IMG/VR virus record: IMGVR_UViG_3300025039_000002
Coordinates: 1-39,957 of that record
Origin: a virus
Strand: one strand, 5' to 3'
Length of the DNA stretch: 39,957 nucleotides
Below the pieces are notes generated by a model. The model did not search any database and had not been told where the DNA came from. It was given only the letters and a program-made list of their open reading frames with translations. Each line of letters starts with the position of its first letter. Position 1 is the first letter of the stretch. The position numbers were made by a program, and so were the translations under genes. Shown piece by piece: positions 1 to 39,957 of the stretch.

Positions 1-127
1 CGCGCCGCAGGTGCTGGTGTTCGCCAACGCCAATGCGGGCAAGCGCAACCCAGCCCAAGCGCGGCGCGAGGGCATCCTCGGCGGCGTGTTCGACCTTTCG
101 ATCGAGTGGAAGGACGGCCTCCATGCC
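1..127. repeat. Terminal direct repeat, left copy (assembly overlap)
   Basis: These 127 bases are identical to bases 39831-39957. The repeat falls inside a single gene that reads continuously from one end of the window to the other. This shows that the contig closes into a circle, or represents a circularly permuted molecule. A length of exactly 127 is also a common assembler k-mer size, so it is more likely an assembly overlap than a biological terminal repeat. Confidence 0.95.
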
Positions 128-313
128 TACGTCGAGTTCAAGGGATATTCGAAAGCCGGGCGCGCCGGGAAGCTGGCCACGACCCAGATCGAGTTCGGCA
201 ACCGACTCGTCGAGCTCGGCGTCCCCTGCGCGCAGTTCTTTTCGCCCATGAGCGCGGTCGACTGGCTTCGCGAGCAGGGCTTCCCGATCGCGCAGGTGCG
301 CAATGCAGCATGA
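2..313 (+). CDS. VRR-NUC domain nuclease, C-terminal part (gene crosses the circular join)
   Basis: This is the 3' part of a gene that starts at 39700. The whole protein is 147 residues. It fits the VRR-NUC (PD-(D/E)xK) family: an N-terminal glutamate (E36), a GGVFDL segment with D75, then E89-F-K91 and a following Q-containing helix. VRR-NUC proteins are structure-selective nucleases, and phage forms are often thought to act on branched DNA during replication or packaging. The stop (311-313) overlaps the next gene, whose ATG is at 303. It lies at the end of the early replication operon, just before the primase-helicase. The family call rests on motif order and length; the substrate is inferred. 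Confidence 0.85.
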   Translation, partial: APQVLVFANANAGKRNPAQARREGILGGVFDLSIEWKDGLHAYVEFKGYSKAGRAGKLATTQIEFGNRLVELGVPCAQFFSPMSAVDWLREQGFPIAQVRNAA

Positions 314-482
314 TTTCAGCCTCGCATCGCTTGCGCGCGCAACGGTCCTCGCCGGGATCGAGCACGCCGTCGACGACCCTTCCGAGATGAAATTCCGGAT
401 CATGCTCGCGCGCCAGTGCGGACACATCACCGATGAACAGACGCGAGACATGATCATCGCGAACAGGCTGGAGAGCGCCTAG
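303..482 (+). CDS. Small conserved phage-type protein, 59 aa
   Basis: A 59-residue acidic, probably helical protein, beginning MQHDFSLASL and ending NRLESA. It starts inside the end of the VRR-NUC gene (11-base overlap) and its TAG stop directly abuts the ATG of the primase-helicase at 483. Its last codons carry a GGAGAG that serves as the ribosome binding site of that gene. I recognise no domain. Position implies a role in replication or simple co-expression with it; no function can be assigned. Confidence 0.7.
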   Translation: MQHDFSLASLARATVLAGIEHAVDDPSEMKFRIMLARQCGHITDEQTRDMIIANRLESA

Positions 483-2855
483 ATGGCCACGCAGACGAGC
501 AGCGTCGAGCAATTCGGCCCGAAGTGGTGTTCGCGCAATGTCGTGATCGTCCACGGCCAGCACGATACGCGCATGGAAACTGGCGAAGATTACGACGCGC
601 GCTCGCTGTCGTCGATCTTCCTCATGGAGCCCGGCGACCGGGACAAGCTCGATGGCGATGCCTTCATCCCCAGCCAGCATTGCGACGGCGACGCGCGCAA
701 CCATGCCCGGCAGCGCGAGGTTGGCTCGTTCGTAGCCCTGACCGGCGACATCGATTCAGGTGATCACCCGCGATCCAGAATTGAAAGCCTCGTGCGCGGG
801 TTCTGTGGCGACGCGGCGTGGCTGATCTACAGCAGCGCGCACGCTCGGCCCGGGGACATGCGCTGGCGCGTGATCATCCCCCTCGCCTCGCCAGTGTCGT
901 TCGCGGACTGGCACGATGCGCAGAACGCCTTCTTCCGGCTCATGGAGCAATCGGATGTCGAGATGGACCAGGCGCTCGACCGCGCCGGACAGCTCGTGTT
1001 CCTGCCCAATGTTCCCGAATTCCACAGCAAGACCGGCGAACGCCTGCGCGGTGACGATGGAGCGCCGCTGTTCTTCGAGCGATCGAGCACCGGCTGCAAT
1101 GCGCCCGGGCTCGATATTTCGAAAGGCGCCATCGCTTCGGGCATCGCCGCCATTCGCCAGCAGCGCGCCAATGACGAGCGCGAGCGCGAGCGGATCCGCG
1201 CCGAGGCGGAGCAACGCAGGGCCAACCGGCCGCGCAATGAAGGCGCTCCCATTATCGAGGACTTCAACCGCGAGAACCCGATCGCGCGGCTGTTCGAGCT
1301 CTACGGCTACCAGCAATCGCCGATCCATGCCGAGGACTGGCGCTCTCCTATCCAGACCAGCGAAAGCTACGCCACGCGCATCATGGGCGACAAGTGGGTC
1401 AGCCTCTCTGCGTCGGACGTTGGTGCGCGGCTGGGCGAGAACTTCAAGGGCGGGTGCTTCGGCGACGCCTACGATCTGTTCGTCCACTTCGAACACAGCG
1501 GCGAGCACAAGGCGGCATTCCGCACCCTCTACAGCGAGAGGCGGCAGGCTTCGGGCCCTTCCATGTCCCCGCCGCCCCCGCTCGAGGATGGCGATCCCGG
1601 TTGGACCGAACCGCCCGAGGGTGCCGACATCGACGCAGAGCCGGACTTCGAAGAGGCTGTCGTGGCCGAAGACAAGCCGCCCGAAGATTTGCTTCAGGCT
1701 GTCGACGCGTTCGACTTTCAGGAAGAGCAGATACCGCCGCGCCCGTGGATCATCCCCGGCGTCATGCTCTCGGGCTACACGCATATGCTCGCCGCTCCGG
1801 GCGGGTCGGGTAAGTCCCTTTTCACGCTGCAGATCGCGATCGCCCTGGCGCGCGGCGAGCCGTGGGGGACATTCGTTCCGCGCCACAAATGCCGCACCCT
1901 CATCGTCAACGTCGAGGATGACATCGATGAGCAGCGGCGCAGGCTCGCCGCGGCGCGGCGCGTGATGGGAGGCGGCGAGGAGCTGCGCGGCATGATCGAC
2001 CTGGTGCCCGATGCCGAGAGCATCGTCGTCGCCGGACGCAGCCCCGATGGCAGGACTTTGCGCCTTACTCCGGTCGTCGACGCGCTGGTCGCGCACATCC
2101 GGCGGCGCCAGATCGACGTGCTCATCGTCGACCCGTTCGCCGAGACGTTCGACGGCGACGAGAACGACAACTCCGAGGTGAAGTGGGCGATGAAGATCTG
2201 GCGCGACGAGATCGCGCGCCGCACCGGCTGCGTTGTCTATCTGGTGCACCACACCGTCAAATATTCCGGCAATGGTGCGGGCGATGCGAATGTCATCCGC
2301 GGCGGCGGCGCGATCGTGAACAGCACCCGGATCAGCGCGACCCTCATGCCCATGACCGCGGAGGATGCCGAGATGGTCGGGATCGATCAGGGCGAGCGGC
2401 ATCTCTATGTCCGCTACGACGATGCCAAGGCGAACCAGTCGCTCAAGACCTACAACGCCAAGTGGTTCCAGAAGGTCTCCGTGACGCTGAATAACGGCAC
2501 TCAGGACGCCGCGGCCGATGAAGTCGGGGCTCTGACGCCTTGGACGCCGCCAGACGCGTTCGACGGGCTTTCCATGAACTCGATCGGCGTCTGCCTCGAT
2601 CGCATCGAAGAGGGCATGGCCGATGGGTCGCGCTACACCCTCTCGACCCGTGGCGGATCCAAGGACACCGGGCGCTGGGTAGGCTGCGTCCTGATGGAAC
2701 ATGCAGGCATGTCCGAACCCATGGCGCGCAAGGTCATCGGCGTCTGGAAGAGCAACGGCGTGCTGGTCGAGGGGCAGTATCAATGCCCGGTCAAAAGGCG
2801 GAAGGTCAGCGGCGTTTTTGCTCCCGCCGATGCCCGTCCGAGGGTGTCACAATGA
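483..2855 (+). CDS. Primase-helicase (RepA/DnaB-type ATPase), 790 aa
   Basis: A large replication protein. Residues about 1-200 resemble the N-terminal region of phage primase-helicases. A middle segment near 285-355 looks like a degenerate zinc-ribbon/primase-type region. The C-terminal ATPase has a Walker A APGGSGKS (about 438-445), a Walker B strand VLIVDPF (about 546-552), and a VYLVHH segment typical of RepA-like hexameric helicases of the RecA/DnaB fold. A basic C-terminal winged region follows. GGAGAG lies at a good distance upstream of the ATG. The stop overlaps the next start by ATGA at 2852-2855. It probably unwinds and primes the phage origin; the candidate origin dyads lie immediately downstream. 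The helicase is well supported, the primase less so. Confidence 0.88.
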   Translation: MATQTSSVEQFGPKWCSRNVVIVHGQHDTRMETGEDYDARSLSSIFLMEPGDRDKLDGDAFIPSQHCDGDARNHARQREVGSFVALTGDIDSGDHPRSRIESLVRGFCGDAAWLIYSSAHARPGDMRWRVIIPLASPVSFADWHDAQNAFFRLMEQSDVEMDQALDRAGQLVFLPNVPEFHSKTGERLRGDDGAPLFFERSSTGCNAPGLDISKGAIASGIAAIRQQRANDERERERIRAEAEQRRANRPRNEGAPIIEDFNRENPIARLFELYGYQQSPIHAEDWRSPIQTSESYATRIMGDKWVSLSASDVGARLGENFKGGCFGDAYDLFVHFEHSGEHKAAFRTLYSERRQASGPSMSPPPPLEDGDPGWTEPPEGADIDAEPDFEEAVVAEDKPPEDLLQAVDAFDFQEEQIPPRPWIIPGVMLSGYTHMLAAPGGSGKSLFTLQIAIALARGEPWGTFVPRHKCRTLIVNVEDDIDEQRRRLAAARRVMGGGEELRGMIDLVPDAESIVVAGRSPDGRTLRLTPVVDALVAHIRRRQIDVLIVDPFAETFDGDENDNSEVKWAMKIWRDEIARRTGCVVYLVHHTVKYSGNGAGDANVIRGGGAIVNSTRISATLMPMTAEDAEMVGIDQGERHLYVRYDDAKANQSLKTYNAKWFQKVSVTLNNGTQDAAADEVGALTPWTPPDAFDGLSMNSIGVCLDRIEEGMADGSRYTLSTRGGSKDTGRWVGCVLMEHAGMSEPMARKVIGVWKSNGVLVEGQYQCPVKRRKVSGVFAPADARPRVSQ

Positions 2856-3055
2856 GTGCAACATATAGCAAATTCATTTCGCGCAGTTTTCACGCAAAGA
2901 GTGCGGCAAATAATGGCGCTACCCTTACAGGGGAAGGTTTTAGCGCAAATGTGCAACTTATCGTTGCACCATTTGCCGCAAAAACATTTCTTCCCCTCGC
3001 AAGGGTAGCGTGGGCTGGCCGGCAGAATGGATCTGGACGGAGGCTCTTCGCATGA
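2852..3055 (+). CDS. Possible small protein, 67 aa, overlying an origin-like dyad region
   Basis: The frame opens with an ATGA overlap on the helicase stop and closes with an ATGA overlap on the next gene (3052-3055). This coupling pattern supports a real gene. Against it, the DNA is much richer in A+T than its neighbours and is packed with nested inverted repeats, and the peptide (MSATYSKFIS... to ...GSGRRLFA) has no recognisable fold. It may be coding, or the frame may be open by chance across a non-coding origin. I favour DNA structure as the main role. Confidence 0.4.
   Translation: MSATYSKFISRSFHAKSAANNGATLTGEGFSANVQLIVAPFAAKTFLPLARVAWAGRQNGSGRRLFA
2903..3008. repeat. Nested inverted repeats, candidate replication origin
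   Basis: Several dyads are stacked here. GCGGCAAAT (2903-2911) pairs with ATTTGCCGC (2971-2979). GCTACCCTT plus GGGGAAG (2918-2936) pairs with CTTCCCC plus AAGGGTAGC (2990-3008). GTGCAA (2951-2956) pairs with TTGCAC (2964-2969) around CTTATCG. GTGCAACWTAT recurs as a direct repeat at 2857 and 2951. The block is A+T-richer than its surroundings and directly follows the primase-helicase gene, a common place for phage origins. A structured RNA or processing site is the alternative. Confidence 0.5.
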
Positions 3056-3294
3056 CGGACCTCACCATCACCGCCCACGCCCTCAAGCGCTACCGGGAAC
3101 GCATCGCCGACCTTCCCGAGGCCGCTATCCTCGCCCACCTCGATACGCCGGCAGTTCAGACCGCCATCGCAATCGGCGCGCCATACGTCAGGCTCGCGAC
3201 CAGGCATCGTGTCGTCATCAAGGGCTCGACGATCGTGACCATCCTGCCTGCCGATTGTCGGCGCGGCTTCGTTGCTAGGTGGGGGCGCGCATGA
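3052..3294 (+). CDS. Conserved phage-type protein of unknown function, 80 aa
   Basis: Starts at MTDLTITAHALKRY with GGAGG eight to nine bases upstream, which favours this start over the longer frame from 3010. The N-terminal AHALKRYRERI helix followed by beta strands (YVRLATRHRVVIKG, TIVTILPAD) is reminiscent of small phage proteins with a compact alpha-beta fold, loosely like DUF4258/RelE-size proteins. I cannot assign it to a family. ATGA overlap with the following HTH gene at 3291-3294 suggests coupled translation. Confidence 0.75.
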   Translation: MTDLTITAHALKRYRERIADLPEAAILAHLDTPAVQTAIAIGAPYVRLATRHRVVIKGSTIVTILPADCRRGFVARWGRA

Positions 3295-3590
3295 TCATCC
3301 CGGTCAAATCCGAATTCCTGCTCGAGCTGCTCACCGAGGTCGGACGGGGACGTGCGCTCACCAGCCAGGAAACCGATCTCGTCGAGGAAATTGTCCGCGG
3401 CGAAAATGAACCCTGCGATTTTCAATGGACGAAGGAACACGACGCCATGCTCGTACAGGCTGCCAAGCGCAGAGGCATCCACCGCCTCGCCCGCGCTCTC
3501 GGGGTTTCGGATGGGGCTGCGTATCAGCGGCTGCATCGGGTGCGCAGGCGTCAAGGCGTGAAATTGCCGTGTAATGGGCGGGAGGGGTAG
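3291..3590 (+). CDS. HTH (Myb/GcrA-like) DNA-binding protein, 99 aa
   Basis: The C-terminal half reads as a helix-turn-helix: W..EHDAMLVQAAKRRG, then HRLARALGVSDGAAYQRLHRVRRR, ending in a basic tail. This matches the spacing of GcrA/Myb-type DNA-binding motifs (W...L...G...IA..LG....A...RLHR). The N-terminal 45 residues are acidic and helical. It is the last gene before the terminase genes, a place where many phages keep the late-gene activator or antiterminator. That role is inferred only from position and the DNA-binding motif. Confidence 0.75.
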   Translation: MIIPVKSEFLLELLTEVGRGRALTSQETDLVEEIVRGENEPCDFQWTKEHDAMLVQAAKRRGIHRLARALGVSDGAAYQRLHRVRRRQGVKLPCNGREG

Positions 3591-3625
3591 GCTCTTGCTG
3601 TCAATGTTGAACAGGAGCGGCACCA

Positions 3626-3964
3626 GTGCCATTCGAGAAGGGTCAGAGCGGCAATCCGGGCGGACGGGCGAAGGTGAAGCTCGCCGATGGGCGCACGCTG
3701 ACCGACCTTGCACGAGAGCACACCGTCGAAGCGGTCGAAACGCTGGTCTCGGTCATGCTCGACGTGCAAGCCCCGGCAGCCGCTCGGGTCGCTGCAGCGG
3801 ACAAGGTGCTCAATCGCGGATGGGGTCAGGCGCCGCAGACCGTGACGATCAGCGACCAGTCCGAACCGATCGACATGTCGGCGCTCAGCGATGAACAGCT
3901 TGACGCTCTCGAAACTCTCCGAAGCTTCTCAACTCTCGCAGGACGAGCGGAAGGCCATTGCTAG
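3626..3964 (+). CDS. terS: Terminase small subunit (DUF5681-type), 112 aa
   Basis: The N-terminus PFEKGQSGNPGGR is the signature KGQSGNPGGR seen in small terminase-like DUF5681 proteins, followed by a helical region rich in alanine. The small subunit recognises the packaging site and regulates the large terminase. A GTG start with AGGAG upstream fits; no in-frame ATG lies at this position. It overlaps the large subunit gene by 74 bases in another frame. The call is supported by the motif and by the neighbour. Confidence 0.85.
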   Translation: MPFEKGQSGNPGGRAKVKLADGRTLTDLAREHTVEAVETLVSVMLDVQAPAAARVAAADKVLNRGWGQAPQTVTISDQSEPIDMSALSDEQLDALETLRSFSTLAGRAEGHC

Positions 3965-5396
3965 GGATGCCGAGCGCGAAAGGTGCCGCCGGTCTCTCGC
4001 AGCATTCGCCCAGCGCGCCTGGCATGTCCTCGAGCCCGGCACTGACCTGAAATGGGGCTGGGCGCTCGATAGCATCTGCGAGCACCTCGAGGCGGTGACG
4101 CGCGGCGAGATCAAGCGCCTCGTGATGAACGTCCCGCCCGGTTCGATGAAGTCACTGCTCACCGGGGTCATCTGGCCGGCGTGGGAGTGGGGCCCGAAGG
4201 CGATGCCGGACAAGCGATTCCTCGCCACCGCGCACATGGAAAAGCTGGCGGTTCGCGACAACATGAAGTGCCGGCGCCTGATCCAGTCGCAGTGGTATCA
4301 GGACCGCTGGCCGATCGCGCTGACCAGCGACCAGAACGCCAAGACGAAATTCGAGAACGACGCGACCGGCTTCCGCGAGGCGATGGCCTTCACCAGCATG
4401 ACCGGCTCTCGCGGCGACCGGGTGATCCTCGACGATCCGCACAGCGTCGACGATGCGAACAGCGCGGCGAAACTGGCGTCCGATGTGCTGACGTTCCGTG
4501 AAGCCCTGCCGAGCCGTGTGAACAACGACCAGTCGGCGATCGTGATCATCATGCAGCGGCTCAACGAGGCGGACGTGTCGGCCGTCGCGCTCGAACTAGG
4601 ATACAAGCACCTGTGCATCCCGATGCGCTACGAGACTGGGCGCAGCGCGCATGTGGTCGGCGCTCCGGATCCGCGCACCGAGGATGGCGAACTCATGTTC
4701 CCTGATCGCTTCCCGGAATCGCAGGTCACCGAGCTCGAGAACACGATGGGCTCCTACGCGGTGGCCGGGCAGCTGCAGCAGCGCCCCTCGCCGCGCGGAG
4801 GCGGCATCATCAAGACCCACTGGTTCCATAGCTACCAGTCTATGCCGGACCTCGAGTGGCGCGCGATATATGCCGACACAGCCCAGAAAACGGGTCAGGA
4901 GAACGATTTCAGCGTTTTCGAGTGCTGGGGCAGGTCGAACACCGGACAAGCAATCCTGATCGATTTGAAGCGGGGCAAGTGGGAAGCGCCGGAACTGCTG
5001 TCCGAAGCGCGCTCGTTCTGGCTCGAGCACCAGGGAGCGAAACTGCCCTCCCCGCTGCGGGCGATGAAGGTCGAGGACAAGGTCTCCGGCACCGGGCTGA
5101 TTCAGACGCTGAGACGCGAGGGCATTCCGATCCTGCCGATCCAGCGCAACCGCGACAAGACCACGCGCGCCTACGATGCGGCGCCGTTCATCGAGAGCGG
5201 GAATGTGCTGCTGCCCGAGTGGGCGCCTTGGCTCGCCGAGTTCATGGCTGAGGTGGAATCGTTCCCATCCGGCGCGCATGACGACCAGCTCGACCCGATG
5301 TTCGATGCGATTCACGATGTGCAATTCGGGATAGCGATGGCGCCGAAGACTGCGCGCGTTGCGATCCCCGCCACGGTCACGGCGTTCAGGAGGTAG
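3891..5396 (+). CDS. terL: Terminase large subunit, 501 aa
   Basis: The ATPase-nuclease motor that packages DNA into the prohead. Walker A-like NVPPGSMKS at 80-88, Walker B VILDD at 178-182, and an RNase H-like nuclease with acidic residues in YADTAQ (D329), near E395 and in GAHDDQLD (D464/D465). The length is normal for the family. The start overlaps terS by 74 bases, a usual arrangement for coupled translation. A small gene and then the portal follow. This form of Walker A (GSMKS instead of GxGKS) is common in phage large terminases. Confidence 0.97.
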   Translation: MNSLTLSKLSEASQLSQDERKAIARDAERERCRRSLAAFAQRAWHVLEPGTDLKWGWALDSICEHLEAVTRGEIKRLVMNVPPGSMKSLLTGVIWPAWEWGPKAMPDKRFLATAHMEKLAVRDNMKCRRLIQSQWYQDRWPIALTSDQNAKTKFENDATGFREAMAFTSMTGSRGDRVILDDPHSVDDANSAAKLASDVLTFREALPSRVNNDQSAIVIIMQRLNEADVSAVALELGYKHLCIPMRYETGRSAHVVGAPDPRTEDGELMFPDRFPESQVTELENTMGSYAVAGQLQQRPSPRGGGIIKTHWFHSYQSMPDLEWRAIYADTAQKTGQENDFSVFECWGRSNTGQAILIDLKRGKWEAPELLSEARSFWLEHQGAKLPSPLRAMKVEDKVSGTGLIQTLRREGIPILPIQRNRDKTTRAYDAAPFIESGNVLLPEWAPWLAEFMAEVESFPSGAHDDQLDPMFDAIHDVQFGIAMAPKTARVAIPATVTAFRR

Positions 5397-5398
5397 TG

Positions 5399-5581
5399 AT
5401 GGCCAACGCTCAGGTGTTCTACGACTTCGCCCCATCGGTGACGCGGCGCGAAATCAGTCCTGGTCACTTTCAGGTGGAAGAGCGCGCCGGTGGTGAACTT
5501 ACCATCTGGGATGTTTGGTACGATCCCGAGGGCGAACCCGTCCACGCTGCGCCTTTGGCGAGCCGTAAACCCGTCAAATAG
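5399..5581 (+). CDS. Small phage-type protein, 60 aa
   Basis: A 60-residue protein beginning MANAQVFYDF with a strong GGAGG located over the terL stop, seven bases from the ATG. The tract GHFQVEERAGGELTIWDVWYDPEGEPV looks like a small beta-rich fold. I do not recognise the family. It sits between terminase and portal. Its TAG stop is formed by the 19-bp intergenic repeat that recurs at two other virion gene boundaries. Confidence 0.75.
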   Translation: MANAQVFYDFAPSVTRREISPGHFQVEERAGGELTIWDVWYDPEGEPVHAAPLASRKPVK

Positions 5582-5582
5582 C
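5564..5582. repeat. 19-bp virion-module repeat, copy 1
   Basis: CGTAAACCCGTCAAATAGC, 18 of 19 bases identical to the copies at 7702 and 13328. It lies at the junction between the 60-aa gene and the portal gene and supplies the TAG stop of the former. The portal ATG is 33 bases downstream, with no clear Shine-Dalgarno between. Function unknown; see the finding on the three copies. Confidence 0.8.
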
Positions 5583-5615
5583 CCACTCGCACACCCGCGC
5601 GTAACCTCCCGCCCC

Positions 5616-7706
5616 ATGCAGGCGGACCTCACACAGCACGATACCGCTCTCGAAGAGCAGACGACCGACAAGGACGCGCTTGCCGAGGTGCATGAGCGCG
5701 CGATGAAGCGGTTCGATGCGTGCGCCTGGCCGCAGCAGGAACTTCGGGCGCAGAGCCTGGCCGCTCGCCGCTTCGTCTCGATCCCCGGCGCGCAGTGGGA
5801 GGACGAATGGGGCGAGCAATTCGCAAATTCGATCAAGGTCACCGTCGACAAGGTGAGCCGCGGTCTGCGCAAGATCGAGACGGATTACCGCGAGAACCGC
5901 ATCGTCCCCGACTTTCGACCCGATGGCCCGAAAGCGGATCCTGAGACGGCCGAGACGCTGGACGGGATGCACCGGGCTGATGGTTACAGGTTCAAATCGC
6001 AGCAGGCGCGCGACAACGCCGCCTACGAGGCTTTCGCTGGTGGGTTCGGTGCTTACCGCCTGACAAACGAATGGGAAGACGAGGCAGACAAGGACAACGA
6101 CCACCAGCGGATCAATCCTGCCTCCATCATCGTCGACGCGGACCAGTCGGTCTATTTCGACGCCAACGCGCGGCTCTACGACAAGGCCGATGCGCGGTTC
6201 TGTTTTGTCCGCACCCAGATGACGCGCGATGCCTTCGAAGAGGATTACGGCGAGGACGCGATCAGCGAATTTCCCGACGTGGGACGCTGGCGGATGCTCG
6301 ACTGGTTCACCGCCGAGACGCGCGCGATCGCCGAATATTACGAGGTCGAGGAAAACACCGAGACGCTGTATGTGCTGACCTACACGCTGTCGGGCAAGGA
6401 GGAGCGCCGCTGGGCGTCTGACTTCGACGATGGCGAGCTCGAGCAGATGAAGGCGGACGGGTGGAGCGCGAAGAGGCAGCGCCGCAAGCGCCGCCGGGTC
6501 CACAAGTATATCCTCTCCGGTGCCGAGGTGCTCGAGGATTGCGGCGTCATCGCCGGCGACATGATCCCGGTCGTGCCGGTCTACGGCCGCCGCTATTTCG
6601 TCGACAACATGGAGCGCTGGCAGGGCTACGTCCAGGACAAGATGGACGCCCAACGGCTCTACAATTCCAACGTCTCGAAGCTGGCCGAGATGAACAGCCT
6701 CAGCCCACGCGAAATCCCGATCTTCGCGAATGAGCAGATGGACCCGGTGAGCGCGCAAAACTTCGCGCGGCTCAACATCGATCGCCTGCCGTATCTCACC
6801 GTCGAGCCGTTGCGCGATGCCGAGGGCAATGTCGTGCAGGCTGGGCCGCTCGGCTACATCAAGCCGCCGGACCTTCCGCCTGCCATGGCCGCGCTGATCC
6901 AGCTCGCGAACGCCGACTTGCTCGAGGAATCGCAGGACGGTGCCGACACGGTGAAGGCCAACACCAGCGCCGAAGCGATGGACATTGCCGCGACCCGAGT
7001 GGACGCGAAGTCGGGGATCTACCTCGACAACTTCCGCCAGTCGGTGCAGCGCGAGGGCGAAATCTACCTCTCGATGTGCGCCGACGTCTATGTCGAGGCG
7101 GGCCGCGATGTCGAAACCATGACCGAGGACGGCGACGACGGGCAGGCGACCTTGCAGCAGATGCGGACCGATGGCGGCAAGACGATCATCGTCAACGACC
7201 TGATCGGCGGGCGCTACAAGGTCATCGCCAGCGTCACCGAGGCGACCGCGACCCGGCGCGACAAGACGGTCAAGTCGATGCTGCGCACTGCCGAAATCGC
7301 CATCCAGGCGCAGGACATGGAGCTGGCGCAGGCTGCTATCCTCACCGCGGTGCTCAACCAGGACGGCGAGGGGATCGACGACTTCCACGACTGGACGCGC
7401 GCGCGGGCGCTCAAGCTGGGGCTGGTCAAGCCGAACGAGGACGAGCAGGCCGCAATGGCTGAGCAGGCCGAGAACCAGCAGCCCGATCCGATGGCGCAGG
7501 TTGCCGAGGCTCAGGCGGCGGAACTGATGAGCAGCGCGCAGAAGAACGTCGCCGAGGTCAAGGAAACCGAGGCCGATACCGCGCTCAAGATGGCCAAGCG
7601 CGATGAGACGCTGGCCAAGACCATGGAGACGCTGCGCAACATCGGCGCTCAGCAGCGCGAGGCCATGCCGAACCGGCCGGCGCTGATCCCTCCACCGATG
7701 GCGTAA
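5616..7706 (+). CDS. Portal protein (P22-like), 696 aa
   Basis: Forms the dodecameric channel at the capsid vertex through which DNA enters and leaves. The length (about 700 residues) and the features fit the P22 gp1 family: an acidic N-terminal region, a conserved core with SIIVDADQSVYFDANARLYDKADARF, a long C-terminal helical stretch (about 610-690) and a GlnAla-rich coiled coil resembling the barrel region. I placed the start at 5616 (MQADLTQHDT); upstream codons in frame run antisense to conserved sequence of the previous gene and look non-native. No good ribosome binding site precedes it. The adjacent scaffold and P22-like coat genes support the call. Confidence 0.92.
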   Translation: MQADLTQHDTALEEQTTDKDALAEVHERAMKRFDACAWPQQELRAQSLAARRFVSIPGAQWEDEWGEQFANSIKVTVDKVSRGLRKIETDYRENRIVPDFRPDGPKADPETAETLDGMHRADGYRFKSQQARDNAAYEAFAGGFGAYRLTNEWEDEADKDNDHQRINPASIIVDADQSVYFDANARLYDKADARFCFVRTQMTRDAFEEDYGEDAISEFPDVGRWRMLDWFTAETRAIAEYYEVEENTETLYVLTYTLSGKEERRWASDFDDGELEQMKADGWSAKRQRRKRRRVHKYILSGAEVLEDCGVIAGDMIPVVPVYGRRYFVDNMERWQGYVQDKMDAQRLYNSNVSKLAEMNSLSPREIPIFANEQMDPVSAQNFARLNIDRLPYLTVEPLRDAEGNVVQAGPLGYIKPPDLPPAMAALIQLANADLLEESQDGADTVKANTSAEAMDIAATRVDAKSGIYLDNFRQSVQREGEIYLSMCADVYVEAGRDVETMTEDGDDGQATLQQMRTDGGKTIIVNDLIGGRYKVIASVTEATATRRDKTVKSMLRTAEIAIQAQDMELAQAAILTAVLNQDGEGIDDFHDWTRARALKLGLVKPNEDEQAAMAEQAENQQPDPMAQVAEAQAAELMSSAQKNVAEVKETEADTALKMAKRDETLAKTMETLRNIGAQQREAMPNRPALIPPPMA

Positions 7707-7720
7707 AGCCGTCAAATAGC
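7702..7720. repeat. 19-bp virion-module repeat, copy 2
   Basis: CGTAAAGCCGTCAAATAGC. It provides the TAA stop of the portal gene and opens the 91-base gap before the scaffold gene (ATG 7798). Identical to the copy at 13328. Confidence 0.8.
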
Positions 7721-7797
7721 ACCCTGCCCGGCCCTGCCTTAATCTGCCTCTCCATCGGCAACCGCCAGGCCGTGAATTGGTGAGATGAGGGACGACA

Positions 7798-8634
7798 ATG
7801 GCAGATCAAGCCGACGAAGTGCTCGAGCTCGACGAAGAGCAGGTGATCGAACCCGAAGGCGAAGAGCCCGAGGATCAGGACACCGAAGAGCAGGACGGGG
7901 CCGACGCCGACGCCGAAGACGAGGGCCGGGAAACCTACCCCTCGTTCGGCGACCAAGACGAGGGGGACGCGCCATCTCCCGAGAGTGAAAGCAGCGTTAT
8001 CCGCGAACTGCGCAGCCGCGTTCGGGAATTGACTGCCGAGAAAAAGGCACTCGAAACCCGCAAGCAGCCCGAGCAGATCGAGGTCGGCAACAAGCCCAGC
8101 CTGGAGTCGTGCGAATACGACGAAGAGCGGTACGAAACCGAACTCGATGCATGGAAGGATCGCAAGGCGAAAGCCGAGCGCGCCGATGCCAAGCGGACCG
8201 AGGAACGGGAAAAGCAGGCGGAGGTCTGGTCGAAAGCCCAGCAATCCTACGAGGCCGACAAGGCCAGCCTGGCGCTCCCGAACTTCGACGAGGCCGAGGC
8301 GGAAGTCGCCGCGGCCCTGCCGGAAGAACACCGGGCGCTGCTGCTGAAATCGGGCAAGGGAGCGGCACTTGTGGCCGCGCTACACCGCAGCCCGACGACG
8401 CTGGAAGAACTCTCGAAACTCGATCCCGCCGATGCCGCAATGATGATCGGTGAACTCAGGAGCAAGCTGCAGATGAAAACCCGCTCGCGCCCGAATCCCG
8501 ACCGTCCCGTGAAGGGCAACGCTGCCTCGACCAATGCGGACAAGGAACTCGCACGGCTTGAGAAAGAAGCGGAACGCACCGGCAACCGCACCGCGGTGGT
8601 CCAGTACAAGCGCAAGCTGAAATCGAAAGCCTGA
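7798..8634 (+). CDS. Scaffolding protein, 278 aa
   Basis: An acidic N-terminal 60 residues (runs of E and D), a central charged coiled coil, and a basic C-terminal tail ending VQYKRKLKSKA. This charge layout is typical of P22-type scaffolds, whose basic C-terminus binds coat protein. It lies between portal and coat genes, where the scaffold is found in P22-like phages. GAGGGA precedes the ATG at the right distance. The identification rests on composition and position, not on a conserved motif. Confidence 0.82.
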   Translation: MADQADEVLELDEEQVIEPEGEEPEDQDTEEQDGADADAEDEGRETYPSFGDQDEGDAPSPESESSVIRELRSRVRELTAEKKALETRKQPEQIEVGNKPSLESCEYDEERYETELDAWKDRKAKAERADAKRTEEREKQAEVWSKAQQSYEADKASLALPNFDEAEAEVAAALPEEHRALLLKSGKGAALVAALHRSPTTLEELSKLDPADAAMMIGELRSKLQMKTRSRPNPDRPVKGNAASTNADKELARLEKEAERTGNRTAVVQYKRKLKSKA

Positions 8635-8663
8635 TCTCACCGTTTCGATAAGGATTCAGGACA

Positions 8664-9926
8664 ATGGCTTCCACCTTCACCAAGCAAGAGCGCGTCATGT
8701 TCGACGACATGATCGAAGGCTTCGACGACATGCTCGTCATCGCCAAGGGCGCGGAAACCTACACCCCGCCCAACCCGGAAGACATGGCCCGCGCAGGCGA
8801 TGAATTCTGGCTCCCCACTCCCCAGATCAGCGCCAGCTTCGACGGCTTCGACCAGACCAGCAATTTCGGCGGCATCTCCGAACTGTCGGTCCCGGTTCGC
8901 ATCGGCTACCACAAGTCGGTTCCGATCCAGATGTCGGCGAAGGACATGCGTGTGCAGTCCGCGATGGATCGCAAGGGCAAGTCCGCCAAGCAGCGCCTCG
9001 CTTCCGATGTGAACCTCGCGCTGTTCAACACCGTCGCGCTGCAGGGCTCGATCTTCGTCAAGCGGACGGGTGCGCCCACCGGTTTCGACGATGTCGCGCT
9101 TGCCGATGCGGCCATGACCGAACGCGGCGTTCCGGTCGACGATCGCATGATGTTCCTGGCTCCGCGCGTCTACAACGCGATGGCCGGCAACCTCGCCAAT
9201 CGCGCGACCGACAACAAGCGCGATCTGGATGCGTATGGCAAGGCCAGCATCGGCGACATTGCCGGGTTCGACACCTACAAGAACGACCAGTCGATCCGTC
9301 TGGCGGCTGCTGGCGGCGGTGCTACCACGATCAACGGCGCCAACCAGCGCACGGTCCCGGCATCCACCACCACGGCCGGCACCGGCGAGGCGGCGAACAA
9401 GGACAACCGCTACACCGATCTGGTGATCACGGCGGCGACCTATGCCAACGTCAAAACTGGCGATGCCTTCACGATCGCGGGCGTCAACTCCCTGCACATG
9501 ATCACGAAGCAGGACACCGGGCAGCTCATGACGTTCCGAGTCGTCGGCAAGCCCGCGGCGAACACAATCCGGGTCTATCCGGCGATCGTCGATGCTGCGG
9601 AAGGCTCGGCTCCCAGCGTGGAGTACGCGAACGTCTCGGCAACCCCGGCCAACGGTGCGACCGTCACCTGGCTCAACACCACGGCGGCGGAGCTCAACCC
9701 GTTCTTCCGCAAGGAGAGCCTGCTGCTCATTCCGGGCAGCTTCGCGGTGAACGCTTCGGATGGCTGGCTCGTTCAGCAGGCCACCACCGACCTCGGCATC
9801 AACATCACCTACACGCGCCAGGGCGAAATCAACGACCTTACCACGAAAGCCCGTTGGGACATCGATTTCGGCACCGCCCTGACCAACCCGGATCAGGCCG
9901 GCGTGGAAATGTTCGGTCAGGCATAA
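8664..9926 (+). CDS. Major capsid protein (P22 coat-like), 420 aa
   Basis: Forms the T=7-type shell (inferred from the family). The N-terminus (TFTKQERVMFDDMIEGFDDM), the motif SVPVRIGYHKSVPIQMSAKDMR, and the later PGSFAVNASDGWLVQQATTDLGINITYTRQG all resemble the P22 gp5 coat family. A beta-rich insertion at about 230-330 probably corresponds to the coat I-domain. The length matches gp5 (430). AGGACA precedes the ATG. A strong hairpin follows the stop, which would let this gene be expressed above its downstream neighbours. Confidence 0.93.
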   Translation: MASTFTKQERVMFDDMIEGFDDMLVIAKGAETYTPPNPEDMARAGDEFWLPTPQISASFDGFDQTSNFGGISELSVPVRIGYHKSVPIQMSAKDMRVQSAMDRKGKSAKQRLASDVNLALFNTVALQGSIFVKRTGAPTGFDDVALADAAMTERGVPVDDRMMFLAPRVYNAMAGNLANRATDNKRDLDAYGKASIGDIAGFDTYKNDQSIRLAAAGGGATTINGANQRTVPASTTTAGTGEAANKDNRYTDLVITAATYANVKTGDAFTIAGVNSLHMITKQDTGQLMTFRVVGKPAANTIRVYPAIVDAAEGSAPSVEYANVSATPANGATVTWLNTTAAELNPFFRKESLLLIPGSFAVNASDGWLVQQATTDLGINITYTRQGEINDLTTKARWDIDFGTALTNPDQAGVEMFGQA

Positions 9927-9932
9927 TTCGGC

Positions 9933-9959
9933 GGGGCGGGCTTGGTCCCGCCCCTCCTT
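9933..9959 (+). terminator. Hairpin terminator after the coat gene
   Basis: GGGGCGGG (9933-9940) and CCCGCCCC (9947-9954) form a perfect 8-bp G+C-rich stem with a 6-base loop, followed by TCCTTTT. This has the form of a Rho-independent terminator, though the T run is short. Placed directly after the major capsid gene it is probably a partial terminator or an mRNA-stabilising 3' end. Confidence 0.7.
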
Positions 9960-9976
9960 TTCGAAAGGGAAGCATC

Positions 9977-10426
9977 ATGAGCACGAAAGACCAGACCGCC
10001 GAAGAACAGGCGATCGAAGCCATCGGCGCAGGCAAGGTGTCGCAGTCCGAACTCGACAAGGCGAAGAAGGAGGGCGTCCTCGAGGCCGCGAAGGAGGATG
10101 CCAAGGCGTCGTTCCGCTATGCGACCGACGGGCAGCTTCCGGGCGAAGGCGGCGGGCAGAAGTACGTCGGGATGCACGACATCATGCCGTTCGCTGCGAT
10201 CCTCGATCTCGGCGTCGAAGCCTTCACCGATCGCATCAAGGACGGTTCGGACAATCCCGTTCCCGAGGAGAAGGTCGCTGGCCTGCTCGAGCTGGAACGC
10301 TCGGGCCAGAACCGCACCGAGTACGTCAAGGCGCTGTGCAAGCGTCTCGGCGTGAAGTCGCCCTACGAGGTGACGCCGGCGGGTCCGGCATTCACGAATG
10401 ACGTCACCGCCACGACTGCGGTGTGA
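9977..10426 (+). CDS. Head-associated phage protein, 149 aa
   Basis: Begins MSTKDQTAEEQAIEAIGAG with GGGAAGC upstream. The first 40 residues are acidic and helical; a central part (KYVGMHDIMPFAAILDLGVEAFTDRI) is followed by a helix and a C-terminal KRLGVKSPYEVTPAG. I do not recognise the family. Its place directly after the coat gene suggests a head decoration, head completion or minor capsid protein; this is inference from position. Confidence 0.72.
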   Translation: MSTKDQTAEEQAIEAIGAGKVSQSELDKAKKEGVLEAAKEDAKASFRYATDGQLPGEGGGQKYVGMHDIMPFAAILDLGVEAFTDRIKDGSDNPVPEEKVAGLLELERSGQNRTEYVKALCKRLGVKSPYEVTPAGPAFTNDVTATTAV

Positions 10427-10441
10427 TCAGGAGCCGGGACG

Positions 10442-10678
10442 GTGAGCATCTATCCCCGAATGGTCTTTCGTCCCGGCACCATGCTGCGCAATTGGCATGG
10501 CCGCGACCTCGACTGGCAGATCGTCGACGATGAGGTCGAGGAAGCGCAGGCCCTCTCGCAAGGGTGGCGCCTTTCGCCCGATCCGCTGGACCGTGATGGC
10601 GACGGGAAGCGCGGCGGCAGCTTGCCGGGGCAGAATGCGCGGACGAAGCGTGGGCGATCGAGGAAGGTGAGCGAATGA
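10442..10678 (+). CDS. Small head-region protein, 78 aa
   Basis: GTG start with AGGAG upstream. The protein starts MSIYPRMVFRPGTMLRNWHGRDLDWQIV and ends in a basic tail (ARTKRGRSRKVSE). The central motif of a tryptophan followed by an aspartate-rich turn and VDDEVEEAQAL is common in small proteins of phage head clusters, but I cannot name the family. It overlaps the next gene by ATGA at 10675-10678. Confidence 0.7.
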   Translation: MSIYPRMVFRPGTMLRNWHGRDLDWQIVDDEVEEAQALSQGWRLSPDPLDRDGDGKRGGSLPGQNARTKRGRSRKVSE

Positions 10679-11013
10679 CCGGTGATCTCGCCATGATGGC
10701 CGTGCTGCTGATCGCTGCTCACGCGCTCGCAGACTATCCGCTGCAAGGCGACTTTCTCGCCAAGGCCAAGAACCGCGCAATGCGCATTCCCGGCGTCCCG
10801 TGGTGGCAGGCCCTTGGCGCGCACGCTGCCATTCACGGTGGCTTCGTCGCGCTAATCACCGGCATCTGGTGGCTGTTCGTCGCAGAGGCAGCAATCCACT
10901 GGCTGACCGACGACGCCAAATGTCGCGGCAAGCTGACCTTCAACCAGGATCAGGCCATTCACCTCGCTTGCAAGGCGGTGTGGCTGGGCATCGCATGGTG
11001 GGCCGTCGAATGA
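10675..11013 (+). CDS. DUF3307-like membrane protein, 112 aa
   Basis: Hydrophobic segments at about 5-18, 48-70 and 95-110, with conserved polar positions AHALADYPLQGDFLAK, HAAIHGGF, EAAIHWLTDDAK and Q-D-Q..HL. This pattern (HxLaDfxLQ, HaxiH, ExxxHxxxDxxK, Q..D..xH) is that of DUF3307 proteins, which are inner-membrane proteins of unknown role found in phages and bacteria. It is out of place among head and tail genes. It overlaps the gp4-like gene by ATGA. Confidence 0.75.
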   Translation: MTGDLAMMAVLLIAAHALADYPLQGDFLAKAKNRAMRIPGVPWWQALGAHAAIHGGFVALITGIWWLFVAEAAIHWLTDDAKCRGKLTFNQDQAIHLACKAVWLGIAWWAVE

Positions 11014-11453
11014 CCGAAATCCCCATCCCCGCCGGCCCAACGATCAAGGAAATCATCGACGCGTCGTTCTCCGCAATGGGGACCAGCGATGCAATGTTCG
11101 GACACACCGAGACCGAATATCAGGACGCCGTGCTCGCCCTCAACGGCATGATGAGCGAATGGCCGTTCAACCTGCTGGGCTACATCGTCGAGGACGCTGC
11201 CGGGCTGCGGCTCGAGGAAGAAAGCGGCATCGATCGCGCCTACATGGCTGCGGTGGCATACAGCCTGGCTGAACGCATGGCGCCGAGCTTTGGCAAGATG
11301 CTCACCCCCGAAGCGCGCCGGGTCAAGAACCAGACCTATTCGCGGCTGTGCGGCGCGGTGCAGGCCATCCCCGAGGCGCAGTTCGGCGACAACACCCCGC
11401 GCGGCTCGGGCCATCGCTATTACCGGCGGACCTACTTCCCGGCGGCGAGCTGA
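11010..11453 (+). CDS. Tail accessory factor / head completion protein (P22 gp4-like), 147 aa
   Basis: Sequence features such as the N-terminal helix ending in a conserved LNGMMSEWPFNLLG, and RAYMAAVAYSLAERMAP, fit the P22 gp4 family. These proteins bind the portal ring and close the head after packaging. The length (147 versus about 165) and the order portal-coat-gp4-gp10 support this. The start overlaps the previous stop by ATGA, the stop overlaps the next start by TGATG. Confidence 0.83.
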   Translation: MTEIPIPAGPTIKEIIDASFSAMGTSDAMFGHTETEYQDAVLALNGMMSEWPFNLLGYIVEDAAGLRLEEESGIDRAYMAAVAYSLAERMAPSFGKMLTPEARRVKNQTYSRLCGAVQAIPEAQFGDNTPRGSGHRYYRRTYFPAAS

Positions 11454-12814
11454 TGCAGGTCCCCATCCAGTCGGGTGTCCGATCGAGCAAGGCCGGCTAT
11501 GCGACCACCTTCCCCGTCAACCTGCAGCACGAGGTCCGCGAGAGCGGGATCAGCAAGGGCCAACTCGTAACGACGCGCGGGATCGTCGCATTCGGCGAGG
11601 GTCCGGGTTCCGATCGCGGCGGCGCTGTGTTCCGGGGCGTGCATTACCGCGTCATGGGCGCGTCGTTCGTGCGCGTGGATGCAGACGGGACGATCGCCAC
11701 CATCGGCAGCGTCGGTAACGATTCACGCCCGGTCAGCTTCGCGCAGGACTTCGACCGCCTTGCGATCCGGTCGGCGGAGAAGCTCTGGTACTGGGATGGC
11801 GTGACGCTGCTCAAGGTGGCGGACTTCGACCTTGGCAAGGTGCTCGATGCCGACTGGATGGACGGCTATTTCGTCACCACGGACGGCGAGTTCCTGGTCG
11901 TCACCGAGCTACTCGACCCGACAAGCGTGGACGCGCTCAAATACGGCTCGGCGGAGAGTGACCCCGATCCGATCACAGGCGTTGAGGTGTTCGAGGAGGA
12001 GCTCTACGGCTTCGGGCGATATTCCATCCAGGTGTTCCGCAATGTAGGGCGCACTGGCTTCCCGTTCGAGAACGTGCGCGGGGCCACCATCTCGGTCGGC
12101 TGCGTGTCTGCCGATGCGAAGGTTCGGGTCGGACAGACGCTGGCATTCGTGGGCGGCGCGCGCGATGAACCGGTCGGGCTGTATGTCCTCGCTGGTGGGA
12201 GCGCGACCCGCATTTCGCCGCCCGAGATCGACGACATGCTTGCCGCGGTGGATGACCAGACAATCGTGCTCGAATCCCGCCTGTTCGGCGATGAGCAGCA
12301 CCTGATCGTGCATCTCGACGACCGCGCCATCGTGCTGGCGATCCGCGCGACCGGCCAGACCGGCGAAGGCGCCTGGCACATTGCGCACAGCGGCTATTTC
12401 GGCCCCTACCGCGCGCGCTACGCCGTCTATTGCTACGGCAAGCACATCGTCGGGGATCCGACCGGGAACATGCTCGGCGTTCTGAGCCACGATACCGACC
12501 TGCATTTCGACGAGGCGGTGCATTGGCGCTTCGATGCCGGCTTGCTGTTCGACAACGGGCGCGGCTTCATCGTGCGCGAGGTCGAACTCTTCGGACGCAA
12601 GCCCGACAAGCCGACGACCATCTGGCTTTCGATGACACGCGACGGGCAGACCTACAGCCGCGAGGTCGGGCGCAGGCTGCAAGGACGTCGCGACGAGCGA
12701 ATGCACTGGGCGCCGAATGCCCGCGTTGCGCAGATGGCCGGGTTCCGGTTCCGCGGCACGGGCAGCGTTGCCGTGGCGCGGTGCGATATGGCCGGGGAGT
12801 CGCTGGCGCTGTGA
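11453..12814 (+). CDS. Packaged-DNA stabilisation protein (P22 gp10-like), 453 aa
   Basis: A beta-rich protein of the gp10 length (P22 gp10 is 472 residues). It begins QVPIQSGVRSSKAGYATTFPVN, followed by repeated strand motifs (RLAIRSAEKLWYWDG, GYFVTTDGEFLVVTELLDP, DPITGVEVFEEELYGFGR). This matches the P22 tail-accessory gp10 family, which bridges gp4 and the tail needle or tailspike. Starts at ATG overlapping the previous stop. Ends in a GTGA overlap with the next gene. Confidence 0.85.
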   Translation: MQVPIQSGVRSSKAGYATTFPVNLQHEVRESGISKGQLVTTRGIVAFGEGPGSDRGGAVFRGVHYRVMGASFVRVDADGTIATIGSVGNDSRPVSFAQDFDRLAIRSAEKLWYWDGVTLLKVADFDLGKVLDADWMDGYFVTTDGEFLVVTELLDPTSVDALKYGSAESDPDPITGVEVFEEELYGFGRYSIQVFRNVGRTGFPFENVRGATISVGCVSADAKVRVGQTLAFVGGARDEPVGLYVLAGGSATRISPPEIDDMLAAVDDQTIVLESRLFGDEQHLIVHLDDRAIVLAIRATGQTGEGAWHIAHSGYFGPYRARYAVYCYGKHIVGDPTGNMLGVLSHDTDLHFDEAVHWRFDAGLLFDNGRGFIVREVELFGRKPDKPTTIWLSMTRDGQTYSREVGRRLQGRRDERMHWAPNARVAQMAGFRFRGTGSVAVARCDMAGESLAL

Positions 12815-13332
12815 CCGAGCGGACCTATTTTCTCGCGCGGGAAGAGCTGCTCAACGTCGGGTTCAGTCGCAAGGCTGCGAGGCAGTTCGAAGACATGCAG
12901 ATGCAGGTCGCGAGTTCGGACGACACGATCCAGGCGAATATCGAAGGCACCACCATCCTCAAGGACGCGACCTATCTGACCCTCTCCGCCAACGCTGAAC
13001 TGCCGAATGAGCGGGTGCTGACGCTCGGCTCGGGATTGGCGTTCGACCTCTCGACGCAAGGGACGGTGAAGCTCGACACCACCGGGCTCGTGCGCGCGGC
13101 AGGCGGGCATACGATTACGCTGGTGGGTGCTGGCGACAGCGAAGTCCTCATGCCGCTCGCAGGAAGGTTGGCGACTATCGCGAATGCCGAGACGCTGGAA
13201 AACAAGACGCTCGCCTCGCCACTGCTGAGCGATCTGGTGAACGCGATCGACGACACTGCGGCCGCATCTGCCAGCGTCCCGGTCGGGGGAATGTACCGCA
13301 ACGGCTCGGCCCTCATGGTTCGGGTCGCGTAA
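12811..13332 (+). CDS. Putative tail/neck protein, 173 aa
   Basis: GTG start overlapping the gp10-like stop. An N-terminal helical region (TERTYFLAREELLNVGFSRKAARQFEDM) resembles a portal/neck-binding helix. A beta-rich middle follows, and a motif ATIANAETLENKTLASPLLS of the kind found before collagen-like or fibre segments. Its position equals that of the tail needle gene (gp26) in P22-type clusters, but the sequence lacks the long coiled coil of that protein. I leave the function open. Confidence 0.72.
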   Translation: MTERTYFLAREELLNVGFSRKAARQFEDMQMQVASSDDTIQANIEGTTILKDATYLTLSANAELPNERVLTLGSGLAFDLSTQGTVKLDTTGLVRAAGGHTITLVGAGDSEVLMPLAGRLATIANAETLENKTLASPLLSDLVNAIDDTAAASASVPVGGMYRNGSALMVRVA

Positions 13333-13346
13333 AGCCGTCAAATAGC
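13328..13346. repeat. 19-bp virion-module repeat, copy 3
   Basis: CGTAAAGCCGTCAAATAGC, identical to the copy at 7702. It carries the TAA stop of the preceding gene and opens the 66-base gap before the ejection-protein genes (ATG 13399). Confidence 0.8.
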
Positions 13347-13398
13347 GTTCGGACAGGGCATGGGCGAAGGTAGCGCGCGAACCGAAAGGGGTTAGCGC

Positions 13399-14046
13399 AT
13401 GGGCCTTTTCAGCCTCATCGGCGGAATTATCGGGGGCAAGCAGCAGGCCAAGGCCAGCAAGGAAGCCGCGCGCATTCAATCCGCTGCCACCGAGAAGGGC
13501 ATCGCGGAGAGCGCTCGCCAGTACGACCAGACTCGCACCGACTATCAGCCGTTCCGCGATGTGGGCTACGGCGCGCTCGACAATTTCAGCAACCTGCTCG
13601 GCATCAATGGCGCCGAGCAGCAGCAGTCCGAAATCGACATGCTGAAGGCCTCGCCGCTCTACCAGTCGCTGTTCGACAATGGGCAGGAGGCCATGCTTGC
13701 GTCTGCGTCTGCGACCGGGGGTTTGCGCGGCGGTAACTTCCAGGAAGCGACGATGGATTTCGGGCGCGACACGCTCAACACCGTCATTCGCGACCAGTTG
13801 GCCAACTATGGTGGCGCGATCGGCATCGGCTCGGGCGCGACTGATGCAGTTTCCAGCTTCGGCGCGCGCGCGGTGCAGGACCAGGCGCAGCAGCGCAACA
13901 TGGGCGCCGCAGCGAATGCGCAGTCCGCGCTCGTTCGCGGCGGTATCGCTGCGCAGAACTGGAACAACGCGGGATCGTTTGCCGACAGCGCTGCGAGCAT
14001 GTTCATGCCCGGCGGTGGCGGCTTCAACTGGGGCAAGCTGTTTTGA
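13399..14046 (+). CDS. DNA ejection/injection protein (P22 gp7 position), 215 aa
   Basis: Starts MGLFSLIGGIIGGKQQAKASKEA, a glycine-rich hydrophobic N-terminus followed by an alanine-rich helix. Later glycine- and alanine-rich segments (NYGGAIGIGSGATDAVSSFG) and a C-terminal FMPGGGGFNWGKLF could insert into membranes. This composition is typical of the small ejection proteins of podoviruses. It is first of three contiguous genes coding for internal virion proteins. AGGGG lies upstream. Confidence 0.78.
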   Translation: MGLFSLIGGIIGGKQQAKASKEAARIQSAATEKGIAESARQYDQTRTDYQPFRDVGYGALDNFSNLLGINGAEQQQSEIDMLKASPLYQSLFDNGQEAMLASASATGGLRGGNFQEATMDFGRDTLNTVIRDQLANYGGAIGIGSGATDAVSSFGARAVQDQAQQRNMGAAANAQSALVRGGIAAQNWNNAGSFADSAASMFMPGGGGFNWGKLF

Positions 14047-15296
14047 GCCTGCTCGATTACGCCTCCACTCTTCGCGCGGGTCAGTCCCTCGTTCCCGACT
14101 TTCGCCTGCAGGCCATGCAGGACGAGCAGTTCGGGTTCCAGCGCGAGCAGATGCAGATGCAGCGCGACCGCATGGAGCAGGAGCGCCTTGCCCAGCAGGC
14201 CGAGCAGGAGCAATCGCAGGCGTTCCAGCGCGAAATGACGCAGGCCATGGTGAGCGGCGGCAACCCCGACGACATCACCGGGCTCATGTTCCGCTTTCCG
14301 AAGCAATTCGAGCAGAACAAGGCCGCGTTCGACCGCCTCGAAAAGGACCAGCAGCAGACCGAGCTCACCCAGATGGGCTCGATCTATTCGCGGCTCACCA
14401 ACGGCGATGCACCCGGCGCCGCGGCACTCCTGCGCCGCCGTGTCGAAGCCGACCGCGAGGCCGGGCAGGAAGACCCCATCGACATGCAGCTTCTTGCCGC
14501 GCTCGAAAGCGACAATCCGCGCGAGATCGCCATCGCCAAGACCATGATCGGAACGCAGGTCGCGACCCTTGGAGGCGTGGACACGTTCAAGGCGGTCTAT
14601 GGCGGCGGAGAGGCGGAAAGCCGCACCTCGTTCCAGAAGGATTACGATTTCATCGCCGCGACCTACGGGCAGCAGGCGGCGGACAACTTCGCGCAGGCAG
14701 AATACGACCCCACGGTGGTCGGTCAGCCTGGCGCACCGATTTATCGGCAGAGCCAAATCAGCGGGGTAGCTCCGGCGCCCGTCAGCATGAGAGGAGGTGA
14801 TCCTAGCGGTTCGGGGGGGCTGGTGCCTACCCGCGAACAGGAGGCGGAGAGTGGGCGCGTTGCTCAGCGGCTTGGCGTCGAGGGCGCCAACGTGGCCGAC
14901 AGCATCCCTCAGCAAGGCCCGATCGGCTCGTGGATCGAGCAATTGGCCGGTGTCACCGCGTCGTCGCGCAAGCGTTCGACCGGCGTTCCCGGCACCTATC
15001 ACGCTGACGACAACGCGCGCGACTTCCCGACCGCGACCCGTGCCGAGAATATCGCGCTGGGCCGCCGGCTCAAGTCGGTGTTCGGGCCGCAGTTCGATGT
15101 CATCTACGCCGAGAACGACAAGACCGGGAAGCATGGCGACCACGTTCATGTCGAGCCAGGCCCTGCGCTCGGGCGGCAGATTCGGTCGCGGGGTGGCTCT
15201 GCGCCCGCGCGTGTCGCGTCGAAGCAGCAATACGACCGCCTGCCTTCGGGCGCAGAATACATCGCGCCTGACGGGTCGCGTCGGAGGAAGCCGTGA
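14043..15296 (+). CDS. Ejection protein with C-terminal M15-like peptidase domain, 417 aa
   Basis: TTG start overlapping the previous stop by TTGA. Residues 20-75 form a Q/E/R-rich coiled coil (QDEQFGFQREQMQMQRDRM). Residues about 315-380 carry a peptidase-like region: GTYHADDNARDF followed by ALGRRLKSVFG and ending GDHVHVEPG. The H-x6-D and HxH pattern is that of LAS/M15 zinc peptidases, which cut peptidoglycan cross-links. The protein probably enters the cell wall with the DNA and opens it locally. The enzyme domain is supported by zinc-ligand spacing; specificity is unknown. Confidence 0.78.
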   Translation: MSLLDYASTLRAGQSLVPDFRLQAMQDEQFGFQREQMQMQRDRMEQERLAQQAEQEQSQAFQREMTQAMVSGGNPDDITGLMFRFPKQFEQNKAAFDRLEKDQQQTELTQMGSIYSRLTNGDAPGAAALLRRRVEADREAGQEDPIDMQLLAALESDNPREIAIAKTMIGTQVATLGGVDTFKAVYGGGEAESRTSFQKDYDFIAATYGQQAADNFAQAEYDPTVVGQPGAPIYRQSQISGVAPAPVSMRGGDPSGSGGLVPTREQEAESGRVAQRLGVEGANVADSIPQQGPIGSWIEQLAGVTASSRKRSTGVPGTYHADDNARDFPTATRAENIALGRRLKSVFGPQFDVIYAENDKTGKHGDHVHVEPGPALGRQIRSRGGSAPARVASKQQYDRLPSGAEYIAPDGSRRRKP

Positions 15297-18103
15297 GTTT
15301 CTGGCAGAATGATCCTGTCGTCGGTGGCGCCGCGCAGTCGGGCGTGCAGCCGGTGTTTACCGTGCCTGATCCTCGCGCTGACATTGAAAGTCGTCGCGAT
15401 AATGCCACGATCACGCGAACCGAGCAGGAGATCGCGCAGAACAACGCGACTGCTCCGGCCGATGCGCGGAAGGCTGCAGCCGACGCCGAGATCGCGGAAC
15501 TGAACGCCGCAGCTCTTCGCGCGAAGATGTCCAAGACGCAGGGCGATGCCCGCGGCGAACTGCAGCGCCTGATTACCGAGATCGACGCAATCGCAGCCGA
15601 CGCCTCCGATAATGGGGGTTGGTTCGAGACGGGCTTTTTCGGGTCGCGGCTACGCGATGTGCCGGGAACCGCCGCCTATGGTCTGCAAAAGCGCCTTGCC
15701 ACGCTGGACGCGAACGCAGCCTTCCGCGCGCTGCAGCAGATGCGCGAGTCGTCGCCCACCGGGGGCGCGCTTGGCCAGATCACCGAACGCGAACTCGACC
15801 TCCTGAAGGCGACCATCGCGGACCTCAACCCGAACCAGTCACAGGGCGACTTTCTCGCGCAGTTGGCGAAGTCGCGCGAATATTATTCCGACCTGATCAG
15901 CAAGATTCCCGCGCCCGAAGCAGGGGCGGAGAATGTCCAAGGCTCTCAGCCTACCGGCCAAGAGGACCGCGCCCCTCCCGGCGTCGAATACCGCACCGGA
16001 GGCGGTGACAGCAATTTCGTCACCGAGGACGACAAGCGGTTCACGACCATGCTGCAGTCGGCATGGGATCAGGGCGCCACAATCGAAGAGCTCGACGCGC
16101 TCTCGACGCAGAACGGCTACATGCCCGTCTCGGCGAAAGAGGGCATTCAGGACCTGCTCTCCGCGCGCGAACAGGGTGGGCGCGTGGATTGGGCACCGCA
16201 GGCAACTGGCGAGCGCACCGCGATCGAGCGGGCGGTCAGCAGCGCGGCGGATAGCGACGCGGGCGCTTACTTCACCGGCGCGGCCAACGCCATGACCGCT
16301 GGCACCCTGGACGAAATCGCGGGCGCGGTCGGCGGCGAAGGTGCGGCGGAACGCACTCAGTTCGCCAAGGAATATATGCGCGATCGCAGCCCGATTGCGT
16401 CGTTCGCTGGCGAAGTGACCGGTGGTGCTCTGGCGATGCTGCCTGCTGCCCGAATCGCTCAGGCGGGTGGTCGTGCGGCGCTGGCGGGTGAGGTTGCCTA
16501 TGGCGCCGCCTATGGTGCCGGTGAGAACAACGAGAACCGCATCGCTGGCGCGGCGATCGGCGCGGGTGGCGCGGCGGCGGGCGATTATCTCGGCAGGAAG
16601 CTGCTGCAGCGCTTCGGACGCAAGATTCCCGCCGAAGCTGGGCGCGAGGGCGTTGAGGAAGCGGTCGAGTCGCTTCCCGACGCTCTCACACCTGCGCAGC
16701 GCTACGAGCGCGCTCAGCGCTACGGCATCGACCTGTCGATCGGGGATGTTCGTGGGCGCAGCGCGAAGGTCGTCGAGCGGACGCTGGACAATATGCCCGG
16801 CGGGGGCTCGGTAACGAACGCGGCGCGTGATCGCACCCGGGCGCAACTCGGTGACGCTGTCGACACCGTCGGCGGTTCGTTCGGGACAGCTGCGACCGCC
16901 AGCAGTATGGGCGATGCGCTTCAAACGGGCGCGCGCAAGTGGATCGCGCGCGTCAAGGGCGAAAAGGGCAACCCGCTCGACCGGGGCATCATCGGCAAGG
17001 CCTATGACGCCATCCCGATTGGCAGCAATTCACCTGCGAAGAGAGAAAACACCCTCGCGGCGCTCGAGGAAGTAAACGAGCAGTTTTCAAGCAACCCGAA
17101 ACTGCGCGAGCTGATGCAGGATTCGCAGGCCTCGAGGCTCTTGGACGCCTTGGGTGATGCCGACAGCGAACTGAGCTGGTCGGACCTCAAGGCCCTGCGC
17201 TCGGCGGTGGGCGAAGACATGAACGCCTTCCGCATCGGCTCGCAGGGCTCGCGGCAAAGCACCCTATCGCGTCTCTATGGCGCGCTGTCGGAGGATATGC
17301 GCGCGACCGCACAGGCGCGGGGGCCGGCTGCCCTGGCAAAATTCGAACGCGCAAACAGTCTCAACCGCGCTGTCGAGGCGCGGATCGAAAACACGTTGTC
17401 CGCCATCTTGGGTAAGGACGGGATGCAATCGGCCGAGCGCGCCGCCGAAAAGCTGCGCGCCATGGCGATGAGTGGCAAGTCGACTTCGGATTTCCGGCAA
17501 CTGGCCGAGATCCGCAAGTCAATCCCGGCCGCCGAATGGGGTGAGGTATCCGGCGCCCTTGTCCGCTTGCTGGGTCAGCCTGCCAAGTCGGAAGGCCGGG
17601 ATTTCGCGCCGCAGACTTTCGTGCGCAATTTTCAGGACATGAGCACTGCCGCGAAGAACTTGATCTTCGGGGGCTCGAACAGCACGCTTCGCAAGAACCT
17701 CGATGAATTCGCGGAAGTGGTCGGGGACATCGCAGGCTCCGACGCCACCCGCAATGCATCGAATACCGGCATGGTGGTCACCGGGGCGCTCGGCCTGACT
17801 GCTGGCCTTCCGACGTTGGCGGCTCAGGCGCTGACCTCCTACGGCGCGGCGCGGCTCTGGACCCACGCGCCTTTCGTGCGTTGGGCCACCGGCTACACAA
17901 GGATGCTGAAGAAGGCCGAGGCATCGGGCAGCGCACCGGCTGCGACCGCGCTCAAAGCGCAACTCGGCCATCTTGACCGCATCGCGAGGGGCGGCGGGCC
18001 AGTGAGCGCCGACATCATCGTGTTCCGCGACTATCTTTCGAATGCTGTCTCGCAGTCGCCCGAGAGGCTGGCGGCGGAGCCTACGGAAGGAGACCGCCAG
18101 TGA
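15293..18103 (+). CDS. Large DNA ejection protein (P22 gp16-like), 936 aa
   Basis: GTG start coupled to the previous gene. Alanine-rich helical N-terminus, a hydrophobic glycine/alanine-rich segment (about 325-440, including EVTGGALAMLPAARIAQAGGRAALAGEVAYG) that could cross a membrane, then long helical stretches. This is the usual look of the largest podoviral internal protein, thought to form the trans-envelope channel for DNA. No lysozyme or transglycosylase motif is evident in it; the peptidase is in the neighbouring protein. Confidence 0.78.
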   Translation: MSFWQNDPVVGGAAQSGVQPVFTVPDPRADIESRRDNATITRTEQEIAQNNATAPADARKAAADAEIAELNAAALRAKMSKTQGDARGELQRLITEIDAIAADASDNGGWFETGFFGSRLRDVPGTAAYGLQKRLATLDANAAFRALQQMRESSPTGGALGQITERELDLLKATIADLNPNQSQGDFLAQLAKSREYYSDLISKIPAPEAGAENVQGSQPTGQEDRAPPGVEYRTGGGDSNFVTEDDKRFTTMLQSAWDQGATIEELDALSTQNGYMPVSAKEGIQDLLSAREQGGRVDWAPQATGERTAIERAVSSAADSDAGAYFTGAANAMTAGTLDEIAGAVGGEGAAERTQFAKEYMRDRSPIASFAGEVTGGALAMLPAARIAQAGGRAALAGEVAYGAAYGAGENNENRIAGAAIGAGGAAAGDYLGRKLLQRFGRKIPAEAGREGVEEAVESLPDALTPAQRYERAQRYGIDLSIGDVRGRSAKVVERTLDNMPGGGSVTNAARDRTRAQLGDAVDTVGGSFGTAATASSMGDALQTGARKWIARVKGEKGNPLDRGIIGKAYDAIPIGSNSPAKRENTLAALEEVNEQFSSNPKLRELMQDSQASRLLDALGDADSELSWSDLKALRSAVGEDMNAFRIGSQGSRQSTLSRLYGALSEDMRATAQARGPAALAKFERANSLNRAVEARIENTLSAILGKDGMQSAERAAEKLRAMAMSGKSTSDFRQLAEIRKSIPAAEWGEVSGALVRLLGQPAKSEGRDFAPQTFVRNFQDMSTAAKNLIFGGSNSTLRKNLDEFAEVVGDIAGSDATRNASNTGMVVTGALGLTAGLPTLAAQALTSYGAARLWTHAPFVRWATGYTRMLKKAEASGSAPAATALKAQLGHLDRIARGGGPVSADIIVFRDYLSNAVSQSPERLAAEPTEGDRQ

Positions 18104-18204
18104 GCAGATACGCCACTGTAGGGAGCCACCACCAGGCGACCGGCGCCGCGGCGATGAGCCAGCGGGTCTGCCACAGAACCTTCATCCCCGGAGCATACCG
18201 ATGA
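18100..18204 (+). CDS. Micro-protein, 34 aa, coupled to the tailspike adaptor
   Basis: GTG start with GGAGA upstream, overlapping the ejection-protein stop (GTGA). The stop overlaps the following ATG (ATGA at 18201-18204). The peptide (MSRYATVGSHHQ to RTFIPGAYR) is short and unrecognisable. Tight overlap at both ends is the only support. It may act simply as a translational bridge to the next gene. Confidence 0.5.
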   Translation: MSRYATVGSHHQATGAAAMSQRVCHRTFIPGAYR

Positions 18205-18803
18205 CGACCCAGATCGGCAATCCATTCCCGATGTTCTACGACCTGCGCGGGCGTCCGCTCGATCGTGGGCGGGTGTACATCGGCGCGGTGGGGCAGGATC
18301 CGGAAATCACCCCCGTCACCGTCTATGCGGACCTCGAGCTCACCGATGTCGTCAATCAGCCGATCACGACCATCGGCGGGTTGTTGTCGCGCGACGGGCA
18401 GGCGATCTTCGCGTTCGTCAACGAGCAGCAGTATTCGATCCGGGTGAAGGACGCGGACGGGGCGACGGTGTTCTATTCCGCCGCAGCCAATATCAGCGCC
18501 GCGAACTTCCAGGCTGCGGATAGCGACCTGACTGCCATCGCTGCGCTATCGACGACCTCGTTCGGGCGCGCTCTGCTGACGATGGCGAACGGCGAGGCTC
18601 TGCGGACCTATGCCAACATTCCCGACGCGCTGCCTCTCGCTGGAGGCACGATGTCGGGCGCGATCAAGCGCGGTTCTGCGGGGGCCTATGGCTATGCGGC
18701 CGATCCGGCGATCACCGACATGCGGTTTTTCTTCACCGCTTCGGGCGCCGATGATCCGCGCACACAGATCGGCGATGTCTGGTTCGAGGAAGAGCCCGCG
18801 TGA
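18201..18803 (+). CDS. Tailspike head-binding/adaptor protein, 200 aa
   Basis: Residues 1-100 resemble the head-binding domain of the P22 tailspike: NPFPMFYDLRGRPLDRGRVYIG, then VTVYADLELTDVVNQPI and an ending YSIRVKDADGATVFYSAAANI. It lacks a receptor-binding beta-helix and ends with a small beta-rich domain (AYGYAADPAITDMRFFFTASGAD). It probably attaches the larger tailspike (19251-21557) to the tail. GGAG lies upstream of the ATG. Confidence 0.8.
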   Translation: MTTQIGNPFPMFYDLRGRPLDRGRVYIGAVGQDPEITPVTVYADLELTDVVNQPITTIGGLLSRDGQAIFAFVNEQQYSIRVKDADGATVFYSAAANISAANFQAADSDLTAIAALSTTSFGRALLTMANGEALRTYANIPDALPLAGGTMSGAIKRGSAGAYGYAADPAITDMRFFFTASGADDPRTQIGDVWFEEEPA

Positions 18804-19279
18804 TCGCTGCGCAAACTCCTGCCGGCAAGAAGGGGTATCTCCTGCGGGGCGCTTTCACGCCTCGCGGGAAGGTTCGTATCGCCACGGCCTCGGTGACGAC
18901 CCCGGCGGGCGACAAGGTGTTCTGGGACATTGCCGCCTCAAGCGCGGGGTTCACGGTAGATGCGTTGCCTTCGTCTGTTTCCGGCGCGGGTGCATCCCCC
19001 AGCGCCATGGAGATAAGGACGACCTCGCCCACTGCTGCCGCCACAGGTGGCGTCGGGACAATCTTCTACGAGTGGGCGCAAACGGCAGGCGCAGACCTGT
19101 GGGCGATCGAGCGCCCCCTCACGGCATCGCCCAACTTCGTCGCCGAGGCTGTGGGGGCCTACGAAATCCAGACAGCGACATTCACCGTCACCGCGACCGA
19201 CACCGCCGGGCGCACCGCGACCGACACCGTAACTGCATCAGCAAGAAATTATGGAGACCCAAGTGCCCCAGCTCCTTGA
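18800..19279 (+). CDS. Small tail-associated beta protein, 159 aa
   Basis: GTG start coupled to the previous stop. Thr/Ala/Ser-rich, and the last 50 residues (AYEIQTATFTVTATDTAGRTATDTV) look like an Ig-like or PKD-like strand pattern. It sits between the adaptor and the tailspike and overlaps the latter by 29 bases. It may decorate the tail or bind polysaccharide. Function inferred from position and fold impression. Confidence 0.68.
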   Translation: MIAAQTPAGKKGYLLRGAFTPRGKVRIATASVTTPAGDKVFWDIAASSAGFTVDALPSSVSGAGASPSAMEIRTTSPTAAATGGVGTIFYEWAQTAGADLWAIERPLTASPNFVAEAVGAYEIQTATFTVTATDTAGRTATDTVTASARNYGDPSAPAP

Positions 19280-21557
19280 CGGCAATGTTCTCGACCAGGT
19301 TGGCCGTCCGGTTCCGGGCGCGCTGGTCTATATCTATGATTCCGATGGCGACCTTGCGACGCTGACCGACGCGATGGGGAGCGGTGCGCAGAACCCGGTG
19401 ACGGCGGGCGAGGACGGCTATTGGGGCGCGTTCGTCGGCGAGGAAGGGTTCTATACCCTGCGCTATTTCTGGGGCGAGCGGGAGCGGTTGGTTCAGGCCA
19501 ACGTCATCGCGGGCCGGTCGCCTATCGAGCAGGCAGAGGCTGCCGCCGCCGTGGCCGTCGCCGCCTCGGGGCCGAACTACGCCAGCACCGCAGCGGGTAT
19601 CGCGGACACGGCCGAGGGCGCCACATTCCCGGTCGATACCGGCGGCATCGTGACTGTCTACCGCCACGATGCAGGCGGAGTCGCTACGGCGCTGCGGACC
19701 CTGCTTTCGCCCGAAGCGCTGGCGGCTGCGGGCGGTGCTGCAGGTGTCGGAACGCTATTGTCCGGCTCGGTCGCGGACGTAATCGCGGCGAACCCCATTC
19801 GCGTTGACGGGCTGACCAACGATGCTGTGATCGACACGGCGGGCGTAATGACCGGCACAAACAATGCCGCCGCGTTCGCAAATTCTAACGACGCCATTCA
19901 TGGCGTTTACGAAGGCGAGAACATCCCGGCGGGCAAGTTCTTGGTTTCGACCACGCTCAACATTCCTGCCGACATATCCGCCGAATACCGCGACACGCCG
20001 TTCAGCTTTCTCGGTGCGTGGACGGGTGAACCATACATCGCGGACGCCCAGCAAAAGGGCACGACGATTGCTTGCTCCAGCACGACCACGCCAACCATCA
20101 AAATACAGCATCGCGCCGAGGCACAGGGCGCTGGCTCAATCGAGTTCGGCAAGATGCGGGTTGTCGGCAAGCAGAATGCCGGTGTTCCGGTCATCGACAT
20201 CGAAGGCTTGTCCGCGCACAACCACATCCATGACCTGAGCGTTTTCCAGTATGGCGCAGGGGATGGCATCCATGCGGGCTGGCTCATCACCACGCCGGTC
20301 GAGCGCGTCTATCTTCTCAACCAGGACTGGCTCGACGATACAAAGGCCTATGCGGATCGAACTGGCGTCGGCTTTGAATACACGGGCGACAGGGACCACG
20401 CGCTTGCCAAGCTGACAATGACCGTGCGCGGGTTCCAGACCTCCATGCGGATCGGCGCGACTAGCGGGACCAACAAGGTCATTTCCACCCTTGTCGAGCG
20501 CAGTGAAGCATCGGTGGTTGGCGATGGTCCCCGCATTAGCGACCTCGCAGAGAACACGACCTTCATCAACCATTACGGCGAAATCGTCTCGCGCTTCGGC
20601 ATGATCGACCGGGGGCGCTACAGCACCCACATCAACCCGCACAGCCTCTTGTCGGGAACGGCAGAAATGGAGCTGCAGGGGCGCGTCACGACAGTCATTG
20701 GTGGACAGCTTGGCGTCAAGGCAGACGGAAGTATCGCCCTGAATGTCCAGGCGGGCAGCGCGGGCCAATACGGCGTCTATGTTCTGGGAACGGCTATCAT
20801 CAAGGGGCAATCCGGCTCTTCGACGGGTGTTCAAATCTCCACTCAGTCGGACCCCAAGGGCGTTATCCTTCCCGCTTACGACCCGACATGGGCAGGCGGC
20901 TCGGGCGATGTGCTTACCGACAATAGCAACTCCAGCCTTCACGGCGGATCCGGCGGGGTAAATGGTTCGGGCTTTTACGGACTCATCACAAGGCGCTCCG
21001 GCGGCGGGCGGGATATGGTTTGCCTGTCGCGCGGCTCCTACAATCGCCACATCGACGAAACGCTGATCGAATCCGGCAACATCGCTGGCGGGCTGCTTCC
21101 CCTAACCAATGCCTCGGCGCAAGTCTGCGACTTCGTTACGCCCGTCACGGTTTCGCGGATCTCGGCACTGAACCTACCCGACAAGACCGGACTTCTGATA
21201 ATCAAGAACGGCAACGTCACCTTCACCGATGACCCGACGCGCATCGTTGGCTTGAACGGCGATCTGGTTCTGGCTGCTGGCGAGGCGGCAATCATCGAAT
21301 ATCAGGCCCTCTCGACGACCGGCGGCTATGGCGGGGCTACCGGCGCGGTCGTGTTCACGAACGTGCGGTTGTTCAAGCCGAAAATGCCATCCTACACGGT
21401 CGCGACCCTGCCCACTGGACAGCCTGCAGGCGCGCAAGCCTTCGCGACGAACGCGAGGAATGCGGGCGAAGGCGCTGGGGTGGGAACGGGTTCTTCGGTC
21501 GTGTTCGACGGGACCAACTGGAAGATTCCGGGCATCGCCGGGGCGGTGGCGGCATGA
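19251..21557 (+). CDS. Tailspike / receptor-binding protein, 768 aa
   Basis: The N-terminal 110 residues repeat the head-binding pattern (VLDQVGRPVPGALVYIYDSDGDLATLTD...). A long segment of short beta strands with Gly/Asn turns follows (about 180-560; for example AHNHIHDLSVFQYGAGDGIH), typical of a right-handed parallel beta-helix of trimeric tailspikes. It probably binds and perhaps cleaves surface polysaccharide. No catalytic residues can be assigned from sequence alone. Two further proteins with a related N-terminus lie just upstream, indicating branched or layered attachment. Confidence 0.82.
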   Translation: METQVPQLLDGNVLDQVGRPVPGALVYIYDSDGDLATLTDAMGSGAQNPVTAGEDGYWGAFVGEEGFYTLRYFWGERERLVQANVIAGRSPIEQAEAAAAVAVAASGPNYASTAAGIADTAEGATFPVDTGGIVTVYRHDAGGVATALRTLLSPEALAAAGGAAGVGTLLSGSVADVIAANPIRVDGLTNDAVIDTAGVMTGTNNAAAFANSNDAIHGVYEGENIPAGKFLVSTTLNIPADISAEYRDTPFSFLGAWTGEPYIADAQQKGTTIACSSTTTPTIKIQHRAEAQGAGSIEFGKMRVVGKQNAGVPVIDIEGLSAHNHIHDLSVFQYGAGDGIHAGWLITTPVERVYLLNQDWLDDTKAYADRTGVGFEYTGDRDHALAKLTMTVRGFQTSMRIGATSGTNKVISTLVERSEASVVGDGPRISDLAENTTFINHYGEIVSRFGMIDRGRYSTHINPHSLLSGTAEMELQGRVTTVIGGQLGVKADGSIALNVQAGSAGQYGVYVLGTAIIKGQSGSSTGVQISTQSDPKGVILPAYDPTWAGGSGDVLTDNSNSSLHGGSGGVNGSGFYGLITRRSGGGRDMVCLSRGSYNRHIDETLIESGNIAGGLLPLTNASAQVCDFVTPVTVSRISALNLPDKTGLLIIKNGNVTFTDDPTRIVGLNGDLVLAAGEAAIIEYQALSTTGGYGGATGAVVFTNVRLFKPKMPSYTVATLPTGQPAGAQAFATNARNAGEGAGVGTGSSVVFDGTNWKIPGIAGAVAA

Positions 21558-21709
21558 CCTTAGCGAATAGCCTTGTTCCAAATGCAGTCGTCGCAATCGT
21601 GCGCGGCTCCGCAATCTGGGCAATCGGTCGAGCGGAGCAGGCGTTCGAATATGGTGGAAAGCCATTTCATGCGGCCAGCATATCACTTTCGACGGGGGCT
21701 TTCCAGTGA
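21554..21709 (+). CDS. Small protein, 51 aa
   Basis: ATGA overlap with the tailspike stop and GTGA overlap with the next small gene. The peptide MTLANSLVPNAVVAIVRGSA to SISLSTGAFQ has no recognised domain. It sits between the tailspike and the lysis genes. Support comes mainly from the double overlap. Confidence 0.5.
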   Translation: MTLANSLVPNAVVAIVRGSAIWAIGRAEQAFEYGGKPFHAASISLSTGAFQ

Positions 21710-21783
21710 CCTGCATCCTGACTGTCGCGGCGGCGTGTTTCGCGCCTGAGATCGAGCGGATCACCCGCCGGAAGCGCATGTGA
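21706..21783 (+). CDS. Micro-protein, 25 aa
   Basis: GTG start in a GTGA overlap, TGATG overlap at its end. The peptide (MTCILTVAAACFAPEIERIT, then a basic end) has a short hydrophobic start and a charged end, so it could be a small membrane peptide. It may be a translational linker only. Confidence 0.4.
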   Translation: MTCILTVAAACFAPEIERITRRKRM

Positions 21784-22136
21784 TGCCCGAGCAGAGCGCA
21801 GGAAGTGCCGCCCAGACGCGCGCCATAGCAGAACAGGTGGCGGAAACCGCAATCACCCGGTTCGCGGAAAAGCACCCAGAGGTGAGACGAGGCACTGTGA
21901 CGGCAGAGATACCCGCACCGCTCAAGTGGGCGGCCATCATTTTCAGTTCTGTCATCACAGTGTCTGCGAGCGGCGGGCTGATCTGGCTGGTGTCATCGGT
22001 AAGCGAAATGAGCGTTACGCTGGCCCGCATGGACGAGCGAATGGCGGGCTACACCGACGCGCAGGCCGACCGGAACGACACGCAGGACCAGCAAATTCGC
22101 GAGTTGCAATCCTACCACCGCAACGGTGGGCGGTGA
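21783..22136 (+). CDS. Single-span membrane protein of the lysis region, 117 aa
   Basis: An N-terminal soluble helix, one transmembrane helix at about 48-72 (KWAAIIFSSVITVSASGGLIWLV), then a charged coiled coil (ARMDERMAGYTDAQADRNDTQDQQI). It directly precedes the endolysin. This layout is seen in phage lysis accessory or holin-regulating proteins. The holin itself is more likely the two-span protein at 22730. Confidence 0.7.
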   Translation: MPEQSAGSAAQTRAIAEQVAETAITRFAEKHPEVRRGTVTAEIPAPLKWAAIIFSSVITVSASGGLIWLVSSVSEMSVTLARMDERMAGYTDAQADRNDTQDQQIRELQSYHRNGGR

Positions 22137-22148
22137 TGCCGAGAGGAG

Positions 22149-22733
22149 ATGATGATGGACATTCGTAAGCTGCAATCCGCGATCGGTGTGGCGGCAGACG
22201 GGATCGCCGGGCGCGGCACCTTCACGGCCCTGTTCCGCAAGCTGGGGGCATCGCAGGAGCGCGCCGAAGAACTCGCCCTCGCCGCAAACGTCCACTTCCC
22301 GGCCTATGGCATCATGGAAAGCGCGCTGCGTCTCGCGCACTTCATGGCGCAGCTCTGCCACGAAAGCGGCTCGTTCCGCTACATGGAGGAGATTGCCAGC
22401 GGCTCTGCCTACGAAGGTCGCGCAGACCTCGGCAACACGCAAGCCGGGGATGGCAAGCGCTTCAAGGGCCGAGGTCCGATCCAGCTGACCGGCCGCGCGA
22501 ACTATCGCCAATTCGGGCGCCGCATCGGTATCGACCTGGAGCGCCACCCGGAGATCGCCGCCGTGCCATCGATCGGGCTGCACACCGCGCTGGAGTATTG
22601 GGCCAATCGCAAGCTCAACGAACCGTCCGACCGCGACGACATCCTGACCATCACGCGCAAGATCAACGGTGGCACGAACGGGCTCGCGGATCGGAAGGCG
22701 CACCTCGCCAAGATCAAGGCGTGGCTGCTGTGA
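22149..22733 (+). CDS. Endolysin, GH19 (chitinase-type) glycosidase, 194 aa
   Basis: An N-terminal peptidoglycan-binding-like segment (DIRKLQSAIGVAADGIAGRGTF) is followed by a GH19 domain with LAHFMAQLCHESGSF (catalytic glutamate in HES), YEGRADLGN and GDGKRFKGRGPIQLTGRANY. GH19 endolysins hydrolyse glycan bonds of peptidoglycan. GAGGAG precedes a run of ATG codons at 22149-22157, so the exact start among three is open. No signal peptide, so export needs a holin. The stop overlaps the next gene by GTGA. Confidence 0.94.
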   Translation: MMMDIRKLQSAIGVAADGIAGRGTFTALFRKLGASQERAEELALAANVHFPAYGIMESALRLAHFMAQLCHESGSFRYMEEIASGSAYEGRADLGNTQAGDGKRFKGRGPIQLTGRANYRQFGRRIGIDLERHPEIAAVPSIGLHTALEYWANRKLNEPSDRDDILTITRKINGGTNGLADRKAHLAKIKAWLL

Positions 22734-22999
22734 CCTTCTGGCAATTCCTCGACAAGCAGCTCGCGCGGATCACTGGCGGCGCTGTCGCTGGTGGCGGCAT
22801 ATTTCTGCTGACCGGCGTGGTGCTGTGGCTGGCTGCTGCAAACCCGGAGCTGCGGCAAGACGAGCTTTTCCGCGTTCTGGCGCAGGCCATCGTCGTGCAG
22901 GGCCTCATCGGCTTGGCAATGGCGTCGTGGTTCACGGTTCGGCAGGATCGCGGGCCGAGCGGAAACCCCGGCGATCCGGTTTCGGTGGAGGAAGAATAA
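22730..22999 (+). CDS. Candidate holin, 89 aa, two membrane spans
   Basis: GTG start coupled to the endolysin. Two hydrophobic segments, about 15-37 (GGAVAGGGIFLLTGVVLWLAA) and 48-70 (LAQAIVVQGLIGLAMASWF), and a charged C-terminus ending DPVSVEEE. Size, topology and position next to the endolysin and spanins fit a class II-like holin. The stop TAA overlaps the following ATG at 22999. Confidence 0.75.
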   Translation: MTFWQFLDKQLARITGGAVAGGGIFLLTGVVLWLAAANPELRQDELFRVLAQAIVVQGLIGLAMASWFTVRQDRGPSGNPGDPVSVEEE

Positions 23000-23385
23000 T
23001 GATCGGCAAGCTCATCACCATGGTCACCGGCAACTGGCAGATCGCCGCGGCTATCCTCGCGGCGCTGATCGGGACGCACTCGCTTACCTATTGCCAGGGG
23101 CGGACCGACGGACGCGCGGGATTGCTGGCAGAGCAGGCCGAAGCCCGCGACGATGTGGAGCGGATCGAGGACGAAAGCGAAGGCGAGGCTGCCGGCGAGC
23201 GCGAACGCGACCGCGCCGAAACCACCCAAGCACAAAAGGACCGAGACGATGCAATCACGTCCAATGCTACGCCGGGCGAGCGCCCTTCCGCTGCTCGCAA
23301 TTCTCTCAATTGCCAGCGCCTGCGGGCAGCCGGAACCGATCTCAGTCTCGTTCCCGCCTGTGGAGGACGTGCGCCCGGAAGCTAA
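22999..23385 (+). CDS. i-spanin (Rz-like), 128 aa
   Basis: An N-terminal signal anchor (about 14-32, WQIAAAILAALIGTHSLTYC) is followed by a long charged coiled coil (LAEQAEARDDVERIEDESEG...). This is the form of the inner-membrane spanin, which spans the periplasm and helps disrupt the outer membrane. The gene for the partner lipoprotein starts inside it in another frame, the classic Rz/Rz1 overlap. Confidence 0.85.
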   Translation: MIGKLITMVTGNWQIAAAILAALIGTHSLTYCQGRTDGRAGLLAEQAEARDDVERIEDESEGEAAGERERDRAETTQAQKDRDDAITSNATPGERPSAARNSLNCQRLRAAGTDLSLVPACGGRAPGS

Positions 23386-23545
23386 GCCGGTGCCGGGGCT
23401 TGAGGTGCTGGAAAGCGAGGAAGCCGCGACGCTTTACGACAGCGCGCTCGAGGCTTGGGGAGAGCGGGGCTGGGCTGCGGTCGCGCGTATCTGCCGGGAC
23501 GCGGTGCGGAAAGGTGCGCCCTATCCTGCCGGTTGGTGTGACTGA
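23249..23545 (+). CDS. o-spanin (Rz1-like lipoprotein), 98 aa
   Basis: Starts at ATG 23249 with AAGGA eight bases upstream, in a frame different from the i-spanin and overlapping it by 137 bases. A basic start (MQSRPMLRR) and a hydrophobic stretch end in a lipobox-like IASAC, so the mature protein would be an outer-membrane lipoprotein. A proline-rich linker (EPISVSFPPVEDVRPEAKPVPG) is typical of Rz1. The C-terminus is longer than in lambda Rz1. Confidence 0.85.
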   Translation: MQSRPMLRRASALPLLAILSIASACGQPEPISVSFPPVEDVRPEAKPVPGLEVLESEEAATLYDSALEAWGERGWAAVARICRDAVRKGAPYPAGWCD

Positions 23546-23547
23546 GG

Positions 23548-23568
23548 TCGCACAGGCTGCCAGTGCGA
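23548..23568. terminator. Hairpin between convergent genes
   Basis: TCGCAC (23548-23553) pairs with GTGCGA (23563-23568) around a 9-base loop. It occupies the 24 bases between the end of the late operon and the end of the minus-strand moron cassette. There is no T run, so it is a weak or Rho-assisted bidirectional terminator at most. Confidence 0.35.
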
Positions 23569-23569
23569 A

Positions 23570-23689
23570 CTACGGCCCCAGAATGCCCGAAGCCACACCG
23601 ACAGCGATCATAATCAACCAAACGGCCACCCATCCCCCGAGCGTGTCCGGATCGCGCTGTTTCTCCACCTGTCTCACTCTGCGAGCCAC
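23570..23689 (-). CDS. Membrane micro-protein, 39 aa
   Basis: GTG start with GAGG just upstream, two bases after the stop of the previous gene. A charged N-terminal helix (RRVRQVEKQRDPDTLGG) is followed by one transmembrane helix (WVAVWLIMIAVGVASGIL). The codon pattern fits coding. It forms a pair with the upstream 54-aa membrane protein. A possible lysogenic-conversion or exclusion function is speculative. Confidence 0.6.
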   Translation of the reverse strand: MARRVRQVEKQRDPDTLGGWVAVWLIMIAVGVASGILGP

Positions 23690-23691
23690 CC

Positions 23692-23856
23692 TCAAAACGG
23701 CGGCACATCGCAATTGCAGGCCGCTATCCGCCATGCGATGAAAATGTGAAGCAGCACGAAAAATCCAGCCAAGGCCTCCGCAACCCAAAGAGCAATGAGG
23801 TCGCTTCGGTCGGCGCGGTCCGTTTCACGCACTGGCACAATGTCACTTTCCTTCAT
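23692..23856 (-). CDS. Membrane micro-protein, 54 aa
   Basis: ATG at 23856 (MKESDIVPVRETDRADRSDL), then one transmembrane helix (ALWVAEALAGFFVLLHIFIAW) and a short C-terminus with cysteines (AACNCDVPPF). It is transcribed against the lysis genes, toward them, as expected of a moron gene expressed from the prophage. No family is recognised. Confidence 0.65.
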   Translation of the reverse strand: MKESDIVPVRETDRADRSDLIALWVAEALAGFFVLLHIFIAWRIAACNCDVPPF

Positions 23857-23941
23857 GGGCGAGCCTTCTAGCATGTTCGGCGCACAGGTTAAACGGCCTT
23901 CGTCATATCAATGCGCGGGGTCGAGACTGGTCCTCTTCGGC

Positions 23942-24034
23942 TCACACCCAATAATCGACGACACTCCAGTAGATCGCGCCCATCCCCAGCACCACCGCTG
24001 CCACCTCGATCCGGAACAGCCATCGCCTACGCAC
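23942..24034 (-). CDS. Membrane micro-protein, 30 aa
   Basis: A GTG start lies inside the stop region of the upstream gene (8-base overlap). The peptide has three arginines, then a single hydrophobic helix (WLFRIEVAAVVLGMGAIYW) and ends VVDYWV. The hydrophobic pattern and coupling support it, but it is very short. Confidence 0.45.
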   Translation of the reverse strand: MRRRWLFRIEVAAVVLGMGAIYWSVVDYWV

Positions 24035-24287
24035 GGAACGGCTTCGTCAGATCGACCTTCGGCACCTCGACCATTTCGTCATAGCCGACCACATCCATCG
24101 GGCCCGGGCGCGCCGCATCCCAGACCCAAGGATCGTTTGCCCAGCGGCCCTTGATCGTCGTGACGCTGCCGATCCGGAACTGCACCCTGACACCATCCTC
24201 GATACCCGCTGGCCTGCCTGAGCCGTCGTGGGGGATGAAGCCTTCGCGGAGGGGCTGCGGGAGTGTGGAGCGGCCTTTGTAGCGCAT
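24027..24287 (-). CDS. Phage-type protein of unknown function, 86 aa
   Basis: Starts MRYKGRSTLPQPLREGFIPH (ATG at 24287). A beta-rich core (VRVQFRIGSVTTIKGRWANDP) is followed by an acidic C-terminal part (VVGYDEMVEVPKVDL). Codon use and the conserved look suggest a true gene. It heads the small minus-strand cassette between attP and the lysis genes. No family recognised. Confidence 0.65.
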   Translation of the reverse strand: MRYKGRSTLPQPLREGFIPHDGSGRPAGIEDGVRVQFRIGSVTTIKGRWANDPWVWDAARPGPMDVVGYDEMVEVPKVDLTKPFRA

Positions 24288-24334
24288 GGCAGGAATGTAG
24301 CGCGGCGGGCGCGTGACGCAAGAAGGTGCCATCA

Positions 24335-24345
24335 AGACAGGGGTC
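24335..24345. repeat. Arm-type repeat, left copy
   Basis: AGACAGGGGTC, repeated exactly at 24532-24542 on the other side of the attP core, with similar flanks (ACG and then a GACCTC/GAACCTC block). Tyrosine integrases bind short arm-type sites on both sides of the core, so these are candidates. Function inferred. Confidence 0.5.
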
Positions 24346-24458
24346 GACGGTTCGCAATGGACCTCTGACCGTGAACGAAACGAGAATACCCATCATTCTG
24401 TGAAGGCCGCGCCCCCGGCAAGCGACGGAAAACCGCCATGTGCAGCGAGGGGAAGCGT

Positions 24459-24504
24459 CTTCGGGAGGCAGGGGCCGGAGGTTCGAATCCTCTCTCCCCG
24501 ACCA
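24459..24504 (+). other. attP core: 3' half of tRNA-Pro(CGG)
   Basis: The sequence from CTTCGGGA to ACCA folds as the 3' half of a proline tRNA. It has the anticodon loop TTCGGGA (CGG anticodon), the 3' anticodon strand GGCAG, a GGAGG/CCTCT T-stem around TTCGAAT, the acceptor strand CTCCCCG, discriminator A and CCA. The 5' side of the anticodon stem does not pair (GCGTC against GGCAG), so it is not a complete tRNA gene. It lies 57 bases beyond the integrase stop. Integration here would restore the host tRNA gene. Confidence 0.88.
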
Positions 24505-24531
24505 ACTTTTCCGCCATTCTTGAGGCGAAAC

Positions 24532-24542
24532 AGACAGGGGTC
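24532..24542. repeat. Arm-type repeat, right copy
   Basis: AGACAGGGGTC, identical to 24335-24345, 28 bases from the attP core on the integrase side. Confidence 0.5.
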
Positions 24543-24560
24543 CACGCTCCATAGTGAACC

Positions 24561-25562
24561 TCACGCCCGCTTGCCGATGGCGTTTGCCACCGAACGAAGG
24601 TGGCCCGGGCTGAACCTCGCATAGTGCTTTTGCGTGGTGCGATCGTCGTCGTGACCCATGAATTGCGCCAGTTCCGCCATGTTGACGCCCGCCTCGGCTG
24701 CCCAGACCGCGCCGGTATGCCGGAGCGTGTACGGCGTTGCGTGGACAGTGCTCCTTTCGGATGCAGCCTGAAACGCCTTCTTGATGCTGCCGACCTGCTT
24801 GCCCCCGCGCTCGATGACATATTCGCAGGTTCGCGCTTTATGGGCATCCTGCAGCACGATCAGAAGATCGTCACTGATCGGGACGATGGTTCTGCGCTTC
24901 GAAGTCTGCGCCCTCCCAGGCGGGCGATAGTCGATCTGCCGGCGCATGAAATCGACCCGATCCCATGTCAGATCGAGGATCGCGGATGGCCGCGCGACGG
25001 TGTGTAGCCCCAGCATGACGTAGACGCGCGCATGGTCGGCGCGCACTGCGGCGAAGAAGCGGTCGAATTCGGCCCGGGTGAGGTGGCGGGTCTGCCGTTC
25101 CGGCGTCGCGGGCAGCCAGATCGTCTGGCTTGTCGAGATATGCCGCTCGCCCCTCGCCCACTTGAGCGCGGTCGAAAGCTGCAGGAGCTCGTAGCGCGCA
25201 GTCGAATCGGCCACGGCGCGCGAGCCCCTGTATTTGCGGCACATCGGCTCATCGATCAGGTCCGGGTTCACCTCTGACCAGAACGACTTCATCGCCTTCG
25301 ATGCATCCTGGCGTCGACCATGCGAAGGCTTCTCCGCGATCGATGCCAGGTAGCCGCTCATGATCCGGGCCACGGTCCACGGTGAACCATCATCGCCTGC
25401 TTCCCAGAGCTTTCGGGCTTCCGCCTCGGCGCTCTGCCGATCTTTCGAGGCGAGCTGGCGGCGGCGGCGGATGACCTTTCCTGTGTCGTTGGCCTCGCGC
25501 CAGACGAGCGCGAATCCGCCTCTGAGCTGCTGGACGGAGTATTCTCGTTGCTCGCCTGACAT
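24561..25562 (-). CDS. int: Tyrosine integrase, 333 aa
   Basis: Catalyses site-specific recombination between attP and the tRNA-Pro attB. Catalytic residues are visible: R191 (HTVARPSAILDL), R281 with H282 (TPYTLRHTGAVW), H304 (FMGHDDDRTT) and Y314 (QKHYARF). N-terminal arm-binding and SAM-like core-binding regions precede them. I chose ATG 25562, which has GGAGAG at the right distance, over the longer frame from 25619. The N-terminal coding region overlaps the excisionase frame by about 205 bases. It is the last gene of the leftward operon. Confidence 0.95.
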   Translation of the reverse strand: MSGEQREYSVQQLRGGFALVWREANDTGKVIRRRRQLASKDRQSAEAEARKLWEAGDDGSPWTVARIMSGYLASIAEKPSHGRRQDASKAMKSFWSEVNPDLIDEPMCRKYRGSRAVADSTARYELLQLSTALKWARGERHISTSQTIWLPATPERQTRHLTRAEFDRFFAAVRADHARVYVMLGLHTVARPSAILDLTWDRVDFMRRQIDYRPPGRAQTSKRRTIVPISDDLLIVLQDAHKARTCEYVIERGGKQVGSIKKAFQAASERSTVHATPYTLRHTGAVWAAEAGVNMAELAQFMGHDDDRTTQKHYARFSPGHLRSVANAIGKRA

Positions 25563-25738
25563 TCGTATCTCTCCACTTCGGCCGCGCTGATGCGGATAAG
25601 CGCACCCGGACGAAAGCATTGCAAGTCGCCGCTGCGAATCAGCTTGTAGATCAGCCCGTCGCTGCAGCCCCAGCGTTCGGCCAGCTGGGGGACCGAGAAC
25701 GGGCGCCGGTCTAGGTCGGGTTGGGCAACCGCAGTCAT
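25358..25738 (-). CDS. xis: Excisionase-type HTH protein with long tail overprinted on int, 126 aa
   Basis: ATG 25738 (MTAVAQPDLDRRPFSVPQLA). Residues about 14-56 form a MerR/AlpA-like winged helix (FSVPQLAERWGCSDGLIYKLIRSG, then LQCFRPGALIRISAAEVERY) typical of phage excisionases. The remaining 68 residues are Ser/Ala/Arg-rich low complexity read through the start of int in another frame. The functional domain is complete before the overlap, so the tail may be incidental. The protein probably bends attP DNA and directs excision. Confidence 0.8.
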   Translation of the reverse strand: MTAVAQPDLDRRPFSVPQLAERWGCSDGLIYKLIRSGDLQCFRPGALIRISAAEVERYECQASNENTPSSSSEADSRSSGARPTTQERSSAAAASSPRKIGRAPRRKPESSGKQAMMVHRGPWPGS

Positions 25739-25766
25739 CCCCGCCCGCCCTGTAGTGCGCGGATGG

Positions 25767-25934
25767 TCATGTCCGTTCCTCTCGAATCGCAAGCAGGATG
25801 GTGAGGCCGATTGCGGCGATTGAGTTCATGCCGGGTTGCCAAGGTGCGACTCCGCCCCACGCCGCGAGTGCGAAATCCATGAGGGTCAGCGAAAGCCAAG
25901 TTGCAAAGAACCGCACAACGTCCCGGCCCCTCAT
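25767..25934 (-). CDS. Small membrane protein, 55 aa
   Basis: ATG 25934 (MRGRDVVRFFATWLSLTLMD) in an ATGA overlap with the upstream micro-gene. Two hydrophobic segments, FFATWLSLTLMDFALAAW and MNSIAAIGLTILLAI, with a short loop, then a charged end. It lies in the integration/excision operon just before xis. No family recognised. Confidence 0.65.
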   Translation of the reverse strand: MRGRDVVRFFATWLSLTLMDFALAAWGGVAPWQPGMNSIAAIGLTILLAIREERT

Positions 25935-26035
25935 GTCCGGGGCTTCAGCAGCGGGCGCGTTCTGTCGTCCGGCTCGGGCGTCCACGCTTCCAGCTCCGCC
26001 ACAAGCACCGCATCCATCTTGTCAGTCGGTTGCAT
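25931..26035 (-). CDS. Micro-protein, 34 aa
   Basis: ATG 26035 inside the end of the upstream gene, TGA in an ATGA overlap with the next. Acidic start (MQPTDKMDAVLVAELEAWTP) and basic end. The double overlap supports it. No function can be given. Confidence 0.55.
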   Translation of the reverse strand: MQPTDKMDAVLVAELEAWTPEPDDRTRPLLKPRT

Positions 26036-26492
26036 CGGTAGGCTCCTTGAGGGCGGCGGCGATAACCTGAACGGCGGCGTGATGGCTCATGTGTTCGAGC
26101 GATCCGCGATCTGCGTCGGTCCTGCATTGGACGAGGTGCTTACGGACAAGCCCGAAAGCCGCCTCCAACCGCGCCAACCTGTCAGCCTCGGGTGCTTCGG
26201 TGGCGTCAACGGTGGTGGGCGCATCGGGAGCAAGACTGCTGTGGCCGCATCCATATTCGCGAGCGACTGGTGCTTCGGTGGGGCGCGAGGCGAGGGCGGC
26301 GGAGAGCTTATTCATCTCGTGGCAGATAGCGTTGGCGCTTTCCTCCGAAGCGATGTTGCCGAACCGCGCGAAGTGCCGTTCACCATCCCAGATGAACCAG
26401 CGCGGGCCGACTGTCGAAGTCTGCCCTTCGACATGAAACCGGGGCTTGCGCTCCACCGCCCCCACATCCCCCAAGTTTTCACTTCGATCCAT
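26022..26492 (-). CDS. Phage-type protein of unknown function, 156 aa
   Basis: ATG 26492 with AAGGAG upstream. The N-terminal 60 residues have a small beta domain (PRWFIWDGERHFARFGN followed by EESANAICHEMNKL), a pattern common in phage proteins that accompany recombination genes. A variable linker and a C-terminal helical region (RLARLEAAFGLVRKHLVQC) follow. It is the first gene downstream, in operon order, of the TnpB insertion; its ribosome binding site lies 30 bases from the tnpB start. Confidence 0.75.
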   Translation of the reverse strand: MDRSENLGDVGAVERKPRFHVEGQTSTVGPRWFIWDGERHFARFGNIASEESANAICHEMNKLSAALASRPTEAPVAREYGCGHSSLAPDAPTTVDATEAPEADRLARLEAAFGLVRKHLVQCRTDADRGSLEHMSHHAAVQVIAAALKEPTDATD

Positions 26493-26538
26493 GGCTCGGC
26501 TCCTTGTTGGCGGTTGAATTTCGTGGTAAAAAGCTGTT

Positions 26539-27720
26539 GTGTTTCGGACCCAAAAATACCGGCTCTATCCCACTGATCAGCAGGCCCAAGTTCTTGCGAA
26601 CTTCGCCGGAACTACGCGGTTCGTTTACAATCTCGCCCTCGAACAGCGCCGCGACTTTTGGCGTCAGTTTCTTCGCGAGACCGGCAGGCATTTGAATTAT
26701 GTCACGCAGGGTCGACAGGTCACTCAACTTCGCCAAGAGTGCGATTGGATAAGAGAGACGCCGGCTGACTTTCTGCACTGCGCCTTGCGAGACCTGGATA
26801 AGGCGTTCGCCAAATTCTTTCGCGGCGGCGGGTTCCCCAAATTCCGCAAGGCGGGCGTGACGGACAGCTTCGAGATAAAGGCGCGGTACGTTCAAGTTCG
26901 CGCGCTGAACACGAAGTGGTCGCAGATACTCATACCCAAGCTGGGGTGGGTGAAGTTCCGAGATTCGCGCCGCAGGGATGGGGACCTTCGCTCTGCTCGT
27001 GTGATCAGTGACGATGGCAGATGGTTCGTCTGCATTGGCGTTCGAAACGAACACGTTGCTCCGGCCTCGTGCCTCCCCGCTGTAGGCATTGATCGAGGGG
27101 TCACGCTGGCCGTTGCTCAGTCCGATGGTCGGGCAATGAGCATCCCGGCAGAACTCAACCTTCTCGCGATCAAGGCAGGGAAGGCCAAACGAGTCCTTTC
27201 CAGAAGAAAGCGAGGCTCCCGCAGATACGAAGCTCAGCGCAAGGTCGCTGGTGCTATCATCGCTAAGGCGGCCCGCATTCGCTGGGACTGGCAGCAAAAA
27301 CTGACCACCGACATAGTCCGCCAATACGGAACGGTTGTGCTGGAGGATCTCAAAACCCGCAACATGACGGCAAGAGGGCGTGAAGCCGGAGCCGCTCAAA
27401 AGCGCGGACTCAATCGCGCGATCCTGAACATCGGTTGGTACAGCATCGAGCTGATGCTCACCTACAAGCTCGAAGAACGCGGCGGGACGCTCATCAAGAT
27501 CAATCCCGCCTTTACCTCGCAGACCTGCTCGGCCTGTGGCACAATCGACAAGGGGAGCCGCGAGAGCCAAGCGCGCTTCGCTTGCCTGCATTGCGACCAC
27601 GAAATGAACGCCGACCACAACGCTGCGATCAACATACTCCGCCAAGGCCTGGCGGGCGTGGACGGTGGCGGTTACGCCCCGGATGAAGCGCGAACTACTC
27701 AACCTCGCCTCGCGGCGTAG
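26539..27720 (+). CDS. tnpB: TnpB RNA-guided nuclease (IS200/IS605-type OrfB), 393 aa
   Basis: GTG start (FRTQKYRLYPTDQQ, the usual TnpB beginning). The RuvC-like site is intact: D185 in GIDRGV, E269 in VVLEDL, and D359 in NADHNAA. A zinc ribbon C330/C333...C349/C352 lies between. The length is normal. TnpB proteins cut DNA guided by an RNA made from the element's own 3' end. There is no TnpA transposase nearby. The gene runs against the surrounding leftward operon, so it is an insertion. Intact catalytic residues argue against a TldR-type nuclease-dead repressor. Confidence 0.93.
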   Translation: MFRTQKYRLYPTDQQAQVLANFAGTTRFVYNLALEQRRDFWRQFLRETGRHLNYVTQGRQVTQLRQECDWIRETPADFLHCALRDLDKAFAKFFRGGGFPKFRKAGVTDSFEIKARYVQVRALNTKWSQILIPKLGWVKFRDSRRRDGDLRSARVISDDGRWFVCIGVRNEHVAPASCLPAVGIDRGVTLAVAQSDGRAMSIPAELNLLAIKAGKAKRVLSRRKRGSRRYEAQRKVAGAIIAKAARIRWDWQQKLTTDIVRQYGTVVLEDLKTRNMTARGREAGAAQKRGLNRAILNIGWYSIELMLTYKLEERGGTLIKINPAFTSQTCSACGTIDKGSRESQARFACLHCDHEMNADHNAAINILRQGLAGVDGGGYAPDEARTTQPRLAA

Positions 27721-27727
27721 GGGAGGT
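27600..27727 (+). ncRNA. Possible omegaRNA (guide RNA scaffold) at the 3' end of tnpB
   Basis: In this family the guide RNA scaffold overlaps the 3' end of tnpB and ends just beyond its stop. Here a hairpin spans the stop: CGCC (27706-27709) with GGCG (27714-27717) around TCGC, enclosed by ACCTC (27702-27706) pairing with GAGGT (27723-27727). The guide would be the bases after about 27728. Boundaries are a guess; only the hairpin is seen. Confidence 0.3.
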
Positions 27728-27940
27728 CGACGCATCCCCGGCACTGTGGCGGAGGACTGAGATAGCTGCGGGCAGATGCTTGAGCGCGTCGAAGGCTTCG
27801 GGCGCGTGGGTCATGGCCTGAAAGAACTTCCCGTTGGCATAGGCGTATTCTTCGCAGTCCTGTCCGGTTTCGAGGTCTTCGATTAGTGGCAGGGCCTTCG
27901 CCAATTCATCCGCCAGCGAGTTTGTGTCAGTCTGTTCCAT
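27695..27940 (-). CDS. Small phage-type protein, 81 aa, C-terminus altered by the tnpB insertion
   Basis: ATG 27940 (MEQTDTNSLADELAKALPLI). It overlaps the ASCH gene by 14 bases. A helical acidic protein; EDLETGQDCEEYAYANGKFF and APEAFDALKHLP are clear coding stretches. Its last eight codons and stop are antisense to the end of tnpB, so the original C-terminus was probably replaced when the element inserted. Function unknown. Confidence 0.72.
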   Translation of the reverse strand: MEQTDTNSLADELAKALPLIEDLETGQDCEEYAYANGKFFQAMTHAPEAFDALKHLPAAISVLRHSAGDASTSPTPRGEVE

Positions 27941-28367
27941 GGGGGCTGTCCTTGGTGGGGGTGGGCGTGAAGAACCCGAGCGCGCCCTTGCAGGGGATCG
28001 GTTCCGCGAATATCTCGGGGTTTCGCAGCACAAAGCCGTAGCGCCCGAAGAACCACGGGCTGTCCGAATGCTCGACGCAATCGACAATCTCGACAGAGCC
28101 GACGATACATCCGCCAGCAGCGCGCATCATGCGATACGTGTCAAAGTGCGCCTTGGGCTGGCCTCCTGCCGCGCGGTAGATCGCGCCGACCGTCTCGCCA
28201 TCATCCGCGACACCAGCCATGCTCCACCACTTGCTGGCGTGAAGCAGAACCTTGCCGCGAAACTTGGTTGGCCAATCCCGGTTCTCAATGTCCTTGCCAG
28301 CGTGAAGGATTGCCCACCACCACGGCGCACGAACCGAAATCGCTTTGAGGCCGGTTATGCCGCTCAC
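27927..28367 (-). CDS. ASCH domain protein, 146 aa
   Basis: Begins SGITGLKAISVRAPWWWAIL, followed by GKDIENRDWPTKFRGKVLLHASKW and later GGCIVGSVEIVDCVEHSDSP and WFFGRYGFVLRNP. The I-S-(V/I)-R-xPW(A/W) start, the ENR and KVLIHAS motifs mark the ASCH fold (a PUA-like RNA-binding barrel). Phage ASCH proteins are common, and some family members hydrolyse modified nucleosides. Specific activity here is unknown. ATGA coupling to the previous gene at 28364-28367. Confidence 0.85.
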   Translation of the reverse strand: MSGITGLKAISVRAPWWWAILHAGKDIENRDWPTKFRGKVLLHASKWWSMAGVADDGETVGAIYRAAGGQPKAHFDTYRMMRAAGGCIVGSVEIVDCVEHSDSPWFFGRYGFVLRNPEIFAEPIPCKGALGFFTPTPTKDSPHGTD

Positions 28368-28966
28368 GCCCTATCCCCCTGTGCTGCTTGCTGGCGGATG
28401 GCGGCGGCATCGTATAACGGGGTGTGCGTCCAACCTTCCGGCGGATCACTGCACGGATCGCAGGAATGCAACTCTTCCTCGCCGTTAGGGCCATGGAAAA
28501 TCCACGCACGAGGAACCGCCCCTCGCACCCCCTCGGGCTGCGGATCGGTGGGGGTCTGCGGTTGGAGGGCGGCGGCATCCAGTGCGGTGAAGGCCTTGAC
28601 GACCCGTTCGTAGGCGGCGTGGATAGCCTCGGTTTCGAAAGCCCGCTCGACCAGCATCCTTGCTGACAGCCCGTGCAATGCGTCTCCAAGCGCCTCCACG
28701 ACTGCCGGGGTGGATTGGCGGAGGTCGGCGCGGAGAGAACGGTGAACGTCAGCCGCGTGGCGCAGATCGCGCGAACCGGACGCCGCCTGGAAGAAGCCGT
28801 GGTCCGCCCACCAGTTGCAGGTGATCGAGCCGGTTTCCTCTGAGATGGACTGGATAACGCCGAGATTCCAAAACGGCTTTCCGCGATGGACTACAGGATC
28901 GCCAGCCATGAAGGGCCGCGCTCGCTGGCTCACTTCTACCGTGGGTGTGTCTGTCTGTTGGGTCAT
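28364..28966 (-). CDS. Phage-type protein with modular composition, 200 aa
   Basis: Start at ATG 28966 (MTQQTDTPTVEVSQRARPFM) with GAGGAATC upstream. An alternative ATG at 29011 has a better GGAGGGGG and a TGATG overlap with the upstream gene. The N-terminal part (GDPVVHRGKPFWNLGVIQSI then ETGSITCNWW) looks like a small SH3-like barrel of the kind seen in phage hypothetical proteins. A helical middle and a C-terminal Gly/Pro-rich part (AWIFHGPNGEEELHSCDPCS) follow. No function assigned. Confidence 0.72.
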   Translation of the reverse strand: MTQQTDTPTVEVSQRARPFMAGDPVVHRGKPFWNLGVIQSISEETGSITCNWWADHGFFQAASGSRDLRHAADVHRSLRADLRQSTPAVVEALGDALHGLSARMLVERAFETEAIHAAYERVVKAFTALDAAALQPQTPTDPQPEGVRGAVPRAWIFHGPNGEEELHSCDPCSDPPEGWTHTPLYDAAAIRQQAAQGDRA

Positions 28967-29010
28967 GGTGATTCCTCGAATGGGGGTGGTCGGGCTGCCT
29001 CGGTGGACCA

Positions 29011-29157
29011 TCACCCCCTCCCAAACAGTCGAGCGAAGAACCCCGGCTGCTCCATCGGCTTGAGCCGACCGTGCTTCATCATCCGCAGGCTCGCGTCCTG
29101 CGACGCGCGGGGCATCGTCCAGTTGTCCGGGCGGCTTGATCGGAAGGAGCGGCTCAT
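29011..29157 (-). CDS. Basic micro-protein, 48 aa
   Basis: ATG 29157 in an ATGA overlap with the upstream gene's stop. Rich in arginine and methionine (MSRSFRSSRPDNWTMPRASQ, ending FFARLFGRG). The stop makes a TGATG with a candidate start of the next gene. Supported by overlaps only. Confidence 0.55.
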   Translation of the reverse strand: MSRSFRSSRPDNWTMPRASQDASLRMMKHGRLKPMEQPGFFARLFGRG

Positions 29158-29795
29158 GACGCGGGCTCGTCGGTGTCAGCCGCCTCACCGCCCTCACCCG
29201 GCGCCAAAGCCTCGCGCCTGGCAGTCAGGGCCGCACGAACCGACTGCGCGAGATCGGGCCGGTCCTCATCCCAATCCTCGATCACCGTCGAAGGTTTGCC
29301 CCCGATGTAGGCGTCGAGCTTTTCGAGGTCTGGCGCGCGTTCGATGTTGGCGATGATCTTGTCGGCGGCGTCGCGCGCGGGGTCGCCGGCTTGTTCGATC
29401 ACCAGAGGCTTCACCTTGTGCGGCTTGCGGCTGCCATTCGTCGCGGTGAGCATCATCAGCTTCTCGCTTTCGATGTGGCTCATGTGGCTGATGCGGATTC
29501 CGCCGACTTCCATGCCTGCCCACTTGACCGAGGCGTCACGGTAAAGGGTCAGGCTGCGTCCGACGTATTTCGAGGAGTCCGGACCCCAGCCCTGCACCAA
29601 GACACGGCTCATCGACTTGCAGGGGCGGAAAGCCTTGTCGCTTCCCTCGAAGAAAATGCTGACCGGCTGCTCCTGCCCGCCGCTGATCCGCACATCGCGG
29701 ATGGTGATATTCATCGGCCCGGCGATCAAATCGTCGGCGTTGATCTGGTCGCTGCGAGGGACAATCACTTGGCTCATATCGGTGGTCGTGTTCAT
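29154..29795 (-). CDS. Conserved phage recombination-region protein, 213 aa
   Basis: Residues 1-130 form a beta-rich domain (DDLIAGPMNITIRDVRISGG, VSIFFEGSDKAFRPCKSM, WGPDSSKYVGRSLTLYRDAS, GGIRISHMSHIESEK). The C-terminal part is helical and acidic. I recognise the type from alphaproteobacterial prophages, where it lies beside YqaJ exonucleases, but cannot name a family with certainty. By position it could be an ssDNA-binding or annealing partner; no RecT, Erf or Rad52 motif is seen. ATGA overlap with the HNH gene stop. Confidence 0.75.
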   Translation of the reverse strand: MNTTTDMSQVIVPRSDQINADDLIAGPMNITIRDVRISGGQEQPVSIFFEGSDKAFRPCKSMSRVLVQGWGPDSSKYVGRSLTLYRDASVKWAGMEVGGIRISHMSHIESEKLMMLTATNGSRKPHKVKPLVIEQAGDPARDAADKIIANIERAPDLEKLDAYIGGKPSTVIEDWDEDRPDLAQSVRAALTARREALAPGEGGEAADTDEPAS

Positions 29796-30343
29796 AGGTG
29801 GCTCCAGTTTCTTCGTGATCTGATGAGGCAGATAGCTCCGGGGGTGACCCCGTATTGTGCGGCGAGACGGACACCGGAACCGTAGGTTTTTGGCGCATCG
29901 AGGATTGCTCGCACGTCGTCCTCGGAGAGCTTGGCGCCGCCGTGAGCTTGGCCGCGCGGTGTGCGCTCCGGCTTCGTGCTGCGCCCGTGTCGTTCGCCCA
30001 TCGCCCTCGTGCCGTGCAGAAGGCAGTCGGCCATGTTTTCCTTGCGAGTGGCCCAGCGGAGATTGGTGGCGCGGTTGTTCGAAGGATCGCCATCGCCGTG
30101 AGCCGCCTGATGTTCAGGGCTAGGCACAGGGCCGTGGAAGGCTTCGCAAACCAACCTGCTGATCTGCTTCCGGACCTGCTTGCCGCTGGATAGCGTTATG
30201 AGCGAATAGCCCTTGTTGCTGATCCAAGGCTTCAAGACCTTCGGAAGGTGCCCGTTGACGCTTTCGACGATCCGCCGAACGCGCCCGAGATTACTCACCT
30301 CGTATGCCGGGAAGCCGACAATCGCGCGCCACTCCTCGTTCAT
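29792..30343 (-). CDS. HNH homing-type endonuclease with NUMOD4, 183 aa
   Basis: The start at ATG 30343 gives MNEEWRAIVGFPAYEVSNLG, a NUMOD4 DNA-binding motif. An HNH_3 core follows (EHQAAHGDGDPSNNRATNLR with histidines at 78 and 82, and WATRKENMADC). A C-terminal helix-turn-helix-like region (LSEDDVRAILDAPKTYGSG then RLAAQYGVTPGAI) may recognise DNA. Free-standing HNH genes of this kind are often selfish. It is fitted between two early genes with ATGA overlaps on both sides. Confidence 0.9.
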   Translation of the reverse strand: MNEEWRAIVGFPAYEVSNLGRVRRIVESVNGHLPKVLKPWISNKGYSLITLSSGKQVRKQISRLVCEAFHGPVPSPEHQAAHGDGDPSNNRATNLRWATRKENMADCLLHGTRAMGERHGRSTKPERTPRGQAHGGAKLSEDDVRAILDAPKTYGSGVRLAAQYGVTPGAICLIRSRRNWSHL

Positions 30344-31035
30344 GACTTGCCACCATCCGCGCGGCGATCGATCTCGCGGCGCGCGTTCCATTTCAGGTCT
30401 TCTTCCATCGATTCCTGGCGCAGCATCCACCCGAGGAAACCGGCCTCGACCTCGGGCCACGGCTTGTCGCGGAATTTGCCGATCGGGCAGCGCGGCAGGA
30501 GGCGAGGCTCCTTCGTCCACGCGACCATGTCCTTGCCGGTGATGCCCTCGTTGAAGAGCGCCAGCAGCAGATGCGCGGTGACGTAGGCATCGGGGCCTGC
30601 GCGGTGTGCGGGCTGCGTCAGCGCATGGTCGGGCGCGATCTTGCCCTGATCCTCGAGCCAGTAGCGCAGCGCGCCGTTGCTGTGGCTGGGCGCATCGGGC
30701 CAGACTCGGAGCGCGGCCTTGTAGGTGCAAATGACAGGCGCCGGCGCTTCGAAGAACTGGGTTTCGAACTCGGCATTGTGCGCGGCGATCGCAGAGATAC
30801 CTTCGGCCATCACCATCCCGACATTGAACGGCTGCTTGCCCTCGCACTCAGCGAGCGAGATATGATGAACCGCGCGGACCACCGGCGGCATCGAGGACAC
30901 GCCGCAGAGCCACGCCTTCGGTTCGTCAACTCGACGGTCCTCAAGGTGGAGTTCGCAGATACCGACCTCGCAAACCTCAGCCTCAGGCGGCTCGGTCCCG
31001 GTCGTCTCGAAGTCGATCACACGAATGACGGTCAT
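30340..31035 (-). CDS. ExoX-like DEDDh 3'-5' exonuclease, 231 aa
   Basis: Exonuclease motifs are D8-F-E10-TTG (Exo I), H86-NAEF-E91 (Exo II) and H144-RAGP-D149 (Exo III). The Exo II position usually holds aspartate; here it is E91. The C-terminal part (CPIGKFRDKPWPEVEAGFLGWML) matches the extra domain of exodeoxyribonuclease X. It probably trims 3' ends during recombination or repair together with the YqaJ exonuclease directly upstream, to which it is coupled by a one-base overlap (31035). HNH follows with ATGA. Confidence 0.87.
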   Translation of the reverse strand: MTVIRVIDFETTGTEPPEAEVCEVGICELHLEDRRVDEPKAWLCGVSSMPPVVRAVHHISLAECEGKQPFNVGMVMAEGISAIAAHNAEFETQFFEAPAPVICTYKAALRVWPDAPSHSNGALRYWLEDQGKIAPDHALTQPAHRAGPDAYVTAHLLLALFNEGITGKDMVAWTKEPRLLPRCPIGKFRDKPWPEVEAGFLGWMLRQESMEEDLKWNARREIDRRADGGKS

Positions 31036-31817
31036 CAGAACATCTCCACTTCGACGGTGCGCTCGGTCGGCACGAGCCGCAGCCCAGCCTTCTGCGCGGC
31101 GTGATAATCTGCGATCGCCTCCTTCACCTTCGCCTCGAAATCGGTGGCGGCGGTGATGATCGCGGCTTGAATTTCCGCGTCCGCCTCGATCCGCATCGGG
31201 ATCATCGGAAGCCCGCCGGAGAAACTGACCAGGTCGATCCAGTCGCGCTCGGTGACCATGAGGCCGGTCTGCACTTGCAGCAGGAAGTCAGACGGCGCCG
31301 AGCCGTCGCGATAGTTCTCGACGATGGTCTGGATCTGGAATTTCTGTCGGCGGGATTTGCACTCGATCAGGCCATGCTTCCCGACCAGACCGTCGGGCGA
31401 ATAACCGAGCGTGAAGCCCCACTTGTCGTTCGTGACGAAGCCGCATTCCTCCACCGGCTCGAAGTTCTTGGAATAGAGATCGCGCGCGGTGATCTCATCC
31501 TCCCAACCCCGGAGCATATCGTCCCCGATGTAGCTGGGTTCGACGTAGCCGCTGATCCGCTGGGCAGCGATTTCCCAGACATGGGCGCGGGTTTTGTCGT
31601 TGTTCGCCAGCTTGAGCGTCGGGGTCAGGATCAGCTTCATCTCGGAAGCTGTGAGCAGGCCCAGTCTGGCGGCGTGCCATTCCTCGGAACCTTGGATCAG
31701 GTCGTTGTGGTAGACGATGCCCTTGCCCGGCTTCGTCGCGACTGGCTCGTCGTCGAGGGCCACTTCCTCGGTCTGCGTGGGCTCGACATAGCCGCGCTCG
31801 AATGGGTTGTCGGTCAT
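31035..31817 (-). CDS. YqaJ/lambda-type recombination exonuclease, 260 aa
   Basis: ATG 31817 with GAGGTT upstream. The motif QGSEEWHAARLGLLTASEM near residue 42 is the hallmark YqaJ start; D142 in GYSPDG and E152-C-K154 in LIECKSRRQK form the PD-(D/E)xK site. Such enzymes resect 5' strands of dsDNA ends, feeding an annealase in phage recombination. The partner annealase is not evident; the 29154 gene product or the coiled-coil protein might serve. Confidence 0.92.
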   Translation of the reverse strand: MTDNPFERGYVEPTQTEEVALDDEPVATKPGKGIVYHNDLIQGSEEWHAARLGLLTASEMKLILTPTLKLANNDKTRAHVWEIAAQRISGYVEPSYIGDDMLRGWEDEITARDLYSKNFEPVEECGFVTNDKWGFTLGYSPDGLVGKHGLIECKSRRQKFQIQTIVENYRDGSAPSDFLLQVQTGLMVTERDWIDLVSFSGGLPMIPMRIEADAEIQAAIITAATDFEAKVKEAIADYHAAQKAGLRLVPTERTVEVEMF

Positions 31818-31819
31818 GG

Positions 31820-32920
31820 TCAGAACCTCAGCGAGACGTTGGGGATGTCGTTGGCGATGATCGCCTGCACGACCTTGATCGCGACATCCTCGGTCAGCCC
31901 GCATTCGATCAGGGCCTCCTTGGCGGCGGTCTTGATCTTGCGGCGATGCTCCTGGTCGGCTTCGCGCGCGGCCTGTTCGGCAGCAGCTTCGCGCTCGGCA
32001 TCTTCGCGCTGTGCCTGTTCGGCAGCGAGGCGGTCTCGTTCTGCCTGCGCGGCACGTTCCACCTCGGCGGCGCGTTCACGCTCGGCGGCGAGTTCGGCTT
32101 GGTGCCGCTCCTCGGCTTCGCGCGACGCCTGTTCGGCAGCTTTGCGCTCGGCGGCGGCGATACGGTCCTTCTCGGCCTGTTCCGCGGCGGCCTTGCGCTC
32201 GTCCTCGGCACGCTTGGCTTCGGCCTGCTGGCGCTCGATCTCTTCGGCGGCACGCTTCTCGGCTTCGGCACGCTCGCGTTCGGCAGCCTCGGCGCGCAGC
32301 TTCTCGAGCTCGGCGCGTTCGGCCTCTTCCCGCTCGAGCCGGGCGAGCGCAGATTTCAGGGTTTCGACGGTCGCAGCCTTCGCCGCGGTGGCTTCGTCGG
32401 CCAACTCCTTAAACCGGTCGGCGTCGATCGCCCGGTTCCAGACCTCCTTGCCGCGCTCGCGCACGGTGTCGGCGGTGTCGTCCAGGCTGACCACGGCTGC
32501 GCTCTTGAATGCCTCGATCGCCTCGCGGCATTCTTCGACCCGGTCCTTCTCGGCCTGCTCCCATTCGGTGAGCGGCTTGCGGACGCCATCGGCCAGCGCG
32601 ACCAGTTCCTCGCGAACCTCGCGCCGGGCAGCGTCGACCGCGTTGATGCGCGCCCTCGCCTCTTCGTTCAGCTTCTTGCCGGCATCGTCGATCGCGGTCT
32701 TCGTGCGCGTGATCTTGTAGGCGAAGGACTTGATCGCATCCCGGCCCTTCGCGGTCGACAGGTCGGGTTCGAAGGCGGCGATTTCGCTTCGGATATGGCC
32801 GAGCAGATCGGCGCGCTTGGCCTCGTCCGCGAGAACCAGCGAAGGGTTGTGGGCGACCAGAACGGCGATGTCGGTGCTGGGCTGGGCTTCGGTGTCGTTC
32901 ACTGCTGCTGCGGTGGCCAT
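31820..32920 (-). CDS. Coiled-coil recombination-region protein, 366 aa
   Basis: ATG 32920 with GAAGGAACC upstream. Residues about 1-190 are moderately charged helices (DIAVLVAHNPSLVL, KSFAYKITRTKTAIDDAGKK). Residues about 190-330 are an almost unbroken Glu/Ala/Arg/Gln coiled coil. The end (EALIECGLTEDVAIKVVQAI) is a small conserved helical domain. The type is frequent beside YqaJ exonucleases in phages, where its job is unknown; it may hold the nuclease and its partner together. Two bases separate it from the exonuclease gene. Confidence 0.85.
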   Translation of the reverse strand: MATAAAVNDTEAQPSTDIAVLVAHNPSLVLADEAKRADLLGHIRSEIAAFEPDLSTAKGRDAIKSFAYKITRTKTAIDDAGKKLNEEARARINAVDAARREVREELVALADGVRKPLTEWEQAEKDRVEECREAIEAFKSAAVVSLDDTADTVRERGKEVWNRAIDADRFKELADEATAAKAATVETLKSALARLEREEAERAELEKLRAEAAERERAEAEKRAAEEIERQQAEAKRAEDERKAAAEQAEKDRIAAAERKAAEQASREAEERHQAELAAERERAAEVERAAQAERDRLAAEQAQREDAEREAAAEQAAREADQEHRRKIKTAAKEALIECGLTEDVAIKVVQAIIANDIPNVSLRF

Positions 32921-32958
32921 GTCGGTTCCTTCGAATAGTGTTGCGGGTTGGGTGATGC

Positions 32959-33048
32959 TCACGTCGTCAGCCCCTTCAACACCACGAGCGCGGCGCAGAT
33001 CGTCAGGGCCATCGACAGCGCGATGCAGAGGCGGTCGGAGAGGGTCAT
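32959..33048 (-). CDS. Membrane micro-protein, 29 aa
   Basis: ATG 33048 with GGAGGG upstream over the previous stop. The peptide (MTLSDRLCIALSMALTICAA to LKGLTT) is one hydrophobic helix with a short polar start. The strong ribosome binding site and codon pattern support it. Confidence 0.55.
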   Translation of the reverse strand: MTLSDRLCIALSMALTICAALVVLKGLTT

Positions 33049-33051
33049 TGC

Positions 33052-33486
33052 TCAGCCCTCCACCAGCGTCAGATCGCACCCGACCGGGTTGCCATCCTCG
33101 GCCCGCCACGGACGCACCGGCTCGAAACCCTCGTGAACGCAGAACTGCGACACCAGATCGGGGTAGAACTCCGGCTCGCGTCCGGTGCTGCCATCGGCGA
33201 GGCGGATGAACTTGCGCTGCGAGCGCTTCTTCACGACGAACACGCTAACCAGGTTGCGCCGCTCGGGACGCAGCGCCGCGTCGGCGCGCAGGACGATGAT
33301 CGATTCCTTGTGACTCAGGCAGTCGGATGCAGCCTGCGCCGCCTCCTCGATGCTGGCGACATGGGCCGGCAGATCGTGCGGGTGCGCTTCGAACCGGTCG
33401 AAGCCCTGCCCTCCTACTGCGGCTTTCCAAGCCTTGAAGGTGACTGCCCTGGCTGCGGGCATGCGGATGGGGCGGATCGCGTTCAT
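33052..33486 (-). CDS. Phage-type protein of unknown function, 144 aa
   Basis: ATG 33486 (MNAIRPIRMPAARAVTFKAW) in an ATGA overlap with the upstream small gene. An alpha-beta protein with EEAAQAASDCLSHKESIIVL and NLVSVFVVKKRSQRKFIRL, ending in an acidic PWRAEDGNPVGCDLTLVEG. No family is recognised. It belongs to the early leftward operon. Confidence 0.75.
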   Translation of the reverse strand: MNAIRPIRMPAARAVTFKAWKAAVGGQGFDRFEAHPHDLPAHVASIEEAAQAASDCLSHKESIIVLRADAALRPERRNLVSVFVVKKRSQRKFIRLADGSTGREPEFYPDLVSQFCVHEGFEPVRPWRAEDGNPVGCDLTLVEG

Positions 33487-33638
33487 ACGAAGCTCCTGCT
33501 GCTGTAGCGGTGACGTTGGGCGAGGCGCTGCATGTGGCGCTCGGCCAGCAATTCGTTGCGGGCTTGGACGCCGCCGAGACCGGGGTTTTCGGCCATGCGG
33601 GCGGCGATGGCGGCTTCGGAGATGAGGGGGCGGGTCAT
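33483..33638 (-). CDS. Micro-protein, 51 aa
   Basis: ATG 33638 in an ATGA overlap with the upstream gene and ATGA overlap with the next. The peptide is helical and Ala/Arg-rich (MTRPLISEAAIAARMAENPG, then a basic Arg/His-rich end). Coupling at both ends supports it; function unknown. Confidence 0.6.
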   Translation of the reverse strand: MTRPLISEAAIAARMAENPGLGGVQARNELLAERHMQRLAQRHRYSSRSFV

Positions 33639-33961
33639 GCGCCCTGCTCCCGCTCAAATCGCGCTTCCATCAGGAGGTCGCGATATTCCTGATAGCGCCA
33701 ATCCTGCTCGTCGGCCCGATCGTCCGCCCAATCCTCGAGCGCGCGGTCCCTAGCCTGCTCAAGGAGCGCCTCATCTTCCTCGTCGGAAAGGGCAAAATCA
33801 GCGCCATCGTGCTTGACCGAAACGATCTCGACCTCGGCACCTTCAGCGGGCTGCCAATAGGTTGCGGCTACCGGCGGCGTCATGCTGTAGGTGACGTCCA
33901 GTTCGATCTCGCGACGGCCAACCATGTGATCGACGGTGAATTGGAAACGACGGGCGCTCAT
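33635..33961 (-). CDS. Phage-type acidic protein, 108 aa
   Basis: ATG 33961 (MSARRFQFTVDHMVGRREIE). N-terminal strands (FTVDHMVGRREIELDVTYSM) are followed by an acidic C-terminal helix (SDEEDEALLEQARDRALEDW). Similar early proteins occur in other phages, but I cannot name this one. It overlaps both neighbours by ATGA. Confidence 0.75.
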   Translation of the reverse strand: MSARRFQFTVDHMVGRREIELDVTYSMTPPVAATYWQPAEGAEVEIVSVKHDGADFALSDEEDEALLEQARDRALEDWADDRADEQDWRYQEYRDLLMEARFEREQGA

Positions 33962-34404
33962 GCTGCCCACCTGCGAGCACGACCCCGAACCCGAGCCCGA
34001 TGCGCATCCCGATCAGCCTCGAAATAGTTGCTGCCGAAGAACAGGCAGTCGATCGAGGTCGCGCAATCGATGACCCGCTGCGAGATCAGATCAGCCGAAG
34101 CCCTGCCCCGCTGCATGTCGGCCAGAGCATCGGCCCGGCGCGCATAGATCGTCTCGGAAAGCTGGACGGTGGTCGGGTGCGGATAGATCGCGGTCGGGGT
34201 GTGGCGGCTGACCGTCTCGATCCGAAACCCGATGCAGTGCCGCGGGTTCGTGCTGCGACGGTCGCGGGTGATGCCGCCGATGACGACGTGATTGCTGTCG
34301 CGTCCGCCCAGCTGCTCAGCGGACGCGATAGTTGTGCCGGATGCGCGAGCCGGGGGCATGGTGCGCGACGGGAGGGTGGGTGCAGCTACGGCGGGGGAAG
34401 GCAT
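33958..34404 (-). CDS. First gene of the leftward operon, 148 aa, unknown function
   Basis: ATG 34404 with GAGGAG upstream, about 40 bases downstream of the PL-type promoter. The N-terminus is Pro/Ala-rich; the middle (NHVVIGGITRDRRSTNPRHC, RIETVSRHTPTAIYPHPTT) and the end (ISQRVIDCATSIDCLFFGSN) are conserved-looking. In lambda this position is held by antiterminator N, but there is no arginine-rich N-like segment at the N-terminus; the basic stretch is at the C-terminus (RDAHRARVRGRARRW). That end could bind RNA, which is only a suggestion. Confidence 0.75.
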   Translation of the reverse strand: MPSPAVAAPTLPSRTMPPARASGTTIASAEQLGGRDSNHVVIGGITRDRRSTNPRHCIGFRIETVSRHTPTAIYPHPTTVQLSETIYARRADALADMQRGRASADLISQRVIDCATSIDCLFFGSNYFEADRDAHRARVRGRARRWAA

Positions 34405-34417
34405 GGTGGTCTCCTCG

Positions 34418-34434
34418 GGAAGCTGTGTGCTTCC
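34418..34434 (-). promoter_or_regulatory. Leader hairpin (boxB-like) of the leftward transcript
   Basis: On the minus strand GGAAGC and GCTTCC form a perfect 6-bp stem around a 5-base loop ACACA. It lies between the PL-type promoter and the ribosome binding site of the first gene. Size and place resemble lambda nut boxB, though the loop is not the GNRA-like pentaloop of boxB. Confidence 0.4.
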
Positions 34435-34444
34435 GTTGAGGAGA

Positions 34445-34473
34445 GTTATGGGGGAGATTTCCCCCGCTGTCAA
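34445..34473 (-). promoter_or_regulatory. PL-type early promoter
   Basis: On the minus strand a perfect -35 TTGACA (34468-34473), 17-bp spacer and -10 CATAAC (34445-34450). The operator O1 fills the spacer, so repressor binding would block polymerase. It drives the recombination-integration operon. Confidence 0.85.
34450..34465. promoter_or_regulatory. Operator O1
   Basis: GGGGGAGATTTCCCCC, 15 of 16 matches to the palindrome GGGGGAAATTTCCCCC. It lies in the PL spacer, overlapping the last base of the -10, with its centre 31 bp from O2. Confidence 0.8.
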
Positions 34474-34480
34474 ACGCTTT

Positions 34481-34496
34481 CGGGGAAATTTCCCCC
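34481..34496. promoter_or_regulatory. Operator O2
   Basis: CGGGGAAATTTCCCCC; the inner 14 bases (34482-34495) are a perfect palindrome. It lies 8 bases upstream of the PL -35, three helical turns from O1, which favours cooperative repressor binding. Confidence 0.78.
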
Positions 34497-34500
34497 TACG

Positions 34501-34710
34501 CTAGAAACTTTCTTGTTCGCGGCCTCTCTCATTTATCCGGTGGAGATACTCGGTGTGGCGCTCTTGGCGGTTCTCCATCTCCTCCAATTGCCACCGCAGC
34601 CCTTTGATCTCCTTGAGTAGATCGGACAGGCGATCAGCTATCATCTTGAGCAGAAAAGTGCCCGCCACCATCCCGATAATGACGATCCTAATTTCCCATT
34701 CGTCGATCAT
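34501..34710 (-). CDS. Membrane-anchored coiled-coil protein co-translated with the repressor, 69 aa
   Basis: ATG 34710 overlaps the repressor stop by ATGA. MIDEWEIRIVIIGMVAGTFL is an N-terminal membrane helix, followed by a charged coiled coil (RLSDLLKEIKGLRWQLEEMEN then RQERHTEYLHRI). As it lies behind the repressor it should be made in lysogens. The position equals that of lambda rexA/rexB, and small membrane proteins there often block superinfection. That function is inferred. Confidence 0.78.
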   Translation of the reverse strand: MIDEWEIRIVIIGMVAGTFLLKMIADRLSDLLKEIKGLRWQLEEMENRQERHTEYLHRINERGREQESF

Positions 34711-35324
34711 TGCATGGCCCCTCTCGGCATCACGAACAGAACCGGTGATGCCCACACCAGCTCCACATTTTCCATGTCTGGCGCGTTCAGCGATCGAAGG
34801 GTGTAGAGCCCCTCCTTCGACCCTGCTGCGAGAATCTTCAGGAAAATGCCACCCTCGACTGTTCTGACCGCGCAGTAGCGGTTGAGATACTCGGGCATGA
34901 CACCCTCATGGTCCCTGCGGACGTAGATGATTTCGCCGTCCTCATACTTCGGGAGCATGGACGACCCGACCACCTGCAGAGCCATGAGCCTGCCGACCGT
35001 CATCGGAGGCCTCGGGACATGCGGGAAGCCTGCGGTCCCGTTCAGTTCAGCGTCCGGGTCCTCTGTGAACAGGATTTGCCCGCCAGCGCCGACCTTGCCC
35101 AACACCGGGACCATCGCTGCGGAGCCGGTCAGCTTATCGACCGGCATCTCTAAGGCTTCTGCCACCTTCCGCAGCGTGTCGATACCTGGGTTGTCGGTGC
35201 GCGTCAGAAGGTCGCGGACTGCGCTCTCGCTCAACTCAGCGGCCCTCGACAGGCTACGGCGGCTGAACCCCTTCTGGGTCATCTCGGCTTCAATGAGCGC
35301 GCGGATCTGATCGATGTTTGCCAT
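34707..35324 (-). CDS. S24-family phage repressor (CI-like), 205 aa
   Basis: Residues 1-66 are an HTH domain (RRSLSRAAELSESAVRDLLT). Residues about 75-205 are a LexA/CI-type autopeptidase with serine S122 in VGSSMLPKYEDG and lysine K163 in GIFLKILA. The A80-G81 bond lies 41 residues before the serine, a plausible self-cleavage site, so SOS induction is likely. The ATG is preceded by AGAGGG with almost no spacing, so translation may be weak or leaderless. It sits between both operator pairs. Confidence 0.93.
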   Translation of the reverse strand: MANIDQIRALIEAEMTQKGFSRRSLSRAAELSESAVRDLLTRTDNPGIDTLRKVAEALEMPVDKLTGSAAMVPVLGKVGAGGQILFTEDPDAELNGTAGFPHVPRPPMTVGRLMALQVVGSSMLPKYEDGEIIYVRRDHEGVMPEYLNRYCAVRTVEGGIFLKILAAGSKEGLYTLRSLNAPDMENVELVWASPVLFVMPRGAMQ

Positions 35325-35361
35325 CCCTCTAGAATGGCACGGAACACGCCCCCTTCGGGAT

Positions 35362-35377
35362 TCGCGAAATATCCCCC
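35362..35377. promoter_or_regulatory. Operator O4 (degenerate)
   Basis: TCGCGAAATATCCCCC matches 12 of 16 bases of the operator consensus, with one good half-site. It lies 8 bases upstream of the PR -35 and 32 bp centre to centre from O3, mirroring O1-O2. Also positioned to affect the repressor's own promoter. Confidence 0.6.
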
Positions 35378-35385
35378 AGCACGGG

Positions 35386-35414
35386 TTGACTATGGGGGAG
35401 ATTTCCCCCACTAG
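35386..35414 (+). promoter_or_regulatory. PR-type early promoter
   Basis: -35 TTGACT (35386-35391), a 17-bp spacer holding O3, and -10 CACTAG (35409-35414), a poor match. Same geometry as PL. The start point would fall at about 35421, the ATG of the first gene, so the message may be leaderless. Confidence 0.65.
35394..35409. promoter_or_regulatory. Operator O3
   Basis: GGGGGAGATTTCCCCC, identical in sequence to O1, in the spacer of the PR-type promoter. Confidence 0.8.
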
Positions 35415-35420
35415 CATGGC

Positions 35421-35612
35421 ATGGACACTTTTCTCGCAGAGATCGAAGCCTTCATCGCCAAGCATGAGCTGAGCGAAAGCCAGTTCGGCATCGATGCGCT
35501 CAACGACAAGAATTTCGTGCCGCAGCTTCGAGCCGGTCGCGACATTCGGATGGGGACTGCCGAGAAGGTGCGCGCGCACATGGCCGAATATCGGCCCGAG
35601 ATCGCAGCATGA
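35421..35612 (+). CDS. Cro-position small HTH regulator, 63 aa
   Basis: MDTFLAEIEAFIAKHELSES, then FGIDALNDKNFVPQLRAGRD and a helical end. This helical pattern (a short lambda-repressor-like HTH) is common in small alphaproteobacterial phage regulators. It is the first gene of the rightward operon, where Cro would be. No Shine-Dalgarno is present. It may compete with the repressor at the operators; this is inferred from position. ATGA overlap with the next gene. Confidence 0.78.
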   Translation: MDTFLAEIEAFIAKHELSESQFGIDALNDKNFVPQLRAGRDIRMGTAEKVRAHMAEYRPEIAA

Positions 35613-35707
35613 CCCGCCCCATTCCCCCCTGCCCTCATTGCTCCAAGCCCGTGCTGAAATGCTGTTGCGCCGATCCCGTGCTCGCCGGGCTGCTGGGGAG
35701 GCGGTGA
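35609..35707 (+). CDS. Cysteine-rich micro-protein, 32 aa
   Basis: MTRPIPPCPHCSKPVLKCCC carries CPHC and CCC, a possible minimal zinc-binding knuckle, followed by ADPVLAGLLGRR. ATGA overlap at the start and TGATG at the end. It may be an early host-takeover peptide; not tested by anything in the sequence. Confidence 0.55.
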   Translation: MTRPIPPCPHCSKPVLKCCCADPVLAGLLGRR

Positions 35708-35859
35708 TGCCCGACGCCACCCCCCTCCTCGCGGCGATCCGCGACCAGCTCGCCAAGCCCTTCGCCGATCCCGTCACCATCGACGGCGCGGTGATGAGCC
35801 GCGCTGCTGCCCGTGCTGTCGAGCGGATGCTTACGCGCAAAGCCAAGGAGCCCGCATAG
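35707..35859 (+). CDS. Small protein, 50 aa
   Basis: MPDATPLLAAIRDQLAKPFA then DPVTIDGAVMSRAAARAVER and a basic end. Helical, overlapping the previous stop by TGATG, and directly abutting the next gene at 35860. No family recognised. Confidence 0.6.
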   Translation: MPDATPLLAAIRDQLAKPFADPVTIDGAVMSRAAARAVERMLTRKAKEPA

Positions 35860-36078
35860 ATGAACGTCCTCGCCAAGATCCGCCGCGAGTTTCGTGCCGT
35901 GCGCGAGCTGCTCCGCGCCTGCGCTCCCGATGGAGGCGGCTTTCGATACGACAGCCCGTCCGCCGATCATCGAACCGGACAGCCTTGCGAGAACGCGGGC
36001 CACGATGGCGCCAATCGCCTCGCATCGCCCGGTCCTGATCTCGTTCCTTTCCATGCTCCTGAGGTAGCCAATGTCTGA
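35860..36078 (+). CDS. Small protein, 72 aa
   Basis: MNVLAKIRREFRAVRELLRA is a basic amphipathic helix; the rest is Gly/Pro/Asp-rich and probably disordered. The start abuts the previous stop. It overlaps the next gene by 8 bases. Function unknown. Confidence 0.6.
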   Translation: MNVLAKIRREFRAVRELLRACAPDGGGFRYDSPSADHRTGQPCENAGHDGANRLASPGPDLVPFHAPEVANV

Positions 36079-36550
36079 CAAGCAAGTCCGCCCGAACAGC
36101 ACTCGGCTGACGGACGCGGACGCCCGCCACCTTCTTGCCGATGGCCTGCTGCGCTCCTGTCACCAGAATGGTCCATCGCGGGTCGCTCTGACCGTCGGTT
36201 GCGACGAAAAGACCATCCGCCGCGCTCGCGACGAGGAAAGCACCCTCGGGCTCGCCTGCTCGTGGAACCTGCTCGACATCGACGAGCACGCGCTCGACGC
36301 GCTCGCAGCGTCCAAGGGCGTGATGCTCGTCCCCCTCATGGCGACCGCGCCCGATATTCTCTCAAGCGCTGGCGCTGCCATCCACCGGATCGCGCAGAAC
36401 CGCTGCGAACATTCCGAGGGTGGTTCCGACGAAACGCCTGCGGAGCTGCTCGCCAGTGAAGCACAGAACGATGCGCTGCTCGCCGCCTGCCTGGAGCGAC
36501 GGTCGATGATCGTGAGGGCCAAGCTGGTCCGGTCGGGGATCGCAGTATGA
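36071..36550 (+). CDS. Putative HTH regulator (CII-like position), 159 aa
   Basis: Residues about 15-60 (TDADARHLLADGLLRSCHQN, PSRVALTVGCDEKTIRRARD) look like a helix-turn-helix with GCDEKTIRRAR as the recognition helix. The C-terminal part is helical (GAAIHRIAQNRC, NDALLAACLERRSMIVRAKL). Similar proteins are common in phage early operons of Alphaproteobacteria. Its place between Cro and the replication genes parallels lambda CII, but no direct link is claimed. ATGA overlap with the ParB-like gene. Confidence 0.72.
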   Translation: MSDKQVRPNSTRLTDADARHLLADGLLRSCHQNGPSRVALTVGCDEKTIRRARDEESTLGLACSWNLLDIDEHALDALAASKGVMLVPLMATAPDILSSAGAAIHRIAQNRCEHSEGGSDETPAELLASEAQNDALLAACLERRSMIVRAKLVRSGIAV

Positions 36551-37530
36551 GCCGCTCCGCAACCACCCGCCTCAAGGTCAACGCCCCGCTCGGCCGCATG
36601 CCGGTGCTGCAGTTCGTGCCGCCCAGCGAATTGAAGATCGACGCCACCTACCAGCGCAGCCTCGAAGCCAGCACCAGCCAGACGCTCGTTCGCAAGATCG
36701 CGCAGTTCTGGAATTGGGACCTGTGCCAACCTCTCGTGGTCGCGCGCCGGACCGATGGCGACCTGTTCGTGATCGATGGTCAGCACCGGCTCGAGGCGGC
36801 GCGGGTCCGTGGCGACATCGCTCAGCTGCCCTGCGTCGTCGTCGGATATGAGAGCACCGCCGATGAAGCTGCCAGCTTCGTTCACCTGAACCAGCAGCGC
36901 CGCCCGCTGGGTAAGCTCGATCTGTTCAAGGCTGCGGTGGCCAGCGAGGATCCCGAGGCGTGCGCGATCGTCGAGGCGCTGACGAAGGTCGGTCTCTCGA
37001 TCGCGCCGCATTCCAACTTCACCGCATGGAAGCCGGGCATGCTGTCGAACATCGGCGGCATCGAAAGCGCGTGGCGCGCCAAGGGCCCGCGCGTCACCGA
37101 GGCAGCGCTCGGAGTTCTCGCCGAAGCATTCGCCGGGCAGGTCCTGCGCTACGCCGGGACGCTCTTCCCGGGCATTGTTGCGCTCACCTGCGATGAGTTC
37201 GAAGGAAGGACGACGCCCGAGCGCCGCGCCAACCTCGTCAAGATGCTCGCAAGCAAGAAGCAGGCGGAATGGCGCAGCGAGATCATGCGCGCCCATGCCG
37301 ACAATCCCGACCTCGGCAAGCGCGACGCGGCGCCCAAGGTTCTGCGCGATGCCTGGCACGCTCGGTTCGGCTTCTTCACGAAGGAAGAGCCGAAGCGTCC
37401 GGCTTCCGATGCTCCGCTGCCGATGCCGACCGGCGAGGCGCGCTGGTGCGACCAGTGCGACATGCGGGTTTCGCCCACGGTCTCCGCGAACTGCAAGAGC
37501 CGGTTCTGCAGCTTGAAGGTGGCGGCGTGA
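36547..37530 (+). CDS. ParB/Srx-domain protein with C-terminal zinc ribbon, 327 aa
   Basis: Residues about 20-115 form a ParB-like N-terminal domain: PPSELKIDATYQRSL then LFVIDGQHRLEAARVRG (DGQHR at 77-81), followed by helical VHLNQQRRPLGKLDLFKAAV. Such phage ParB-like proteins include nucleases and NTP-binding proteins rather than true segregation factors. The C-terminus holds C301/C304/C316/C321, a zinc-knuckle. The gene is coupled by GTGA to the methyltransferase, suggesting a joint action on phage or host DNA. Confidence 0.82.
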   Translation: MSRSATTRLKVNAPLGRMPVLQFVPPSELKIDATYQRSLEASTSQTLVRKIAQFWNWDLCQPLVVARRTDGDLFVIDGQHRLEAARVRGDIAQLPCVVVGYESTADEAASFVHLNQQRRPLGKLDLFKAAVASEDPEACAIVEALTKVGLSIAPHSNFTAWKPGMLSNIGGIESAWRAKGPRVTEAALGVLAEAFAGQVLRYAGTLFPGIVALTCDEFEGRTTPERRANLVKMLASKKQAEWRSEIMRAHADNPDLGKRDAAPKVLRDAWHARFGFFTKEEPKRPASDAPLPMPTGEARWCDQCDMRVSPTVSANCKSRFCSLKVAA

Positions 37531-38261
37531 GCCGCGTCGAAATCATCGGCCGCGCCACGCTCTACCTCGGCGACTGCCTGTCGCTGGACCTGCCTCGCGT
37601 CGATCACATCATCACCGACCCGCCGTATGAAAAGATCATGCACGACAGCAAGTCGGGCATCAAAGGGTTGGTGCGCCCCGATGGTTCGCACCATTGGAAG
37701 CCGCTCGACTTCGCGCCGATCGACGAAATTCGCAGCGCGGTCGTGGCAATGGGCGGCCAGTGCGATGGTTGGTTCATCGCTTTCTGCACAGCGGAGGGTG
37801 TCGGGCGATGGGCCAACGAAATCAACGCCTCCCCCATGAAATACAAGCGCGCCTGCGTCTGGATTAAACCGGACTCGACGCCGCAGATGAACGGCCAAGG
37901 CCCGGCGCAAGGTGCCGAGAACTTCGTCTGCGCGTGGGCTGGAACAGGCTTCGCAAAGTGGAACGCGGGGGGCAAGCGCGGGGTCTATACCCACTGCGTC
38001 AACGGCCCCGAGCGTGACGGGCGCCACCCGACCGAGAAGCCGCGCAAACTCATGGCGGATCTGGTCTCGGACTTCACCATGCCCAACCAGACGATCCTCG
38101 ACCCGTTCATGGGCTCGGGAACAACCGGCGTTGCCGCTGTCCAAGCGGGCCGCGACTTCATCGGCGTCGAGAAGAGCCCCGAGTATTTCGACATCGCCTG
38201 CGAGCGGATCGACAAGGCGCAGCGGCAGGGTGATTTCTTCATCGAAGGGGCCGCCGCATGA
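37527..38261 (+). CDS. Beta-class DNA methyltransferase (N6-adenine or N4-cytosine), 244 aa
   Basis: GTG start. The catalytic DPPY (31-34) comes before the SAM-binding [10 protein letters not shown] (192-201), the order of beta-class enzymes such as CcrM; HPTEKP (168-173) is also conserved. The protein lacks the extra C-terminal DNA-binding domain of CcrM and is shorter (244 versus about 360), so target specificity cannot be inferred. No restriction enzyme gene accompanies it. Possible roles: anti-restriction, or epigenetic control together with the GcrA-like protein encoded downstream. Confidence 0.92.
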
Positions 38262-38398
38262 GCCTCCCCCCGGCAGAAACCGAACAGCCCGACGACTTCG
38301 ACCCCCGCCTCGCGCGCAAGGCTTGGATTGCCGGCGCTTGCATCGTCGCGGCGTTCTGGGTCGCGGTCGGTGTGCTGGTCGCGGGGTGGTTGGGGTGA
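38258..38398 (+). CDS. Membrane micro-protein, 46 aa
   Basis: ATGA overlap with the methyltransferase stop. An acidic start ([20 protein letters not shown]) and one transmembrane helix ([20 protein letters not shown]). The stop overlaps the GTG of the next gene. Probably a small inner-membrane protein. Confidence 0.65.
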
Positions 38399-38871
38399 GC
38401 GGGTCGCAGCAGCTCCGGACCTTCCGCCGCGCAATCCGCGATGGCGCCACGCTTGAAGACGCCTGTGCCGCGACGGGCAACCTGATCGATCCCGCGGAAG
38501 GCAAGCTCTGGCTCGCCGCCGACGCCAAGAACCCTCCCCCGCCCGAAGCCTACGAGCTGATCGGGCACAACCTCCCACCGAAGGAACCCGCCATGGCCGA
38601 AGCCACCGATGAACGCCTGCGCTTGCTGATCGAGCGCATCGAGCGGCTCGAGGAAGAAAAGCAGGGCATCGCCGACGATATCCGCGACGTTTACGCGGAA
38701 TCCAAGGCGGTCGGTTACGACCCGAAGATCATGCGCCAGGTCGTCCGGCTGCGGAAGATGGACCCCAACGAGCGCGCCGAGCAGGAAACCATCCTCGAAA
38801 CCTACATGGCCGCGCTCGGCATGCTCGTCGGCACTCCGCTGGGCGATTACGCGGTTCGGCAGGCTGCCTGA
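38395..38871 (+). CDS. GapR-like (DUF2312) nucleoid protein with N-terminal extension, 158 aa
   Basis: The C-terminal 92 residues match DUF2312/Gap[41 protein letters not shown], then [13 protein letters not shown] and a final YMAALGML. In Caulobacter, GapR binds overtwisted A+T-rich DNA ahead of forks and supports replication. The first 66 residues ([20 protein letters not shown] and [15 protein letters not shown]) are an added domain found in phage forms. A second start at 38593 (ATG, AAGGAA upstream) would give GapR alone, so two products are possible. Confidence 0.88.
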
Positions 38872-38874
38872 ACC

Positions 38875-39234
38875 ATGTCGTTCCTCAAGCCCCCGCACAG
38901 ACGCTGGTCGCGCAAGGACACCGCGGAGCTCGAGCGGCTCTGGCGCGCGAACGTCATGGCCAGCGACATTGCCCCGCGCCTCGGCCGCACCCGCTCTGCC
39001 GTCCTCGGCAAGCTGCATCGCATGGGTTTGCTCGGCATGGAGCCCGCCCGCCGCCGCGCTCGCGATGAGAGGATCGCCAGGCGCTACAGTGAAGGCGAAA
39101 CCGCCGCCCGCCTTTCGACCGTCCACGGTCTCTGCCCCGCCCGCATCACTGAAATCGCCCGCCTTTACGGCATCTATCGCGGTGCCGGGCGCCCTCGCGT
39201 CAACCCGGTCCGTCAAGGAAGCGCTCGAGCATGA
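38875..39234 (+). CDS. GcrA-like regulator, 119 aa
   Basis: The N-terminal domain RWSRKDTAELERLWRANVMA then SDIAPRLGRTRSAVLGKLHR matches the GcrA DNA-binding motif (W....E.L..LW....SA..IA..LG.TR.AV.GK.HR.GL). In Caulobacter, GcrA binds sigma70 polymerase and activates promoters with methylated GANTC. The C-terminal part (ARRYSEGETAARLSTVHGLC) looks like a second HTH rather than the GcrA polymerase-binding domain. Located directly after the GapR-like gene. Confidence 0.85.
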   Translation: MSFLKPPHRRWSRKDTAELERLWRANVMASDIAPRLGRTRSAVLGKLHRMGLLGMEPARRRARDERIARRYSEGETAARLSTVHGLCPARITEIARLYGIYRGAGRPRVNPVRQGSARA

Positions 39235-39518
39235 AAGGTGCCTCCCTCCCCCTCATCATCGAAGCTGCGTCAGAGCTTTTCGACATCGGCCCGCGTGACA
39301 TCCGCTCGCACTACAAGCCCATGCACCTGCGCGAAGTTCGCCAGGCAATCTCGGTTGTTGCGCGCGATCATGGCCACAGCTTCGAGGCGATCGGCGATGC
39401 TGTCGAGCGGCGCCATTCCAGCGTTGTCCGGTGGGATGCTCGGGCGCGTCGGAGGATCGTCAGTGATGAATCCTTCGCTGCAGGTGTCGACCGGCTCCGA
39501 GGGGCGGTGGCATCGTGA
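39231..39518 (+). CDS. DnaA domain IV-like DNA-binding protein, 95 aa
   Basis: The segment LREVRQAISVVARDHGHSFE then AIGDAVERRHSSVVRWDARA resembles the DnaA domain IV signature (RqiAmYL.Re.t..S...IG..fggRdHtTV). RHSSVV stands at the DHTTV position. DnaA domain IV reads DnaA boxes, so this protein could bind an origin or sequester DnaA boxes. It has no ATPase domain. Coupled by ATGA and GTGA overlaps to both neighbours. Confidence 0.72.
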   Translation: MKGASLPLIIEAASELFDIGPRDIRSHYKPMHLREVRQAISVVARDHGHSFEAIGDAVERRHSSVVRWDARARRRIVSDESFAAGVDRLRGAVAS

Positions 39519-39703
39519 AGCGCTATGGAAACCCAAAGCGCACCAAGCTCGCGCAGAAAACCGCCGCGGTCCAGATGCTGACCATGCGCCAGAGCCTCGA
39601 CGGGCTGACGGTTGAGACGCTGACCCGTTCCTATGGGCTGTCCGAGCCCGATGCGACCACGCTCCTTCGAGCGGAACAACAGCGCCGGGCGCACGCGGCA
39701 TGA
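39515..39703 (+). CDS. Small HTH-like protein, 62 aa
   Basis: GTG start. A basic N-terminus (MKRYGNPKRTKLAQKTAAVQ) is followed by a possible helix-turn-helix (LTVETLTRSYGLSEPDATTL) and an Arg-rich end. It overlaps the VRR-NUC start by ATGA. Perhaps a DNA-binding partner of the neighbouring replication proteins; function unknown. Confidence 0.65.
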   Translation: MKRYGNPKRTKLAQKTAAVQMLTMRQSLDGLTVETLTRSYGLSEPDATTLLRAEQQRRAHAA

Positions 39704-39957
39704 ACGCCTGGGCGAGCCTCGAATCCACGCTCGACCCCGAGCCGCTGTTCCCGACCGAAGCACCGGACGGGCGCAAGGACTGGACCGAGCTCAGCCGGCA
39801 AGTCGAATTCCGCGGCCTCATGCGCAACCTCGCGCCGCAGGTGCTGGTGTTCGCCAACGCCAATGCGGGCAAGCGCAACCCAGCCCAAGCGCGGCGCGAG
39901 GGCATCCTCGGCGGCGTGTTCGACCTTTCGATCGAGTGGAAGGACGGCCTCCATGCC
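39700..39957 (+). CDS. VRR-NUC domain nuclease, N-terminal part (continues at 128 after circular join)
   Basis: The first 86 codons of the 147-residue nuclease described at 2-313. The ATG at 39700 overlaps the previous stop. It contains the N-terminal helix with E36 (RQVEFRGLMRNL), and the GGVFDL strand with D75. The window ends exactly between codons 86 and 87; reading resumes in frame at base 128. Confidence 0.88.
   Translation, partial: MNAWASLESTLDPEPLFPTEAPDGRKDWTELSRQVEFRGLMRNLAPQVLVFANANAGKRNPAQARREGILGGVFDLSIEWKDGLHA
39831..39957. repeat. Terminal direct repeat, right copy
   Basis: Identical to bases 1-127. See the left copy. Confidence 0.95.

What the first reader, a model, noticed from the sequence alone, without database searches (positions are those of the whole stretch)
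26539..27727. Catalytically intact TnpB carried inside a phage early operon, with no TnpA
D185, E269, D359 and all four zinc cysteines are present, so this should be an active RNA-guided nuclease, not a nuclease-dead repressor. It is antisense to the operon that it interrupts and has a hairpin at its stop where the guide RNA scaffold would end. A guide taken from the flanking phage DNA would cut relatives lacking the insertion, favouring this phage in mixed infections or spreading the element by homing.
Basis: partly seen in the sequence, partly recalled or inferred. Interest (0 to 1): 0.75.

Follow-up and report, generated by a model that had tools for sequence, protein, structure and literature searches.

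The report
Transposase-free TnpB nuclease in a phage
A phage carries an intact gene for TnpB, a small RNA-guided DNA-cutting enzyme whose guide would be copied from the phage's own neighbouring DNA; it belongs to a group of phage-borne copies that have mostly lost their transposase, so it probably behaves like a homing nuclease that attacks related phages lacking it, but no matching target for this copy was found.

Summary
A 393-codon tnpB lies antisense in the phage's early (recombination/integrase) operon. It has the D185/E269/D359 triad and four zinc cysteines. The record holds no Y1 or serine transposase. The hairpin alone is no better than chance (z -0.2), but 12 relatives place a real scaffold there. 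The guide RNA scaffold ends at 27730 and the guide starts at 27731, inside a truncated phage gene.

This copy groups, with moderate support, with TnpA-less phage copies. Among close relatives, 2 of 41 viral copies but 22 of 39 cellular copies have an adjacent TnpA. All 43 viral copies keep the triad, so they are not TldR-like repressors. In a sister phage pair, the 23-nt guide of one (L203) matches an unoccupied, motif-flanked site in the other (L204), as cutting of element-free relatives requires.

For the window itself no empty site was found: no match to its guide exceeds 19 nt. Its right end is also the most eroded of the 13 aligned. The homing/interference reading is plausible and supported by analogy, not shown. 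TnpB in phages, TnpB homing and TnpB gene drive on plasmids are already published. The repeated TnpA loss in phage copies is the most interesting part.

The parts
26539..27720 (+). tnpB, 393 aa, GTG start; RuvC triad D185 (27091-27093), E269 (27343-27345), D359 (27613-27615); zinc cysteines C330, C333, C349, C352
   Evidence: GTG position shared with relatives L097, L178, L182
27640..27730 (+). inferred guide-RNA (omega/reRNA) scaffold, overlapping the 3' end of tnpB; upstream hairpin about 27664-27680
   Evidence: conserved C-terminal coding/scaffold motif; not significant by energy alone
27703..27721 (+). terminal right-end hairpin CCTCGCC-TCGC-GGCG(T)AGG, 7 bp with one bulged T
   Evidence: in 13 relatives the hairpin sits at this position (mean contiguous stem 6.46 bp vs 3.31 in shuffles); the window's own is the weakest
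27722..27730 (+). right-end tail GGAGGTCGA; clade consensus GGATGCTGA; inferred element right end
27731..27750 (+). inferred guide CGCATCCCCGGCACTGTGGC, copied from flanking phage DNA
   Evidence: position from right-end alignment; unique in the window from 9 nt upward; no match longer than 19 nt in IMG/VR
27695..27940 (-). phage gene cut by the element: residues 1-70 phage-encoded (27731-27940), last 11 residues and stop supplied by the right end; homologue L087 is about 130 aa
26022..26492 (-). phage gene on the left side, no recognised family; its start codon (CAT on +) is 46 bp from tnpB
26489..26538 (.). unresolved left end; candidate target-adjacent motif CCAT at 26489-26492 (relatives L187, L190, L202, L182 show TCAT at the same place)
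   Evidence: hypothesis, needs an empty site

Best explanation
This is a TnpA-less IS200/IS605-type (IS1341-like) element inserted in a temperate phage of alphaproteobacterial type. TnpB very likely binds an RNA that covers the 3' end of its own gene and ends in about 16-20 nt of flanking phage DNA (27731 onward). That RNP would ignore its own locus, because the element separates target from target-adjacent motif, and would cut related phage genomes that have the same site without the element. Repair from the carrier copies the element, or the cut simply handicaps the competitor. Shown: intact protein, right-end anatomy, no TnpA, the same layout in related phages, and a natural unoccupied target in one sister phage pair. 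Inferred: expression, RNA processing, cutting, and the benefit to phage or element.
For: Family, residues and fold. All 43 viral relatives keep D-E-D and 42 of 43 keep all four cysteines, so the nuclease is maintained in phages. Conserved right-end hairpin plus tail at the same place in 13 copies despite sequence change. Adjacent TnpA in 2 of 41 viral vs 22 of 39 cellular copies, Fisher p = 3e-7, with TnpA-less phage copies interleaved among TnpA-bearing ones in the trees. L203's 23-nt guide lies in L204 directly after CTGAC, the motif of that group, in contigs about 97% identical over 5 kb. RNA origin, TAM dependence and homing model: PMC8612924. TnpB displaces element-free plasmids: PMC11870625. 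A phage homing endonuclease works in phage competition: PMC11620839 (abstract).
Against: No empty site for this copy in viral contigs or in 684 whole-genome searches. Its tail is GGAGGTCGA instead of GGATGCTGA and its hairpin is bulged, the weakest of 13. Folding energy is ordinary. No promoter called for tnpB. Tree placement is only moderately supported, with a long branch (UFBoot 78 for the enclosing group; placement shifted between runs). The Fisher test ignores shared ancestry.
Confidence: 0.55

Rival explanations
1. Inert passenger: a recent or decaying insertion that lost TnpA; TnpB happens to be intact but its RNA no longer works, and it sits in the phage without function.
For: Most deviant right-end tail and weakest hairpin of 13; it truncates a phage gene; no target found; TnpB-only insertion sequences are common.
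Against: The ORF is intact along a long branch, about 50% identical to its nearest relatives, with all catalytic and zinc residues kept; 43 of 43 viral relatives keep the triad.
Confidence: 0.28
2. Still mobile in trans: an IS1341-like element moved by a Y1 TnpA from the host, with TnpB only guarding against loss; the phage is just a vehicle.
For: Close relatives carry TnpA in hosts; right ends are recognisable; related copies sit at many different sites.
Against: Left end is not recognisable as the hairpin-bearing left ends of mobile relatives; the clade's right-end terminus (CTGA) differs from those of TnpA-bearing groups (GTTAA, GTCAG).
Confidence: 0.12
3. Domesticated for another role, for example RNA-guided control or an antisense transcript on the operon it opposes.
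For: It is antisense to the operon; several phage copies are fitted into operons with overlapping starts and stops.
Against: The nuclease triad is intact, unlike TldR repressors, where domestication followed inactivation (PMC13418256); guides differ between copies, and this guide matches only its own flank in the phage.
Confidence: 0.05

Closest known systems
ISDra2 TnpB (IS200/IS605), PDB 8h1j/8exa/8bf8
   Same: Same fold and domain set; top fold and sequence matches among natural TnpBs; RuvC triad and zinc ribbon; RNA from the right end
   Different: ISDra2 keeps TnpA and TAM TTGAT; here no TnpA, TAM unknown, host replicon is a phage
Alphaproteobacterial IS200/IS605 elements, e.g. Methylovirgula pHY1 (L088), Azospirillum (L089)
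   Same: About 50% identical TnpB, same right-end layout
   Different: They carry TnpA, have TCAT before the left end and end in GATGTTAA
TnpA-less phage TnpBs L097, L182, L178, L187, L190, L191, L202, L206, L209, L291, L292, L300
   Same: No adjacent TnpA, right-end hairpin plus CTGA-type tail; several sit antisense upstream of a phage gene
   Different: Other phages and other sites; the window's tail and hairpin deviate most; L097 is chromosomal with a serine recombinase gene just upstream
TldR, phage-encoded nuclease-dead TnpB (PMC13418256)
   Same: TnpB-derived, in prophages
   Different: TldR lost the RuvC triad; here it is intact
Phage homing endonucleases (PMC11620839, PMC10448857)
   Same: Expected to work the same way: cut element-free allele of a competitor
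   Different: RNA-guided, guide renewed at each insertion; different protein family

Membership tests
TnpB (IS200/IS605 OrfB) RNA-guided nuclease | OrfB_IS605 and Cas12f1-like_TNB domains with RuvC D-E-D and zinc ribbon | tested here: met
TnpB (IS200/IS605 OrfB) RNA-guided nuclease | guide RNA scaffold at the 3' end of the gene ending at the element right end | tested here: met
   by comparison with 12 relatives; not by energy alone; tail deviates
TnpB (IS200/IS605 OrfB) RNA-guided nuclease | RNA-guided, TAM-dependent DNA cleavage | not testable with these tools
   needs expression and cleavage assay
Autonomous IS200/IS605 element | Y1 transposase TnpA | tested here: not met
IS607 element | serine recombinase TnpA | tested here: not met
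TldR nuclease-dead repressor | inactivated RuvC triad | tested here: not met
   triad intact
Works like a homing endonuclease gene | element-free allele with intact target exists in relatives | tested here: inconclusive
   not found for the window; found for sister phages L203/L204
IS1341-like TnpB-only element | tnpB without tnpA between recognisable element ends | tested here: inconclusive
   right end recognised; left end not resolved

The most novel reading that the evidence does not exclude
Phages have repeatedly turned TnpB into a transposase-free, RNA-guided homing nuclease. Its guide records the insertion site, so each carrier phage cuts co-infecting relatives that lack the element, and the element spreads by repair or the carrier wins the cell. 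The window copy would be one member.
Probability: 0.35. Interest if true: 0.75.

Novelty: new member of a known kind. Interest (0 to 1): 0.45.

Why it matters
If phage TnpBs act without TnpA, phages own a self-reprogramming counterpart of homing endonucleases, and the L203/L204 pair gives a natural guide-target pair with which to test it. It would extend the plasmid gene-drive result for TnpB to phages and help explain why the nuclease triad is kept in 43 of 43 viral relatives although the transposase is mostly gone.

Tried and rejected
Rfam for a known guide RNA: nothing. Folding energy of the right end alone: no signal. Exact 16-mer of the window guide in IMG/VR: 36 hits, none extending beyond 19 nt, so taken as chance. 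Same for L178's 18-mer: only its own contigs and chance hits. Flank protein in 299 Sphingomonadaceae and the in-frame joined flank protein in 385 alphaproteobacterial genomes: nothing; neither search had a positive control. The left flank protein finds no relative in viral contigs. L182 right flank in genomes hit mainly a short repeated stretch, probably a tRNA attachment site. L300 region in phage records: none.

I considered that the element split one 226-aa gene, because the flanks join in frame. I left it as unproven: the chance expectation is one in three and no intact homologue was found. I considered TCAT as the window's own target-adjacent motif: the window has CCAT, and its nearest TnpA-bearing group uses TGAC, so this stays a hypothesis. 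L185's guide occurs in L184/L186 for 18 nt, but the preceding 4 nt are TCAC/TCCC rather than TCAT and L185's left junction is not clean, so it is not used as evidence.

Full report
What is there. The window is a complete IMG/VR record of 39,957 bases with terminase, primase/helicase, endolysin, repressor, integrase, excisionase-like and RecE-like exonuclease genes, so a temperate phage or prophage. tnpB (26539-27720, +) lies among minus-strand genes between the integrase end and the exonucleases. No Y1 or serine transposase exists in the record.

Where the element ends. TnpB-bearing insertion sequences in alphaproteobacteria end in a GC-rich hairpin and ...GATGTTAA, after which flanks differ. 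In phage copies nearest to the window the same place reads hairpin + GGATGCTGA (variants GGAGGCTGA, GGAAGCTGA, GGGTGCTGA). In 13 copies the hairpin ends directly, or within one base, at this tail. The mean contiguous stem is 6.46 bp against 3.31 in shuffled sequence (highest of 2000 shuffled sets 4.38) and falls when the window is slid. By this alignment the window's right end is 27730 and the guide starts at 27731. The window's tail (GGAGGTCGA) and bulged 7-bp hairpin are the most deviant of the set.

What it interrupts. The minus-strand ORF 27695-27940 is homologous to the first about 63 residues of a 130-aa protein in phage contig L087. In the window it runs into the element at codon 70 and takes its last 11 codons and stop from the right end. 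The guide is therefore a piece of a phage gene. On the left, the start codon of the next minus-strand gene lies 46 bp from tnpB. The left end of the element could not be fixed. In TnpA-bearing relatives the 4 bases before the left end are TCAT (two groups plus the Acetobacteraceae group) or TGAC (another group), with differing flanks outside. Several phage copies close to the window show TCAT, and the window CCAT, at the start codon of the opposing gene, but without an empty site this is only suggestive.

Relatives and loss of TnpA. A genome scan and IMG/VR scans, with a few plasmid and phage records, gave 80 distinct copies at 40% identity or more that were usable for this count. Adjacent TnpA: 2 of 41 viral, 22 of 39 cellular (Fisher p = 3e-7, not corrected for shared ancestry). 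TnpA-less phage copies are scattered among TnpA-bearing ones in the trees, so loss happened several times. The L203/L204 pair shows it at close range: L203 lacks the 487 bp that hold the left end and tnpA in L204. All 43 viral copies keep D-E-D, which separates them from phage TldR repressors (PMC13418256). The window's exact sister is uncertain: it groups with TnpA-less phage copies at UFBoot 78 and moved when the taxon set changed. In 398 Sphingomonadaceae genomes only 3 carried a close relative.

Is there a target? For the window, none was found. Its guide 16-mer occurs in 36 viral stretches but never beyond 19 nt. For a related phage pair, yes. L203's guide GGCTGTATAATTCACACAAGGAG is present in L204 immediately after CTGAC, at the homologous position. 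L204 bears its own element 24 bp further on, which does not destroy the L203 target. By the established rule (RNA from the right end plus about 16 nt of flank, TAM-dependent cut, homing proposed: PMC8612924), L203's TnpB should cut L204's genome.

How it most likely works. TnpB plus its 3' RNA cuts phage genomes with the unoccupied site; self is spared because the element separates motif and target. Either repair copies the element or the competitor is handicapped. TnpB gives plasmids this advantage in experiments (PMC11870625), and a protein-guided homing endonuclease works in phage competition (PMC11620839). Steps shown here: intact enzyme, right-end anatomy, absence of TnpA, maintenance in phages, and one natural unoccupied target in a sister pair. 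Steps inferred: expression, RNA processing, cutting, benefit. The main rival is an inert passenger, given the eroded right end.

Novelty. TnpB-only elements and phage-borne TnpBs are long known and annotated as transposases (499 phage records with matches, 85 covering most of the protein; phrog_506). The window is a new member of a known kind. The less expected part is at clade level: repeated loss of TnpA in phage copies with universal retention of the nuclease and a right-end RNA. I found no paper in the held library that reports this; most subscription papers are not held, so absence there is weak evidence.

Noticed in passing
L088, L101, L089, L106, L109, L110, L189, L192, L194, L195 (left junctions): The motif before the left end, TCAT, is the complement of ATGA. 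In about half of 21 TCAT copies, including all four phage-contig ones tested, it is the start of a plausible opposing gene; in L088 it is the annotated ccoS start overlapping the tnpA stop. The elements may favour start/stop overlaps in operons.
   Followed up: partly
L191:6194, L209:6155, L203, L204, L198, L211, L213 (right ends): Where tnpB runs with the operon, the right end carries a ribosome-binding site and ATG from which the next phage gene appears to start, so the scaffold DNA is also the start of a coding sequence.
   Followed up: no
L097:2293-2973: In Sphingomonas alba the related tnpB is preceded directly by a serine recombinase/resolvase-like gene (judged by eye from its sequence), unusual for this Y1-associated group.
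   Followed up: no
L203:4948-4954 and 6250-6256: Seven bases (GGCTGTA) after the target motif are repeated at both sides of the tnpA-less element, which Y1 transposition would not produce; may reflect a repair event.
   Followed up: partly
L187 TnpB residue aligned to C333: One phage copy has lost a zinc cysteine (C to G) while keeping the RuvC triad.
   Followed up: no
L182:3944-3993: A roughly 46-50 bp stretch next to the integrase is nearly identical in almost all of 299 Sphingomonadaceae genomes, probably a tRNA end used as attachment site.
   Followed up: no
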